Shown: piece by piece, positions 1 to 64,000 of the stretch
Layout: each line of letters opens with the position of its first letter
How positions within the stretch are numbered: position 1 is the stretch's first letter
Source of the DNA: Denitrovibrio sp.
GTDB lineage: Bacteria > Chrysiogenota > Deferribacteres > Deferribacterales > Geovibrionaceae
Length of the DNA: 64,000 bases
Reading direction: 5' to 3'
Assembly: GCA_002869145.1 (NCBI GenBank)
Contig: PKTM01000015.1
Coordinates: 124,001-188,000 of the forward strand
Made by a program: the position numbers and the translations under genes
The notes under the pieces: model-generated
The model's database searches: none
What the model was told of the DNA's origin: nothing
Seen by the model: only the letters and a program-made list of their open reading frames with translations

Positions 1-632
1 AAGAGAAAAAAATAATTGTCACATTCTTCAACCACCAGTACAACGGTTTTGTTGTTGATGAGGTTGTAAGGATTCACAGGATAACATGGGCAGATATTAA
101 GGATTATTCCTCCATAACAGATTTCAGCCTAGTGGAAACAGTGCTTGGCGTCATTGACATTGGCGGCAATCTTATACAGTTGTTAGACTTTGAAAAGATA
201 GTTCTGGAAATGAGTCCGGAGACCGGATTGAAAGAGGTAGAGATTGACTACTCAAAATCACACATTAGAGAAAGCAAAATTGTTTATATGGCAGAAGATT
301 CCAGTGTTATAAGGAGATTTCTCCACTCGCATCTTGAAAATTCAGGCTATCAGACACACTCTTTTGAAAACGGTAAACTCCTTTTGAACAAAGTGAAAGA
401 GCAGATACCTGATTTAGTCATTACTGACCTTGAAATGCCAGTCACAGATGGAGCATTTGTTGTAAAAACTCTCAGAGATAACCCTGACACAAAAGATATG
501 CCTATCCTTGTCTTTTCTTCACTCGCTTCAGAAGAAAACGAAAGAAAGGTCATGAGTGTGGGCGCAAACAAATTCATAGGAAAACCGGATACTGATATAC
601 TCGTAAACGAAGTAGATCAGTACCTTATATAA
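1..632 (+). CDS. cheV: CheV-type chemotaxis coupling protein (CheW-receiver fusion), 5' end outside window
   Basis: The reading frame is open from position 3 with no start in the window, so the gene is cut at its 5' end. The GTG at 132 is internal. The first part (reading EKKIIVTFFNHQYNGFVVDE then VRIHRITWADIKDY) is the second half of a CheW fold, ending near IVLEMSPETGL. It is followed by a CheY-like receiver with the acidic pair AED, the phospho-acceptor in VITDLEMP and the conserved lysine in FIGKPD. CheV proteins couple chemoreceptors to CheA and adapt by receiver phosphorylation. It fits the chemoreceptor and flagellin at the other end of the window. Family assignment is confident; the missing N-terminus cannot be judged. 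Confidence 0.9.
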   Translation, partial: EKKIIVTFFNHQYNGFVVDEVVRIHRITWADIKDYSSITDFSLVETVLGVIDIGGNLIQLLDFEKIVLEMSPETGLKEVEIDYSKSHIRESKIVYMAEDSSVIRRFLHSHLENSGYQTHSFENGKLLLNKVKEQIPDLVITDLEMPVTDGAFVVKTLRDNPDTKDMPILVFSSLASEENERKVMSVGANKFIGKPDTDILVNEVDQYLI

Positions 633-642
633 AGGAGAGGAC

Positions 643-1401
643 ATGATTAGAAAATTCGCTGTTTTAGCAGTTGCTGCTATTGGACTCACTGCCTGTACTG
701 GCAACCAGGATATGGTACAGCAAAGTCTTAATAATATAAAAGACGAAATGCTTGGTATTCAGTCAACTATCGGCGATATGCAGGTGAACATGCAGGAACT
801 GGATAAAAATATCCGCATCAACACCGAAAGTATCAATAGAAATTCCGATGCGCTTTCTCAGCTTCGCGAAGAAATGACTATCACTAATACCGACATAATG
901 GAGATAAAAGACCGTGTGACTGAGCTTGAAAACTCAAAAATGGAGTTTGCAGAAGCAAAAAGACCACCAAAAGTCATGAATGAAGGCGGCGAAGAGGTCA
1001 TCATTATCGAAGACAATATCAAAGACAAGATAGGCCTTTACACATATGCTTACGAGCTCTACAGAAACGGCAAATACGCTGAGAGCGAAGCGAAGTTTAA
1101 CGAGTTCATTTCAAAATATCCTGATGTTGAAAGATCAGATAACGCTATGTACTGGCTGGGCGAAATCAAATACGCTCAGAAAGATTATGAGGGAGCCATA
1201 GTTAAATTTCAAATGCTGGTAGACAACTATCCGGAAGGCAACAAAGTGCCTGATGCACTGCTTAAAATGGGATACAGCTATGGAAACATTCAGGACAAGG
1301 ACAACGCTGTCAAAGCTCTTCAAAAAGCTGTAGGTGAGTATCCTGAGTCTGATGCTGCAAGACTTGCCACTCAGAAACTCCGTTTCTGGGGCGTAAATTA
1401 G
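643..1401 (+). CDS. ybgF: CpoB/YbgF-like Tol-Pal associated lipoprotein (coiled coil plus TPR)
   Basis: A 252-residue protein with a lipoprotein signal: hydrophobic residues 5-15, then the lipobox LTAC with Cys18. Residues about 20-100 are polar, heptad-like coiled coil (repeated IKDEM, MQELDKNI, LREEM). From about residue 126 there are tetratricopeptide repeats (YELYRNGKYAESEAKFNEF, YWLGEIKYAQKDYEGAIVKF, ALLKMGYSYGNIQDKDNAV), the layout of CpoB/YbgF, which links Tol-Pal to cell-wall synthesis at division. An AGGAGAG ribosome-binding site sits 5 bases before the ATG, 10 bp after cheV, so the pair may be co-transcribed. E. coli CpoB is soluble and periplasmic; the lipobox here predicts membrane anchoring. 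No other tol/pal genes are in the window. Confidence 0.8.
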   Translation: MIRKFAVLAVAAIGLTACTGNQDMVQQSLNNIKDEMLGIQSTIGDMQVNMQELDKNIRINTESINRNSDALSQLREEMTITNTDIMEIKDRVTELENSKMEFAEAKRPPKVMNEGGEEVIIIEDNIKDKIGLYTYAYELYRNGKYAESEAKFNEFISKYPDVERSDNAMYWLGEIKYAQKDYEGAIVKFQMLVDNYPEGNKVPDALLKMGYSYGNIQDKDNAVKALQKAVGEYPESDAARLATQKLRFWGVN

Positions 1402-1429
1402 ATTTTTAAAAGAACTATACTATAACAAT

Positions 1430-1460
1430 AAAAAGCCGGACAACAGTCCGGCTTTTTTCA
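1430..1460 (+). terminator. Rho-independent terminator after the cheV-ybgF pair
   Basis: Perfect 9-bp stem AAGCCGGAC / GTCCGGCTT with a 4-base loop, followed by a T run. It closes the transcript that ends 29 bp upstream. Confidence 0.9.
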
Positions 1461-1598
1461 TTAAAGACAGCTCGCCAAACTCCTTATATTAAAGCAGGAT
1501 GTGAATTGTACCAATATATTGTCTATTTTTTATGCAATATTTTTGTCAAAAGAAGCACTAATGTTTGATTATTTTTTAATCATGATGTATATTTATCT

Positions 1599-2993
1599 AT
1601 GAGAAAAATCAGAGTACTAGCCGTAGACGACGAAGAGAACATACTCTGGATACTGAAAGAGGGTTTGTCAGATGAGAAGATAGATGTACTGACTACCACC
1701 GACCCGTATCTGGCAGAGACTTACCTTGCAAAAGGTGTGGACATATGTCTTGTAGACATCTTCCTCGGCGATCATAACGGTATCAAGCTTACAGAAAAAT
1801 GGTCCCCTGCATTCAGTGACACCCACTTCATAATAATGACCGCACAGGACACTGGTTCGAATGTAATAGAGTCTATAAAGTCCGGCGCGAAAGACTTTTT
1901 CCCAAAACCTTTTGACCTGCTTGAACTTAAAAACAAAGTGATCTCACTCTGCGGCAATATTCAGCACACTACCATCAGCGACAGCAAAGAATATGATTTT
2001 GAGACGAAAAACAAAAAGATGCTCGAAATCTACAAACTGATCGGTAAAATATCCAAGACCAACATAAACATCCTCATCCTCGGCGAATCAGGCACCGGTA
2101 AAGAGGTTATAGCCCGGATGATACATAAACAGTCAGCCAGAAGCGAAAGAGCTTTTATCCCTATAAATATGGCAGCTATTCCTAATGAGTTGCTTGAGAG
2201 CGAACTCTTCGGACACGAAAAAGGTTCGTTCACAGGCGCCATAGTCGATAAAAAGGGTAAGTTTGAAGAAGCAAACCACGGAACCATCTTTCTGGACGAG
2301 ATATCAGAAATGGATATGGGACTTCAGTCTAAACTGCTCAGTGTCATACAGGAGAAAGAGGTTACAAAGATAGGCTCCAGCAAAACACTGAAGCTTGATA
2401 CCCGTATAATAGCAGCCTCTAACAGAAATCTGGAAGAACTTGTCTCAACAGGGAAATTCAGAGAAGACCTTTACTACAGGCTGAATGTAGTCTCAATAGA
2501 GCTACCCCCTCTTTATGAAAGAAAAGAGGACACTGCATATCTCACTAATCACTTCCTGCACAAACATAAAAGCATCAAAGACAAAGTACTTACGTGCAGC
2601 GAGGAAGCTTTGGATGTTCTCACCACATACAGGTGGCCGGGAAATATCCGTGAACTGGAAAATACAATACAGTATGCCATAGTAAATGCTGAAACTGATG
2701 TTATAAAGCTTGAGAACCTTCCACCAAAGATCTTCGATCAATGCCACGGCACAGGTAAATCAAGCACATCACACGACTTATACAAGCTGGCTCTGGACAT
2801 ACTCGAATCAGAGATTCTCTCCGAAGGCAACAACGCCTATGAAGAGTTCATGAAAATAGTAGAATACCCTATAATAAAAGCAGTACTCGATAAAACGGGT
2901 AACAATAAATCAGTTTCAGCAAAAGTTTTAGGGATAAACAGGAACACCTTCCGCAAAAAGGTAAGGGAACACGGTTTTGAACAAGATTCTTAA
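1599..2993 (+). CDS. Sigma54-dependent response regulator (NtrC family)
   Basis: 464 residues in the classic three-part layout. Receiver at 4-118 with the acidic pair VDDEE and phospho-Asp in CLVDIFLG (about residue 53). AAA+ ATPase with Walker A GESGTGKE (about 162-169), the sigma54-contacting loop as GSFTGA (about 209-214, a Ser variant of GAFTGA), Walker B TIFLDEIS and the arginine-finger region YYRLNV. Fis-type helix-turn-helix at the C-terminus (NNKSVSAKVLGINRNTFRKK). It would activate sigma54 promoters on phosphorylation. No histidine kinase is adjacent, so its signal and targets are unknown. Its last 17 bases overlap the RNase R frame, suggesting translational coupling. Confidence 0.93.
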   Translation: MRKIRVLAVDDEENILWILKEGLSDEKIDVLTTTDPYLAETYLAKGVDICLVDIFLGDHNGIKLTEKWSPAFSDTHFIIMTAQDTGSNVIESIKSGAKDFFPKPFDLLELKNKVISLCGNIQHTTISDSKEYDFETKNKKMLEIYKLIGKISKTNINILILGESGTGKEVIARMIHKQSARSERAFIPINMAAIPNELLESELFGHEKGSFTGAIVDKKGKFEEANHGTIFLDEISEMDMGLQSKLLSVIQEKEVTKIGSSKTLKLDTRIIAASNRNLEELVSTGKFREDLYYRLNVVSIELPPLYERKEDTAYLTNHFLHKHKSIKDKVLTCSEEALDVLTTYRWPGNIRELENTIQYAIVNAETDVIKLENLPPKIFDQCHGTGKSSTSHDLYKLALDILESEILSEGNNAYEEFMKIVEYPIIKAVLDKTGNNKSVSAKVLGINRNTFRKKVREHGFEQDS

Positions 2994-5025
2994 GATTTTA
3001 AATAAGAGCAAAAAGCCCATGACATTCAAGCAGATTCTTGTGCAGTCAGGGGTTGACCATAAAACACTGAAAAAAGAGCTGCGCGAACTGGTACGCCAAA
3101 ACAAGGCGGAAAAGTATCGTAACAGCACATACGTATCCAAAAAAGCTCCTGAACATCTTACAGGAAAGCTGGATCTTCACCCTGACGGCTACGGTTTTTT
3201 GTCACTGGATGCCGGCGGCAAGGATATCTTCATCCCTAAAAACAAGATGTCTGGAGCAATGCACGGCGACAAGGTCAAAATAGTACCGGAAAGCTTCAGA
3301 GGAAAACAGGAGGGGCGCATAGTCGACATTGTCGAACGCTCCGCACAAAAGATAGTCGGAAGGGTGGAAAACCTCGCCGGCATAATCCGCGTGATTCCTA
3401 TTACCAGAAAGATGAGCAACCTGATATATCTTTCATCTAAAAAAGAGAAATACACCGACGGCGAAGTAGTACTTGTTGAGCTGACACACTACCCTTCTGA
3501 ACGCTCAGCTGCCAGAGGACAGATTATAAAAGTACTGGGTAAAATGGACGATCCCCGCATAGAAGACGAAATAGTCCTGAACAGGTACGATATTGAACGT
3601 GAGTATCCGGAAAATGCAGTAAACTATGTTAAGCAAACATCAGACAAGCTTATGCAGAACCCCGGCGAAAGAACAGACTTCAGAGAACTTACCACTGTTA
3701 CCATAGATGGAGAAACAGCAAAAGATTTCGATGATGCCATATCCATAGAGCAGACCGGAAACGAATTTATCCTTTATGTACATATCGCGGATGTCAGTCA
3801 TTTTGTAGTGCCCGGAACACCTCTGGACAATGAAGCATACCGCAGGGGAACTAGTTTTTACTTCCCAGAATTTGCAGTCCCTATGTTGCCGGAGGAGCTT
3901 TCAAACAACTTATGTTCGCTCCGCCCAAACGAAGACAGGCTGACTCTCACAGCAAAAATAGTATATACAAAAGACGGTCAGCGTAAAAGTTCTAAGCTGT
4001 ACAGGTCTATTATAAACAGCGACAGAAGGCTAACATACACATCTGTGCAGGATGTAATTGAAAACAACGTGCAAGAGAGTGACAAAAAAATTCTGCGACT
4101 GATAAATGACTCTAAAGTGCTTGCTGAAAAGATAATGGTTAGGAGAAGCAGAAACGGAATGCTCGACTTCGATTTTCCTGAGGCCACTTTTGAACTGGAC
4201 GAAAATGGCGAAGTGACAGCCATAATCCCTGCACAAAGACACATATCCCATAGAATCATAGAACATTTCATGATAGAAGCAAACGAAGTTGTCTCTGAAT
4301 TTCTGGAAAAAAACACAAAAAAATCAGTTTACCGAATACATGACAAACCAGACCCTATGAAACTTCAGGATTTCGCTGGTCTCGCTGAGACATTCGGCGT
4401 TAATGTTACTGTGAAAGACATAACACCAAAAGATGTCTCAGTAATGAACAAGGCTGTTAACGAATCTGAGTATAAAGAAGTACTCGGCTCTGCTCTGGTG
4501 CGAACCATGGCAAAGGCAGAATACAGCACAAATAATATTGGTCACTTCGGACTGGCATCAAATTCATATACTCATTTCACCAGCCCCATCAGACGTTACC
4601 CTGACCTGATGGTGCACAGGCTGATCTGTAACAGGCTTTTCGCTACAGAATATCACATGGAAGCCACACTGGACGAAGGGTGTAAGCTCTCTACTGAAAA
4701 TGAGCAGAGAGCTGTTAATGCAGAGCGGGATATTCATAAGTTCAAAAAACTGATATATCTTCAGAAACATATGGATGAGCCTTTTGCCGCAGTCATAATG
4801 TCTGTAGGACCTTTCGGGCTAAACATATATATAGAAAGCCTTATGCTTAAAGGCACAGTGCAGCTTGAATCTCTGTCTGGGGATATCTTTCAATATACAA
4901 AAAAGTCGCAGATCGTTAAAGGAAAGCTTACCGGGGAGATATTCCGTGCATCTGACACCATTGAGGTAATGCCGGAAAGAATAGATATAGACAATCAGGA
5001 AGCCTATTTTTATCCTGCGAAATAA
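2977..5025 (+). CDS. rnr: Ribonuclease R (RNase II family 3'-5' exoribonuclease)
   Basis: 682 residues. N-terminal winged-helix segment (FKQILVQSGVDHKTLKKEL), cold-shock-like OB domains (LHPDGYGFLSLD with IFIPKNKM), an RNB catalytic domain with acidic metal-binding motif AKDFDDAIS near residue 250 and the FTSPIRRYPDLMVHR motif, then a C-terminal S1-like domain (FAAVIMSVGPFGLNIYIE). RNase R degrades structured RNA processively from the 3' end. The protein is shorter than E. coli RNase R (over 800 residues), mainly at the C-terminus, which lacks the basic tail. The TTG start overlaps the upstream regulator by 17 bp and has a GGTAAGGG ribosome-binding sequence; an ATG at 3019 is an alternative. 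Confidence 0.93.
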   Translation: MNKILKILNKSKKPMTFKQILVQSGVDHKTLKKELRELVRQNKAEKYRNSTYVSKKAPEHLTGKLDLHPDGYGFLSLDAGGKDIFIPKNKMSGAMHGDKVKIVPESFRGKQEGRIVDIVERSAQKIVGRVENLAGIIRVIPITRKMSNLIYLSSKKEKYTDGEVVLVELTHYPSERSAARGQIIKVLGKMDDPRIEDEIVLNRYDIEREYPENAVNYVKQTSDKLMQNPGERTDFRELTTVTIDGETAKDFDDAISIEQTGNEFILYVHIADVSHFVVPGTPLDNEAYRRGTSFYFPEFAVPMLPEELSNNLCSLRPNEDRLTLTAKIVYTKDGQRKSSKLYRSIINSDRRLTYTSVQDVIENNVQESDKKILRLINDSKVLAEKIMVRRSRNGMLDFDFPEATFELDENGEVTAIIPAQRHISHRIIEHFMIEANEVVSEFLEKNTKKSVYRIHDKPDPMKLQDFAGLAETFGVNVTVKDITPKDVSVMNKAVNESEYKEVLGSALVRTMAKAEYSTNNIGHFGLASNSYTHFTSPIRRYPDLMVHRLICNRLFATEYHMEATLDEGCKLSTENEQRAVNAERDIHKFKKLIYLQKHMDEPFAAVIMSVGPFGLNIYIESLMLKGTVQLESLSGDIFQYTKKSQIVKGKLTGEIFRASDTIEVMPERIDIDNQEAYFYPAK

Positions 5026-5088
5026 TTACTAACTTGATATGAGCGGGTATAATAAGATATACTTAGAGTATTAATTTTCTATGGACGT

Positions 5089-7518
5089 GTGATGCTCACA
5101 AAAATCTTTAATGAAAAAAATATTGGCCGCATAAGTCTAATAAATATGATAGCTATCATACTTGTTCTTACTCTGGCAATGATAGTTTTTATCATCCGGC
5201 AAAGTAACTCAGAATTTGAAAACGAGAGAGCAATTCTTGTCAAAAATTTCATTGAAGGCAAAAAGAACAACCTGAAGGGGGAAGTGAATAGACTTCAGGA
5301 CTTTACTAAATTCAACACAATCCAAACCAGAAAAAACGTAAAAGACCGTCTGAAAAACAAGGTTCATGACTCTATTGCTGTTATTAACAATTACCACATA
5401 ATACTTAATGACAACATGAGCCATCTGAATGTGGATAAAGAAATCCTAAAGTTTATAAAAGTAAATCCTTGGGACAATAAAAATGAGCATATCTACATTA
5501 TAGACAAAAAAGGCAATGTGGTTTACCACCCAGAGTATGAGCAGGGGACAAACCTTTATAACCTGAAAACACCTTTTGGAACTTATCCTGTTCGAACTGA
5601 GATAGAAACTGCATTTAACAATGGTGAAGGCTTTGTAGAAAACCTGATGCCGGTCAAGAAGGGTTCTTCAAAATTTGAACAGAAAATAGCATACGTGAAA
5701 AAACTTGGAATACACGATTGGTTTGTGGGCAGCTCTTACAATGAAAATTATCTGACAAGTATCATAAAGGAAAAAGTAAAAGAGAGAATTGATTCAGTGA
5801 CATTTGATAATGACGGACACTACTTCATTCTCAACACTGAAGGTAAAGGCATACTTATGCCAGGAAACAAGGGATTTGAGGGAGCAGACCTTACCGATGT
5901 AACAGATTCAAGCGGAGTATACTACTATAAAAACCTGCTTTCATATGCCCTTCAGGGAAATGACCTGTTTGTTTTTCACAAACAAAGATACAGCGACCTG
6001 AACAAAACAAACCAGGTAATCTCTTACTGCAAACTCTACGAACAGTGGGACTGGCTCCTGTGCGGCACAGTATCCATGAATGACCTTACACCTATTATCA
6101 ACAAAAAGAACGAAGCACTGAAGAAGAAACTCTCAGATAACAAGCAATACGCACTGGTGCTCTTCCTTATTGCAGCACTTATTGCCTCTGCTGTGTCTTA
6201 TGTGTTTTCTGTAAACACTCAGAAGATTTTCTCCAGATATAAAACCGACAAAGAAAACAGAAACAGAGAGCTGGAAGAATTAAACCTTGAGCTTACAAAT
6301 CAGCTCTATACAGACCACCTGACAGGGCTGCCAAACAGGAACAAGTTGGTAAACGACCTGAACACTGTTGACAATCCCATACTTATTTTAATGAACATCG
6401 ACTCTTTTAAGAAAATTAATGAGACCTACGGGTTTATCATCGGCGACTTTGTGCTCATTGACGTGGGTGAACGGATAACCTCTTTCGACAATAAGTACGA
6501 TATGAAGCCATATAAATTTCATGGCAACGAATACGCCCTGCTTATCGATAATGAAATGCCGGTGCCTGAGCTTAAAGCTTTTATGCATGAGCTGACAGAA
6601 TATCTTGATTTCAGTGTAAAATACGAAGAGCTGGAAATAGAGATAGATATATCCGTTACAGCAGGTGTTTCCAATGAAAAAGGTAATATCTTTGAAAAAT
6701 CCGGAATGGCACTTCGCCACGCAGATAAGAAGAAGCAGCCTTACACATTATACGATCCATCCATAGACATTTTGGACGAATACGAAAACGATATACGCTG
6801 GACAAAAGTAGTAAAACGCGCGCTGAACGAAAACACACTTATTCCTTACTTCCAGCCTATAGCAAACAGCCGCACAGGTGAAATAGAAAAATTTGAATGT
6901 CTGCTTAGACTTATAGACAATAATGAAGTGATCACACCTTTCCAGTTTCTTGAAATAATAAAGAAGACAAAACTTTATCAGCACATTACTAAGCGAATGA
7001 TAACAAAGTCTTTTGAGACATTTACTGACAACGACTACATGTTCTCTATAAATCTCTCCATAGAAGACATCATGGACGAATCTACATCAAAATTTATATT
7101 GGACATGCTTCGCTCCAGCGGTATAGCAAACAGGGTAATCTTTGAGCTTTTAGAATCAGAAGGAATCGAAAGCTTTGAAGCTGTAAATGAGTTCATCAGA
7201 AACATAAAAAAGACTGGGGCGATGGTTGCCATAGACGACTTCGGCTCTGGATATTCCAACTTCGTATATCTGTCGGAACTGCGTGTGGACATTATTAAAA
7301 TTGATGGTTCACTCATCAAAAACATAGACAAGGACACTCAGGCTCAGATAATAGTCGGAACCATAATAAAGTTCGCTAATCAGCTCAACATAAAAACAGT
7401 GGCAGAGTTTGTTCACTCAGAAAGTGTTAAGCAAAAAGTAATCGAGATTGGTATTGATTACATACAGGGCTATCATATAGGCAAACCAATCTCAGATATC
7501 AAAGACTATGTAATATAA
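5089..7518 (+). CDS. Membrane Cache-GGDEF-EAL protein, probable c-di-GMP phosphodiesterase with degenerate GGDEF
   Basis: About 808 residues. Transmembrane helices near 18-37 and 345-365 bracket a periplasmic double-Cache-like sensor (IYIIDKKGNVVYHPEY, YFILNTEGKGILMPGN). A GGDEF domain follows in which the signature is HGNEY (about 478-482), so diguanylate cyclase activity is unlikely. The EAL domain keeps likely catalytic residues: Glu in FECLLRL, Asn in INLS, Glu in FELLESEG, DDFGSGYSN, Lys in IKIDG, Glu in TVAEF and QGYHIGKP. A phosphodiesterase driven by a periplasmic ligand is the simplest reading, with the GGDEF domain possibly a GTP-binding regulator. Starts GTG 5089 and ATG 5092 are both possible; no strong ribosome-binding site is visible. 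It converges on lolA with 3 bases between stops. Confidence 0.88.
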   Translation: MMLTKIFNEKNIGRISLINMIAIILVLTLAMIVFIIRQSNSEFENERAILVKNFIEGKKNNLKGEVNRLQDFTKFNTIQTRKNVKDRLKNKVHDSIAVINNYHIILNDNMSHLNVDKEILKFIKVNPWDNKNEHIYIIDKKGNVVYHPEYEQGTNLYNLKTPFGTYPVRTEIETAFNNGEGFVENLMPVKKGSSKFEQKIAYVKKLGIHDWFVGSSYNENYLTSIIKEKVKERIDSVTFDNDGHYFILNTEGKGILMPGNKGFEGADLTDVTDSSGVYYYKNLLSYALQGNDLFVFHKQRYSDLNKTNQVISYCKLYEQWDWLLCGTVSMNDLTPIINKKNEALKKKLSDNKQYALVLFLIAALIASAVSYVFSVNTQKIFSRYKTDKENRNRELEELNLELTNQLYTDHLTGLPNRNKLVNDLNTVDNPILILMNIDSFKKINETYGFIIGDFVLIDVGERITSFDNKYDMKPYKFHGNEYALLIDNEMPVPELKAFMHELTEYLDFSVKYEELEIEIDISVTAGVSNEKGNIFEKSGMALRHADKKKQPYTLYDPSIDILDEYENDIRWTKVVKRALNENTLIPYFQPIANSRTGEIEKFECLLRLIDNNEVITPFQFLEIIKKTKLYQHITKRMITKSFETFTDNDYMFSINLSIEDIMDESTSKFILDMLRSSGIANRVIFELLESEGIESFEAVNEFIRNIKKTGAMVAIDDFGSGYSNFVYLSELRVDIIKIDGSLIKNIDKDTQAQIIVGTIIKFANQLNIKTVAEFVHSESVKQKVIEIGIDYIQGYHIGKPISDIKDYVI

Positions 7519-7521
7519 ATA

Positions 7522-8112
7522 TTAGTATTCGAAGACCTCAGTACCTTCCGGCACAGCAGGATCGAATATTTTCGGGTCTATACTTTTATCTATCTTAATA
7601 TTATTAAGCTCAATATCAGTATTGTTTCCGTTCTGGTCTTTTGTAAGAATCCCTGTGACAATACCGTTTTTAACTTCGAACACTATCTGCTCAAGCCCCA
7701 AATCATCTTTTGGACGGAGCATAAGCTTTGAACCTTCAAGCTTAACATCAAAATCGTTTCTAATGTCTGATGGATTCAGCATCAGCCTCATAAACACGTT
7801 AGTAGCCGGGTCCAGCTTTTGAATTATCATCTGCTTAGTGTCGCTGTCGTAGTACTTCATAGTTGAAGTATCAAAAAGATAAAACTGTCTGTAAGGGTCA
7901 TCGTAGTCCCAAAGAGCTTTCTCGCTGCTTATAATAAACAGTTTGCCACTATACTCGTCTTCACCAAACCCTTCTATCTCAGTTGTCTGAACAAAATCAG
8001 CAGTATAGGTTTTTATCTTTTCCAGTTGTGCCAAAACTCCGGCAGCATCTGCTGACCATGCAGCAGAAACAAACATAAACAGCATAATATATATAAGAGA
8101 AAGTTTTCTCAT
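7522..8112 (-). CDS. lolA: Outer-membrane lipoprotein carrier protein LolA
   Basis: 196 residues with an N-terminal signal peptide (MRKLSLIYIMLFMFVSAAWS, cleavage near Ala-Asp). The mature part has LolA features: LEKIKTYTADFVQTTE at the start, the YSGKLFIISSEKALWDYDDP strand pair, YYDSDTKQMIIQKL and a C-terminal IKIDKSIDPKIFDPAVPEGTEV. LolA ferries lipoproteins across the periplasm to the outer membrane, which fits the several lipobox proteins in this window. A GAGGTG ribosome-binding site lies before the ATG. It is a single-gene unit converging on the c-di-GMP gene. Confidence 0.88.
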   Translation of the reverse strand: MRKLSLIYIMLFMFVSAAWSADAAGVLAQLEKIKTYTADFVQTTEIEGFGEDEYSGKLFIISSEKALWDYDDPYRQFYLFDTSTMKYYDSDTKQMIIQKLDPATNVFMRLMLNPSDIRNDFDVKLEGSKLMLRPKDDLGLEQIVFEVKNGIVTGILTKDQNGNNTDIELNNIKIDKSIDPKIFDPAVPEGTEVFEY

Positions 8113-8597
8113 TTTTCACCTCGTTTTCAGATTTATAAATATATACTGTATAAACCTCTGTGTAAAGGGCATTGCAAATGCTCATGCATTGGTACTATCT
8201 ATTGGTCTATATCTCTCTATGTTAGATATTTATGCAAAATATGGCATTTGATACATAGCTAATTTATCTATACTATTAGTTATCCCTATGCAAATTGCAG
8301 AAATAAACAAATTTCACATATATATCCATTTATACATTTTATCTACCAATTAAAACCCCTCGGTTGAAAGGCATTCAAAGGATTTAACGTACTAGCGCCC
8401 TATATACAAAGGTTTTATGACTATTGACATAATAGATATTGCATTGTATTATTTAGCAGAATCTTAAGTTTTTACTGAATATAACTTCAGAGCAAAAAGC
8501 ATCACAGCGCTGGCAGCCTATCAGCAGATTTGTTTGGTTAGCTAAGCAAATGTTTTTTTACTTAAGCTAAATTTTTTAAAAATATCTAGGAGTTTAT
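8113..8597. other. Intergenic region between divergent lolA and pyruvate carboxylase
   Basis: 485 AT-rich bases with no supportable gene. Near the lolA side is ATATACTGTATAAAC (about 8141-8155), a partial match to the palindrome seen before the TCA genes. Near the pyc side is an imperfect inverted repeat at 8538-8570. Promoters for both genes must lie here, but no clear -35/-10 pair stands out. Confidence 0.5.
8538..8576 (+). promoter_or_regulatory. Imperfect hairpin plus T run in the pyc leader (possible attenuator)
   Basis: TTAGCTAAG and CTTAAGCTAA pair with one bulge across a 14-base T-rich loop, followed by ATTTTTT. The ribosome-binding site AGGAG begins 11 bases later. The stem is AT-rich and weak, so a terminator role is uncertain. 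The position just before a truncated seven-codon start frame makes attenuation worth considering. Confidence 0.3.
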
Positions 8598-11500
8598 ATG
8601 AGAATTAAAAAGTTAATGTAAGCAAATAGAGGCGAAATAGCTATTCGTACTTTCAGAGCCTGCACCGAAATGGGTATAAGAACAGTTGCCCTATACTCTG
8701 ATGAAGACAAATATTCTCTACACAGATATAAGGCTGACGAGGCATACTCCATAGGTAAAGGACTTGACCCTGTTGCAGCTTATATGAACATTAACGAGAT
8801 CATAGAATTGGCCATACAGAAAAAGGTAGATGCCATACACCCCGGATATGGGTTTCTGGCTGAGAACGCCGAATTTGCAAGAGCCTGTAGTGAAGCAGGG
8901 ATAATCTTTGTAGGACCTAGTCCTGAAACAATCAATATGTTCGGCGATAAAAAGAATGCAAAAGTACTTGCAAAAGAGTGCGGTGTGCCTGTTATTGAGG
9001 GCTCAGAAGGCATAGTTTCCACTACAGACGAAGCTTTAGAAGTTTCTGAGACTATCGGGTACCCTGTGCTTATCAAAGCTGTCGCAGGCGGCGGCGGAAG
9101 AGGGATACGTGTTGCCAAAGATAAAAAAGAACTGCTCGAAAACTATGAGTCTGCAAAAAGCGAAGCATTAAAGGCTTTCGGCAACGGCGACATTATTATA
9201 GAAAAATATATTGAAGAGCCTAAGCATATAGAAGTTCAGCTTCTGGGCGACAAGCACGGAACCATAGTCCATCTTTTCGAACGGGACTGTTCCATTCAGC
9301 GCCGTCATCAAAAGCTTATAGAGATCGCGCCATCCATAAGCGTTGCTGACAAAACACTTAAATCTATGTATGATTCTGCTATAGCTATAGGTAAGAAATC
9401 GAAACTTATGAACGCTGCAACAGTGGAGTTTCTGGTAGATAAACATCAGGACTATTACTTTCTTGAAGTAAACCCCAGACTACAGGTGGAACACACCATA
9501 TCAGAACTGATAACAGGAATAGATATTGTTCAGGCACAGATACTTATCGCTCAGGGCGAAAAGCTCTCTACACCTGATATTGACATAAAATCCCAAAAAT
9601 CCATTCAGAAAAACGGATATGCTATTCAGTGCCGTGTAACTACTGAAGATCCGGAAAATAATTTTTTTCCTGACACAGGGGAAATACAAGCATATAGAGT
9701 TGCTACGGGGTTCGGTGTGCTGTTGGATGCCGGAAATGGTTTTGCAAACGCCAAGATTTCGCCTCACTATGACTCCCTCTTAGTGAAGGTGTCCACCCAC
9801 GCCCACTCCTTTAAGCAGACTGCAAGAAAAATGCAGAGAGCGCTCAGCGAATTTAGAATCAGAGGGGTAAAAACTAATATCCAGTTTCTGGAGAAGGTAG
9901 TCGCCCATGAAAAATTCCTTAAAGGCGATATAAACACCACCTTTGTAGACAACAACAAAGAGCTTGTAACATTTAAACAGCGTCAGGACAGAGCCACAAA
10001 AGCTCTGATGTTCCTTGCGAACAACATAGTAAACAACCCTTCAGGGACAAAGCTGTCAAAAGATATAATACTCCCTGCCATAAACCCTCCTTTTGTTCCA
10101 TACGGAACACCAGTACCAACAGGCACAAAGGACATCCTTAACAGGCGCGGAGTTGATGGGGTTATGGACTATCTCCGCCGCTCCAAAGAGGCTTTTTTCA
10201 CCGACACAACTTTCCGAGATGCTCACCAGTCACTGCTGGCGACTCGTGTGCGTTCCAAAGATATGCTTGAGATAGCTGACTACTACGCTCATAACCTCAG
10301 CGGACTTTTTTCTCTAGAGATGTGGGGCGGAGCCACGTTTGATGTATCCTACAGATTTCTAAAAGAATCACCTTGGGACAGGCTTGCACAGCTTCGTGAA
10401 AAGATTCCTAACATACTTTTTCAGATGCTTCTGCGTGCTTCAAACGCAGTGGGCTATACTAACTACCCTGATAATGTAGTGAAGGAGTTCATCAGGCTGG
10501 CCAGCGAGAATGGGATGGACGTTTTCCGCATTTTCGACTGTTTCAACTGGGTGGATCAGATGAAGCCAGCTATTGAAGAGGTTAAGAAACACAACCGAAT
10601 AGCTGAGGCAGCTATATGTTACACAGGAGATATCACAGATCCAAAAAGGACAAAATATTCTCTTAACTACTATACCGGGTTAGCAAAAGAGCTGGCTGAT
10701 GCGGGTACAGATATTATCGGCATAAAAGATATGGCAGGACTGCTGAAGCCCTATGCTGCAAAAACGCTTATCAAAGCTATTAAAGAGGAGACAGGTCTCC
10801 CTGTTCACTTCCACACCCACAACACAAGCGGAAACGCTGAAGCTGCATCACTTATGGCCTTTGAGGCTGGTGCAGATATTGTGGATGCCGCATTGAGTGC
10901 TATGAGCGGGCTGACTTCTCAGCCAAACATGAACTCTATTGCAGCCGCTCTTGATGGTCAGCCGAAAAACTCAACTCTGGACAAGAAAGCTATGCAGAAC
11001 GCCTCGGACTATTTTGACAGGGTAAGAAGATACTACTTTCCATTCGAAAGCGGTCTAAAAGCTTCATCCGCTGAGGTATATGAACACGAGATTCCCGGAG
11101 GTCAGTACTCCAACCTTATTGTACAGGTGGAAGCGATGGGGCTCATAGATAAATGGGAAGATGTCAGAAAAATGTACACTGCTGTGAACCGTGAACTGGG
11201 TGATATCATAAAGGTCACACCTTCGTCTAAAGTAGTGGGCGACCTTGCACTCTTCCTTGTTCGAAACGACCTTACAGTGGACGATCTTTACATAAAAGGT
11301 GACACTCTTAATTTCCCTGATTCAGTGGTATCTTTTTTTCAGGGAATGCTCGGTCAGCCATACGGCGGATTCCCAAGAGAACTACAAAATATTGTTCTTA
11401 AAGGTGAAAAACCGCTTGATAGCAGACCCGGAGAGCTGCTTGCTGATTTTGACTTCGTTGCCGCTAGGAACGAACTGAGTCTTCAGTTCGGAAGAGATTT

Positions 11501-12032
11501 CAGCGATGAAGAGGTTATTTCATACGCACTTTATCCTGCGGTATTCAAAGAATATGTAAAATTTAATGAACAATACGGTGACCCGTCAGTTTTCTGTACC
11601 ATATCCTTCTTCTACCCTCTGGAAAAAGAGGAGGAGATAGAGATGGACATAGAGGAAGGAAAAACCCTCATCATACGCCACCTTGCAATAAGCGAAGCTG
11701 ACAACAAAGGGATGCGGAAAGTTTACTTCGAACTGAACGGACAGCCGCGATCAGTAATTATTAAGGACGAAACACTAACTGACATCATAAAGTCCAACGT
11801 AAAAGGCGACTTAAGCAACCCGAAGGACATTTGCGCAACTATGCCAGGAAGCATCACAAAAGTTAATGTCAAAGCCGGGGACAAAGTTGCCAAGGGTGAC
11901 GTGCTTCTTATAACTGAGGCTATGAAAATGGAGACAAAAATAGCAGCTGGCACTGACGGAAAGGTTTCTGAGATACTCCTTAATCAGGGAGACAAGATAG
12001 AATCCGGTGACCTGTTAATGACGATTTCATAA
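8598..12032 (+). CDS. pyc: Pyruvate carboxylase with an in-frame TAA at codon 8
   Basis: ATP- and biotin-dependent carboxylation of pyruvate to oxaloacetate. Domains in order: biotin carboxylase (ATP-grasp AVAGGGGRGIRV, HIEVQLLGDKHG, FLEVNPRLQVEHT), carboxyltransferase (DTTFRDAHQSLLATRVR, LEMWGGATFDVSYRFL, VHFHTHNTSG) and a biotinyl domain with EAMKMET, the biotinylated Lys codon being at 11925. A strong AGGAG site precedes ATG 8598, which reads MRIKKLM, then TAA (8619-8621), then ANRGEIAIRTFRACTEMGIR in the same frame. That sequence is the normal conserved N-terminus, so the stop interrupts what should be one gene of about 1144 residues. The next ATG (8670) gives 1120 residues but loses the first strand of the biotin carboxylase fold. 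The rest of the gene shows no decay. Function depends on whether the stop is real, read through or bypassed. Confidence 0.9.
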
Positions 12033-12061
12033 AAAAGAGCCCTAAGAGAGTATAATATAAT

Positions 12062-12101
12062 AAAAAAGGCCGGTCTTTTAATAAAAGTCCGGCCTTTGCT
12101 A
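12062..12101. terminator. Bidirectional terminator between pyc and the barrel-protein gene
   Basis: AAAGGCCGG / CCGGCCTTT stem, extended by CTTTT / AAAAG after one mismatch, with A and T runs on either side. It serves both converging genes. Confidence 0.85.
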
Positions 12102-12109
12102 TGTTGATT

Positions 12110-13354
12110 TTAGAATGAAAATCCAAAGTTTACTGAGTAGCCGCTAACATCTTTTGCAAAAAGATACGTGAAACCGAGACGAACCTTTCTCATGATATTT
12201 TTTACTTTACCACCTTTAGTATCTTTCTGTTTGATCTTTGCAAACCCGTAAGACAACCCTACTTCATTATACTGATCTACATAAAGCTCAGAACCTAAGT
12301 ATCTTGTATCAGTAACGAAGATCTCAAAGCTTGTCCCTTTTGCCAGACCATCAGACGGAATATTAAGATTAAGCCCGTTACGAAATACTGTGTTTTTAAT
12401 ATCAGTGTCCACTGTGTAGTCCTGATAGCTGAAAGGGATAGTCTTATAGTAACCAACCATGTTCCCCATAGTAAGTGTATATTTGTCCAAGCTAAATGCA
12501 TATGAACTAGTAAGAGATCCGCTTACCAGCTGAGCTGCTGATGCGAGATCAATAGAGCCAACTGCGGTATATCCTATAGCAGGAACAAGACTCCAGCTAT
12601 CGTTTACAAAATATGTAAAGCCAAGCCCAAGACCTGCGTTATAAGCTTCTGAACCGTCAACGTTTATCACTGATATGGGAACTCTTATGGATAGCGAGTT
12701 CTTAGAATTATTAAACTTAATAGTGTATGCAAGAGGCAGTGCATATGTCTTACTGGACACGCCGTCAAGGTCGTAGTTGCTGTATCTTGCAAAAATAGAA
12801 ACCATGTTGGCGTTAAGACCTGAGCCTGCTCCAACAGAGTTCATCTCAATTGCGCCATCGGAGTTTACTGCATAGTCGTAATCCATGCTGACCATTCTGG
12901 ACTGGGCAGATGTAGGGTTACCAGCCACAGGATCGGTAGCAGTTGAGGCTGCCAGCTCCTCCATAAGTTTAGACATAACGCCGTCACCATTGTCTTTCAG
13001 CCAATCTTCGATCTGATCAATAGAGGCATCTCTGTCTAGCCCTGAAAATGTCTCTGATATACCAATCGCTGGTATACTTAGAACTATAGCTGTGTCTCCG
13101 GCGGCAGCGCTTAGGTTTATATCGATACCTCTGAAGTCAATATATCCCCTTACAGCAGAAGTCTCTGTGTAGCCGGAAAGGTTCTTCTCCATCTGGTCTA
13201 AATCCAAGTCATCTATTACAGACTCGAAATCTGAAAAACTCTGAGAATAACTGGAACCAGCGGTCTCAAGATAAATATCAAATACACCGGCAAAAGCAAC
13301 AGACGGTAACACAAGGACTGACAAAATCATAGTAAATATAGATTTTCTGAACAT
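12110..13354 (-). CDS. Predicted outer-membrane beta-barrel protein, unknown function
   Basis: About 414 residues with a cleavable signal peptide (MFRKSIFTMILSVLVLPSVAFA). The first 150 or so mature residues are acidic and helix-like. The second half is alternating polar/aromatic strands (YALPLAYTIKF, LGLGFTYFVNDSW, FEIFVTDTRYLGSELY, RKVRLGFTYLFAKD) and the protein ends in Phe (GYSVNFGFSF), the usual signal for barrel insertion by BAM. I do not recognise a named family. The start is set at the ATG with GAGAGG six bases upstream; a TTG two codons earlier overlaps that spacer. It stands alone between the pyc terminator and uvrC. Confidence 0.65.
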   Translation of the reverse strand: MFRKSIFTMILSVLVLPSVAFAGVFDIYLETAGSSYSQSFSDFESVIDDLDLDQMEKNLSGYTETSAVRGYIDFRGIDINLSAAAGDTAIVLSIPAIGISETFSGLDRDASIDQIEDWLKDNGDGVMSKLMEELAASTATDPVAGNPTSAQSRMVSMDYDYAVNSDGAIEMNSVGAGSGLNANMVSIFARYSNYDLDGVSSKTYALPLAYTIKFNNSKNSLSIRVPISVINVDGSEAYNAGLGLGFTYFVNDSWSLVPAIGYTAVGSIDLASAAQLVSGSLTSSYAFSLDKYTLTMGNMVGYYKTIPFSYQDYTVDTDIKNTVFRNGLNLNIPSDGLAKGTSFEIFVTDTRYLGSELYVDQYNEVGLSYGFAKIKQKDTKGGKVKNIMRKVRLGFTYLFAKDVSGYSVNFGFSF

Positions 13355-13431
13355 GACCAACCTCTCTTTTTAGTTATTGTATAATTTTATCATGTGAGAA
13401 TCACAAATTAAACAGAAGTTGACGTTGTTTT

Positions 13432-15234
13432 TTAATGAATTGAAATGTATTTAGTAACTCGTTCAGCCGTTTTTTGAGGAATTTTACAGTTTTCTGCAAG
13501 AGTTTCAGCATCCATGTCTTTTCTGTGGTATATATCCGGATAAACCTCAAGAATCTTTTTAACTGTCTTCTCCCCTACCCCTTCTAAAAGGAGCAGCGGT
13601 GAACGCTTAAAGTTTTTCAAAGCAAGCTTTCTGCTGTAGTCAATGGCAAAACGATGAGACTCATCCCTTACTTTCTGAATAAAAAGAAGAAGCGGGTCAT
13701 TCTTTTTAAAATTCAGAGGGTTCTTTCTGCCGGGGAGGTGAACTGATTCCACAGATTCTTCCTGCTTATCCTTCATAAACTTGATACTGCGCCCTTTGGA
13801 TATAGATATGAAACTTGCATCATAATTCGCTTCTTCTGCTGCACGGATTGCAGAGTTAAGCTGGCCTATACCGCCATCAACAATGTAAAGGTCAGCAGGT
13901 TTTTCACTCCCCTCTTTTATATTTTCAAACTTTCTGCAGAAAAGCTCATAAATACTAATAAAATCGTCGTTTTCACCTGATCTTATTCGATATTTTCTGT
14001 ACTGCGGTTTGGAAAATTCGCCATCTATGGAGACTATAGAAACCCCCACTGTTGACGAGCCTCCCAGATGTGAAATATCCACACACTCTATTCTGGATAT
14101 ATTTTTATCTGTGCCTATGGCTTTTTTCAGCTTTTCATAAATATCTTTCCTGCGTGAGAGTTTTTTCAGATACAGCTCTGTCTGCACCTTGCCGTTTTTC
14201 ATTGCCAGCTCCTTCACTGACGCAAAACCTCTCTTCCTGAACCGCAATTTTCTATCAGCCAGCTTTTCTATCGCCTCTGAAAGAGTTTCGTAATCTTCCA
14301 GACCAGAAATATATATCATCTCAGGAAAATTTCTCAGTACACTGTACATCTGAAGCACAAATGATTCTATCACCTCAGCCGGGTCTTCAAACTCTTCTAA
14401 TATCTCTGTTCTGCTGCCAGTGACCTTGCCGCCTCGGATGAACATGGCGGTTATACCGCTGACATTTTCAAAAACATGAGGTACAAAAACATCCACACTT
14501 TTAGTGTCGTCAGGTAAAACAACCGACTGTCTGGTAAAAAGTTTAGACAATCCCCTCAGCCTGTCACGCATGAGGGCGGCCTCCTCGAAGTGCATTTCAT
14601 CCGATAGCCTCTGCATCTCCTTCTCCATATGTTCCCTGACAGACTCAACATTACCGGAGAAAAACTCCCTGATCTGATCCACTAGTCCTTGATATCTGTT
14701 TTTGCTGATGAACTTTTCGCATGGGCCTAGGCATTTTTTTATCTGATATTTAAGACAAACCTTCCCCTCTTTGAATCTGGTTTCTGTACAGGAACGAAGA
14801 GGAAAAACACGGAGGAGCTCATCAACGATAGAACGCAGACTTCCAACATCTACAAAAGGCCCAAAATATTCACCTTTAGCACCTGATTCTCTGGTTATTT
14901 TTATTTTCGGATACTCTTCTTTTGTGATTAGCAGGTAGGGGTAGCTTTTGGAGTCTTTGAGCCTGACGTTATATCTGGGCTTTTCTGTTTTTATTATGTT
15001 GTTTTCCAGCAGGAGCGCCTCTGCTTCGCTGGATGTTATTACAAAACGAACGTCACGGGCTGCCTGCAGCATCTTTTTTGTGCGCAGCGGCTTCCCTTCA
15101 AAGTCTGAAAAATATGATGATACCCTGTTGCGCAGATTTTTCGCTTTCCCCACATAAAGTATCTCGGCATTTTTGCCTATATACATGTATATGCCCGGAT
15201 TTTCGGGTATCTCTTTAAAGTCTGGCCTAAACAT
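13432..15234 (-). CDS. uvrC: UvrABC excinuclease subunit C
   Basis: 600 residues from the ATG at 15234 (MFRPDFKEIPENPGIYMY). GIY-YIG nuclease at the N-terminus (PGIYMYIGKNAEILYVGKAK), a UvrB-binding UVR motif in the middle (EMHFEEAALMRDRLRGL), the RNase H-like 5' nuclease domain (IECVDISHLGGSSTVGVSIV, LYIVDGGIGQLNSA) and tandem helix-hairpin-helix at the C-terminus (LLLLEGVGEKTVKKILE). It makes both incisions in nucleotide excision repair. The frame is open further upstream and would add a cysteine run from the transporter gene, but that extension is not conserved UvrC sequence. Confidence 0.95.
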   Translation of the reverse strand: MFRPDFKEIPENPGIYMYIGKNAEILYVGKAKNLRNRVSSYFSDFEGKPLRTKKMLQAARDVRFVITSSEAEALLLENNIIKTEKPRYNVRLKDSKSYPYLLITKEEYPKIKITRESGAKGEYFGPFVDVGSLRSIVDELLRVFPLRSCTETRFKEGKVCLKYQIKKCLGPCEKFISKNRYQGLVDQIREFFSGNVESVREHMEKEMQRLSDEMHFEEAALMRDRLRGLSKLFTRQSVVLPDDTKSVDVFVPHVFENVSGITAMFIRGGKVTGSRTEILEEFEDPAEVIESFVLQMYSVLRNFPEMIYISGLEDYETLSEAIEKLADRKLRFRKRGFASVKELAMKNGKVQTELYLKKLSRRKDIYEKLKKAIGTDKNISRIECVDISHLGGSSTVGVSIVSIDGEFSKPQYRKYRIRSGENDDFISIYELFCRKFENIKEGSEKPADLYIVDGGIGQLNSAIRAAEEANYDASFISISKGRSIKFMKDKQEESVESVHLPGRKNPLNFKKNDPLLLFIQKVRDESHRFAIDYSRKLALKNFKRSPLLLLEGVGEKTVKKILEVYPDIYHRKDMDAETLAENCKIPQKTAERVTKYISIH

Positions 15235-15269
15235 CTTCTGATTATATTTTATAAATCTGCAAGGGTCAA

Positions 15270-16151
15270 TCAGCCGTTCTTCATGAATAGAAATGTCCCC
15301 GCAGCAACAGCAGCAACACCCGGCCACACTGACCATGCTGGGAACGTGCCTGTTAACAGTATCTCCTCTGCCATTACAAAAACAGGAATAAGATAAGTGT
15401 ATGCTGTCACCTGACTTACGGGTATTTTTCTGCTGGAATACTGGATAATAAAAAACGTGACAACAGTTGATAGCAGCACGATAAAACCCAGTCCGTAATA
15501 AAGCCTCGCAGGCGCTGCAAGCCAGTCCATTTTGAATATCTCAACATTTGCAAAACAAGCTAAAACTATGGAACCAGTTAAAAGAGTCCAGAAAGTAAGT
15601 ACCGCCGTCGGCTCTTTTTTAGCAAACAGCTTTGTAAATACCGGGTAAAGACCTATACCCATGCATCCAAACAAAAATATTATATCGCCAACATTAAGCT
15701 TAAGTCCTATCAGATTTACCGCATCTCCATCAGCTATAACCCACACAGCGCCAAGCATGGTGAGCAGAAGGATAACTACCTTATACAAAGGCGGATACTG
15801 TCTGAGAAGCACCATTCCCGCTATTGTGGTAAATATGGGAACAGTCACAAATATAAGGCTGGCATTCACAGCGGATGTGTAGCGCAATGCATAAAACATT
15901 GCCAAAAAATAACCAACAAGAGTGAGGCTTATAAGTGTGTACCTGGATATGTCTTTTACAGAAGGTCTTTTGAAACCATACTGCCTGAAAACAAATGTAC
16001 TGAAAACCAATGCCCCAAGAGCAAAACGGACAAAAGTCAAAAGAACCGGGTGTATGTCGTTTGTTATTGCATGACCAACATGGAAAGAGAGCGACACTAT
16101 GAGCGTATATATAATAAGAAGAAAATGTGGATTTGCAAAAATACTGCGCAT
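15270..16151 (-). CDS. EamA/DMT-family inner-membrane transporter
   Basis: About 293 residues with ten hydrophobic helices in two repeated EamA halves (LTFVRFALGALVFSTFVFR in the first, YGLGFIVLLSTVVTFFIIQY in the second), typical of drug/metabolite exporters. The substrate cannot be told from sequence. The start is taken at the ATG following GGCGGGA; an ATG at 16166 and a TTG at 16178 are alternatives. It reads toward uvrC with 35 bp between, so the two may share a transcript. Confidence 0.82.
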   Translation of the reverse strand: MRSIFANPHFLLIIYTLIVSLSFHVGHAITNDIHPVLLTFVRFALGALVFSTFVFRQYGFKRPSVKDISRYTLISLTLVGYFLAMFYALRYTSAVNASLIFVTVPIFTTIAGMVLLRQYPPLYKVVILLLTMLGAVWVIADGDAVNLIGLKLNVGDIIFLFGCMGIGLYPVFTKLFAKKEPTAVLTFWTLLTGSIVLACFANVEIFKMDWLAAPARLYYGLGFIVLLSTVVTFFIIQYSSRKIPVSQVTAYTYLIPVFVMAEEILLTGTFPAWSVWPGVAAVAAGTFLFMKNG

Positions 16152-16201
16152 TTGTCCCGCCTGCATAATATTACACAAAGTATATCAGAGATCAGCACTG
16201 A

Positions 16202-16555
16202 CTAAAATGTAATAAGTTTGCAGCCGTTTTTAAGCATCATGGTTACAGGTTCAGCCATATATTTTACATCTATACCAAGATTAGCCAGATCATCTGACAC
16301 ATTATAAATATCTGCGTTCTCCCTGCATGCACTTACATTTACACCTGCTGACATCATCTCTTTTACTTTATCCTGAAGAGCTTGATCCTCTGATAGAAGT
16401 TTTGCTGACGGGCCCCAAATGATAAGATGCACCTCATCCCACCAATCTCTGCACTTGGCATTGAGTGTATACATAAAAACAGTAGTCTTTGCTACTTCAG
16501 GGTTAGAGGAACTCCATATAACAGCAAGTTCATTATTATCAACTTTATTAGCCAT
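16202..16555 (-). CDS. DsrE-family small sulfur-relay-like protein
   Basis: 117 residues with a DsrE-like alpha/beta fold: an N-terminal strand LAVIWSSSNPEVAKT, then VFMYTLNAK, VHLIIWGPSAKLLSED, KEMMSAGVNVSACRENAD and a C-terminal MLKNGCKLITF. Cys in NVSACRENAD sits at the usual active-site position of DsrE/F proteins, which carry persulfide sulfur. The strong ribosome-binding site AAGGAGG lies before the ATG. It is the first gene of a possible leftward unit with the EamA transporter. The partner in sulfur transfer is unknown. Confidence 0.75.
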   Translation of the reverse strand: MANKVDNNELAVIWSSSNPEVAKTTVFMYTLNAKCRDWWDEVHLIIWGPSAKLLSEDQALQDKVKEMMSAGVNVSACRENADIYNVSDDLANLGIDVKYMAEPVTMMLKNGCKLITF

Positions 16556-16704
16556 GATTTCCTCCTTTTATTAGAATCAATCAATATTATATTTAATAAC
16601 TTAACACTATCCATAACCTTATCAATAGAAAATGTGACTTTTATTGTCCGATTATAACCCGTGCTAATTGAAAAGTATTTCTGCTCACAAATCCATCTCA
16701 TTTG

Positions 16705-17844
16705 ATGTATCTTAAAGTAATGAAACTTTCAGTAATACTTTTAACAGGCTTAATGCTCTTTTCAGCGCTTTACGCTCCACAGCCGGTCTATCCTGTTTTG
16801 ATAGATCAGTTTGGCGTTGAGCCTACCCATATCGCCCTGCTGCAAACAGCGACATTTCTGCCGCTGGCTTTATCACCAATATTTTACGGTATGGTCATAG
16901 ATAAATTTTCACCGCTGAAAATACTTAGATTTGCCCTGCTATTCCTTGCCGCCGGAGAGCTTTTATTTGCTGTTTCAGACTCATTTCACACGCTGCTTGC
17001 ATCCAGGTTTTTCCAAGGGCTTTTTATTCCTGCGGGGATGACTGCTGTTCTCAGTTACATAGCAACAAGCTACGCCAGAGAGAAGATACAGAGATATATC
17101 GCTTACTACATGGCATCTACAATGGCGGGGGGCGTTGCCGGCAGAATGTTAGCGGGATTTTTCTCTAGTGTATACGGGTGGAGATTCAGCTTTATTATGC
17201 TTGGAGTTTCGGTCTTTGCCCTGTTTATGATGACACTCGTTTTGAAAGACGAAGCACCCATAGGTAAAAAAAGTCTGCACGGCATAAAGGATATGCTTAA
17301 AAACAAAGAGTATATGAAACCGGTTTTTATTGTATTTTTCGCATTTATCGTTTTCTCTTCTATAATGAATTTTTACTCGATAAGACTTAGAGAACTATCC
17401 CCTGACTTGAGCGAATTTCTTATAGGAGCTGCTTATTTCGGGAGTCTTTTCGGCTCCGTCACAGCATATATGACACCTGCTTTTGCACGCATAACAGGCT
17501 CTTATAAAAATACTATACTGCTTGCATTTGGCTTTCAGCTCATAGCGCTGATGGTTTTCCGCATACCTTCTGTTGCAATGTCATTTGCAACACTTTTTGT
17601 TTTTTGCGGTGCATTTATAGTTATAAACACAAGCTGTGCGGGGCTGCTGAACAAATATGCGGATGTCAGCAAAGGAGCAGTAAACGGCGTGTACTTTACT
17701 GTTTATTATATGGGTGGGGTGATAGGTTCATTTTTACCCGGCTATATCTATGAAGGCATGGGGTGGAACATGTTCCTTTTCGCACTTATGATTTCTTCAT
17801 CAGTTGGGCTAGCTATGGCTATCTCAAGCCGGATAGAGACTTAG
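16705..17844 (+). CDS. Major facilitator superfamily transporter (YnfM-like exporter)
   Basis: About 379 residues with twelve hydrophobic helices. An MFS-style loop is present (GMVIDKFSPLKILRFALL) and the arginine-rich SRFFQGLFIPAGMTAVLSYI segment resembles the YnfM/arabinose-efflux-like branch. The substrate is unknown. Weak start context: TTG 16702, ATG 16705 and ATG 16720 are all possible and none has a clear ribosome-binding site. It is divergent from the DsrE gene and its last 4 bases overlap the converging CDF gene. Confidence 0.82.
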   Translation: MYLKVMKLSVILLTGLMLFSALYAPQPVYPVLIDQFGVEPTHIALLQTATFLPLALSPIFYGMVIDKFSPLKILRFALLFLAAGELLFAVSDSFHTLLASRFFQGLFIPAGMTAVLSYIATSYAREKIQRYIAYYMASTMAGGVAGRMLAGFFSSVYGWRFSFIMLGVSVFALFMMTLVLKDEAPIGKKSLHGIKDMLKNKEYMKPVFIVFFAFIVFSSIMNFYSIRLRELSPDLSEFLIGAAYFGSLFGSVTAYMTPAFARITGSYKNTILLAFGFQLIALMVFRIPSVAMSFATLFVFCGAFIVINTSCAGLLNKYADVSKGAVNGVYFTVYYMGGVIGSFLPGYIYEGMGWNMFLFALMISSSVGLAMAISSRIET

Positions 17845-18794
17845 ACCCATTCAGGCTGAAAAGTAACATGTCCAATATTATATTCAGCCCTAAGACCGTC
17901 AGTCAGCTTTTTAATAATCTTATTATAGCTCTCTTCACCTTCACTCTTAATAATTATATGAGCGGTTAGACAATACATCCTATGAGTCACTTCACACACA
18001 TGAAGGTCATGCACATCATAAATATGCTCATGAGCATCTGATATGAATTGTTCAATCTCTTCCACGTTAACAGGGGAAGCTTCCAGCAGGACATTTACAG
18101 AGCCTTTGAAGAGTGAGTATGACCATTTTGCAATAACAAAAGCCACCACAAGAGCAATAAGAGGATCAATAATTACCCATCCGGTAAAGTAAATAACGGT
18201 GATACCAATAACTATGGCCACAGAGGAAAGTGTATCAGCCATCATATGAAGAAAAGCGGAGCGAAGGTTTATATTTGTAATGTCGCCCTTCATTAAAATT
18301 ACACCAGTTATCACGTTTACCGTGAGTCCGATAACTGCAACAATAATACTGATACCTGCTTCCATCGGCTGAGGGTTTATAAACCTTTCGAAAGCCTCGT
18401 AAAGTATCCAGACAACAGACAGCCCTATGGTCACAGCGTTCAAAAATGCCGCCAGAACCTCCATTCTGTGATACCCGAATGTTTTTGCTGCGGGAGCCTG
18501 CTTATTTGCCAGAATAATTGCAAAATAACTGATACCAAGTGCAAATGAGTGAGTAAACATGTGGATAGCATCACTCACAAGAGCCAGCGAGCCAGCAATA
18601 AGACCAAAAACTATCTCCAGTATCATTGTAGAAAAAGTTATAACCAAAGCCACGCCGAGCACTTTTTTATCCACAGATCTGTAGTCGTGTGAATGGTCAT
18701 GGTCATGATGTTCGTGCTCGCGGTGATGATCGTGATGATGATGTTCAACAGTCAAAGGCGCATGAACGTGCCCGCCAAATATGCATTTTTCCAT
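17841..18794 (-). CDS. Cation diffusion facilitator (zinc/iron exporter) with His-rich N-terminus
   Basis: About 317 residues. The N-terminus holds a dense His/Asp/Glu stretch (HHHHDHHREHEHHDHDHSHD) typical of metal-buffering loops. Six transmembrane helices follow, with the CDF metal sites HMFTHSF-like in helix 2 (LVSDAIHMFTHSFALG) and HMMADTLSS in helix 5, then a cytoplasmic dimerisation domain (DVHDLHVCEV). It exports Zn(II) or Fe(II) by proton antiport. The start is the ATG after AGGGAAG; the longer upstream frame is unlikely. It is divergent from bacterioferritin across a Fur-like box, which favours an iron-linked role. Confidence 0.88.
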   Translation of the reverse strand: MEKCIFGGHVHAPLTVEHHHHDHHREHEHHDHDHSHDYRSVDKKVLGVALVITFSTMILEIVFGLIAGSLALVSDAIHMFTHSFALGISYFAIILANKQAPAAKTFGYHRMEVLAAFLNAVTIGLSVVWILYEAFERFINPQPMEAGISIIVAVIGLTVNVITGVILMKGDITNINLRSAFLHMMADTLSSVAIVIGITVIYFTGWVIIDPLIALVVAFVIAKWSYSLFKGSVNVLLEASPVNVEEIEQFISDAHEHIYDVHDLHVCEVTHRMYCLTAHIIIKSEGEESYNKIIKKLTDGLRAEYNIGHVTFQPEWV

Positions 18795-18856
18795 TATAGC
18801 TTCCCTGTATATTAAAAAATAAACCTGCTTTTTTGTTTTTATACCTATACCATCTT

Positions 18857-18871
18857 TGATAACGATTATCA
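18857..18871. promoter_or_regulatory. Fur-like box between the CDF exporter and bacterioferritin
   Basis: TGATAACGATTATCA is a 7-1-7 inverted repeat with one mismatch to the classic Fur core TGATAATnATTATCA. It lies 62 bp before the CDF start and 157 bp before the bacterioferritin start. Both flanking genes fit iron or metal homeostasis. Confidence 0.55.
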
Positions 18872-19028
18872 ACATCAAAGTGAGCATGCTATAAACTGTG
18901 ACTGCTATAAAACTCATTACCATGCTTGAGGTGAAGAAATACATACCTTGCTAATATATTGGACAAAATTTATCCTTTAATTTGTAGATATTTGTGTTAT
19001 ATTTACTTAAGACTATAAGGATGTATAA

Positions 19029-19529
19029 ATGAAACACGAGAAAAGTATCAAAGTACTAAACCAAGCCATAGCTGATGAAATGACTGCTATTCATCAATAT
19101 ATGTATTTTCATTTTCACTGCGATGATCAAGGCTATGACCTTTTGGCAAAAATGTTCAGAAGGACTGCAATGGACGAAATGCTTCATACGGAGAGACTCG
19201 CTGAAAGAATTTTATTTCTTAAAGGCGAAGTTGAGCTGAAGGCTCACTCTGACGTTGTTAAAGAGCACGATGTTAGAAAAATGCTCGAAATGGCTCAGAA
19301 AATGGAAGATGACGCTGTGGAGAAGTACAATAAGTTTGCAAATGAGTGCAGCGCAGCAAACGACTCTGTTTCAAAAACTCTCTTTGAAAACCTAGTTGTG
19401 GAAGAGGAAGGGCATTTTGACGGATTTGATGACGAACTGGACAACATGGACAGATTCGGCGAGAACTATCTTACACTGCAGGCAATTGAGCGTGCTAAAA
19501 CCCGAGGCGCAAACACTCCGGCAGAGTAA
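19029..19529 (+). CDS. bfr: Bacterioferritin
   Basis: 166 residues, a four-helix ferritin-like protein. Ferroxidase ligands are visible: Glu in NQAIADEMTAIHQY, Glu and His in MDEMLHTER, Glu in MEDDAVEKYN, and Glu/His in VVEEEGHFDGF. Met in DEMLH sits at the position of the haem-ligand Met52 of E. coli Bfr, so this is a haem-binding bacterioferritin rather than a plain ferritin. It oxidises and stores iron in the cytoplasm. Single gene, closed by a strong terminator. The Fur-like box upstream suggests iron control. Confidence 0.92.
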   Translation: MKHEKSIKVLNQAIADEMTAIHQYMYFHFHCDDQGYDLLAKMFRRTAMDEMLHTERLAERILFLKGEVELKAHSDVVKEHDVRKMLEMAQKMEDDAVEKYNKFANECSAANDSVSKTLFENLVVEEEGHFDGFDDELDNMDRFGENYLTLQAIERAKTRGANTPAE

Positions 19530-19550
19530 CATATACAAAAATATAATTAT

Positions 19551-19580
19551 AAAGCCCGCTGTAAAAGGCGGGCTTTTTTT
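19551..19580. terminator. Terminator after bacterioferritin
   Basis: AAGCCCGC / GCGGGCTT stem with an 8-base loop and a run of eight T. The T run abuts the stop codon of the converging NifX-domain gene. Confidence 0.88.
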
Positions 19581-19939
19581 TACTTACAACTGCTGTCACA
19601 CTCTCCCGCACGAATTACTGAAAGTTTACCTGAATTAAACATCTCCAGATTATCTTTGATTATGTCTGCCTGAGCTAAATAGGCTGTTACACCTGCCCCC
19701 CTGAGCCTATTAACAGCGGCACAGCCTATCTCTTTAACTACTATAGCTTCCGCTTCCAGATCACCCACCTGCTTAGCTGAAGCTTTACCACTATCATCTA
19801 CGTGTCTCCCCCTATTATCAATGCATCCGGACTCTTCAGTCTCTACATTAACCCAGTAAAAACAGGGCGTGTCAGAAAATTCAGATGAGATAAGGCTTTC
19901 AAGACCCTTGTCATCTTCTATCGCAAATATTATGATCAT
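19580..19939 (-). CDS. NifX/NifB-domain protein (dinitrogenase Fe-Mo cofactor biosynthesis family), copy 1
   Basis: 119 residues with the Dinitrase_Fe-Mo fold: MIIIFAIEDDKGLESLISSEFS at the start, then FYWVNVETEE, LEAEAIVVKEIGCAAVNRLRGAGVTAYLAQADIIKDNLEMF, and a Cys-containing tail (GECDSSCK). Such small proteins bind Fe-S or metal-cluster precursors; outside nitrogen fixers their role is unclear. A GGTGA ribosome-binding site precedes the ATG. Two more paralogues lie 1.4-2.2 kb away, and a flavoprotein gene is divergent. No nif genes are present in the window, so nitrogen fixation is not implied. Confidence 0.8.
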   Translation of the reverse strand: MIIIFAIEDDKGLESLISSEFSDTPCFYWVNVETEESGCIDNRGRHVDDSGKASAKQVGDLEAEAIVVKEIGCAAVNRLRGAGVTAYLAQADIIKDNLEMFNSGKLSVIRAGECDSSCK

Positions 19940-20041
19940 TATTCACCCCAGGCAGATAAGAAAATTATATTGCTTTCTGATCTTTTTACAAATAAAAAGT
20001 AATTGCTAATCTATGGTATATTTAATTATTGAGGTGAGTTT

Positions 20042-20650
20042 ATGAGCAGTTCAACAGTGCTCGCCATTATAGGCACATACAGAAAAAATGGTGTCATAGA
20101 CCGTATTACAGATGCTGTTCTTGCTTCCGCACAGAATGCAGGAGCTAAAACAGAGAAGATTTATCTTATTGATAAAGATATAAAATACTGCACAAATTGC
20201 AGAGCATGCACCCAAAAAGAAGGTACACCAAGAAGCAAGTGCGTCATACGTGACGACATGGACGAAATAATGGATAAGATAGATAAAGCGGATGCACTTG
20301 TGATTGCCTCACCTATGAACTGCTCCACCGTAACAGCTGTCATGAAGACTTTCACCGAAAGAATCGTCTGCTATACCTACTGGCCATGGGGAGCAAAAGC
20401 GCCTAAATACAGAATAACAAACCCTGACAAAAAGGCTGTTCTGATAGCTTCTTCCGCCATGCCTGCAATAATTGCAAGAATTTTTACTAAAATGGTGAAT
20501 CTGCTTAAAGAGACCGCAATAGTTCTAGGTGCTAAAGAGGCAAAACTGATATTTGCTGGTCTTTCAGCAATTGATAATAAACAGGAAATTAAAGACAAGG
20601 TATTGCAAAAAGCTGATAAGATGGGTAAATATTTGGCTCAGCCTTTGTAG
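20042..20650 (+). CDS. NAD(P)H-dependent FMN reductase-like flavoprotein (iron-sulfur flavoprotein family)
   Basis: 202 residues with a flavodoxin-like fold. The first strand and phosphate loop read VLAIIGTYRKNGVID; a compact cysteine motif CTNCRACTQKEGTPRSKC resembles the cluster-binding segment of iron-sulfur flavoproteins; VIASPMNCSTVTAVMKTFTER follows. It probably transfers electrons between ferredoxin or NADPH and an unknown partner. GAGGTGAG precedes the ATG. It converges on the NifX-domain genes. Its stop codon lies inside the left copy of a 20-bp direct repeat that frames the HEPN-like gene. Confidence 0.8.
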   Translation: MSSSTVLAIIGTYRKNGVIDRITDAVLASAQNAGAKTEKIYLIDKDIKYCTNCRACTQKEGTPRSKCVIRDDMDEIMDKIDKADALVIASPMNCSTVTAVMKTFTERIVCYTYWPWGAKAPKYRITNPDKKAVLIASSAMPAIIARIFTKMVNLLKETAIVLGAKEAKLIFAGLSAIDNKQEIKDKVLQKADKMGKYLAQPL

Positions 20651-20666
20651 GAACCGTCGCAGTTGC
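20647..20666. repeat. 20-bp direct repeat, left copy
   Basis: GTAGGAACCGTCGCAGTTGC, exactly repeated at 21368-21387. On the minus strand it encodes the tail NCDGSY of the NifX-domain protein. The copy overlaps the stop codon of the flavoprotein gene. Confidence 0.9.
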
Positions 20667-20840
20667 AAAGCCTCAGTGTTTTTACTGTCAAACTCGATAT
20701 TTGTGCATGAGATAAAAATATTAATCATTTTTACCTCAAATCAGTTAATCAACCATATGTTTTCTGCTCCATTTACGTATACAAATAATGAGTACAAACC
20801 TCAATTTATATAATGGTATTATCCCAAATAAGGAGCATCT

Positions 20841-21365
20841 ATGAATTTAAGTAAAGAAGATTATGAGGCAAGAGAATTATATGCAAATTTCGGCTTAGCG
20901 ATCTACTTATCGCAAGTTCTGGAATTATCTATCAACAATTTAATGGTTTATGCATTCTTAGACTCTGATAAGGAAAATATACAAACCCAGGAAGAATGGA
21001 AAAGACTTGGCGATGACTTATATAGTGCAAATTATAAGAAAACACTTGGTAAATTAATTACTGAGTTAAAAAGATCAAAAATATCCCTACCTGCTGAAAT
21101 TGAAGAAAGACTTGATGAAGCTTTATCGATAAGAAATTTCTTATCTCATCATTTTTTTCGTAAAAATTGTTTATCAACTCTAAGTTCTTCAGGTACGAAT
21201 AAATTAATTATAGAGCTTCAAAACTATCAAAAAATTTTTACTAATGCGGATAAACTATTAGACAATATATTTACCCCATTAGCAAACAATTTGGGAATAA
21301 CAAATACTGTGATAGATCAGAAATTAAATGAATTTAAAGAATCTGCAAAAAGAAGACAATTCTAA
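20841..21365 (+). CDS. HEPN-like protein in an inserted AT-rich segment
   Basis: 174 residues, mostly helical, AT-rich and rich in Leu, Lys and Asn compared with its neighbours. The motif RNFLSHHFF matches the R-x4-H signature of HEPN domains, which often act as RNases in toxin or defence systems; the surrounding pattern (alpha-helical, YANFGLAIYLSQVLELSINNLM at the start) fits. No antitoxin or nucleotidyltransferase partner is adjacent. AAGGAG lies before the ATG. The gene sits inside a 721-bp unit bounded by an exact 20-bp repeat, suggesting recent acquisition. Function is unproven; a non-toxic cell-surface or phage-related protein remains possible. Confidence 0.6.
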   Translation: MNLSKEDYEARELYANFGLAIYLSQVLELSINNLMVYAFLDSDKENIQTQEEWKRLGDDLYSANYKKTLGKLITELKRSKISLPAEIEERLDEALSIRNFLSHHFFRKNCLSTLSSSGTNKLIIELQNYQKIFTNADKLLDNIFTPLANNLGITNTVIDQKLNEFKESAKRRQF

Positions 21366-21724
21366 CGGTAGGAACCGTCGCAGTTGCCGGAATTCATCTC
21401 TGGAAGTTTTCCTGATTCTAAAAGTTTTATCTCGTACATGACCATCCCTGTCTGTGCGCCATACACTTTTATGCCGAGGCTGTTCAGCCTGTTAATAGCA
21501 CCCCCGCCAATCCCTGTACACACCACAGCTTCTGCGCCCTGCTTTGAAAGAATATCTGACACATTTCTGCTGCCGCCACCATCTGCTTTGGCATCCGTAT
21601 TTTCCAAAAAACCAATTTCTTTCGTATCTGTGTCGTACGAGATAAACCCCGGTGCAACAGCAAAATGGTCAAAAAGCTCGCTCTCTTGAGCGTTATTGTG
21701 CTTAACAGGGAAAAATACTTTCAT
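21362..21724 (-). CDS. NifX/NifB-domain protein, copy 2
   Basis: 120 residues: MKVFFPVKHNNAQESELFDHF, a Gly-rich loop (KADGGGSRNVSDIL), VVCTGIGGGAINRLNSLGIKVYGAQ and a tail ending GNCDGSYR. It has the fold of copy 1. Its C-terminus appears altered by the neighbouring insertion: if the 721-bp unit is removed the frame would instead end GNCDGSYKG and stop inside the flavoprotein gene. Its stop overlaps the HEPN-like gene by 4 bases. Copy 3 lies 3 bases upstream on the same strand, so the two form an operon. Confidence 0.8.
   Translation of the reverse strand: MKVFFPVKHNNAQESELFDHFAVAPGFISYDTDTKEIGFLENTDAKADGGGSRNVSDILSKQGAEAVVCTGIGGGAINRLNSLGIKVYGAQTGMVMYEIKLLESGKLPEMNSGNCDGSYR
21368..21387. 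repeat. 20-bp direct repeat, right copy
   Basis: Second exact copy of GTAGGAACCGTCGCAGTTGC, here within the end of NifX-domain copy 2. The identity ends after 20 bases on both sides. Confidence 0.9.
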
Positions 21725-21727
21725 TTG

Positions 21728-22111
21728 TTATTCACAATCACACATGCATGTAATAGATTTGTCACCACAGGAGAGCTTGTTAGTCAGACAGATCAACCTG
21801 CCGTCTCTGAGAAAGCCGACATTTTCGTAGACATTGCCAATATTCGCTCTTACTACCTGAATCCCTGCGTTCTGAAGCTTATTAAGCGGCTCAGGTCCAA
21901 CACCGGAAAGGATAACAACATTGACTTGTTCGTCACCAAAAGCCTGCATTGGATCGCACTCATTGGGCTTTTGGCATAAATGTTTATTTTCTATATATCT
22001 ATGTTCTTCTGTTTCATTGTTAAATAGGATAAAGCCTGTAGCATCTCCGAAATTTCCATAAATTTCGCTCTCAAGTCCGTTGTTTGTTTCAACAGGAAAA
22101 GCTAATAACAT
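21728..22111 (-). CDS. NifX/NifB-domain protein, copy 3, Cys-rich tail
   Basis: 127 residues from the ATG preceded by GAGGTG (a TTG four codons earlier is less likely). It shows the same fold as copies 1 and 2 (LAFPVETNNGLESEIYGNFG, VVILSGVGPEPLNKLQNAGI, VRANIGNVYENVGFLRDGRL) and ends with several cysteines (LSCGDKSITCMCDCE), which could hold a metal or Fe-S cluster. First gene of the two-gene leftward operon with copy 2. Confidence 0.78.
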   Translation of the reverse strand: MLLAFPVETNNGLESEIYGNFGDATGFILFNNETEEHRYIENKHLCQKPNECDPMQAFGDEQVNVVILSGVGPEPLNKLQNAGIQVVRANIGNVYENVGFLRDGRLICLTNKLSCGDKSITCMCDCE

Positions 22112-22205
22112 GAAGCACCTCAAAGGTAAGAAGTTTTAAATTGATGATATTAATATATACCTGTTCAGTCTTTTTACAATTATAAAATTGCAGATTTAAA
22201 GTGAT

Positions 22206-22240
22206 CAAGAAAAAGGCGGCCATTTCTGACCGCCTTTTAT
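22206..22240 (-). terminator. Terminator of the korDABC operon
   Basis: AAGGCGG / CCGCCTT stem with a 10-base loop; reading leftward it is followed by a T-rich run. It lies 26-53 bp after the korC stop. Confidence 0.82.
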
Positions 22241-22265
22241 CTATAACTAGACTGTAATATCTAAA

Positions 22266-22835
22266 TTATTTGCCGCAGCAACATCCGCCTTCAGCTTTAC
22301 ATGCTTTTGCGAGTTCGATACCTGCGAGGATCGCGTTCTTGTTAAGCTCTTCTGTACCTTTTGGCACTCTGGAAAGAACTGCTTTCTCGAGTGTTTCAGT
22401 AGAAACAAGTCCGCATATTTCGTTAAGAGCACCAAGAGTTACAACGTTAGCAACCATAGCCTTGCCCACTTTTTCAGCGGCAGTTATGATGATTGGCATT
22501 GTGTAAATTTTCCAGTTACCCTTAGGCGCCTCTTTAACCATAAGGTCGTCAAGTATAAGTATTCCGCCATCAACAAGGTCTTTGGAATACTTTTCTGCAG
22601 CTTCCTGAGTAAGTGCAACAAGCACATCAGGAGCCATTACTTTCGGATAGAATATCTCTTCGTCAGAGATAACAACCTCAGCTTTTGAAGCACCGCCACG
22701 AGCCTCTGGTCCGTAAGACTGAGACTGTATAGCTTTTTTGCCTTCGAATACTGCAGCGCCAGCTGCAAGAATGATACCGGCAGTAATCATACCCTGTCCG
22801 CCGGAACCACTAAGTCTGATTTGAGTTTTAGCCAT
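22266..22835 (-). CDS. korC: 2-oxoglutarate:ferredoxin oxidoreductase, gamma subunit
   Basis: 189 residues, the gamma domain of 2-oxoacid:acceptor oxidoreductases: RLSGSGGQGMITAGIILAAGA at the N-terminus, SYGPEARGGASKAEVVIS and VLVALTQEAAEKY. The C-terminus carries a GGCCCGK tail with three adjacent cysteines, an unusual addition for this subunit. Last gene of the four-gene operon korD-korA-korB-korC, 14 bp after korB. The enzyme reversibly links 2-oxoglutarate and succinyl-CoA with ferredoxin. Confidence 0.9.
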   Translation of the reverse strand: MAKTQIRLSGSGGQGMITAGIILAAGAAVFEGKKAIQSQSYGPEARGGASKAEVVISDEEIFYPKVMAPDVLVALTQEAAEKYSKDLVDGGILILDDLMVKEAPKGNWKIYTMPIIITAAEKVGKAMVANVVTLGALNEICGLVSTETLEKAVLSRVPKGTEELNKNAILAGIELAKACKAEGGCCCGK

Positions 22836-22849
22836 TATCTAATCCTCCC

Positions 22850-23656
22850 TTAGCTAAGCCCGACGTTAGCGTCGTATGCTTCGATAAATTCAGGTTTCTC
22901 TTCTTGGTGAAGAACACCAATAGGAAACTTGCCTGCCTGCTCTTCGGCAGTCATCTTATCCCACTGAACCTTGTTCACAGAGTTAGCTTTCTGCCACTCG
23001 ATCATTCCCGCAGGAGAAGCGAGTTTGTTCTTACGGCCGTAGCCTGTAGGACAGCCAGCGATGATCTCTACAACAGAGAATCCTTTGTGCTCAATAGCTT
23101 GTTTGATAAGTTTTTCCATAGGAACAGCGTGGTATGTTGTTGATCTTGCAACAAAGCTAGCACCAGCACCGATAGCAAGCTGAGCGATGTCAAACTGGTT
23201 ATCGGAGTTACCGTATGGAGATGTAGTAGCACGGGCTGCCTTTGGTGTAGTAGGTGAATACTGACCGCCGGTCATACCGTAGATGTAGTTGTTAAACACG
23301 AGACATGTAATGTCGATGTTACGACGGCAAGCGTGGATGAAGTGGTTTCCACCAATAGCTGTCATGTCACCGTCACCGCCGAGTGCAATAACGTTAAGCT
23401 CTGGCTTTGCCATCTTAACGCCAGTTGCAAAACCGAGTGAACGGCCGTGTGTTGTGTGCAGTGTGTTAGCATCGATGTAGCCAGGGAGACGTGACGCACA
23501 GCCGATACCGGATGTGAATACAAGGTCGTCTTTGTTCATACCGAGGCCGTCAACAGCGCGGATTATGGATTTCATGATAATCCCGTAACCGCAGCCTGGA
23601 CACCATATATGTGGGATTTTACCTGCTCTGAGGTATTTAGCGTAATCGTAAGCCAT
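22850..23656 (-). CDS. korB: 2-oxoglutarate:ferredoxin oxidoreductase, beta (thiamine) subunit
   Basis: 268 residues. N-terminal HIWCPGCGYGIIMKSI with the cluster-linked cysteine pair, then the thiamine diphosphate motif LGGDGDMTAIGGNHFIHACR and the substrate loop NNYIYGMTGGQYSPTTP. The TPTTP-type loop and the partnership with a separate gamma and ferredoxin subunit favour 2-oxoglutarate over pyruvate. Third gene of the operon, with 2 bp separating it from korA. Confidence 0.92.
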   Translation of the reverse strand: MAYDYAKYLRAGKIPHIWCPGCGYGIIMKSIIRAVDGLGMNKDDLVFTSGIGCASRLPGYIDANTLHTTHGRSLGFATGVKMAKPELNVIALGGDGDMTAIGGNHFIHACRRNIDITCLVFNNYIYGMTGGQYSPTTPKAARATTSPYGNSDNQFDIAQLAIGAGASFVARSTTYHAVPMEKLIKQAIEHKGFSVVEIIAGCPTGYGRKNKLASPAGMIEWQKANSVNKVQWDKMTAEEQAGKFPIGVLHQEEKPEFIEAYDANVGLS

Positions 23657-23658
23657 GA

Positions 23659-24795
23659 TTATTTACCCTCCTTGATTTTGTTAAGGATTGTAATAGTGGT
23701 GATAGGCTCAGAGTCAATCTGGTTAATACCTTCTATTGATGGAACTGTGCCTTCCATTACTCTCTTAACCTCAAGGATCGCCATGCCGAGGTTCATCTCA
23801 GGAACGATAATCCTTTTAACTTTATTCTTATATTTCTGAAGATGCTTATCAGGGAAAGGCCAGATTGTAAGAGGTCTGAAAAGACCAACTTTTATACCTT
23901 CTGCTCTTGCCATTTTTATAGCTTCTTTAGCTGAACGTGCAGTAGAACCGAAAGCAAAAACGAGTATTTCTGCATCATCAGTGTCCATTTCGTCTACTAC
24001 AACGATTTCATCGTAATGATCAGTGATCTTCTTTTCCTGACGAATTTCGTCAGCCTGAGCAAGTTTACCGTCGTTTGATGGGAAACCGTCTTCGAGGTGG
24101 TTAAGACCAGTGATGTGGTAGCGGTAGCCAGAACCGAAATCAGCCATAGGAGCAACACCGTCAGCCTCAGGCTTGTAAGGGAGGTAATCCTTAGGGTCGC
24201 ATGTTGGGCGCTTACGGTCTACAACTTCAAGGTCACCAGGTTCAGGCATGTTTACAGCCTCTCTCATGTGACCGATAATCTCGTCTGTGAGGAGGATAAC
24301 AGGGATACGATATTTCTCTGAGATGTTGAAAGCTCTAACAGTCTCTTCAAGCTGTTCTTGAACAGTGGAAGGTGTGAGCGCAACAGCAGGGTGGTCACCG
24401 TGTGTTCCCCATTTAGCCTGCATAATATCAGACTGGCCAGGGCCTGTTGGAAGACCTGTAGAAGGTCCGCCTCTCATAACGTTTACAATAACGCATGGAA
24501 CCTCTGTGAGGTAACCATAACCAAGGTTCTCCATCTTAAGGGACATTCCCGGGCCAGATGTTGCAGTGAGAGATTTTCTTCCTGCGATAGAACCACCAAG
24601 AGTCGCTGCCATAGCGGCAATTTCATCTTCCATTTGCACAAAACGTCCGCCAACTTTTGGCAGTCTTGCTGCAAGTATTTCTGCTACTTCAGTGGAAGGT
24701 GTGATTGGGTACCCTGCGTAGAATGTACAGCCAGCGTACAATGCACCTTCACATACAGCCTCGTTCCCCTGAAGGAACTTTACTTCTTTAGCCAC
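23659..24795 (-). CDS. korA: 2-oxoglutarate:ferredoxin oxidoreductase, alpha subunit
   Basis: 378 residues. N-terminal pyrimidine-binding domain (NEAVCEGALYAGCTFYAGYPITPSTEVAE split over residues 10-40), then TSGPGMSLKMENLGYG, MRGGPSTGLPTGPGQSD, and a C-terminal domain (ILVFAFGSTARSAKEAIKMAR). The GPSTGLPT motif is typical of KorA. It follows korD by 15 bp, with korB 2 bp downstream, so the subunits are made together. In an anaerobe this enzyme can run either way in the TCA cycle. Confidence 0.93.
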   Translation of the reverse strand: MAKEVKFLQGNEAVCEGALYAGCTFYAGYPITPSTEVAEILAARLPKVGGRFVQMEDEIAAMAATLGGSIAGRKSLTATSGPGMSLKMENLGYGYLTEVPCVIVNVMRGGPSTGLPTGPGQSDIMQAKWGTHGDHPAVALTPSTVQEQLEETVRAFNISEKYRIPVILLTDEIIGHMREAVNMPEPGDLEVVDRKRPTCDPKDYLPYKPEADGVAPMADFGSGYRYHITGLNHLEDGFPSNDGKLAQADEIRQEKKITDHYDEIVVVDEMDTDDAEILVFAFGSTARSAKEAIKMARAEGIKVGLFRPLTIWPFPDKHLQKYKNKVKRIIVPEMNLGMAILEVKRVMEGTVPSIEGINQIDSEPITTITILNKIKEGK

Positions 24796-24810
24796 AAATT
24801 CCTCCTAATA

Positions 24811-25005
24811 TTATTGTTTATAAACTTCAATCGCAAAATCAGGACATCTGAGTTCGCACTGCATACACGCTATGCACTTGTCCAGATCTTTGACCGCTGC
24901 TTTGAAATCTTTCATTTCAAGAGCATCAACGGGGCAAAGTTCTACACAAATCTCACAGCCTTTGCAGAGGTTTACGTAAATTTCGATTTTTTCTGCCTTA
25001 GCCAT
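24811..25005 (-). CDS. korD: 2-oxoglutarate:ferredoxin oxidoreductase, delta (ferredoxin) subunit
   Basis: 64 residues with two 4Fe-4S motifs: CKGCEICVELCP and CIACMQCELRCP. This is the electron-transfer subunit of the Kor complex. AAGGAGAGG lies before the ATG. First gene of the operon, so the promoter should lie just upstream, in the 25006-25417 interval. Confidence 0.9.
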   Translation of the reverse strand: MAKAEKIEIYVNLCKGCEICVELCPVDALEMKDFKAAVKDLDKCIACMQCELRCPDFAIEVYKQ

Positions 25006-25417
25006 TTACCTCTCCTTTTGATATTTGAGATTCTCAAATCGAATTTATCTAAAGGGTGTTAGTCATCCACCTCTTTATATACGACTTTACATATATTCAA
25101 GTCTGTTGTTATACCCCGCAAAGAAATTTACGTCAACTAACTGTTGGCAAAATTTGATTTTTCTTGTTTGGAGTAAAATAAGCAGAATATTAGCAGAAAC
25201 TTAAACTACCTTAAATATGCTTAAATCTTGCTGCCATTATCCTGCTGACCACTCTGGCTGAACCAAAGTGTATTTATTTCAGTTCATGACCCATCTTCGA
25301 CAGTCTCAAAAAGTGTTAGTTATGGGTTATACGCCCATAAACAGCGTTCTGCAAGACTTTTTCGAAAGATGGGTCATGCCCAAATTATTTAAACCTAAAA
25401 TTAAGTAATATTAACTA
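25006..25417. other. Intergenic region between korD and mdh
   Basis: 412 bases without a supportable gene. It must hold the korDABC promoter. A large imperfect palindrome (25285-25378) lies next to the mdh stop codon; the rest is AT-rich with no recognised element. Confidence 0.5.
25285..25378. repeat. Imperfect 94-bp palindromic element downstream of mdh
   Basis: CATGACCCATCTTCGA at the left end and TCGAAAGATGGGTCATG at the right end are inverted copies differing by one base. Inside are a second inverted pair (TATGGG / CCCATA) and AAAAAGT / ACTTTTT segments. RNA from either strand would fold into a long cruciform. It could act as the mdh terminator, but the shape is more like a palindromic intergenic repeat. 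Only one copy is in the window. Confidence 0.65.
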
Positions 25418-26461
<1,044 letters not shown>

Positions 26462-26476
26462 CTACGCTATTAAAAT

Positions 26477-29234
<2,758 letters not shown>

Positions 29235-30287
29235 ATGACTAATATTAATCAAAAAGTAAACCTGCTTATTGTCGAAGACGACAGGTTCACACGAAAGTTA
29301 TACTCAGAAATTTTAAAAACTATAGAAAAAGTAACACTGCACGAGCTGGAAACTGCTGAAAATGCTTTAGAATATATTAAAGACAATAAACCTGACATAG
29401 TAATTATGGACTACAAATTACCCGGAATGAACGGGCTTGAAGCCACCAAGCAGATTATTGCTGCACACCCCAATACTATAGTACTGTCTATATCCGGCGA
29501 TAACAGGAACGATCTTAAGGACGAAATGACAGGGGCTGGAGCAGTCTCTTTTTTGAAAAAGCCTGTCAGAGGCAAACTGCTTTATCACACCATCTTAAAC
29601 TTTGCTGAGATCGTCCAGACAAAAAAGCACCTCCAGAAAAAACCAGACCTGCAGATATTCAAAGAAGCGGAAGAGCAGGCCGCAGATTCCTACGAGAGCA
29701 GACCTGTAAAAAAAGCACAAAATGAAACTTTCATAGAAAATTTCGAAAACAGAGACAGGATGTCTGAAGGACTTTCGATGTTGTCTGAAAATTCTGACAC
29801 TAAGAACTCAGAAGCATTTTTTGAACAGCTGGGTAACGATTCAATGCACGTTAACAGCTTTCTTGAATCATTTAACAGCCTGAAGAACTCAGTTGAAAAC
29901 CTGACAGCAGTGGTAGAGGCTGACCTCTTTGATGAAATCTCTGATCAGTTCAGGAAAAACAGTGTCAGGCTGAATGCTCTGCTCGAATTCCCTACATTAG
30001 TATATACTCTCACCAGTATCAGCGAATTTATGGACAGCCACGACATAGAGTATATGAGCGATATACCTATGAAAAAACTTAGCGCATTCCTTGTGGAATT
30101 CACACAGATGTATGATTCTATGGTTAGTTCCGTATTTATAAACAAAGATGCATCTGACATTCATGATATGGATTTCGCTCTCATGAGCTTCGGTTTGCAG
30201 ATAGATTCTATATTCTCAGATCTAAGCGTCTTAGCTGAAGATGATGAAACAGCTATAGACGAAGGCGGCTCCATAGAACTATTCTGA
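29235..30287 (+). CDS. Response regulator with an unrecognised C-terminal helical domain
   Basis: 350 residues. Receiver domain at about 8-125: acidic pair VEDDRF, phospho-Asp in VIMDYKLPG, Thr/Ser in LSISGDN and Lys in FLKKPVRG. A polar linker rich in Glu and Lys follows (about 135-190). The last 150 residues are helical (NSFLESFNSLKNSVENLTAV, LFDEISDQFRKNSVRLNALL, KLSAFLVEFTQMYDSM) with no motif I recognise: no DNA-binding, GGDEF, HPt His-box or phosphatase signature. AGAGGT lies before the ATG. Single-gene unit; no kinase adjacent. Confidence 0.8.
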   Translation: MTNINQKVNLLIVEDDRFTRKLYSEILKTIEKVTLHELETAENALEYIKDNKPDIVIMDYKLPGMNGLEATKQIIAAHPNTIVLSISGDNRNDLKDEMTGAGAVSFLKKPVRGKLLYHTILNFAEIVQTKKHLQKKPDLQIFKEAEEQAADSYESRPVKKAQNETFIENFENRDRMSEGLSMLSENSDTKNSEAFFEQLGNDSMHVNSFLESFNSLKNSVENLTAVVEADLFDEISDQFRKNSVRLNALLEFPTLVYTLTSISEFMDSHDIEYMSDIPMKKLSAFLVEFTQMYDSMVSSVFINKDASDIHDMDFALMSFGLQIDSIFSDLSVLAEDDETAIDEGGSIELF

Positions 30288-30408
30288 CTTTACGGCATGG
30301 AACCATCAATATATACAAGCCTTTAGACAAGTTACACACACATAATTCATTTGAAAATTGTTTTTTTTATTGGTAAACTTTTTTATTATTTTTTAAGGCG
30401 GGCTAAAC

Positions 30409-32892
30409 ATGATCAGATATCTTCTTATTTTACTATTAACCATCTCTCTTTTCGGTTGCATGGATATTGTTGACACTTCCTCGGGCGAGAATGATGATAC
30501 ACAAGATCCATCAGGCATCTGGCTCGGCTCACAGACCAGTGTCGGCGTAGGTGCTTTCGATATGAGAACCATCATCTATAGCGGCAGAATATTTGGTATC
30601 TCAGAAGATGCCGGAGTCATGTTTGCCGGCACATACATGATGAACAGCGGAAAATATCTCGTCTCAGACGGCACAGATAACTCATCAACATCATACAGAC
30701 TTTACGACCTGTACGACAATAATAACGCTTTCGCCATAGGCATGGTATCCGCTGCGGTACAGGAAAGAGCCGGCTTCAAAGGAAGCTACGTAAACAGTGC
30801 CAATCAGGAGGGGGAGGTAAGCGCACTTTACTCCTCACTATACGAAAAAGCTGTTTCTATCGAAAACATTCAGGGAGTTTGGTCAACAGCCAGACAAAAT
30901 ATAGACATAGATGAAGATGGAATAATAACTGGAACATTAGACTATTGCGAGATAGAAGGAGATGTCTCGATCCCTCATAAAGATAGAAATATCTTCGAAA
31001 TAGGCTTCACTCTGAGCGAATGTGACAACGAAGGAATTTATGATGGTCTCGGCATCATATTGCAGGATGAATCAGGCAATTCCTATTTTCTGGCACTAAC
31101 ATCAAACTCTGAGAGAATGGAGAATTTCGGATTCCAGTTGAACAACACACCTGAATCTTTCGTAGACACAACCCTAGCCAGAACAGCAGCAGTAAACACC
31201 TCTGCAAGAGAGGCGGCTGAGCCTACAGGCAGGGATATCGAGCTTGAGCTAATTACAGGGGAAAATCACGACGGCGAAGATTTTACAGGTCAGAATTTAG
31301 GATACCTCATAGAGAATTCAAGCTACCGCAATGCACTCTTTGACGGCACATCATTTATGAAGAGCGAAAATTACAACTCTTACTGTAATTATACGCCATA
31401 CGTCATTATGGATCGAGCCGACAACCAATGCAACTACACCCGATATCTGGGCGCTAAAATCACCAACAGCGATTTTTCAGGGAGTACCTTTATCGAGAAT
31501 AAATTCGTGGCTTCCGATGCACGGGTAGAAATAGATGGCTCAGACTTCTCAGGCACTTCGTTTACAGATTACCCTTGGAAGCCAAGTAATAACAATTTCA
31601 TTGCAACCGACACAGATTTTACCGGAAGCACTTTTAATCAATATCGTATTAATTTTGACGCTGAAAGTAACGACCTGACTGACATCACTTTCAACGATTC
31701 AATTGTCAGACTAACTAAAGGTAATGTTGAAGGTATAACAGTAAAAGGCAGCAATCTAACCTCAGAAGAAGGAGACCTGACAGATGTTAAACTGATAGAT
31801 GACAGCACAATAACCCTTGCAAATGGAAACATTTTCGGTGCAGAAATCATAAAAAACAGCACACTGACACTGACCAAAGGCAGCCTGAAAGGACCTGCAT
31901 TAATAGAAAACATCGTACTTACCATTACTGATGGAAATATCGAAGGGGTCACTCTAAAAGAGAGCAGCCTGAAAATCGGCACAGACAATCCTGTAATTAA
32001 AGACGTTACATTCGACAACTCCGATCTGGTTATTGACAAGGTCATGGATATGCAGAACGTAACCTTTACGCAAGGGAGCGGACTGGTTATAGATGTAGAT
32101 ATTGACACATTATCCGGAATGCTTAATTTAGACGACTTCATCAGTCAGAACCCTGACATGATAGAGCTGAAAGTAAAGATCGATATGCCTGATAAAGATC
32201 TCAGCGGCACACATATAATCTTTAACGCTACAGAGCCGGAAAACAGACCCTTATTACTTATTTTTGATCACTATCTCGGAGTATATAAAAATGGAAATTT
32301 CTCCGGTACTAATTTTACTGATGCCACTTTTTCACTAAACCGTTACCTGCTGGACAGCATACCTGAAAGTTCGAACCAATATTATAACTACACAGATGCG
32401 TTTATTACAAAAACTGATTTTACAAAGGCAAACTTTACTAATGCTGCTTTTACTCAAGGCGTAAAACAGCCCAACGACAACCTTTATAGTTATAAATCAG
32501 ATAAACCCTCTTTTGAGGAATGCAATTTTAATGCCGCAAATTTCCATAATGCTGATCTCACGGGAGCAACTTTTGCTGATTCTGACTTTGTGTACACAAA
32601 CTTTGAAGGAGCAAAAGCACCATCTACTTTCGTATTCTCCAATTTGAGCAATGCCTGGTGGACAGACGGCTCAAGATGTGCACCCGGCTCTATAGAGTTC
32701 TGCATTCCTGTCCCTGATGTTCTTAACACAGGGCTGACATACGAAGAATATTTGGACGGCAAAGACGATACAGATAAACTGGCAGAGAACATAAAAAATG
32801 AAGTTAAAGAACTAGTAGACGATGGCGTAGGCTTTGTAAAGGACACAGGCTCACAGGCATCTAATACGGTAAAGAAATTCTTCGGCTGGTAA
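30409..32892 (+). CDS. Large pentapeptide-repeat lipoprotein, tandem copy 1
   Basis: 827 residues. Signal with lipobox LFGC (Cys17). After an Asp/Glu-rich linker comes a strand-rich domain (GIWLGSQTSV, RTIIYSGRIFGISEDAGVMF, YRLYDLYDNNNAFAIGM) and a second one with EDGIITGTLDYCEIEG. From about 290 on there are pentapeptide-type repeats (DFSGSTFIENKF, DFTGSTFNQY, NFTDATFS, NFNAANFHNADLTGATFADS) that would form a right-handed beta-helix. The tail (CAPGSIEFCIPVPDVLNTGL, then a Lys/Glu amphipathic helix ending KKFFGW) is shared with the next gene. Its role is unknown; the lipobox predicts anchoring in the envelope. GGCGGGC precedes the ATG. Confidence 0.72.
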   Translation: MIRYLLILLLTISLFGCMDIVDTSSGENDDTQDPSGIWLGSQTSVGVGAFDMRTIIYSGRIFGISEDAGVMFAGTYMMNSGKYLVSDGTDNSSTSYRLYDLYDNNNAFAIGMVSAAVQERAGFKGSYVNSANQEGEVSALYSSLYEKAVSIENIQGVWSTARQNIDIDEDGIITGTLDYCEIEGDVSIPHKDRNIFEIGFTLSECDNEGIYDGLGIILQDESGNSYFLALTSNSERMENFGFQLNNTPESFVDTTLARTAAVNTSAREAAEPTGRDIELELITGENHDGEDFTGQNLGYLIENSSYRNALFDGTSFMKSENYNSYCNYTPYVIMDRADNQCNYTRYLGAKITNSDFSGSTFIENKFVASDARVEIDGSDFSGTSFTDYPWKPSNNNFIATDTDFTGSTFNQYRINFDAESNDLTDITFNDSIVRLTKGNVEGITVKGSNLTSEEGDLTDVKLIDDSTITLANGNIFGAEIIKNSTLTLTKGSLKGPALIENIVLTITDGNIEGVTLKESSLKIGTDNPVIKDVTFDNSDLVIDKVMDMQNVTFTQGSGLVIDVDIDTLSGMLNLDDFISQNPDMIELKVKIDMPDKDLSGTHIIFNATEPENRPLLLIFDHYLGVYKNGNFSGTNFTDATFSLNRYLLDSIPESSNQYYNYTDAFITKTDFTKANFTNAAFTQGVKQPNDNLYSYKSDKPSFEECNFNAANFHNADLTGATFADSDFVYTNFEGAKAPSTFVFSNLSNAWWTDGSRCAPGSIEFCIPVPDVLNTGLTYEEYLDGKDDTDKLAENIKNEVKELVDDGVGFVKDTGSQASNTVKKFFGW

Positions 32893-32932
32893 GAGCAGCA
32901 AACTGAAAATGTTTGTCTCACCTTTATTATTT

Positions 32933-32967
32933 CCCCCTTTATCAAAGGGGGGCTAAGGGGGATTTTC
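32933..32967 (+). repeat. G-rich palindromic intergenic repeat, copy A
   Basis: CCCCCTTTATCAAAGGGGGG followed by CTAAGGGGGATTTT: an 8-bp hairpin and a trailing G run. This pattern resembles short repeats found between genes in many bacterial genomes. It pairs with the inverted copy at 32985-33016. Confidence 0.7.
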
Positions 32968-32984
32968 GATTCTGCACAACCAAA

Positions 32985-33016
32985 GAAACCCCTCTGACTC
33001 CCCTTAGAAAGGGGAG
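32985..33016 (-). repeat. G-rich palindromic intergenic repeat, copy B (inverted)
   Basis: On the minus strand it reads CTCCCCTTTCTAAGGGGAG then TCAGAGGGGTTTC, matching copy A. With the 17-base spacer the pair looks like a REP doublet or a small MITE-like unit placed exactly between the two lipoprotein paralogues. Confidence 0.65.
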
Positions 33017-33147
33017 TACGTGTCAAAATACAAACAAAAAGGATAGTCAAAATAATTAATCCTTGCTCATCATATATAACTGTATTTAGCTTGAAAACTA
33101 TTTTTAGTGCTGATAAACTTTTTTTAATTAATTTTATCGGGGCTAAC

Positions 33148-35388
33148 ATGTTCAGACTTATCACTATTATACTTCTAACTATCTCTATTGCAGGATGTAT
33201 GGGAACATCAGACGAAACATCAGCCAGATCTAAACCACAAAGTCCTTCCGGGATATGGATTGGCACACAATATATACTAAATGACAGCGTTTACGACATG
33301 AAGAGCATCATCTATGACGGCAGAATAATAGGCATGTCTGAAGATGCCGGAGTTATGTTCGCAGGCACATACGAAATGAAAGAGGGACGTTTCTTGGTAT
33401 CTGACGGACAGCCCAACTCTTCAACAACATATAAGCTGTACGACCTGTACAACAACAATAATGTCTTTGCAATCGGGATGGTAGGTGCAAATGTCGATCA
33501 AAGAAACAGGATAAAGGGGAGCTTTCTTAATGATGCTAATCAAGAGGGCGAAATTGATCTTAGCTATACAGAACTATATGAAAAAACAGTCTCTGTAGCA
33601 GATATTCAAGGGAACTGGTCTACATCCAGAATAGATATATCTATTGATGAAGATGGTATCATAGCCGGAACACTCGATAACTGCGCAATAGACGGCGAAG
33701 CATCTACCCCTGAGCAGGGAAGAAACATTTTCGCTATTAATATAACTCTGAGCGAGTGCAGCAATGCAGGTTTTTATAACGGACTCGGCACCATTATTCA
33801 GGACAATTCAGCGAGCACATATTTCATAGCACTGACATCTAACTCAGAGAGGATGGAAAATTTTGGATTTGAGCTTGATGAAATGCCTACATCATTCACG
33901 CAGACAAGTGAACAGAGAACTTCCTATAGCGCTGAGATGATTGATGATTCATCACAAATTCTGAGCCGGACACTAGATACGCATACCGGAGAAAATCACG
34001 ATGGCGAAGACTTCACCGGCAAGAGTCTCCACTATAATATATCTGACGCCAGCTATAAAAATGCTGTATTTAACAACGCTTCCTTTGTAGCATGGCAACT
34101 TTACACTGGTCTCTGTGATTCTTTCTTGACGAGTTACCGATGTGAAAAATACGGTAATTTCCCGATTGAAATAACTAATAGCGATTTCTCCGGCAGCACT
34201 TTTTATAAAACAACCTTGGGTGCGTATAAGAGAAAAGAACAGACTGGCTATTACATTAATAAAACAAAAGTTACAGATTATGATTTCTCAAGAACTTCAT
34301 TTACAGGAAACTGGACTTTAGATGGTCATTTTTTAATAGATGCGACAAATACTGATTTTACAGAAAGCAGTTTCACCAATTATGTAATGGAGATCGACAC
34401 TACTACTAACATTTATACCGGAAACACATTTAATAACTCCACAGTGAAATTGCTAAAGGGCGATCTGGAAAGAGCTGTCTTAGACGGCAGTTCGCTATTC
34501 GCTGAGCAGCAAGGCAGTACGCTGAAAGATATCACACTTAATGACAGCACTCTTTATCTGGATAAACCTGTCACTTTGAATAATATAGTACTTAACTCCA
34601 GCGCACTTGTTGTAAACACTGATGATGTTGACTTAACCGGAATCACCATAAATTCTCTCACATCTCTTGAGCTCAGTAGGGACATTGATCTGTCGGGATG
34701 GGATCTGAGCAATACAGAGGTATTTTTTAATGCTTGGAAACTGGACGACCCTTACGTATTTTTCTATAACGGATACGCGTCAGGCAGGTTTGAAGAAACA
34801 AACTTTAAAGGATCAAGTATCACAGCAAGTATTGCAGACACTGATACTATAGAAAATGTACCTCCCAATACCCCAAGATATCTTCCAACCTATGTTTTTC
34901 ACTCTAATTTCTCTAAATCATATTTTTCTGATGCGACTTTCAATAAAGACTCCATACATCTCAGTTACTACGAAGGGGGAGACGTAGTATCATACGCCTC
35001 TTTTTACGATTGCGACTTCACTGCGGCAAACTTTGCCAATGCCGACCTGTCTGGAGCTGAGTTTCAGTTTTCGACAATGAACTATGCAAATTTTACAGGA
35101 GCAGAAAAACCTGAAACAAGCAAAATGATAACATCATACTACGGAAATTCATGGTGGTTCAACGGTGACAGATGCCTGCCCGGCTCTATCGGCACTTGCC
35201 TTCCAGTACCTGACGCTCTGAACACAGGGCTGACTTACGAAGAATACATGAACGGCAAAAGTGACCTGGACAAAGCTGCTGAAAATGTTAAGAAAGAGGC
35301 AAAAGATTTAATAGACGAAGGTATTGGGTTCGTCAAAGATATAGGCTCCGGAGCTTCGGACGCTGCTAAATACCTCTTCGGCTGGTAG
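33148..35388 (+). CDS. Large pentapeptide-repeat lipoprotein, tandem copy 2
   Basis: 746 residues, a paralogue of the preceding gene with the same architecture: lipobox IAGC (Cys17), SPSGIWIGTQY, KSIIYDGRIIGMSEDAGVMF, the TLDNCAIDGE segment, the GENHDGEDFTGKSL junction, pentapeptide-like repeats (DFSGSTFYKT, DFTESSFTNY, DFTAANFANADLSGAEFQFS) and the shared tail ending KYLFGW. It is about 80 residues shorter, mainly in the repeat region. The start is the ATG following CGGGGC, which mirrors the context of copy 1; the longer upstream frame is not supported. Sequence similarity through the tail and signal shows a tandem duplication. Confidence 0.72.
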   Translation: MFRLITIILLTISIAGCMGTSDETSARSKPQSPSGIWIGTQYILNDSVYDMKSIIYDGRIIGMSEDAGVMFAGTYEMKEGRFLVSDGQPNSSTTYKLYDLYNNNNVFAIGMVGANVDQRNRIKGSFLNDANQEGEIDLSYTELYEKTVSVADIQGNWSTSRIDISIDEDGIIAGTLDNCAIDGEASTPEQGRNIFAINITLSECSNAGFYNGLGTIIQDNSASTYFIALTSNSERMENFGFELDEMPTSFTQTSEQRTSYSAEMIDDSSQILSRTLDTHTGENHDGEDFTGKSLHYNISDASYKNAVFNNASFVAWQLYTGLCDSFLTSYRCEKYGNFPIEITNSDFSGSTFYKTTLGAYKRKEQTGYYINKTKVTDYDFSRTSFTGNWTLDGHFLIDATNTDFTESSFTNYVMEIDTTTNIYTGNTFNNSTVKLLKGDLERAVLDGSSLFAEQQGSTLKDITLNDSTLYLDKPVTLNNIVLNSSALVVNTDDVDLTGITINSLTSLELSRDIDLSGWDLSNTEVFFNAWKLDDPYVFFYNGYASGRFEETNFKGSSITASIADTDTIENVPPNTPRYLPTYVFHSNFSKSYFSDATFNKDSIHLSYYEGGDVVSYASFYDCDFTAANFANADLSGAEFQFSTMNYANFTGAEKPETSKMITSYYGNSWWFNGDRCLPGSIGTCLPVPDALNTGLTYEEYMNGKSDLDKAAENVKKEAKDLIDEGIGFVKDIGSGASDAAKYLFGW

Positions 35389-35534
35389 CGGGTCAGCACC
35401 CTCGGGCATAGCAATATACAGTGAATGTCTACTGTACTGCCACGCACCGGACACTCCCGATGGTCGTTTACTGACCGTAAACGAGGCACTTATAATAATA
35501 TCACAGTCTTGTGGCGAGGCTGTGTCCTAAACAC

Positions 35535-35572
35535 AAAAAGGGCTGAACCTTTTCAGGAACAGCCCTTTGTTA
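35535..35572. terminator. Bidirectional terminator between lipoprotein copy 2 and acnB
   Basis: AAAGGGCTG / CAGCCCTTT stem with a loop that itself pairs CCT / AGG, flanked by A and T runs. The 35389-35664 interval holds nothing else I can support. Confidence 0.75.
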
Positions 35573-35664
35573 TTTTAACCCCATCAGGCGACTACAAGGA
35601 GCCGTCAAACAAGGCAGTTAGCAAGTATTCACAGCATAGTGCTGTGCCTGTCGATGCGAATCGA

Positions 35665-38214
35665 CTAGAATGCGACGTTTTCGAGGTATGAAAGCTCAAA
35701 ATCGCCCATTTTATCAAACTCTAGATATCTGTATATTTCCGCCATGTTCGGCTGTATCTTGTTCTTAAAGAACTCGAAATACTCAGCAGGTGTAGGAAGC
35801 TCGCCTTTAAGCGCTGTAACAGCGGTAAGCTCTGCGGAACCGAGGAACACCTGAGAATCATCACCGATGCGGTTAGGGAAATTACGTGTGGAAGTCGAAA
35901 GCACGTATGCGCCCGGAGCAACACGTCCCTGATTACCCATGCAAAGTGAACAGCCCGGTATCTCTGTTCTGATACCAAGTGAGGCATATATTCCGTAGTA
36001 TCCTTCGTCCATAAGCTGCATTTCGTCCATTCTTGTTGGAGGAGTGAGCCAGTTACGGGTCTTAGGATATGTCTCGCCTTCCCATATTTTACCAGCTGCT
36101 CTGAAGTGGCCTATGTTTGTCATACAGGAACCGATGAATGTCTCATCGATCTTTGTTCCGGCTATCTCAGAAAGCAGTTTAACATCGTCTGGGTCGTTAG
36201 GACATGCAAGGATAGGCTCTGTTATCTCAGAAAGATCAATCTCTATAACAGCAGCATATTCTGCGTTTTCGTCTCTTTCGAGAAGTTCAGGTTTAGCAAG
36301 CCACGCCTTAGCATCGTCAATACGCCCCTGAAGAGTTTCAGCGTGCTGGTAGCCAGCCTTTATCATTTTCTCCATCAGTGCGATGTTTGACCTAAGGTAT
36401 GCTGCAACTGCGTCTTCTGAAAGTTTTATAGTACCGCCGGCTGCGGAACGCTCAGCTGTGGCATCAGTAAGCTCGAAAGCCTGCTCAACAGTGAGATCCG
36501 GCAGACCTTCCATCTCAAGTATGCGGCCGTTAAATATATTCTTTTTATTCTTTTTAGGCACAGTGAGAAGACCCTGCTTGATAGCCCAATAAGGAATAGC
36601 ATTTACAGCATCTCTCAGTGTAATACCTTCGTTGAACTCGCCTTTAAACTTAACAAGAACGGACTCAGGAACATCAAGAGGCATAAAGCCGAGAGCCGCA
36701 CCAAAAGCTACAAGACCTGAACCTGCGGGGAGTGAAAGCCCCATAGGAAACCTTGTATGAGAATCACCACCAGTACCAAGTGTATCTGGGAGCAGAAGTC
36801 TGTTCAGCCATGAGTGGATAACACCATCTCCGGGTCTGAGTGCAACACCCTTGCGCTCTGATATGAACAGAGGGAGAGACTTGTGCATAGCAACGTCAGC
36901 AGGTTTAGGGTATGCGGCTGTGTGGCAGAATGACTGCATAACCATCGGAGACTGGAACTCAAGACAAGCGAGCTCTTTGATTTCGTCTCTTGTCATAGGA
37001 CCTGTAGTATCCTGTGAACCGACAGTAGTCATCTTTGGCTCACAAGCCGTCCCAGGAAGAACTCCTTCAACACCCGCAGCTTTACCTATTATTTTCTGAG
37101 CAAGCGTGTAGCCCTGATCTTTTTTAGGTGTAGGATTAACAGGCTTACTGAAAACATCAGACTCGCCAAGCCCAAGAGCCTTTCTTGCGTTGTTTGTAAG
37201 TGTACGGCCAATGATAAGATTCAAGCGGCCGCCAGCTCTGTATTCGTCTTTGATAGTGGAAGGCTTCAGCTCGAAAGTTGACAGCACTTTTCCGCTTTCA
37301 TCTGTAATCTCGCCTTTCTCTGTGTTGATATTAACAACATCTCCAGTGTTAAGCTCGTCCACGTCGCATATTATAGGAAGACCGCCTGAGTCTTCTGTTG
37401 TGTTAAAAAAGATAGGGGCTATAACAGAACCTATGATAGTTCCGCCGTTTCTCTTGTTCGGAACATAAGGGATATCGGAACCTATTCTCCACATAACAGA
37501 GTTACAAGCAGATTTACGTGATGAGCCTGTACCGACAACATCACCTACAAATGCTACTTCATAACCGTCTGCCTTGTAGCTTTCCATAACTTCATTACCG
37601 TCTTTAAAACCTGTCTCTCCCATTGCAATAGCGTGAAGAGGTATATCAGGACGGCTCCAAGCATGTTTCGCAGGAGAAAAATCGTCAGTATTTGTTTCAC
37701 CGGCAACTTTATATATTTTTACTTTGTATTCTTTTCTAAGCTCTGGCTTGTTTGTAAACCATTCTGCATCCGCCCACGACTTGAGAACTTCCATAGCTTT
37801 TGCATTATTCTTTGAAAGCGCCACAACATCGTCAAAAGCGTTGTAAACAAGTATTGTTTTCTTTAATGCCGCAGCAGCGTCATCACCAAGCTCTTTGTCT
37901 GTGAGAAGCTCAACTAGGTATTGCACATTGTATCCGCCGAGCATAGTTCCCAGAAGGAAAACCGCACGCTCTTTGCTGATAAGTGAGCAGGAAGTCTCGC
38001 CTTTTGCTACCTTCCCCAGCCAGTCAGCTTTGACTTCGGAAGCCGGGTCAACACCCGGTGGAACTCTGTTTTCTATAAGCTCAACAAGCTCTGCCGTAGC
38101 GTTCTGCTCAAGCATTTTGCAAACTTCAGCTGTAAATTCTGCAGTAAGAGGAAGTGGAGGTATGCCTAACTTGGCTCTATCTTCCACATGTTTCAGGTAA
38201 TCCTGCATTGTCAT
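35665..38214 (-). CDS. acnB: Aconitate hydratase B
   Basis: 849 residues in the AcnB domain order: N-terminal HEAT-like helices ([20 protein letters not shown]), swivel domain 4 near the front ([20 protein letters not shown]), then domains 1-3 with [20 protein letters not shown], the 4Fe-4S cysteines in [11 protein letters not shown] and [14 protein letters not shown], and [10 protein letters not shown]. It isomerises citrate and isocitrate. AGGAG precedes the ATG. A 17-bp palindrome lies 110 bp upstream. The longest TCA gene of the window, apparently a single transcript ending at the terminator near 35550. Confidence 0.95.
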
Positions 38215-38323
38215 AAGTGTACTCCTGTAAATAATGATTTATATGTGACCTGCCAGTCAGAGCAAGTCGTTTTATTCCCGTATGGTATATGTGGACGCAA
38301 CTCGCCCATTACTTAACCAAAGA

Positions 38324-38340
38324 TTGTATTCTGTATACAA
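38324..38340. promoter_or_regulatory. Operator-like palindrome upstream of acnB
   Basis: TTGTATTCTGTATACAA is an 8-1-8 inverted repeat with one mismatched pair, closely related to the site before icd. Confidence 0.58.
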
Positions 38341-38455
38341 TAATGTACGCATCTTTGTCAAAGTGTTTTAGAACATTTTTATACCTGCGCCAATATTTAT
38401 TTTTTGGATGCTTTTTCTTAAATGAGTTTTGCGGCATATTCAGGAATCAAAGAGT

Positions 38456-39085
38456 CTAAGCTAAAGCAAAAGCTCTGACAGGTGAACCGTCACCACCTTT
38501 TATATTCAGCGGCAGGCAGGTCAGTTCAAAAACTTCAGTGCCTATTGATTCAAGCCCACGCAAGTTTTCAACGATAACAAGTCCTTTTTTGAATATAATA
38601 CGGTGATTAGCGTATGTGACAGTGTCAGCAGGATCTATGGATATCATATCCATACAAATACCTTTTAAATCGAAAGTGGCGAGCAGCTCAGCCGCAGAGT
38701 CATTAAGCACCGGAAAATTTTTGAAATACTCAGGGGTGCCCCATAGCTTGTCCCAGCCTGAATGTAAAACCGCAAATTTTGCATTTTCCAATTCACCGCT
38801 GTACTTTTGAACATGTTCAACTGTAACTTCATTCATACCTCGAACATCGATCAAAACAGCTCTGCCTGTAAAATCTGAGATATCAAAATCTGAAAGAGTG
38901 CTGCCACCTTTTAGTATATGGCAAGGTGCATCCATGTGTGTGCCTGTGTGTGAAAACATGGTTATCAGACGCTCTTCGAAGCCGTCTTTCTCTATAGTGG
39001 TGGCAATCTTTATCTCTGGCGGTTCTGTACCTGGGTAAACAGGCATCCCCTCAACAATCTCGTGAGTTAAATCTATAATTTTCAT
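38456..39085 (-). CDS. Cyclase-family metal-dependent hydrolase (kynurenine formamidase-like)
   Basis: 209 residues. N-terminal KIIDLTHEIVEGMPVYPG, the metal-binding motif HTGTHMDAPCH, GRAVLIDVRG and a C-terminal LTCLPLNIKGGDGSPVRAFA are typical of the cyclase/KynB family. Members hydrolyse N-formylkynurenine or other amides and esters; the substrate here is not evident. The ribosome-binding site is weak (AGGT). No tryptophan-degradation genes are nearby, so a kynurenine role is doubtful. Confidence 0.82.
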   Translation of the reverse strand: MKIIDLTHEIVEGMPVYPGTEPPEIKIATTIEKDGFEERLITMFSHTGTHMDAPCHILKGGSTLSDFDISDFTGRAVLIDVRGMNEVTVEHVQKYSGELENAKFAVLHSGWDKLWGTPEYFKNFPVLNDSAAELLATFDLKGICMDMISIDPADTVTYANHRIIFKKGLVIVENLRGLESIGTEVFELTCLPLNIKGGDGSPVRAFALA

Positions 39086-39202
39086 ACCTATTATTTAGCA
39101 TATTTTATTAAAGATGTTGAGGTTTTTTAATTATCGACAAATGTTCATTGACAAGTTCCAAACATAGGAATAGCTTATAACATCAAATAATACGGGTGGT
39201 AT

Positions 39203-40819
39203 ATGAAGGCTGTCTCAGGAGGCAAACTTACAGGCGACCTGTACGGCGGTCTTACTGCTGCTGTAATAGCTCTGCCTCTAGCCCTTGCATTTGGAGTGGC
39301 AAGCGGTGCAGGCGCACAGGCAGGCCTATACGGAGCTATAATACTCGGTCTCGTGGCGGCTCTCTTCGGAGGTACAGCCGTACAGATATCAGGCCCCACA
39401 GGCCCCATGACTGTTGTTGTAGCATCTGCAATAACCCTATTCCACGGCGACATCAACTCTGTTGTTACAGTAATATTTTTGGGCGGTATATTCCAGATGG
39501 CACTCGGTTTTCTAAAGGTCGGGAAGCTGGTTCGCTATATCCCCTATCCGGTCATATCAGGCTTTATGACAGGCATTGGTCTTATTATTATTCTGATACA
39601 GATACACCCACTATTCGGGGCTGATGGGTTCAGCTCCCCTCTGGCGGCTGTCAGACACCTGAACACTGTTTTCCCTGGTATGAATTCAGCTGACATGACA
39701 CTTGGTGTCTTATCTCTCATGATAGTTTTTTTCTTTCCAAAACGACTCTCTTCAAAACTGCCATCACCGCTTGCAGCTTTGATATTATGCACTCTGCTGT
39801 CCATTGTTCTGAGTATGGATGCAGCCACCATTGGTCACATCCCTGCGGAACTGCCGAAACTTATAATACCCGACATCTCTCTGAAGCATCTGACGTTTGT
39901 GGTCTCCACAGCACTAAGTCTGGCTGTTCTTGGTTCCATCGACAGCCTGCTGACATCTCTGGTTGCTGATTCGCTGACAAAAACCACTCATAATCCAAAC
40001 AAAGAGCTGATAGCTCAGGGACTGGGCAATACACTTGTATCTTTTGCGGGCGGCATCCCCGGTGCGGGAGCTACCATGCGCACTGTTGTGAATGTAAAGG
40101 CTGGTGGAAGGACAAGGCTTTCAGGTGTGATACATGCTGTAGTATTATTGATGATACTTCTTGTTTTCGGTTCGTTTGCAGAGAATATTCCACTTGCAGT
40201 ACTTTCAGGAATCCTTATCAAAGTAGGATTCGACATTATAGACTATAGATTTCTGCGTGTACTGAAAAAGGCGCCAAAGCATGACATACTGGTAATGTTT
40301 GCAGTGCTTGTTCTTACTGTGTTTGTAGATCTTATAGTAGCTGTGGGCGTTGGTGTTGTACTCGCCTCTTTGCTGCTGACATACAGGATAGCTCAGCAGA
40401 CAAGCACATCTTTTCATGAGATTCCGGTAAATATAGAAGAGAACGAGATAAGCCGCGAACTTCAGGAAAGCACAAAATACTCCATAAGGGTAGTGGATAT
40501 CAACGGTCCGTTCTTCTTCGGCTCCACAACTCAGATAGTGGGCAAAATCGGTGCATTTCTCGGCACTCAGGTCGTAATATTCAACTGCAGTAATGTTCCT
40601 TTTATGGACTACTCCGCAGTGTTTGCTCTGGAAGAGAAGATAAGCAAACTGAAATCAAATAACATTATGGCAGTCTTTGTCGTCAACGATAATGTAAGAG
40701 AGATACTTATCAGAAACAATATAACCGATTCTGTTCCCATTTCACACATATTCAGAAATTTTGACGACGCTGTAACTCATGCCAAAGAGCATATCAAAAA
40801 AAAGGTAAACCAGCTCTAG
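39203..40819 (+). CDS. SulP-family anion transporter with STAS domain
   Basis: 538 residues. A hydrophobic SulP core of about ten or more helices begins GGLTAAVIALPLALAFGVAS, with the conserved VQISGPTGPMTVVVAS segment and the EL-rich NPNKELIAQGLGNTLVSFAG loop. A cytoplasmic STAS domain occupies about residues 425-535 (INGPFFFGSTTQIVGK, VVIFNCSNVPFMDYSAVFAL). It may import sulfate, bicarbonate or dicarboxylates. GGGTGGT precedes the ATG. Bicarbonate supply for pyruvate carboxylase or carboxylate uptake for the TCA genes would fit the context but is not shown by the sequence. Confidence 0.87.
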   Translation: MKAVSGGKLTGDLYGGLTAAVIALPLALAFGVASGAGAQAGLYGAIILGLVAALFGGTAVQISGPTGPMTVVVASAITLFHGDINSVVTVIFLGGIFQMALGFLKVGKLVRYIPYPVISGFMTGIGLIIILIQIHPLFGADGFSSPLAAVRHLNTVFPGMNSADMTLGVLSLMIVFFFPKRLSSKLPSPLAALILCTLLSIVLSMDAATIGHIPAELPKLIIPDISLKHLTFVVSTALSLAVLGSIDSLLTSLVADSLTKTTHNPNKELIAQGLGNTLVSFAGGIPGAGATMRTVVNVKAGGRTRLSGVIHAVVLLMILLVFGSFAENIPLAVLSGILIKVGFDIIDYRFLRVLKKAPKHDILVMFAVLVLTVFVDLIVAVGVGVVLASLLLTYRIAQQTSTSFHEIPVNIEENEISRELQESTKYSIRVVDINGPFFFGSTTQIVGKIGAFLGTQVVIFNCSNVPFMDYSAVFALEEKISKLKSNNIMAVFVVNDNVREILIRNNITDSVPISHIFRNFDDAVTHAKEHIKKKVNQL

Positions 40820-40924
40820 GCTGTGAAAACTCACAAATGTCTTTTATGCAAAGCTCTAAGCGTAAATGAGTTATTACACAACGCCGATGCTAGTAAAAAT
40901 TAAGTACAGCTTATTATGCCTAAT

Positions 40925-42313
40925 TTATTTGGGTCCTGTCATATCTTCCGGCACAACAAATTCATCAAATTTTTCCTCTGTTAAATAGCCCAGCTTCACT
41001 GCTGTTTCTTTCAGCGTAGCGCCATCTTCAAAGGCGGTCTTAGCTATCGTTGCGGCCTTGTCATAGCCTATGTGCGGATTAAGAGCGGTTACAAGCATCA
41101 GCGACTCTTTCAGATATTTGTCTATCTGCTCACGGTTAGCTTTGATACCAACGGCGCAATGCTCACGGAAAGAGTCCATACTGTCGGTAAGCAGTCTAGC
41201 TGACTGAAGGAAATTATAAATGATCACAGGTTTGAAAACGTTTAGCTCAAAATTGCCCTGACTGGCTGCAAAACCTATCGCTGCATCATTTCCAAAAACC
41301 TGACAAGATACCATTGTAACGGCCTCAGACTGTGTCGGGTTGACCTTCCCCGGCATAATAGAGCTGCCCGGCTCATTAGCGGGTATCTCAAGCTCGCCTA
41401 TACCGCATCTGGGGCCTGATGCAAGCCATCGCACATCGTTTGCTATCTTCATAAGGTTCGCAGCCAATGACTTTAAAGCTCCAGAGGCTCCCACTAATGC
41501 ATCGTGAGACGTTAAAGCCTGAAATTTGTTCGAAGCAGACTTAAAACGCTTACCTGTGAAATTTGATATCTCCTCAGAGACCATTACAGCGAGCTTCGGA
41601 TTAGCATTCAGCCCAGTACCCACAGCTGTTCCACCTATGGCTAGCTCACGAACATTGTCGAGAGATTCCATAATCTGACGCACATTTGTCTCCAGCATAG
41701 CCACATATCCTGAAAACTCCTGACCCAGTGTCAGCGGTGTAGCATCCTGAAGGTGTGTACGTCCGATTTTTACAATATTGGCAAACTCTTCCATCTTTTC
41801 ATAAAGTGTGTCCTTCAAATTTTCCAGAGACGGAATGAGTTCATCTTCTATAACAGTAACAGCGGCTATATGCATAGCAGTTGGAAAAGTGTCGTTTGAG
41901 CTTTGAGACATATTTACGTGGTCGTTGGGGTGCACAGCCTTCTCCTCACGAAAATTCACACCGAGTATCTCTGACGACCTGTTTGCTATAACCTCGTTCA
42001 TGTTCATGTTGGTCTGTGTGCCGCTCCCTGTCTGCCAAACAGAAAGAGGGAACTGGTCTTTAAGCTCGCCGTCTAATATCTCATCACAAGCCTTTACAAC
42101 AGCCTGAGTCTTATCTTCAGACAGTTTCCCAAGCCTGTTATTAACCACAGCCACTGATCTTTTCAGCACTGCAAAAGCATGTATAAGGCTCACCGGCATC
42201 TTCTCCCAGCCTATCTTAAAGTTTTCCAGACTGCGCTGGGTCTGCGCCGCCCAGTACGCATCTTCCGGAACATTTATTTCGCCCATGCTGTCTGACTCAA
42301 TTCTGTATTTCAT
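40925..42313 (-). CDS. fumC: Class II fumarate hydratase
   Basis: 462 residues, the length of FumC. Landmarks: [19 protein letters not shown] at the start, [55 protein letters not shown] and the superfamily signature [16 protein letters not shown]. It reversibly hydrates fumarate to malate without an Fe-S cluster and so resists oxidants. It is divergent from the two-subunit class I fumarase next door, giving the cell two unrelated enzymes for one step. Confidence 0.95.
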
Positions 42314-42636
42314 TTCAAACCTCTTTTAAATTATTCATTGCCACTTTGCTTTTGCGCAGGACAAATCATTTGCGTTATCAGCTATATCAAAATTATACTA
42401 CTTCAGAATCATCCTGCCATACTTATCTAAATTTAAATACAGTTCTGAAAGAAAAATTTAGCTAACACTCAGCAGTATCATGTAAAAAATGTCCACTGTT
42501 TACTTATAAAATTATACTGTGAGCAAAGGTACGAACATTTTAAACCGATGTTCAAGTCTGGACTTGTATTTTTCGGCATATTGTATACAATTAATGCGTT
42601 AAGAATAACTACAATAACCTTGCGAGGTGGATATTA
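42314..42636. other. Divergent promoter region between class II and class I fumarase genes
   Basis: 323 AT-rich bases. The class I side carries an operator-like palindrome at 42574-42590. Nothing else is recognised. Confidence 0.5.
42574..42590. promoter_or_regulatory. Operator-like half palindrome upstream of class I fumarase
   Basis: CGGCATATTGTATACAA keeps the right arm GTATACAA of the sites before icd and acnB, with a degenerate left arm. It lies 46 bp before the start codon, close enough to overlap a promoter. Confidence 0.5.
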
Positions 42637-43503
42637 ATGGAACTCAAAAAGGCAATGCTTGAGCTGATGCGCAGAGCAACCACAGACCTTTCTAAGGACG
42701 TGGAAGACGCGGTCAAACAGGCATACGACAGAGAGGGTGAAGGAACTCCGGCTAAAAACGTTTTTGGCACTATAATCGAAAACATCGGACTTGCCAGAGA
42801 AGCATCCACTCCTATTTGTCAGGACACAGGCTCAGTTATAATCTATGTGGATTTCCCAGTGGGAGATTCTGAAAAGAAATACAGAGAAGCTGCAGAATGG
42901 GCTGCTGCTGAGGCTACAAAGCTTCAGTATCTCCGCCCCAACGCAGTTGACCCTGTAACATGTAAAAACTCCGGTAACAACATAGGAACAAACGCTCCTT
43001 ACCTCCACTTTCACCAGTGGGACAAGGACGAGGTCAGAGTTAGACTTATGCTGAAAGGCGGCGGTTCTGAGAACGTCGGCGCACAGTACAAGCTTCCAGA
43101 CACAGGGCTGAAAGCAGGCCGTGATCTTAAGGGTGTTAAAAAGGTCGTTATTGATGCTGTGCAGAAAGCTCAGGGTCAAGGCTGCGCACCTGGAGTTATC
43201 GGTATAGGAATTGGAGGCGACAGGGTTACATCTTTTGCGCTTTCAAAAGAGCAGTTCTTTCGCAAACTAGGCGAGCAGAGCACAGATCCTGATCTGGCAG
43301 CACTGGAAAAAGAGCTATACGAAGACCTGAACAAACTCGGCATCGGACCTATGGGGTTTGGCGGAAAAACTACGTGCCTTGGTGTATACGCTGGCAAACA
43401 GCACAGACACCCTGCCACTTTCTACGTATCAATCTCTTACACATGCTGGGCATACAGAAGAAAACAAATGATAATCAAAGGGAGTGAGGTGACATATGAT
43501 TAA
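42637..43503 (+). CDS. Class I fumarase, alpha subunit
   Basis: 288 residues, the N-terminal half of class I Fe-S fumarases split into two genes. Cluster cysteines lie in TPICQDTGSVIIYVDFP, PVTCKNSGNNIGTNAPYLHF and QGCAPGVIGIGIGGDR. A 4Fe-4S cluster activates water for fumarate-malate conversion; a close relative is tartrate dehydratase. GAGGTGG precedes the ATG. The 3' end overlaps the beta-subunit gene by 8 bases, so the subunits are translationally coupled. Confidence 0.9.
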   Translation: MELKKAMLELMRRATTDLSKDVEDAVKQAYDREGEGTPAKNVFGTIIENIGLAREASTPICQDTGSVIIYVDFPVGDSEKKYREAAEWAAAEATKLQYLRPNAVDPVTCKNSGNNIGTNAPYLHFHQWDKDEVRVRLMLKGGGSENVGAQYKLPDTGLKAGRDLKGVKKVVIDAVQKAQGQGCAPGVIGIGIGGDRVTSFALSKEQFFRKLGEQSTDPDLAALEKELYEDLNKLGIGPMGFGGKTTCLGVYAGKQHRHPATFYVSISYTCWAYRRKQMIIKGSEVTYD

Positions 43504-44077
43504 GCTCACTACACCTATCAGTGAAGAGACAGCACGTTCACTTAAGGTGGGCGATGAGGTTCTCCTTACAGGCACAATAGTAACTGCTAGAGATGCAGCA
43601 CATAAACTTATGATAGAAGAGAGACCGGATTTTATCCGTGAACACCTGAAAGACGGCGTTATCTATCACTGCGGACCAGTTGTGAAAAAAGATGAAGCCG
43701 GCGAGTATAGCTTTGTTGCCGCAGGCACTACAACATCTTCCCGTGAAGAGCCTTATCAGGCAGCAGTATGTGAGGAATACTCCGTACGTGCGGTTATAGG
43801 TAAAGGCGGCATGGGGCCAAAAACAGCAGAAGGACTTCAAAAAGTTGGTGCTGTTTATCTTCACGCTGTCGGCGGTGCTGGTTCTCTGATCGGTAAAATG
43901 GTTAAAAAAGTGCATACAGTTTACAAACTCGAAGAATTCGGAACACCGGAAGCTTTCTGGGTTTGTGAAGTTGAAGATTTCCCATGTGTTGTAACAATGG
44001 ACAGCCACGGCGGCTCACTTCACAAGGATATCGCAGCAGCTTCCCAAAAAGTTGCAAACGACCTTATGGGATTGTAG
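43496..44077 (+). CDS. Class I fumarase, beta subunit
   Basis: 193 residues: ISEETARSLKVGDEVLLTGTI, HCGPVVKK, GKGGMGPKTAEGLQKVGAVY, VEDFPCVVTMDSHGG. This is the C-terminal half of class I fumarases. Its ATG lies inside the end of the alpha gene with GGAGTGAGG as ribosome-binding site. The operon ends at the terminator at 44181. Confidence 0.9.
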   Translation: MIKLTTPISEETARSLKVGDEVLLTGTIVTARDAAHKLMIEERPDFIREHLKDGVIYHCGPVVKKDEAGEYSFVAAGTTTSSREEPYQAAVCEEYSVRAVIGKGGMGPKTAEGLQKVGAVYLHAVGGAGSLIGKMVKKVHTVYKLEEFGTPEAFWVCEVEDFPCVVTMDSHGGSLHKDIAAASQKVANDLMGL

Positions 44078-44180
44078 TCGGTCGGCACCTACAGGCACAT
44101 CACAAAACCTTGAGTGTAGACCAACTCCCACTTTTCGAGCGCTCATTACATTCGCTTGAAGAGTAAAGTATGAAATAATA

Positions 44181-44216
44181 AAGGGGACATGTACTTTTAC
44201 GTGTCCCCTTTTTTGT
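44181..44216 (+). terminator. Terminator of the class I fumarase operon
   Basis: AAGGGGACA / TGTCCCCTT with further pairing GTA / TAC in the loop, then a T run. Confidence 0.88.
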
Positions 44217-44227
44217 GTGTTTACACA

Positions 44228-44262
44228 AAAAAAAGGGAGCATCTTTCGATACTCCCTTTTAT
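44228..44262 (-). terminator. Terminator of the DUF2155-like lipoprotein gene
   Basis: AAAAGGGAG / CTCCCTTTT stem with a 12-base loop; leftward it is followed by T residues. It lies 25 bp past the stop codon of the leftward gene. Confidence 0.82.
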
Positions 44263-44284
44263 ATGTTTAATAATTAAGTTCTAA

Positions 44285-44842
44285 TTATTTTGTTACAGAT
44301 TTTACCAATGTCATGCTGTAAGCAGGGTCTGAAAAGTTGCCGTGCTCATCAGGATGGTTCTTAAAAAGCCATCCGTCAAAGAAGACTTCGCCGAACTTGA
44401 AGACCTTAATCTTCGCTACCGGATTGTTCTCTTCAGCTGAACGTGTTGTTATAGTACCATCAGCATCAATAACGAAATCTGGAAAATAGTGTTCTACAAG
44501 CACTTCAAATGGTGTTCCTGTAACTTCTGATTTTTGACCTATAAGCACATCAGTCTGAACAGAACTGTTTTCAGGAATATTTTTCACCTCAAGTATAAGG
44601 CTCTTGTACTTTTCAGCTATCTCTTTAGGCACTGAGTACTTTCTCTCTTTTTTAACAGGTGCAACGTCCGCAGGCTTACCGTCTGCTCCAAGAGGTATAG
44701 TCCCATCAGCATGGGGGTTAGCAGCAGTTGTTTCTTTTGTTTGTGAATGTGCAACAGACTCAGCTTTTTCCTCATCTACAACACCTTGTGAGCAAGCCGC
44801 AAGGAATGCAGCAAGCATTAGTGATACAATTATTTTTTTCAT
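44285..44842 (-). CDS. Small lipoprotein, DUF2155-like
   Basis: 185 residues. Signal with lipobox LAAC (Cys17), a disordered Ala/Thr/Glu linker (to about residue 65), then a compact domain with SVQTDVLIGQKSEVTGTPFE, VEHYFPDFVIDADGTITTRS and KVFKFGEVFFDGWLFKNHPD. The FDGWLF-x5 segment with a following D-P-A-Y resembles DUF2155, a periplasmic domain of unknown function. The match is by eye and uncertain. Single gene, closed by its own terminator. Confidence 0.6.
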   Translation of the reverse strand: MKKIIVSLMLAAFLAACSQGVVDEEKAESVAHSQTKETTAANPHADGTIPLGADGKPADVAPVKKERKYSVPKEIAEKYKSLILEVKNIPENSSVQTDVLIGQKSEVTGTPFEVLVEHYFPDFVIDADGTITTRSAEENNPVAKIKVFKFGEVFFDGWLFKNHPDEHGNFSDPAYSMTLVKSVTK

Positions 44843-44871
44843 ATTCTCCTCAAAACCACAGTTTAATTAAA

Positions 44872-44962
44872 CGGAGTGGGAGGGATTCGAACCCTCGATA
44901 CGGTATAAGCCGTATACTCGCTTAGCAGGCGAGCGCCTTCAGCCTAGCTCGGCCACCACTCC
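44872..44962 (-). tRNA. tRNA-Ser (GCU anticodon)
   Basis: 91-base class II tRNA on the minus strand. Acceptor GGAGTGG / CCACTCC with G73, D arm GCCGAGC, anticodon stem CTCGC / GCGAG around CTGCTAA (anticodon GCT), a long variable arm (TACGGCTTATACCGTA) and T arm GGGTTCGAATCCC. The CCA end is not encoded. Confidence 0.93.
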
Positions 44963-44981
44963 CATCCAAAAACAAAAAAAA

Positions 44982-45070
44982 CGGAGGAGGTAGGATTCGA
45001 ACCCACGGAACGCTCGCACGCTCAACGGTTTTCAAGACCGCCTCCTTAAGCCAGACTCGGACACTCCTCC
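44982..45070 (-). tRNA. tRNA-Ser (UGA anticodon)
   Basis: 89-base class II tRNA on the minus strand. Acceptor GGAGGAG / CTCCTCC with G73, anticodon stem GCGGT / ACCGT around CTTGAAA (anticodon TGA), a long variable arm and T arm GGGTTCGAATCC. It lies 19 bp upstream of the first tRNA-Ser, so the two are likely processed from one transcript. Confidence 0.93.
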
Positions 45071-45130
45071 GTAACAAAGCAGGGAATATTTATATGATAT
45101 TATGAAACTTTTTTCAAGAGCAAAATAACA

Positions 45131-45475
45131 TTATTGTTTCTTTTTCTCTCTCTGTTCTTTTAGGATACGCCATGCGCCCTCTTCTATGGTCAGAACGGTC
45201 TTAGAAAAAAAAGTTATAATCTCTCCGTTTTCAGATATATGCTCTATATATTTGACTTCTGCAAGTTTTTTCTTAATAGTTTCTGTGACAATTTTTACCC
45301 CGGCATGTTCACTGTTCTTGGTCAACAAACGGAAATGCTCCACAAACTCTTTCTCTCGAAATATCTTCCTAAGATCACTTTTAACAGAATAAAGAGAGAA
45401 AACGCCTTTGCCATCTGATGCACGGTAACACTCTGTACGAAATTTAATTATCTCAGAAGGACTCAGGCTATTCAT
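45131..45475 (-). CDS. Small hypothetical protein upstream of the tRNA-Ser pair
   Basis: 114 residues, charged and mixed alpha/beta: SPSEIIKFRTECYRASDGKG, IFREKEFVEHFRLLTKNSEH, a strand pair (VKYIEHISENGEIITFFSKT) and a basic tail (LKEQREKKKQ). I do not recognise the family with confidence. There is a strand-rich second half and no membrane helix or signal, so it is cytoplasmic. It lies 46 bp after the hflX stop on the same strand and may be the last gene of the hypC-hypD-hflX transcript. Confidence 0.55.
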   Translation of the reverse strand: MNSLSPSEIIKFRTECYRASDGKGVFSLYSVKSDLRKIFREKEFVEHFRLLTKNSEHAGVKIVTETIKKKLAEVKYIEHISENGEIITFFSKTVLTIEEGAWRILKEQREKKKQ

Positions 45476-45521
45476 CTACTCTCCTTATTATTTGGCAAAA
45501 TTTGCACTCCTAAAACTCTAT

Positions 45522-47351
45522 TTAATCAACATTTCTGGAACCGAAATAATCTTCGATACCCATTGTGTCAGATAGTGCTCCCTGCACGAAAAGCGTCATA
45601 CGTATCATCTCTAAAAGCTCACGAAAAGTCTTTCTGTCTATTGCACTAACCAGACATACTTGATTATATCTTTCTGTTAACTCGACTATTTCATGTGCAC
45701 GGTCATACAGATCGGGCTCTGCACCCTCTGGCATCACACCTGTTTTTATATAGTCCAGTTCATAGTCCGCCAAAAGATCGGTTTTGTTTATCACCAGTAT
45801 AGTTTCTCTGTCGGAGAGCTCCAGCTCCTGCAGCACAGTCTCCACAGAATGAACTCTCGAGTCAAACCCCTCCGCAGCCACATCTACCACATGAAGCAGC
45901 ATATCAGCATCCTGAAGCTCTTCCAGTGTGCTCTTAAAAGCACCTTTCAGGTTTTCGGGAAGGTCACGAATGAACCCTACAGTATCTGTTATAATAACAT
46001 CCTTCTCCTGCGGAAACCTTATGCGCTTTGAGCTGGTATCCAGTGTCGCAAACATCAGATTATCAGCGTAAACACCGCTCTGGGTGAGGCTGTTCAGCAG
46101 TGTTGATTTCCCTGCGTTTGTATATCCGATAATAGAGACTATGGGCAGCTCATTCCGGTTTCGCTTCTGCCTCATGGTTTGCCTGTTTCTCTCTATCTTT
46201 TTCAGTTTGCCGGAAAGCATGGCTATCCGGTCGTTAATCCTGCGCCTGTCAATCTCCAGCTTTGTGTTTCCGGGGCCTCTCCCGCCTATTCCTCCGGTCA
46301 GTCTCGAAAGCGAGTCATCCCGTTGATAGAGTCTGGGCAATAGATACTTCAGCTGGGCTAGCTCAACACGAATTTTACCATCATTGGTCTTTGCCCTTTT
46401 TGCAAATATATCAAGAATAAGCTGAGGTCTGTCTATAATTTTGAGGTCTGTAAAATCTGCAATAGCCTTCGCCTGTGCCGGTGAAAGCGGGTTATCAAAA
46501 ACGAGAAACTCCACGCCGTTCTGCATGGACTTTATAACAACCTCTTTCAGCTTGCCGGGACCTACTACATATTTAGCATGCATCTTGTCTTTGATCTGAA
46601 GCACTGTCTCTGATACGTGCATATTGGCACTTCTGGCAAGCTCTGCCAGCTCTGTCATATTCTCGTTCCCCTGCGCTCTTGACTTATAACACCCAAGCAG
46701 AAGTGCATGGTTTCCCACATCCACCTGATGAAGACGTTTGGTTTTTGAGGATATTTCACCTTCAAGCTCTGTTATAAAATCCAGATAATTTACAGTCTGT
46801 CTGTGAGGGTCGCGGTCTATCAGAAAATCATAGTACTGATCGCTCTCGGGCGGCAGCAGATGAGCTGTTTTCATCCCGTCCGGTATGCCTTTGTCATTAA
46901 AGTAAAGTGCTGTAACACTATCCAAACGCAGAAGCGCAAGGTCAGTAAGGTCATCATCAGTAATGTCTTCGCCTGACAGGTGAGTGTGAACAAGCCTTAG
47001 TCCTCTAAGACTGCCCGGAACCAGGGGGAATCTGTCCAGCCTTGGGATAAACACCTCTGAGGTGTCCCCTACTATCACATAATAGACGTTACCCTTTCTA
47101 TCAACCAGAACACCTATCTGCCTGTTAAGCTCGTTAGAAAGCTCACAAATAGTTCTGGCAAGCTCAGGCTGAACAACATCTGCCACACCTGCCTTTCTGG
47201 TGTAAAGCTTTTCTAATCTTTGTATTTGCTGCGGCTTTAAGCCGTCTTTATTTCCGTAAAGTATTTTCGTGTCCTTTGATTGTATTGTTTTAATGCATTC
47301 TGCATTTTTAAGCATATTTATGTGCAGTACATTTATTATATTAGTATCCAT
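45522..47351 (-). CDS. hflX: Ribosome-associated GTPase HflX, long N-terminal form
   Basis: 609 residues from ATG 47351, longer than E. coli HflX because of an additional N-terminal domain (VLVDRKGNVYYVIVGDTSEV, LRGLRLVHTHLSGEDIT), as in delta-proteobacterial types. The HflX core follows: KYVVGPGKLKEVV, LSRLTGGIGGRGPGNTKLE, then the G domain with Walker A GYTNAGKSTLLN, FATLDTSSKRIRF, DTVGFIRDLP and VINKTDL. HflX splits stalled ribosomes. The open frame extends upstream into hypD, but the first good ATGs are 47351 and 47315. It follows hypD by 47 bp. Confidence 0.9.
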   Translation of the reverse strand: MDTNIINVLHINMLKNAECIKTIQSKDTKILYGNKDGLKPQQIQRLEKLYTRKAGVADVVQPELARTICELSNELNRQIGVLVDRKGNVYYVIVGDTSEVFIPRLDRFPLVPGSLRGLRLVHTHLSGEDITDDDLTDLALLRLDSVTALYFNDKGIPDGMKTAHLLPPESDQYYDFLIDRDPHRQTVNYLDFITELEGEISSKTKRLHQVDVGNHALLLGCYKSRAQGNENMTELAELARSANMHVSETVLQIKDKMHAKYVVGPGKLKEVVIKSMQNGVEFLVFDNPLSPAQAKAIADFTDLKIIDRPQLILDIFAKRAKTNDGKIRVELAQLKYLLPRLYQRDDSLSRLTGGIGGRGPGNTKLEIDRRRINDRIAMLSGKLKKIERNRQTMRQKRNRNELPIVSIIGYTNAGKSTLLNSLTQSGVYADNLMFATLDTSSKRIRFPQEKDVIITDTVGFIRDLPENLKGAFKSTLEELQDADMLLHVVDVAAEGFDSRVHSVETVLQELELSDRETILVINKTDLLADYELDYIKTGVMPEGAEPDLYDRAHEIVELTERYNQVCLVSAIDRKTFRELLEMIRMTLFVQGALSDTMGIEDYFGSRNVD

Positions 47352-47398
47352 ACACAAGCAATTGAAATCAGCACGCAGAAGTGCGCAGTGTATGGGTG

Positions 47399-48475
47399 CT
47401 AAGAGTATTTGTACAAAGCTGCACAAGCTCCTTCGGAACTAACCATGCAAGGGCCTACAGGGGATTCTGGTGTGCAGGCAGTGCCGAACAAAGAACAGCT
47501 TGAGGGTTTAATATAGCCTTTCAGAACTTCTCCGCAACTGCACCCTTCTATCTCGTCATCACCCTGAAGTGAAACGTCGAATTTCTTAAAAGCATCATAT
47601 TCCGCGTATTCATCTCTGAAGGCTAGCCCGCTGTCTTCTATATAGCCAATGCCGCGCCACCAACAGCCTTTTTTATAATACACTTCATCAATAACACTGC
47701 GAGCCTTAGCATTTCCCTCGTCGGCAACTACCCGGGAATAGCTGTTCACAGCCTTAAATTCGCCGTTGTTTGTCTGACGAACCATCTCCAGTATCGATGT
47801 TAGTATGTCAACAGGCTCAAACCCTGTGACCACTGCTGACATCCCTGCACTGACCACCGGTTCATAAAGCGAAAGTCCTGTAACAGCCGTAACATGTCCA
47901 GGGCATATAAATCCGTTTATTTTTAGGTTTTCATCGCTGAGCAAAAGCCCAAGAACCTCAGGCATTGTTTTGCTGTAAGGGGTTATTGATATATTTTTAA
48001 TGCCAGCTTTTTTTGCTGTCAAAGCCAAACTGGCAACGGCGGGGGCTGTCGTTTCAAAACCTATACCGACAAAGACAACTTCTTTATCAGTTTCGGCTGC
48101 AATTTTTATTGTATCAAGCGGCGAAAAAACTATACGCACATCAGCACCTTCGGACTTCATCTTCTGAAGGCTGACCCCTTTTGAGCCGGGAACACGCATC
48201 ATGTCGCCGAAAGTAACTATTACCGCACCTTTTTCAGCTATCTCAAAAAGAGCGTCTATCTCGCACTGAGGGGTAACACACACAGGGCAACCGGGTCCGG
48301 ACACAAGCTCGATGTTTTCAGGCAAAAGAGATTTTATACCGAAACGGGCAATAGCCATTGTGTGGCTTCCGCACACCTCCATAAACCTGTAGGAACCTGT
48401 AGCCTCTTTTAGTATCTGCCTGACAAGTTTGCTGCACAGCTCAGCATTGCGAAAACCTTCAATCATCGAGGCCAT
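47399..48475 (-). CDS. hypD: Hydrogenase maturation protein HypD
   Basis: 358 residues. Conserved HypD stretches: FMEVCGSHTMAIARFGIKSL, LVSGPGCPVCVTPQ, FVGIGFETTAPAV, GFICPGHVTAVTG, and the C-terminal 4Fe-4S cysteines in CSCGEVLKGYIKPSSC and LFGTACTPESPVGPCM. With HypC it builds the Fe(CN)2CO unit of NiFe hydrogenases. It overlaps hypC by 17 bp. The hydrogenase genes lie 7 kb away; hypA, B, E and F are not in the window. Confidence 0.94.
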   Translation of the reverse strand: MASMIEGFRNAELCSKLVRQILKEATGSYRFMEVCGSHTMAIARFGIKSLLPENIELVSGPGCPVCVTPQCEIDALFEIAEKGAVIVTFGDMMRVPGSKGVSLQKMKSEGADVRIVFSPLDTIKIAAETDKEVVFVGIGFETTAPAVASLALTAKKAGIKNISITPYSKTMPEVLGLLLSDENLKINGFICPGHVTAVTGLSLYEPVVSAGMSAVVTGFEPVDILTSILEMVRQTNNGEFKAVNSYSRVVADEGNAKARSVIDEVYYKKGCWWRGIGYIEDSGLAFRDEYAEYDAFKKFDVSLQGDDEIEGCSCGEVLKGYIKPSSCSLFGTACTPESPVGPCMVSSEGACAALYKYS

Positions 48476-48686
48476 CGGCGAATTCCTGTAGTACCTGCAA
48501 TGTTTTCTGTGCCTCTTCGGGATCCATCTTTGCTATGGCCATGCCGGCATGTACCATAACCCAGTCTCCCAACACAACTTCATCAGGGAGTATCATTATA
48601 GACACTTCCCTCTTTGTGCCCGCTATGTCAACTGTTGCCATTATATCTTCAAGCTCAACTATTTGACCGGGAAAACCTAAACACAT
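48459..48686 (-). CDS. hypC: Hydrogenase maturation chaperone HypC
   Basis: 75 residues starting MCLGFPGQIVELED with the essential Cys2. DWVMVHAGMAIAKMD completes the family pattern. HypC holds the iron ligand precursor with HypD and delivers it to the large subunit. It lies just downstream of the rhomboid gene on the same strand (15 bp) and overlaps hypD. Confidence 0.92.
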   Translation of the reverse strand: MCLGFPGQIVELEDIMATVDIAGTKREVSIMILPDEVVLGDWVMVHAGMAIAKMDPEEAQKTLQVLQEFADGLDD

Positions 48687-48701
48687 AAATCACCTATATA
48701 T

Positions 48702-49391
48702 CTAATTGTACCTGTATGGTTCTTTTGTTTCTATATAATCATTTTTTCTGACGAAGTAAACAGCATACATAAGCCCAACGATAAAACCGCCTATGTGAGC
48801 CCACCATGCAACATTTCCGCCTACCCCGCCAGTTCCGTTCAAAAACTGAAAACCGAACCATAAAAGCAAGAAGATAACTGCAGGGATATCAACTATTGTT
48901 ATAAATATTATTATTATTACTAGTGTCTTAACCTTTGCTCTGGGGTAAAATATAAGATATGCGCCCATAACGCCGGCGACAGCTCCGCTTGCACCTACCA
49001 TAGGTATTACGGAGTCCGGAAACATAACTATCTGCGTAAGAGCAGCGGCAAAACCAAACATTATATAAATAAAGAGATATTTTAAATGTCCAAGCTTACC
49101 CTCCATATTTTTACCGAATATGAAAAGGAAATACATGTTTCCTAAAATATGCAAAAAACCCCCATGGATGAACATGGAGGACAGTATGGGCAAATATCTG
49201 TCCGTGAGGGTAAGTGCTGGGTTATCTACAAAAATTTTCTTAGCTACCAGTCCATACTGATATATAAAAAGATTCTCTTCATAATTGCTCATCTGAACCA
49301 TTTTCATAAACACAGCAATATTTATAAATATTAGCAACCAGTTTACAAAAGGGAATTTAGTTAATGGTATCGAGGTCTTTAGAGGGAAAAT
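48702..49391 (-). CDS. Rhomboid-family intramembrane serine protease, probable ATT start
   Basis: Serine catalytic motif GASGAVAGVMGAYL and the helix-6 histidine WWAHIGGFIVGL are present, as is the HGGFLHILGNMYFLFIFG helix-2 segment; about six membrane helices. The usual N-terminus (IFPLKTSIPLTKFPFVNWLL, compare the typical MIPLRDTIPS...WLLI) is encoded upstream of the TTG at 49337, but the frame has no ATG, GTG or TTG there. The codon at its head is ATT (49389-49391) and AAGGAG lies eight bases before it. I therefore choose ATT as the start (about 229 residues). With TTG 49337 it would be 211 residues and lose this cytoplasmic segment. The yedF stop is only four codons upstream in the same frame. 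Confidence 0.8.
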   Translation of the reverse strand: MFPLKTSIPLTKFPFVNWLLIFINIAVFMKMVQMSNYEENLFIYQYGLVAKKIFVDNPALTLTDRYLPILSSMFIHGGFLHILGNMYFLFIFGKNMEGKLGHLKYLFIYIMFGFAAALTQIVMFPDSVIPMVGASGAVAGVMGAYLIFYPRAKVKTLVIIIIFITIVDIPAVIFLLLWFGFQFLNGTGGVGGNVAWWAHIGGFIVGLMYAVYFVRKNDYIETKEPYRYN

Positions 49392-49403
49392 AGTCCTTTC
49401 TCC

Positions 49404-49982
49404 TTATAATCTGATAACTTTGTCTGAGTTAAAGAGTTTATTGCCTACCGTGTGGGCATCGGTAACAGTACCTACTTTTAGCTCGTCAACAAGCTTATAA
49501 AACTCTAGGCATATTCCGCATGAAAGGATTTCCATACCTGAATCATCAAGCTCGCGCAGCAGAGGCACAGTCTCTTCATTTATTGTCGTCAGCCTAACAG
49601 CATTATTTACAAATATAACTGATTTTGGAGGATTTTCGAGGTTTTTCAAGTTTCCAATAAAACCCTTCATAAGCATTTTACCCAACTCAGGCTCTTCAGA
49701 GCCCACACACTCACCGCTTATAAGCACCACTGTCTCTTTATCAGATTTATAATCTGCATCAACAGCACAATCATAACCGACAGTTACATCAATCTGGTAA
49801 ACACCGTCTTTCTCTGTAACATTTGCAGTGTGTCCGTTTGACTCACAAAAGTTCTTCACATTCACACTGGAGCCTTTGTTGTCCACCAGAATGGTCAGTA
49901 TCCCTTCATCCATTTTTGAAAGTGATTCCTTTGCCATAAGAACCGGTTGAGGACAAGCAAGCCCCCTTGCATCTATTTCCAT
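49404..49982 (-). CDS. yedF: Sulfurtransferase-like selenium metabolism protein YedF (TusA-DsrE fusion)
   Basis: 192 residues. N-terminal TusA domain with MEIDARGLACPQPVLMAKES and its CPxP active site (about residues 10-13), then a DsrE-like domain (VVLISGECVGSEEPELGKML, KSVIFVNNAVRLTT, EILSCGICLEFYKLVDELKV with a Cys pair). YedF proteins occur with selenium-using bacteria; their exact role is not settled. GGAG precedes the ATG. Its stop TAA forms part of the ribosome-binding site of the rhomboid gene. Whether this organism uses selenocysteine cannot be judged from the window. Confidence 0.88.
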   Translation of the reverse strand: MEIDARGLACPQPVLMAKESLSKMDEGILTILVDNKGSSVNVKNFCESNGHTANVTEKDGVYQIDVTVGYDCAVDADYKSDKETVVLISGECVGSEEPELGKMLMKGFIGNLKNLENPPKSVIFVNNAVRLTTINEETVPLLRELDDSGMEILSCGICLEFYKLVDELKVGTVTDAHTVGNKLFNSDKVIRL

Positions 49983-50073
49983 GTTAAAATCTCCATATCA
50001 ATAATAAAGTTATATATTACTCTGCTGGACAATTGTTTCAAGGGTTAGTTCTAAGCTGGATAGTTTTACGAAA

Positions 50074-50102
50074 AAAAAGGCGGTACAGTGTACCGCCTTT
50101 AT
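50074..50102 (-). terminator. Terminator of the 11-heme cytochrome gene
   Basis: AAAGGCGGTACA / TGTACCGCCTTT, nearly perfect; leftward it is followed by a run of eight T. Confidence 0.9.
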
Positions 50103-50121
50103 GAGTTTAGTTAATGTCTGT

Positions 50122-51627
50122 TTACTTGTGACATGCGCCGCAAGATGTAGTAGCTCTCATCTCTTTGTGACACTTGATGCAGAGCTCTGTGTGGAAGACA
50201 TTTTTTGTGCCTTCGACAACTTCCGGAACTTCAAACTTAAGCATACCGGCCTCAGGATATTCGTGACATGAAGCACATGCAAGTCTTTCTGCGTGGCCTT
50301 TGTGCTCAAAGATAACAGCCTTCTTTTTGCCTTCAGGAGCATATCTCTCTTTCAGGTCGATTGTTTCAAGACCTTCGAGAATAGACATCATCTCTTCTGA
50401 GTTAACAGGTCCTGTTTTTTCAGCGTGTGTCTCTTCTTCTGACACGCTTTGAGCTGTAATAACAGGTGCATGAGTCTCCTCAGTCTCTTCAGGCTCTACA
50501 TAATTTTTGATTTTCGCTGTAAGATCGTTAGCTTTTTCGAACATCATGTCAAAATACTCAGGGTTGTGAACACCTTCCGAGCCGTCGCTTTCGATAACTC
50601 TTACAATATAAAGAAGCTCATTAGTGAGTTCTCTCTGGCCGTGAGGCATTGCTTCACGTTTAGCCATATAGAAATCTCTCTGCTTCTGAACTTTAACAAG
50701 CTGTTCGTTAAAGTAATTCTGTGTATCTGTCATTATATCAGCGTATGATTCATCGTGACACATAACACATGTATCAGTATTAGGTCTTATAAAAGCACTT
50801 TCGTGACAGTCTGAGCAGTCGAGGTCTGCCATATACCAGCTGTAACCTTCGATACCTTCTGCGTAAGTGCCTTCCTGAATTTCTTTTTGAGCTACGTGAC
50901 AAGTAGCACAGTCATCGTTCGCATGCGGGCTAGCCTGAGCACGAACGTCATCGTGACACTCAAAACATGTAGCCATCTCAGGCTCATGGAATCTCTCTCC
51001 GCTGTGACCTATGCCAAGGTGGCAGTTGAAACAGCTGAGTCCCATGTCTTTGTGCAGTGTGTGGTTTGGTTCAACACCGGCCTGTACACCATCTGCAAAA
51101 ACATCGGCTCGGCCGTATTCTTCACGGTATTCAGGCATAACGACTTCATCCATATGTCTGAACTCACCTGCGATCTTGATAATTCTATTTCTGCGCATCT
51201 CTTTATTTGCTTCATCTGAATGGCAGTAAAGGCAGGAGTCTTCAAAAGCTGCTTTCTCTGCACCTTCAACAGTAGATCCGTAATGAGTAAGGTCTTCTAT
51301 AATTTGCTCTTCAGATGTGAATATTTCGTGATAAAGGCTTCTTGTTCCAGCAACAATGTGAGCATCTAAATACCCTATAATGCCGGGATCTCCATGACAG
51401 TCAAGACAGCTAACATCTACTTCGCTGTGTATACTTTTTCTCCAAGTATAATATTCGCCTCTGACAGCTATCTCTTCTTTCGCATGACAAGTCTGACAGA
51501 ACTCCGCAGTACTTGTCGCATGCATTGTCTGTACGCCTATAAAGCCAGCTCCGACTACTACTAAGGCGATGATTATTGTAAAGATTAGAGGGTCTTTACA
51601 ACTGAATTCTTTTATTTTTTGCCACAT
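50122..51627 (-). CDS. Eleven-heme membrane-anchored c-type cytochrome (NapC-like N-terminus)
   Basis: 501 residues from the ATG (a GTG four codons earlier is less likely). One N-terminal membrane anchor (DPLIFTIIIALVVVGAGFIG), then 11 CXXCH heme sites: CQTCH, CLDCH, CLYCH, CFNCH, CFECH, CATCH, CSDCH, CVMCH before an acidic linker (about residues 365-405), and CASCH, CIKCH, CGACH after it. The first part resembles NapC/NirT-type quinol dehydrogenases, the end a small triheme domain. It would pass electrons from the quinone pool to periplasmic reductases. No partner reductase is adjacent. Single-gene unit between two terminators. Confidence 0.85.
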   Translation of the reverse strand: MWQKIKEFSCKDPLIFTIIIALVVVGAGFIGVQTMHATSTAEFCQTCHAKEEIAVRGEYYTWRKSIHSEVDVSCLDCHGDPGIIGYLDAHIVAGTRSLYHEIFTSEEQIIEDLTHYGSTVEGAEKAAFEDSCLYCHSDEANKEMRRNRIIKIAGEFRHMDEVVMPEYREEYGRADVFADGVQAGVEPNHTLHKDMGLSCFNCHLGIGHSGERFHEPEMATCFECHDDVRAQASPHANDDCATCHVAQKEIQEGTYAEGIEGYSWYMADLDCSDCHESAFIRPNTDTCVMCHDESYADIMTDTQNYFNEQLVKVQKQRDFYMAKREAMPHGQRELTNELLYIVRVIESDGSEGVHNPEYFDMMFEKANDLTAKIKNYVEPEETEETHAPVITAQSVSEEETHAEKTGPVNSEEMMSILEGLETIDLKERYAPEGKKKAVIFEHKGHAERLACASCHEYPEAGMLKFEVPEVVEGTKNVFHTELCIKCHKEMRATTSCGACHK

Positions 51628-51654
51628 AATTGCCCCCACAGTAACTTTGATGGA

Positions 51655-51682
51655 AAAAGGCGGGTTTTAAGACCCGCCTTGT
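51655..51682 (-). terminator. Terminator of the F0 ATP synthase operon
   Basis: AAGGCGGGT / ACCCGCCTT stem with a 6-base loop, followed leftward by T residues. It separates atpE from the cytochrome gene. Confidence 0.88.
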
Positions 51683-51700
51683 TTTTTCACTCGATTGTTA

Positions 51701-52012
51701 TTAAACAACGAAAAGAAGGATAAGAGCTACAACAAGTGCATAAATTGCAAGTGACTCGATCAGTGCAAGACCGATGATCATTGTTGTAGAAATTTTACCG
51801 GATGCGCTAGGGTTTCTAGAGATACCTTCAACAGCACCTTTGATAGCAGTACCCTGACCAATACCAGTACCAAGAGCAGCGATACCGATAGCAAGACCTG
51901 CACCAATGTACTTAGCTGATAAAGCAGCTGCTGCGCCTTCTGCAGCGAAAGCTGTTGTTGCAACTGCCATTAATGCAGTTACTGAGAGAAGAATTCTTAC
52001 GATTTTAGACAT
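51701..52012 (-). CDS. atpE: ATP synthase F0 subunit c with an N-terminal signal-like extension
   Basis: 103 residues, longer than the usual 70-90. The first 23 residues ([20 protein letters not shown] then AFA) look like a cleavable signal peptide, followed by two helices of the rotor hairpin: [20 protein letters not shown] with polar-loop residues ISRNPSA, and [20 protein letters not shown] carrying the ion-binding Glu. Gln in GIGQG and the ES pair resemble Na+-type c subunits, but the Thr of the Na+ motif (ESTxIY) is Leu here, so the coupling ion is uncertain. Last gene of the F0 cluster, 31 bp after atpB. Confidence 0.92.
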
Positions 52013-52042
52013 TTTAATGTCCTCCTAAATTATATGAAAATT

Positions 52043-52714
52043 TTAGTGTGCTTCTTCAAGTGCACCACTTATATAAATCATCGACAGCATCATAAACACA
52101 TACGCCTGAAGCAGGGATGTGAAAAGACCAAGCATAAACATCGGCAGAGGCACTACAAATGGAACCAGCATAAAAAGAATGATGATAACCAGATCCTCAC
52201 CGAAAATGTTTCCGAAAAGTCGCATGGACAGAGAAAGCGGACGGGCAAGGTGGCCTATGATCTCAATAATGAGCATCAAAGGAGCCAGCCAGGCAACAGG
52301 TCCGAGGAAATGCTTGATATAGCCTGCCCCGTGCCTTTTAATTCCGATATAGTTGTAAACCCCAAAAACTACAAGGGCGGGAGCCACTGTAGAGTTAAGG
52401 TTTGATGTGGGAGCCAGAAATCCGGGAATAAGACCAAGCACGTTAGAAAACGCTACATAAAGACCAATACCGAAAATAAGAGGGATATAAGGTCTGCCCT
52501 CTACTCCCATCACGTCGTCGCACATATTATAAACCCCTTTTACAAAGAGCTCTAAAGCGTTCTGTGTGCGGCCAGGAACCTCTGCATCCTTCTTTTTAGC
52601 AAGGCTGCCTAGGAATAACACTATCATCACAACCAGAAATGTCATGGTGACGTGCCAGAACTTATGAGAAAAATCCATACCTAACAGCATGGACACATTA
52701 ATTGGGTGTTCCAT
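52043..52714 (-). CDS. atpB: ATP synthase F0 subunit a
   Basis: 223 residues, several membrane helices. Essential Arg of the stator in ARPLSLSMRLFGNIFGED; ALVVFGVYNYIGIKRHGAGY and LLQAYVFMMLSMIYISGALE match the family. It overlaps the atpI-like gene by 17 bp. Only a, c and the accessory proteins are in this cluster; b, delta and F1 subunits must lie elsewhere. Confidence 0.93.
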   Translation of the reverse strand: MEHPINVSMLLGMDFSHKFWHVTMTFLVVMIVLFLGSLAKKKDAEVPGRTQNALELFVKGVYNMCDDVMGVEGRPYIPLIFGIGLYVAFSNVLGLIPGFLAPTSNLNSTVAPALVVFGVYNYIGIKRHGAGYIKHFLGPVAWLAPLMLIIEIIGHLARPLSLSMRLFGNIFGEDLVIIILFMLVPFVVPLPMFMLGLFTSLLQAYVFMMLSMIYISGALEEAH

Positions 52715-53072
52715 CGTCTTTCCCCTTTAAGTTGTTGTATATAACTACAAATGGTATACACACGGGTATAATTGAGAGCCCCACCAGCATACCTATTATA
52801 TTTAAATTCAGTTTGGTAACACATGCCCAGATGACAAACGCTGTTACCAGCAGTCTAAGCTGTCCATTAAAAATCAGACCCATGCTTACCTGCCCTTCAA
52901 TCAAGCCAACTATCTTTCGTGCAAGAGAAAAAAAGTTGAAAGCTCCAAGAAGGTAACCTACAAGCAGACCATTAGCAAGCGCAGGTTCAAATCTGAACCT
53001 GCATACTGTATACAATATTGTGAAAAAAATCAATGACAGAATTAATATTTTATTAGGTGTTTTCATCATCAT
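52698..53072 (-). CDS. ATP synthase accessory protein I-like
   Basis: 124 residues with about four hydrophobic helices (ILILSLIFFTILYTVCRF, LVGYLLGAFNFFSLARKIV, LLVTAFVIWACVTKL, MLVGLSIIPVCIPFVVIYN). The position between an AtpZ-like gene and atpB, and the size, fit the AtpI family, which assists c-ring assembly. Overlaps both neighbours, so it is translationally coupled. An operator-like sequence CTGCATACTGTATACAA lies inside it at 52999-53015. Confidence 0.78.
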   Translation of the reverse strand: MMMKTPNKILILSLIFFTILYTVCRFRFEPALANGLLVGYLLGAFNFFSLARKIVGLIEGQVSMGLIFNGQLRLLVTAFVIWACVTKLNLNIIGMLVGLSIIPVCIPFVVIYNNLKGKDDGTPN

Positions 53073-53289
53073 AAAGATCAGTTTTTTTAATGAAATAGAT
53101 CATATTTTTGAAACCTGCAATTATGCCGCAAACCATAAAAATCAGAAACAGCCATGGCTTAGTTCCGAAAAACTTATCCAGCCACCACCCCATAGCTGCA
53201 CCTATGAGTATACTGAAAGCCAGCGAAGTACCTGCTGAGCTTGCGTTTGCCATCTTTTTAATATACTTATCAGTATCAGATTTTTTCAC
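53053..53289 (-). CDS. AtpZ/AtpI-family accessory membrane protein
   Basis: 78 residues with two membrane helices (GTSLAFSILIGAAMGWWLD and WLFLIFMVCGIIAGFKNMIY) in the characteristic AtpZ pattern (SILIGAAMGWWLDKFFGTKP). Such proteins are encoded at the head of F0 operons and are linked to Mg2+/Ca2+ or c-ring function. GTG start overlapping the stop of the PII-like gene by 4 bases. It overlaps the next gene by 20 bases. Confidence 0.82.
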   Translation of the reverse strand: MKKSDTDKYIKKMANASSAGTSLAFSILIGAAMGWWLDKFFGTKPWLFLIFMVCGIIAGFKNMIYFIKKTDLYDDENT

Positions 53290-53609
53290 TTCACACCATA
53301 AGCTTTGTAAACATCCAGCGTAAAAGCAACCCCTGTTCCCGGTTCATTAAAATTTACTATTTTATCAAGGCCATCCATAAAGTCGTCAAATATTTTGTCG
53401 GGTATAGTGGTCATAAGTGTACGGTTAGTAGCTCTGGACCCTACAATCATTTCTCTGAAGCCAGCAAATATCGGGATATCATACGCAAGAATACGTCCCA
53501 TACCCACAGAGTCAAGAACAGTGCCGCCACGCACGTCCATCTCTACCATATACTCAATAACTTCTTCCAGCAGTTCAACCGAATTCAGTACTAAAAATAC
53601 CAGTTTCAT
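53286..53609 (-). CDS. PII-like signalling protein at the head of the F0 operon
   Basis: 107 residues with the PII/CutA-like ferredoxin fold: [60 protein letters not shown]. The GGTVLDSVGMGR segment matches PII-like regulators rather than canonical GlnB (no T-loop Tyr motif). It overlaps the AtpZ-like gene by 4 bases, so it is co-translated with the ATP synthase membrane sector. A nucleotide-sensing role in controlling ATP synthase assembly or activity is an inference from that position. Confidence 0.7.
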   Translation of the reverse strand: MKLVFLVLNSVELLEEVIEYMVEMDVRGGTVLDSVGMGRILAYDIPIFAGFREMIVGSRATNRTLMTTIPDKIFDDFMDGLDKIVNFNEPGTGVAFTLDVYKAYGVK

Positions 53610-53728
53610 AAGGCAGCGCCTTGGGGTTTAACACTAGACTGTGAATACAAACTATACCTCCACTCCAGCTATTTCAGTTAGCTCGGCAAAAAAAGTACTG
53701 CCTCGCTTTCACTGCGCATTATTCGGGA

Positions 53729-54997
53729 CTAATGTATCTCTTTTAAACTTTCGTAATGTGCTTTTATCGTTGCCTCTAAATCTGCATCAGTGTGCGCTGT
53801 ACTTACAAACATGCCTTCAAACTGTGCCGTAGCAAGTGTTATACCGCGCTTAAGCATAGCGTGGAAGAATTTCGCATACATACCTGTATCAGACTTAACA
53901 GCATCAGCAAAACTTATAACTGTACCCTCTTTAAAAAACAGACATGACATAGACTCTATTCTGTTATAAGCATATTTAAGTCCGAGATTCTTGCAGTTAT
54001 CCGCCAAACCATCGAAAAGAATATCCGATTTAATTTTAAGGTTTTTATAAAAATCAGGCTGTGAAAGCTTGTTCAGCATTGCAAGACCGGCCGCCGTAGC
54101 CAGTGGGTTACCAGAAAGTGTCCCTGCCTGATAAACAGGCCCTGTGTGAGACATCATCTCCATTATTTCACGCTTTCCGCCAAATGCACCAACAGGGAGT
54201 CCGCCGCCGATAATCTTGCCCATTGTTGTAATATCAGGCATTACACCGAAATATTCCTGAGCACCGCCAGCCGCAAGTCTGAACCCTGTAATAACCTCAT
54301 CAAAAAGCAGCACAATACCTTCGTCATCACAAAGCTTTCGAAGCTCCTGAAGGAAACCTTCTTTAGGGAGAACAACTCCCATGTTGCCGGCCACAGCTTC
54401 AATAAGTACACAACCGACCTCATCCTTGTTTTCTGCAAGTAGAGCCTTTATGGAATCAATGTCGTTATACTGAGCAACGAGTGTATGTTTAGCAAAATCT
54501 GCAGGCACACCGGGGCTTGAGGGCTGATTGAAAGTTAGTGCTCCACTCCCCGCTTTAACAAGCAGCGAGTCGGAGTGACCGTGATAGCATCCTTCGAATT
54601 TGATTATCTTATCACGCTTAGTATATGCTCTTGCAAGCCTGATGGCACTCATAAGAGCCTCAGTTCCAGAGCTCACAAGGCGAACCATCTCAACAGATGG
54701 AACCATGGCACATATCTTTTTTGCAATATCAAGTTCCGCTTTCGTAGGCGCACCGAAGCTGGTACCCAGATCAGCAGCATGTTTAACAGCACCAATGATA
54801 TCCGGGTCTGCATGACCAGTGATCATTGGCCCCCATGAGCATACGTAATCTATATATTCTTTTCCGTTTTCATCATAAATTTTTGAACCTTGCGCGCCTT
54901 TAATAACAACAGGATCGCCGCCCACAGAACCGAAAGCTCTAACGGGGCTGTTCACACCGCCGGGGATGTATTTTTTTGACTCTTCAAAAATTGTCAT
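53729..54997 (-). CDS. hemL: Glutamate-1-semialdehyde 2,1-aminomutase
   Basis: 422 residues from the ATG preceded by GAGAGG (the longer upstream frame is not supported). Family landmarks: YIPGGVNSPVRAFGSVGGDP, VSSGTEALMSAIRLARA, FEGCYHGHSDSLLVKAGSG, LLFDEVITGFRLA and the PLP lysine in TTMGKIIGGGLPVGAFGG. It makes 5-aminolevulinate for tetrapyrrole synthesis, consistent with heavy cytochrome use. Single gene, divergent from the hydrogenase operon. Confidence 0.95.
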   Translation of the reverse strand: MTIFEESKKYIPGGVNSPVRAFGSVGGDPVVIKGAQGSKIYDENGKEYIDYVCSWGPMITGHADPDIIGAVKHAADLGTSFGAPTKAELDIAKKICAMVPSVEMVRLVSSGTEALMSAIRLARAYTKRDKIIKFEGCYHGHSDSLLVKAGSGALTFNQPSSPGVPADFAKHTLVAQYNDIDSIKALLAENKDEVGCVLIEAVAGNMGVVLPKEGFLQELRKLCDDEGIVLLFDEVITGFRLAAGGAQEYFGVMPDITTMGKIIGGGLPVGAFGGKREIMEMMSHTGPVYQAGTLSGNPLATAAGLAMLNKLSQPDFYKNLKIKSDILFDGLADNCKNLGLKYAYNRIESMSCLFFKEGTVISFADAVKSDTGMYAKFFHAMLKRGITLATAQFEGMFVSTAHTDADLEATIKAHYESLKEIH

Positions 54998-55195
54998 AAT
55001 AAACCTCTCTAAGACATTTTTAAGAATACTACTAAAGATAATGGTTTTGCTCAAGTTATATGTTGAAAAACTCCCTTTTATAATTGAAAAAGCTATCAAA
55101 GAATCTAATGCCACATATCGTAAAATAAATGAGAAAAACTAAATCTATTATGATAATATGTATACATATAAATTTAATTATTTGGAGCTTTATTA
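54998..55195. promoter_or_regulatory. Divergent promoter region between hemL and the hydrogenase operon
   Basis: 198 AT-rich bases. ATATGTATACATAT (55156-55169) is a perfect 14-bp palindrome 26 bp before the hydrogenase start; it shares the TGTATACA core of the TCA-gene operators but not their full pattern. TTGGAGC is the ribosome-binding site of the large-subunit gene. Confidence 0.5.
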
Positions 55196-56629
55196 ATGGC
55201 AAAGACCATCTCTATTGAACCGCTCACCCGGATCGAAGGTCATATGAAAGTTGAGACCCATGTCGAAGGTGAAAGGGTCGCTGATGCAAAAATCAGCGGT
55301 CAGATGTACAGAGGATTTGAAAAGTTTCTCGAAGGCCGACACCCAGTAGATGCAGCTAGAATAGCCCAGCGCGTATGCGGTGTCTGTCACGAAGTTCACG
55401 GTGTCGCCTCAATACTGGCACTGGAGGAACTATACAAAAACCCTTCACCTAAAAACGGCCAAATATTAAGAGATCTTATCCTTGGTCTTCATTTGGTGAC
55501 CGACCATTTCCTGCATTTCTATACTTTATGTGTACCTGACTTCGTGGATTTTACAAAGATACTGGAATACAACGGGAACGACACAAATATCAACACACTT
55601 AAAAGCTGGGTTATTAAAACAAAACCTCAGTTTGTGCTGAAACGAAATGCCGGAAACTACATCAGTGACACAAACACCTGCCTTACAATGATTAACAATT
55701 ATTTTCAGGCGCTAAAAGTTCGTTCGAAGGGGGCTTCCGGTATAGCTCTTCTTGGAGCAAAAGCACCGTTCACACACGCAGTTCTCCCGGGCGGTGTAAC
55801 CACAGATATCTCCCCTGACAGACTGATGCAGTATTTTAATGTACTGGAAGAGGTAAAAAACTTCGCTATGAACCACTACATTCCGGATGTAATGGAGCTG
55901 GCCTCCAGATATCCAGAATATTTCGACATAGGAGTCAGTTACAACAGTTTTTATGCCAATGAAACCTTTAAAGTGCTCGGTGAACCGGTTTTTAAAGGGG
56001 GCGTTATACTAAACGGCAGCGAACAGTCATTCTCTTTTGGCAATGTAAAAGAATTCTATGACAACTCTTTTTATGATTCCAAAGGGGAGCCGGCTCCTAA
56101 AAAGAGCGGCGCATACAGCTGGACAAAATCTCCGAGATATTCAGGAGAGCCAGTGGAGGTTGGACCGCTTGCCAGAATGATAGTAAACAAAGACGAGTAT
56201 TTTTATAAAACCATGAAGAAGCTGGGCGGAAAAGTCCAGTCCTCGACAATGGGCAGACATGTAGCGAGAGCTGTGGAGTCCCGAAACATCATCGAACACC
56301 TTTACCTTTTGCTTGATGCATACAAATTCGGCGAACCTAATATCAAGCAGGTAGACTTCGATAAGAAAGTTTCAGGTGTAGGAACCGGATTTTCCATCGC
56401 CGCAAGGGGTGCACTTATCCACCAGATAGAGGCGGATAAAGGGAAAATAGTCAGGTACAACATGATAGTTCCGAGTACGTGGAACTTCGGTCCGATGGCA
56501 GACGGGAAAATAGGCGTGGCAGAAAAGGCGCTTATAGACACACCTGTGAAATTCAGCAGCAACAACTCCATTGAAGTGGGCAGAGTCATCAGAAGTTATG
56601 ACCCGTGTACTGCCTGCTCTATCCACTAG
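55196..56629 (+). CDS. NiFe hydrogenase large subunit, no C-terminal extension
   Basis: 477 residues. N-terminal ISIEPLTRIEGHMKVE, L1 cysteine motif RVCGVCHEVHG (residues 59-69) and L2 motif DPCTACSIH (469-477) supply the four Cys ligands of the NiFe site. The protein ends exactly at the His of L2, whereas most large subunits carry a 15-residue or longer tail that a protease removes during maturation. It therefore would not need the endopeptidase. First gene of a large-small-MCP operon, an unusual order. The small subunit carries the Tat signal and should bring this subunit to the periplasm. Confidence 0.93.
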   Translation: MAKTISIEPLTRIEGHMKVETHVEGERVADAKISGQMYRGFEKFLEGRHPVDAARIAQRVCGVCHEVHGVASILALEELYKNPSPKNGQILRDLILGLHLVTDHFLHFYTLCVPDFVDFTKILEYNGNDTNINTLKSWVIKTKPQFVLKRNAGNYISDTNTCLTMINNYFQALKVRSKGASGIALLGAKAPFTHAVLPGGVTTDISPDRLMQYFNVLEEVKNFAMNHYIPDVMELASRYPEYFDIGVSYNSFYANETFKVLGEPVFKGGVILNGSEQSFSFGNVKEFYDNSFYDSKGEPAPKKSGAYSWTKSPRYSGEPVEVGPLARMIVNKDEYFYKTMKKLGGKVQSSTMGRHVARAVESRNIIEHLYLLLDAYKFGEPNIKQVDFDKKVSGVGTGFSIAARGALIHQIEADKGKIVRYNMIVPSTWNFGPMADGKIGVAEKALIDTPVKFSSNNSIEVGRVIRSYDPCTACSIH

Positions 56630-56638
56630 GAGGAAAAC

Positions 56639-57595
56639 ATGTCTATACAAATGAATAGAAGAGAATTTCTGAAAAGATGCAGGTATGTCTCCGTGCTGGT
56701 TTTCGGCAGCACGATATTTACTAACGAAATAGCAGAAGGGTTCACTAAGCTTTCAGAAGCTGAACGCCCTCAGGTAATTTTCATACAGTCACAGTGCTGC
56801 ACCGGCTGCAGTATCTCCGCCACTTACGGCAACGAATCAGACTTCATAGACTTCGTAACAAACATAATCAGACTTCAGGTTCACCCGAATATCTCTTTTG
56901 CGCAAGGGGTTGACTATATGTCCCTTATAAATGAAGTAGCGGACAGCGGTCCGTTTTATCTGGTTTGTGAAGGCTCTATCCCTGCGGTGATGAAAGAGGC
57001 CTGCGTGTTTAACGAAGAGCCAATGTATGACTACATGCACAAACTGATGAACAAGGCAGCAGCTATAATATCATCAGGCACCTGCGCATGCTACGGCGGC
57101 ATACCAGCCTCTAACCAAAATGTAACCGGGGCTATAGCAATAGACGAATACATGAAACGTACTGGCGTTAAAAAGCCTATGATAAAGATCCCCGGATGTC
57201 CTATCCAGCCAGACAGGCTGATGGGGACAGTGGCATATATAGTAGCTACAGGCAAACTGCCGGAGCTGGTAGACGGGAAACCGAAAAGATACTTCGGTGA
57301 ACTTATCCATGATCAATGCGGAAGATATCAGGCTTTTAATCAGGGGCACTACACAAAAGACTATGCAAAAGACAAGCTTAAATGCCTTTTGAAAAACGGA
57401 TGCAGAGGACCAGTGGTGCACTCCGACTGCCCTACAAGAAGATGGAACGGTAAGGTAAACGTCTGCATAGAGAGTAACACACCCTGTATAGGCTGCATTC
57501 ACGACGATTTTCCGTTCAATTCACCGCTTTATCTTTCTGAAGCCTCATTTGATGACATCTCATGGTCTGAAATGAAGAAGAAGATGGAGAAGTAG
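56639..57595 (+). CDS. NiFe hydrogenase small subunit with Tat signal
   Basis: 318 residues. Twin-arginine motif NRREFLKRC (residues 6-14) followed by a short hydrophobic stretch ([12 protein letters not shown]) marks Tat export. Fe-S ligands: CCTGC near 53-57 and [14 protein letters not shown] for the proximal cluster; [33 protein letters not shown] for the distal and medial clusters. There is no C-terminal membrane helix, so the heterodimer is likely soluble in the periplasm or held by a partner. AGGAGG precedes the ATG, 9 bp after the large-subunit stop. Catalytic direction (uptake or sensing) is not evident. Confidence 0.92.
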
Positions 57596-57597
57596 CC

Positions 57598-59172
57598 ATG
57601 AAAAATTCTATAAAAGCACGGGTGGCAATGTATACCATCATCCCAATGTTGCTCATAGCAGTTGTATTCATAGCTCTGGACACAAAAAAGAACAGACTTG
57701 TGGAAGATTCTATGAATGAATATATGTACTACCTTAAAGACATGATATTCATGTCCACGTTCGATTCCCTTAAAAAGGGAAACATGAGAGTATTTGAGGA
57801 ACATCTGGAAGAGATAGGTCATTACGATCAAGTGAATGAATTCTCACTTCTCGACCCTGACGGGACAGTCCATTACTCTTCGGAAAAGGAACTCTTAAAA
57901 AGTAAGGTCGATCTGTCGGATGTAAGCGAAACTGATCAAACTATCATGACAAATGACAATGAGACTATATTCTTTTATCCGGTACAAACCACACAGTACT
58001 GCCTGAGATGCCACAGAGACTGGACCGAAGGCAAGATTAACTCATTTTATAAAGTTAATCTGGACAGTTCTTCTATAAGCACTATCAAATCTATGTCATT
58101 ATTTAACAATATACTTTTGGGTGTTGCTGCGATTATTGCTGTGTGCATAGTTATAGTTGTTATACAAAGACAGATATTTGCAAGACTGCAGCGAGCGAAT
58201 GATGTTCTTGACGACCTCTGTTCAGGAGAAGGTGACCTGACAATAACCATACCTGTAAGAAGTATGGACGAGATAGGTACTCTAAGGCATAAGATAAACG
58301 TATTCATCGAGCATCTCAGAGAGATGATGGAACAGCTTAAAGGCAGTATCGAAGAGGTAGATGGAGAGATAGGCAATATCCAGAGCTCCATTACAACCAT
58401 TAACGAATCTGTGCAGGAAAATGTTTCGCACATCATGTCCATATCCTCATCTTCTGAGCAGGTTTCCACCACTCTGGGCGAGAACACCAGAAACCTTATG
58501 CAGCTTAATGAAAATGTTACCAGTAAAAAAGAGAAGATATCAGAGTCGCTTAAGAGTGTATCTGAAATAACTTCAACCATTGCATCCATGTCCGCTACTG
58601 TTGACAAGCTGAGTATGACTGCCGGAGACCTAGAGAAGAAGTCTAATGATATTACAAATATCACAAGCCTTATCACTGATGTTGCTGACCAGACAAACCT
58701 TTTGGCTCTTAATGCTGCCATTGAGGCTGCAAGAGCCGGCGAAGCTGGAAGAGGCTTTGCTGTGGTCGCAGACGAGATACGTAAGCTGGCTGAAAGAACT
58801 GCTGGCGCCACAAGTGAGATTAAGTCTATAGTCGGGGAAAACTCTAAAACCATAGGCGAGTTTGTTGCTGAGATAGAAAACAACAAAGAACAGGCGAAAC
58901 AGATGAATCAGAGTGTTGCTGACCTTGAGGAATTTACCCATGAAGTAGATACCACAATGACAGATATTTCAGATAATATTAACACTTTAAACAGTATGAT
59001 ATCTGAAAGCATCAGCGCGCTGGAACTCACTCTGAACAATATCGAGATGGTAAATAATAATATGTCCAGCACTGGGCAAGTGTCAGAAGACATATCAGAA
59101 ACCACTAGAATGCTCGGTGAAAAAAGCCGCAGCATGAAAGAGATAGCTGATAAGTTTAAAACTAGAAAATAA
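57598..59172 (+). CDS. Methyl-accepting chemotaxis protein with periplasmic c-type heme motif
   Basis: 524 residues. Membrane helices near 11-28 and 170-190 enclose a periplasmic sensor of about 140 residues containing CLRCH (135-139), a c-type heme attachment site, within a Cache/PAS-like strand pattern ([28 protein letters not shown]). A HAMP linker (190-245) and the MCP signalling domain with hairpin tip [36 protein letters not shown] follow. Such heme receptors are known for redox or oxygen sensing. The gene begins 2 bp after the hydrogenase small-subunit stop, with its ribosome-binding site (GGAG) inside that gene, so all three are co-transcribed. Electrons from hydrogen could reach this heme; that is an inference. 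No C-terminal methylesterase-binding pentapeptide is seen. Confidence 0.88.
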
Positions 59173-59179
59173 CAGAAAT

Positions 59180-59212
59180 TTTGCCTCGGACAATCTCTGT
59201 CCGGGGCTTTGC
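59180..59212 (+). terminator. Terminator of the hydrogenase-chemoreceptor operon
   Basis: GCCTCGGACA / TGTCCGGGGC stem with one mismatch and a 5-base loop, then TTT. Confidence 0.75.
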
Positions 59213-59282
59213 TCCAAGTTTGTTTTGCAATCCTTATGAATATAATATATCTTTCATATCAATAATACTCGGAGTTTGACCA

Positions 59283-60290
59283 ATGAAAGTTTCTGTAATA
59301 GGAGCCACCGGATACACCGGTTATGAATTAGTAAAATTACTTACAAGACACCCGGAATTTGAGATCGCCTGTCTGGTTAGCGAAACCTATGAGGGGAAAC
59401 TCTTCAGTGATGTCTATCCACAACTTCGAAACATCTGTGATTTAACAATAATGGGCAGAGACTACGAAGAAGTATCTGCAAGATCTAATATTGTATTTCT
59501 CTGTTTGCCCCACGCTGCTGCACAGGATGCTGCCGCTTTTTTTCACGGCATGGGTCTTCTTGTAGTTGATTTCAGTGCTGATTTCAGGATTAAAGATGCG
59601 GCTCTTTATGAGGCGACATATGGTGTACCGCAGAAATATCCTGTTCTTCTTTATGAAGCGGTTTACGGTCTGCCGGAAATTTTCACCAGCCAAATACAGC
59701 ATTCGAAATTTGTAGCTAACCCTGGATGCTATGCTACGTCAGTTATAACACCGCTTTTCCCCCTTATTAAAGAGGGTATGGTAGAGCATGAGGGTATCAT
59801 AGCTGATAGTAAATCCGGAGTTTCAGGTGCTGGAAGAAAAAGCGATCTGGCATTCTCATACTGCGAGTGCAACGAAGACTTTAGGCCTTACAGTATCTTT
59901 ACCCACAGGCACACGCCAGAGATAAACCATATCCTTAAAAACACAGGTGCAAATACAGACATACTTTTCACACAGCACTTGCTTCCTATGAACAGAGGGA
60001 TAGAATCAACAATATATGTAAAAACAAAAAGCGACTTGGACACCATTGCAGGCTGCCTGCGACTTTTCTATAAAGACCGACGATTTGTCCGCATTTATGA
60101 TAACGGACACATACCTTCCACGAACGATGTGGCAAACACGAACTTTATTGACATCAGCTTGTTTGTCAAAGATGAAAGGCTGATAATCGTGTCGTGTCTG
60201 GACAACCTTATAAAAGGTGCCAGCGGTATGGCAATTCAAAACCTGAACCTGATGTGCGGTTTTGATGAAACACTCGGCCTTCTGGGATAA
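59283..60290 (+). CDS. argC: N-acetyl-gamma-glutamyl-phosphate reductase
   Basis: 335 residues. NADP-binding VSVIGATGYTGYELVKLL, catalytic Cys in VANPGCYATSVI, KSGVSGAGRK, and HRHTPEINHIL are conserved ArgC features. It makes N-acetylglutamate semialdehyde, the third step of arginine synthesis. The ATG lies 11 bp after GGAG. It is followed by argJ, 114 bp downstream, with a short CCCC-TAGA-GGGG hairpin directly after the stop. Confidence 0.94.
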   Translation: MKVSVIGATGYTGYELVKLLTRHPEFEIACLVSETYEGKLFSDVYPQLRNICDLTIMGRDYEEVSARSNIVFLCLPHAAAQDAAAFFHGMGLLVVDFSADFRIKDAALYEATYGVPQKYPVLLYEAVYGLPEIFTSQIQHSKFVANPGCYATSVITPLFPLIKEGMVEHEGIIADSKSGVSGAGRKSDLAFSYCECNEDFRPYSIFTHRHTPEINHILKNTGANTDILFTQHLLPMNRGIESTIYVKTKSDLDTIAGCLRLFYKDRRFVRIYDNGHIPSTNDVANTNFIDISLFVKDERLIIVSCLDNLIKGASGMAIQNLNLMCGFDETLGLLG

Positions 60291-60404
60291 ACCCCTAGAG
60301 GGGTAACACTACATTACGGATACTTACCAGCTGCCGTGTTTTGCAGCTCATTCTTTTCGCCTGAAAAGTGTTACAATTTAACATACAGATATTGGAGAAA
60401 TATA

Positions 60405-61604
60405 ATGCAGAAGATAAATAATGCAGGGGTGTGCACACCTCTGGGATACTCTGCCAGCTCAGCAGCAGCAGATATAAAAGGAAACCAGAAAGGAAACCAC
60501 GACCTGACACTTCTTTATTCTGAAGTGCCATTCCAGGTGGCTGGTGTTTTTACCAAAAACTCTATAAAAGCAGCTCCTCTCAAACACGCAATAAAATCTC
60601 TTGAGAACAACAAAGAATATAGCGCTATTGTTGTAAACAGCGGTAACGCAAACGCAAGCACTGGTCTGCATGGACTTGAGGCTGTGGATACAATAGTAAA
60701 AGCCTTTGAAGATGGTTTAAGTACTGGCGAAGGTTCTGTCCTTATGTCCTCCACAGGTACAATAGGCGTAAAAATGCCTGTTGATAAAGTGGTTGGAAAA
60801 GTTGATCAGCTCATTGACGAGCTTGATGACTGCAATTCTGACAAATTTGCAAAAGCTATAATGACCACTGACACTGTAACCAAAGAATTTGGTGTTCTGG
60901 TGGAAACAGATAATGGCGCATATGTTGTAGCCGGCGCCACAAAAGGAGCCGGGATGATAGCACCGCACATGGCAACCATGCTCTGCTATATAACTACAGA
61001 TGCTCTGATAAGCGCAGAAAACCTGCAAACTGTGCTTCAAAATGCTGTCCAGCCCTCATTTAACAGTATCACCGTTGACAACGACATGAGCACAAACGAC
61101 ACTGTATTTCTTTTGGCAAACGGTATGAGCGGCATAATTCCCGAAATGGAGCAGTTTCAGGAAGCTGTTAACTACGTCTCTCTGGAACTAGCCAAAATGA
61201 TAGTTAAAGACGGAGAGGGAGCCACAAAGCTGGTGACCATAAATGTCAAAAATGCCGCTGAGAAAGAGGATGCAAAAAAATGTGCTTTTGCCATAGCTAA
61301 TTCTCCGTTGGTTAAGACCATGTTCTATGGCGAAGACCCAAACTGGGGAAGACTCATAGCAACAGTTGGTGCAAGCGGTGTAAAATGTGTGGAAGAAAAG
61401 ATTGATATGTTCTTTGACGATCTGGCATATGTGAAAAACGGGATAATCATTGACGAGGCACTAGAGGCAAAGGCCGCAGAAATAATGAAAAAACCAGAGA
61501 TCAGTATAACTATTGACCTGAACATGGGTACTTCTGAAAAAACTGTCTACACATGTGATTTCAGTAAGGAATATGTAAGTATCAACGCTGATTACAGAAC
61601 ATAA
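60405..61604 (+). CDS. argJ: Glutamate N-acetyltransferase / amino-acid acetyltransferase
   Basis: 399 residues from the ATG preceded by GGAG (the longer upstream frame is rejected). ArgJ landmarks: NNAGVCTPLGYSASS, VFTKNSIKAAPL, NSGNANASTG and the self-cleavage site GAGMIAPHMATMLCYITTDA, where the protein splits before Thr to give two chains. GEDPNWGRLIATVGASG closes the family. It recycles the acetyl group in arginine synthesis. The argC-argJ order is common in bacteria. Confidence 0.94.
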   Translation: MQKINNAGVCTPLGYSASSAAADIKGNQKGNHDLTLLYSEVPFQVAGVFTKNSIKAAPLKHAIKSLENNKEYSAIVVNSGNANASTGLHGLEAVDTIVKAFEDGLSTGEGSVLMSSTGTIGVKMPVDKVVGKVDQLIDELDDCNSDKFAKAIMTTDTVTKEFGVLVETDNGAYVVAGATKGAGMIAPHMATMLCYITTDALISAENLQTVLQNAVQPSFNSITVDNDMSTNDTVFLLANGMSGIIPEMEQFQEAVNYVSLELAKMIVKDGEGATKLVTINVKNAAEKEDAKKCAFAIANSPLVKTMFYGEDPNWGRLIATVGASGVKCVEEKIDMFFDDLAYVKNGIIIDEALEAKAAEIMKKPEISITIDLNMGTSEKTVYTCDFSKEYVSINADYRT

Positions 61605-61709
61605 TGAAAGAACTGTAAAACTTTTCAATCACTCGCCTGGCAATTCATTACAGCCTAAATAGATGCCTATGCATCTTAATTAATTACGAATAATCATGCC
61701 TATGAAACA

Positions 61710-61742
61710 AAAAAAGGGGAGCCAGAAGGCTCCCCTTTATAT
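61710..61742 (-). terminator. Terminator of the flagellin gene
   Basis: AAAGGGGAGCC / GGCTCCCCTTT stem with a 4-base loop; leftward it is followed by a T run. It lies 20 bp past the TAA at 61758, not past the earlier TAG, consistent with TAA as the original gene end. Confidence 0.9.
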
Positions 61743-61757
61743 TTTTAGCTATTCGGA

Positions 61758-64000
61758 TTACCCGAGAAGCTGAAGTGCAAGTTGTGGCAGTGAGTTTGCC
61801 TGTGAAAGCATCGCTGTACCAGCCTGATTGAGAATCTGGTTCCTTGTGAACTCTGTCATTTCTGAAGCAAAGTCAAGGTCGCGGATTCTGGACTAAGATG
61901 CTGTCAGGTTCTCTCTGGCAGTATCAAGGCCTACTATTGTGTACTCTAATCTGTTGATCTGAGCACCGATAGTTGCTCTAACACTGGAGATTTTCTCTAG
62001 TGCGTCATCTATCTGAGTGATAGAGTCCTGAGCAAGCTGCTGATCAACCATGAGTATATCATCTATTCCAAGTGACTTTGTGTCAACCTGTGGAATAGCT
62101 GTAAGTATGGTCTGACCTTCGTTAGCACCGATCTGCATTTCCATAGCATTGTCAACAACGTGAAGCTTAACTTCTTCGTTACTGGCAGCTGCGTTGAATG
62201 TAATCTCTTTGGTTGTGTCGTTCCAAGAGATTGCAAGACCTGCATCACTAGCTATATCAACGTCTACTCCGCCTATCACGTCTCTGAGTACATAGTCGTT
62301 AACTTCGTCTTTACCTACTGTCTCGCCAGTGTGAGCATATGTTACAGTTACTGTAACTTCACTGTTAACGCCCTCTTGGATAGTAGCGAGTGAAAGACCG
62401 TCTATGAGTGCCTGATCACCGATGAATGACAGCTGGCTGTCTTCACCAAGCATTGCAGTCTGGATAACAAATGTACCCTGAAGAGCTTCGTTACTGTTGC
62501 TGGTTTCGGTAGAAACATAGTTAACAAGGTTGTTGTTAACGTTGGATACTGTGTCGCTTGAAGCGCTGTCTGCACCCATTCCAAGACCGTCAACCAATGC
62601 ATTCTGAAGCTTTGTTTCGAAGTCTGCAAGTGTGTCATTTCCTTCAAGATATATAGTAGCGGATTTTCCGTTACCAAATACTGTCAGCTCCTGAGTATGA
62701 TCGAATATGTTACGACCGTCATCAGTTGTAAATCTGCTAACATCTTTCAACTGAGTTGAAGTTGTAGCCGCTTGTCCGCCGCCGCGTACTTCGACCTGAA
62801 ACTTACTGTCGAGTGTTGTAGCACCAGAACCAGTTGCTGACTCTTTGAAGTTAAGTGTCATCTCACCAACGTTAAGGTTACCAGTAGTGCTATCAAGTGT
62901 AGCATGGAAAACAGTTACGTTGTTGAAGTCAACCTGTGAGTCGCCGTTATCTTTGGCAGTAAGCGAATTCGCTGTTGCGTATTTGATAGTAGGGCCTGCC
63001 TGGCCTGTAGGTCCACCAGAAATCTGGATAGAACCGCCACCAGAAGCAGCTGCAGCGACTGTCTGCTCATTTGTAAGTGTTATGAGAGCTTTGTCACCAG
63101 TCTGAATTTGGCCTGCATCACCAAGGCTTGCAGTAAAGCTTACGTTAATAGCGTTTCCAGCAGCATTAGTAAATCCAGTTGTGTCGATAGTTACAACACC
63201 GCTAGCACCCATTGTGGCGCCGCCAGTAATTGCAAACCAGTCTTCAGCTACACCAGTTGTAGCATCAACGAATCTTACTTTAACTCCGCTTGTTGAACCA
63301 ACAGTAGCGTCATTTGCTACGTTTCCAGTAAAGGAAACTTCCATATAGCCGCCCTGCATTGAGCCGCTTATAGTTGTTGTTCCAGCAGCACTGCTAAGGT
63401 CAGCTACGAATGATGAACCTTCCTGCTGATATGTACCTGCAATAGTTCCCAGGTCTTGAGCAACAACACTGTCGCCAATCTTAACATCATAATAACCAGT
63501 GCCTACAGTAGGTGCCATACCTTTTACATCTGTAACCATAGTAACGTTAGAAGAGTTAGCTTCGTTGGTTGTGTTGATCTCTGCGCCTATAGCATTTTCG
63601 TTAAGCGACATAACATCAGATTTGTAAACATAGTTTTTGCCAGGATCAACTTCGATCTCAAGGTTATAGTTACCTTCGGCAACTTTACCTGTGATAGTTG
63701 CATCAATCACATCAGACTTATCTGTAGACCATAAAGCTGTAGAATCACCGTTAAGAAGTTTCTTAGTGTTGAACTCTGTGGAAGCTGCAACTCTGTTGAT
63801 CTCTTCTTTAAGCTGGTCTACTTCTTTCTGGATCTCTGCACGGTCGTTTGTTGTGTAAACACCGTTACCTGCCTGAACAGCAAGTTCTCTCATCCTCTGT
63901 GCCATATCTGTAATTACAGAAAGACCGCCTTCAGCAGTCTGAAGCAGTGATATACCGTCCTGGGCGTTCATGGAAGCTCTTTGCAGGCCGGATATCTGGC
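61758..64000 (-). CDS. Large flagellin, 5' end outside window, with an in-frame TAG near the C-terminus
   Basis: The frame enters from the window edge ([22 protein letters not shown] is the D0/D1 N-terminal pattern) and gives over 690 residues before TAG 61893. D1 features: [20 protein letters not shown]-like ([14 protein letters not shown]), NRVAAS and TKKLLNGD. A central region of about 500 Thr/Ser/Gly-rich residues is the surface-exposed hypervariable part, unusually large. The C-terminus has [20 protein letters not shown] and NLTAS, then TAG where GAG (Glu) is expected, then [20 protein letters not shown] through LQLLG and TAA 61758 in the same frame. The stop would remove about 45 residues of the D0 helix needed for filament assembly. 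Read-through or error cannot be told apart here. Confidence 0.88.

Follow-up and report, generated by a model that had tools for sequence, protein, structure and literature searches.

The locus considered here lies within a window of 64,000 nucleotides, which is the whole stretch of DNA that was analysed, and consists of three consecutive genes on its plus strand; all positions below are those of the window and of that strand unless stated otherwise. The first gene (55196..56629, 477 aa) encodes the large subunit (LSU) of a [NiFe] hydrogenase (PF00374, E 2.4e-99), the second (56639..57595, 318 aa) its small subunit (SSU; PF01058 and PF14720), and the third (57598..59172, 524 aa) a chemoreceptor with two transmembrane (TM) helices and a periplasmic c-type heme sensor domain (MCPsignal, E 1.1e-36). 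According to the open reading frames, the gaps are 9 bp between LSU and SSU and 2 bp between SSU and receptor. Together with the Pfam matches, these coordinates confirm the order given in the original prediction, namely large subunit, small subunit and then, after 2 bp, a chemoreceptor. The spacing suggests that the three genes are co-transcribed. Behind the receptor there is a 10-bp hairpin (59183..59207; the stretch folds at −20.6 kcal/mol, with z −3.4 and none of the shuffles equally good), but the T-run after it is weak, and the terminator that had been proposed to close the transcript is therefore likely rather than certain. A promoter scan at the operon gave a score not above those of shuffles, and the operon itself contains no anchor subunit, no cytochrome and no protease gene.

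In the LSU, the L1 motif RVCGVC supplies the nickel ligands C61 and C64 (C61-G-V-C64, 55376..55387), and both cysteines are found in 48 of 48 alignable LSUs from loci with the same gene triplet and in 8 of 8 controls. The L2 motif DPCTACSIH (56600..56626) makes up the final nine residues of the protein. A residue census of 49 triplet LSUs showed that every one of them stops right at DPCxxCxxH and lacks a maturation tail, whereas the respiratory controls continue for 14-15 aa past the motif or have a selenocysteine codon. The closest solved relative of the window LSU is the periplasmic [NiFeSe] enzyme HysA; membership of the [NiFeSe] hydrogenases was rejected, because the first L2 nickel ligand is Cys and not Sec (C471, with a Cys codon, in the window and Cys in 49/49 triplets). 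According to the same census, the nickel ligands and the proton-transfer Glu are all retained in the triplet LSUs, and these, together with the cluster ligands described below, indicate an enzyme that should turn over H2. At the gas-channel positions, which are inferred from spacing, the window has V63 and L111, and its relatives have 42 Val and 6 Ile at the former and 47 Leu and 1 Met at the latter. Regulatory hydrogenases have Ile and Phe there in place of the Val and Leu of catalytic enzymes; the gas channel of most members would be of the catalytic Val/Leu kind, which counts against a sensory reading.

The SSU carries the motif MNRREFLK, the twin arginine of which (56657..56662; kept as RR in 90% or more of the relatives) is that of a Tat signal, and on the strength of this motif the subunit is predicted to be exported. 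Alignment to 2wpn and 1cc1 gives ligands for three [4Fe-4S] clusters, the Cys/His columns being invariant over 23 relatives, and the medial cluster, like that of [NiFeSe] enzymes, has four Cys. One Cys of the proximal cluster is replaced by Asp or Glu in three members (L122-L124). The enzyme described earlier as a periplasmic NiFe hydrogenase is thus of the NiFe type and has the Tat motif, but it is not of the ordinary uptake type, since the C-terminal extension is missing and the gene order is reversed.

We now turn to the receptor. Its sensor domain (57679..58107, limits approximate) was modelled by AlphaFold2 with a mean pLDDT of 88 and is PAS/sCache-like according to Foldseek, and its MCP signalling domain lies at 58591..59052 (PF00015 match, aa 332-485). 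A HAMP domain scored 22.7, under the Pfam cut-off of 25. The heme attachment site CLRCH (58000..58014; C135, C138, H139) is located at aa 135-139, between TM helices at aa 9-27 and 171-189, and its C, C and H are invariant in 48/48 linked sensors; with it, all four motifs expected from the first reading (Tat, L1, L2 and heme) are found in the window proteins. Met63 (57784..57786), the predicted distal heme ligand, is Met in 42 of the 48 sensors. It is kept in all 42 single-heme sensors and is replaced by Arg in six, exactly those with two CXXCH motifs. No part of the receptor is better conserved than the heme site and the putative Met ligand. The predicted ligands His139 and Met63 correspond to the pair His144/Met60 of GSU0935, which undergoes a redox ligand switch (PMC8396549). 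The Foldseek match of the sensor domain to GSU0935/GSU0582 is weak (E 0.009-0.027), in a comparison complicated by the domain-swapped crystals, and a search of PDB sequences with the alignment of the sensors yielded nothing useful, with no match to the solved domains of these two proteins. A few sensors of the family occur away from any hydrogenase (L098, L099, L100 and L132), which implies that the domain can work without one next to it.

Loci of this hydrogenase and heme receptor type number 50, in the phylum of the window and in Thermodesulfobacteriota, the two phyla covered by the scans at whole-genome level. Among 51 genomes of the window's phylum, 16 contain the triplet, as do 21 of the 395 genomes sampled from the second phylum; in one of these 21 the contig ends before the sensor. 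Far from being confined to one strain, the predicted triplet of large subunit, small subunit and CXXCH-bearing receptor thus recurs well beyond chance, and a dedicated hydrogenase is encoded directly before a heme-bearing membrane receptor in at least two phyla. A contig scan found the type only in the window's phylum and in Desulfuromonadales. Every assessable locus has the order LSU-SSU-sensor in the same direction, with a transmembrane sensor that bears the common CXXCH domain, whereas in the respiratory hydrogenases, whether they came from these searches or from the genome of the window itself, the order is reversed and no sensor adjoins. The own-genome control (L142), for example, has SSU before LSU, a 15-aa extension and then a gene for a 157-aa protease-like protein. 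In one relative (L049), an IS-like element separates the 3′ end of the SSU gene from the receptor.

It is important to point out that the relatives were first found via the sensor. A search of the 395 genomes with the SSU only gave 16 additional loci, and the sensor is present in 15 of the 15 with enough contig, against 0 of 19 next-best matches (Fisher 5e-10, ignoring relatedness), and a selection artefact was rejected on this ground. In the first SSU tree, one branch parts the linked from the respiratory SSUs (support 100/98), and a larger tree of 87 rows, 49 linked and 38 other, has the same split with an SH-aLRT of 98. Sensor and SSU distances correlate with r 0.88, of which shared descent explains part. 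Given the recurrence, the separate branch and the missing maturation tail, an ordinary uptake hydrogenase that lies beside a receptor gene by chance was rejected as the main reading.

Behind the constant sensor domain, the output is a chemoreceptor in 39 cases, a histidine kinase in 7 and GGDEF or GGDEF-EAL in 3 (L036, L050 and L051), and the window's own genome has one chemoreceptor version and one GGDEF version. Judging from the sequences, enzyme and sensing domain share one inheritance, while the output half of the receptor is exchanged. As hydrogenase and heme sensor feed these other outputs as well, the unit is best described as a module for H2/redox input; its commonest output would be hydrogen taxis. 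The exchange of outputs goes further than the original prediction, which had guessed at swimming steered by H2. For the window itself that guess, with H2 or the redox state of the hydrogenase acting on the MCP heme and so on swimming, is the best-supported reading.

We consider it probable that hydrogenase and receptor form a periplasmic H2-sensing complex, with the three FeS clusters conducting electrons from H2 to the heme of the receptor. The heterodimer would be matured in the cytoplasm without proteolytic removal of a tail and exported by Tat via the SSU signal. In the periplasm it would split H2, and the electrons would cross the [4Fe-4S] clusters to the c-type heme of the PAS/sCache domain. 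Upon reduction of the heme, Met63 would bind opposite His139, and periplasmic oxidants would oxidise the heme and release Met63. From this ligand switch, the signal would travel along the second TM helix and reach the MCP signalling domain and CheA/CheW, such that the cell steers by the balance of H2 and oxidant; in the relatives, the same input would reach GGDEF, GGDEF-EAL or histidine-kinase outputs.

Of the alternatives, the one that survives best is an ordinary periplasmic uptake hydrogenase that feeds soluble cytochromes, with the receptor as a general redox/oxygen sensor that is merely co-expressed, so that swimming follows the redox state during H2 metabolism. The hydrogenase is indeed catalytically complete by its residues and resembles the group 1 respiratory uptake enzymes in being a heterodimer with an intact NiFe site and, by its motif, Tat export. 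The receptor has the two TM helices, periplasmic PAS-like domain, single CXXCH and MCP output of GSU0935 and GSU0582 from Geobacter and DcrA from Desulfovibrio, a kind with a redox-linked His/Met pair that is predicted here too; GSU0935 and DcrA are redox/oxygen sensors for which no hydrogenase partner is known (PMC8396549), and some sensors of the present family are likewise unlinked. Here, on the other hand, the hydrogenase is encoded alongside, its LSU gene comes first and lacks the extension, the linked enzymes form a branch of their own, and the window operon offers neither an anchor subunit nor a protease or cytochrome. Moreover, the linkage of the sensor domain persists even where the output is a diguanylate cyclase or a kinase, and chemotaxis co-regulation does not predict this. 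We regard this alternative as unlikely.

Less probable still is a conformational coupling, in which the H2-bound hydrogenase signals by protein contact and the heme serves for gating by O2 or NO. The model for this is HoxBC/HupUV with HoxJ/HupT ([NiFe] group 2b), where a hydrogenase senses H2 and a signalling protein acts downstream of it; the HoxC/HupV large subunits, like the window LSU, have no C-terminal extension, and some relatives here drive histidine kinases, as in HoxBC-HoxJ. HoxBC is cytoplasmic, however, whereas the present enzyme has a conserved Tat signal, is nearest to [NiFeSe]/group 1, lacks the Ile and Phe of the regulatory gas channel in the window, and is paired with a transmembrane receptor bearing a periplasmic c-heme. 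Sensory HoxBC acts on its kinase presumably by interaction (PMC6978683), and GSU-type hemes bind CO and NO (PMC8396549); yet essentially all members retain the FeS relay, and the conservation of heme site and putative Met ligand in the receptor also speaks against such a coupling. A reverse flow, from receptor or periplasmic cytochromes to the hydrogenase, with excess reductant leaving as H2 and the receptor reporting over-reduction, is very improbable, since one heme is little electron supply and the window operon encodes no cytochrome partner, even though [NiFe] enzymes work in both directions and the closest relatives of known structure are [NiFeSe] enzymes, which favour H2 evolution.

These relatives, the periplasmic HysAB enzymes, are the nearest solved sequences for both subunits and share the four-Cys medial cluster, but those seen here have the opposite gene order, an L2 selenocysteine, no sensor and a separate branch in the SSU tree. 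HydDB lists a putative diguanylate cyclase-linked [NiFe] group 2c, which the GGDEF loci resemble; that group is placed among the alternative and sensory enzymes of group 2, whereas the present enzyme is group 1-like, is predicted to be exported and is linked via a heme sensor domain common to the MCP and kinase versions. The putative chemotactic [FeFe] group C2 of HydDB likewise has a methyl-accepting chemotaxis protein as its predicted signalling partner, but it is a different metalloenzyme (the window LSU is a PF00374 NiFe protein), and no exported [NiFe] enzyme or heme receptor is known to be involved.

Gradients of H2 shape anaerobic communities. Movement toward the gas has reportedly been seen in Methanococcus maripaludis and is said to be suspected in a sulfate reducer. 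In the literature searched, mostly papers available without subscription, we found no description of an operon of NiFe hydrogenase and heme receptor, nor of a receptor for movement toward H2. The present family offers a concrete candidate, and with it a mechanism in which an enzyme hands the electrons of its substrate to a receptor heme; the most likely purpose is for H2 outside the cell to reduce this heme and thereby to control swimming or some other response. With somewhat less confidence than for the complex itself, we think it likely that a separate exported [NiFe] lineage serves as a general input module, that the hemes of transmembrane receptors take up its electrons directly while the outputs of these receptors (chemotaxis, c-di-GMP, two-component) are interchangeable, and that among them is the first candidate receptor to be defined for hydrogen taxis in bacteria. 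Sensory hydrogenases would thereby gain a separate exported branch, surveys should not count genes of this type as H2-respiration genes, and the natural exchanges of input and output could be used for building H2-responsive circuits.

Outside the operon, the window also contains hypD (47399..48475, minus strand; TIGR00075, E 1.3e-127), a maturation gene needed by any [NiFe] hydrogenase of this genome and, as a single match, its sole copy. The same genome has 11 CheW-domain matches.

The operon in the window consists of three co-directional open reading frames on the plus strand, which encode the large subunit (LSU) of a [NiFe] hydrogenase at 55196-56629 (PF00374, E 2.4e-99), the small subunit (SSU) at 56639-57595 (PF01058 plus PF14720) and a chemoreceptor at 57598-59172 (MCPsignal, E 1.1e-36, with a sub-threshold HAMP match). 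The gaps are 9 bp and then 2 bp; the reading frames and domain matches thus bear out the original prediction of an LSU, an SSU and, 2 bp later, a CXXCH chemoreceptor. Periplasmic [NiFeSe] hydrogenases are the closest solved structures to both subunits, the SSU has a Tat start (14 residues, not shown), and the receptor carries CLRCH at residues 135-139, between transmembrane helices at 9-27 and 171-189. A hairpin (59183-59207, z -3.4) lies behind the receptor gene. Since a divergent hemL-like gene is found upstream and an argC-like gene (semialdehyde dehydrogenase family) downstream, the operon comprises these three genes only. At the sequence level, a hydrogenase that bears an export motif and has all its catalytic ligands is encoded as one unit with a putative heme receptor.

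The genome search for this triplet suggested in the original prediction was productive: LSU, SSU and CXXCH sensor recur at 50 loci in all, in the two phyla spanned by the whole-genome searches, with one of the 50 (L184) cut by a contig edge before any sensor. With the SSU as query against 51 genomes of the window's phylum, 20 high-scoring loci were obtained in 16 genomes (11/12 in the window's own family, 2/3 in family f5 and 3/3 in f10), and all 20 have, in this order, the LSU, the SSU and a transmembrane sensor with CXXCH. The operon is naturally disrupted at one locus of the same genus (L049, in G018, a single contig), where an IS-like insertion of ~1.5 kb at about 8348-9960 lies between the SSU 3' end and the receptor gene.

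In Thermodesulfobacteriota, the sensor search of 395 genomes was positive in nine, all with LSU-SSU-sensor loci; one of them (G210) has one additional, unlinked sensor. To take out the bias of sensor-based searching, the same 395 genomes were searched with the SSU alone and the neighbourhoods read. The scores and neighbourhoods fall into two cleanly divided groups. At 347 bits or more, the SSU is preceded by an LSU ending exactly at DPCxxCxxH and followed by a CXXCH sensor, whereas at 326 bits or less the SSU precedes the LSU, a sensor never lies behind, and the LSU, wherever complete, has a 14-15 aa extension or stops at the selenocysteine position. A partial SSU with a sensor (L066) reaches only 334 bits because its contig is cut. 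Sixteen loci were new; leaving out L184, which ends at a contig edge, a sensor is present at 15/15 compared to 0/19 of the next-best matches (Fisher 5e-10, uncorrected for relatedness). Sensor-family proteins with no adjoining hydrogenase also occur (L098, 8627-11305; L099, 9377-11302; L100, 9192-11051; L132, 3388-4146), that of L132 consisting of the sensor and a HAMP-like stretch, with no output domain encoded.

The outputs of the 50 loci are MCP in 39, GGDEF or GGDEF-EAL in 3 and kinase in 7, with 1 not visible. The window's own genome has a second copy (L036, contig C23, 6367-10613, minus strand), in which PAS-PAS-GGDEF takes the place of MCP behind a sensor domain of the same type; the f5 loci have GGDEF-EAL, and a second chemoreceptor type has a C-terminal segment that by eye resembles the CZB zinc-binding domain. 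When the sensor domain was used to scan contigs from genomes of bacteria and archaea, more loci came up in Desulfuromonas MAGs, with PAS-HisKA-HATPase as the output. Three of the loci added by the SSU-only search (L186, L188, L189) have a C-terminal HATPase domain with an Hpt-like segment, the latter assigned partly by eye; here a two-CXXCH sensor is fused to PAS-like, Hpt-like and HATPase segments behind the hydrogenase, and the predicted products resemble a membrane-bound, CheA-like kinase. Nothing argues more strongly for counting the enzyme as part of the input, and not as a mere neighbour, than this swapping of outputs behind a constant enzyme and sensor.

In a maximum-likelihood tree of 51 rows, the linked SSUs form one side of a branch (support 100/98), and they are again set apart in a tree of 49 linked and 38 other rows (SH-aLRT 98); for these unrooted trees, the claim is kept to one side of a branch. 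In the catalytic control from the window's own genome (L142, contig C29), the genes run SSU-LSU-protease and the tail is 15 aa long. In the linked LSUs, both Cys pairs and the terminal His are retained, as is the proton-transfer Glu; the linked SSUs retain the ligands for three clusters, with four Cys at the medial one. Judging from these genes, the linked hydrogenase is apart from the respiratory enzymes and lacks a maturation tail, and its outputs are interchangeable. At L122-L124, Asp or Glu replaces one proximal-cluster Cys of the SSU (CxGC to CxGD or CxGE).

The AlphaFold2 model of the sensor, built with 18 relatives, is confident (pLDDT 88) and runs from a transmembrane helix through a helix, a beta sheet, a short CLRCH-bearing helix and a last strand to the second transmembrane helix. 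Foldseek matches it to sCache/PAS sensor domains, at E about 1e-5 for the best of the solved ones, and gives weak matches to two heme receptors of Geobacter, GSU0935 (E 0.009) and GSU0582 (E 0.027). Among 48 linked sensors, G61, F66, C135, C138 and H139 are invariant, whilst position M63 is occupied by Met in 42 sensors and by Arg in 6. The Arg occurs in exactly the six two-CXXCH sensors (L052-L054, L186, L188, L189). The heme of GSU0935 has His144 as a ligand; Met60 binds it on reduction and comes off on oxidation, a change regarded as the signal (PMC8396549). Given the conservation of M63 and H139, the same His/Met pair would be expected to ligate the heme of those linked sensors that carry the Met. 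SSU and sensor distances are correlated (r 0.88), part of which is expected from shared descent alone.

In the mechanism we propose, the exported hydrogenase would oxidise H2 in the periplasm, electrons would pass from its distal cluster to the receptor heme, and a His/Met ligand switch there would control CheA, c-di-GMP or a response regulator. The receptor would then read H2 relative to periplasmic oxidants, and not H2 by itself.

The sensory classes in HydDB include the kinase-linked [NiFe] group 2b and two putative ones, [NiFe] group 2c with a diguanylate cyclase and [FeFe] group C2 with chemotaxis (PMC5037454); heme chemoreceptors are already known (PMC8396549). Taxis to H2 has been reported in Methanococcus maripaludis (as cited in PMC4266047) and is suspected in Oleidesulfovibrio (PMC12004927), with no receptor named in the passages considered. 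For Deferribacter, the passages considered in two genome papers mention hydrogenases of the respiratory kind only (PMC13186404, PMC6896113). The combination of an exported [NiFe] hydrogenase with a heme receptor is not described in the passages considered from these sources.

The sole hypD copy of the genome (47399-48475, minus strand) lies 7 kb off the operon and is followed by an HflX-type GTPase gene, not by other hyp genes. Close to it is the gene of a YedF-type selenium metabolism protein (49404-49982, minus strand), and at 50122-51639 on the same strand a 505-aa multiheme cytochrome is encoded, in which a NapC/NirT-type N-terminus is fused to cytochrome c3/c7-like repeats.
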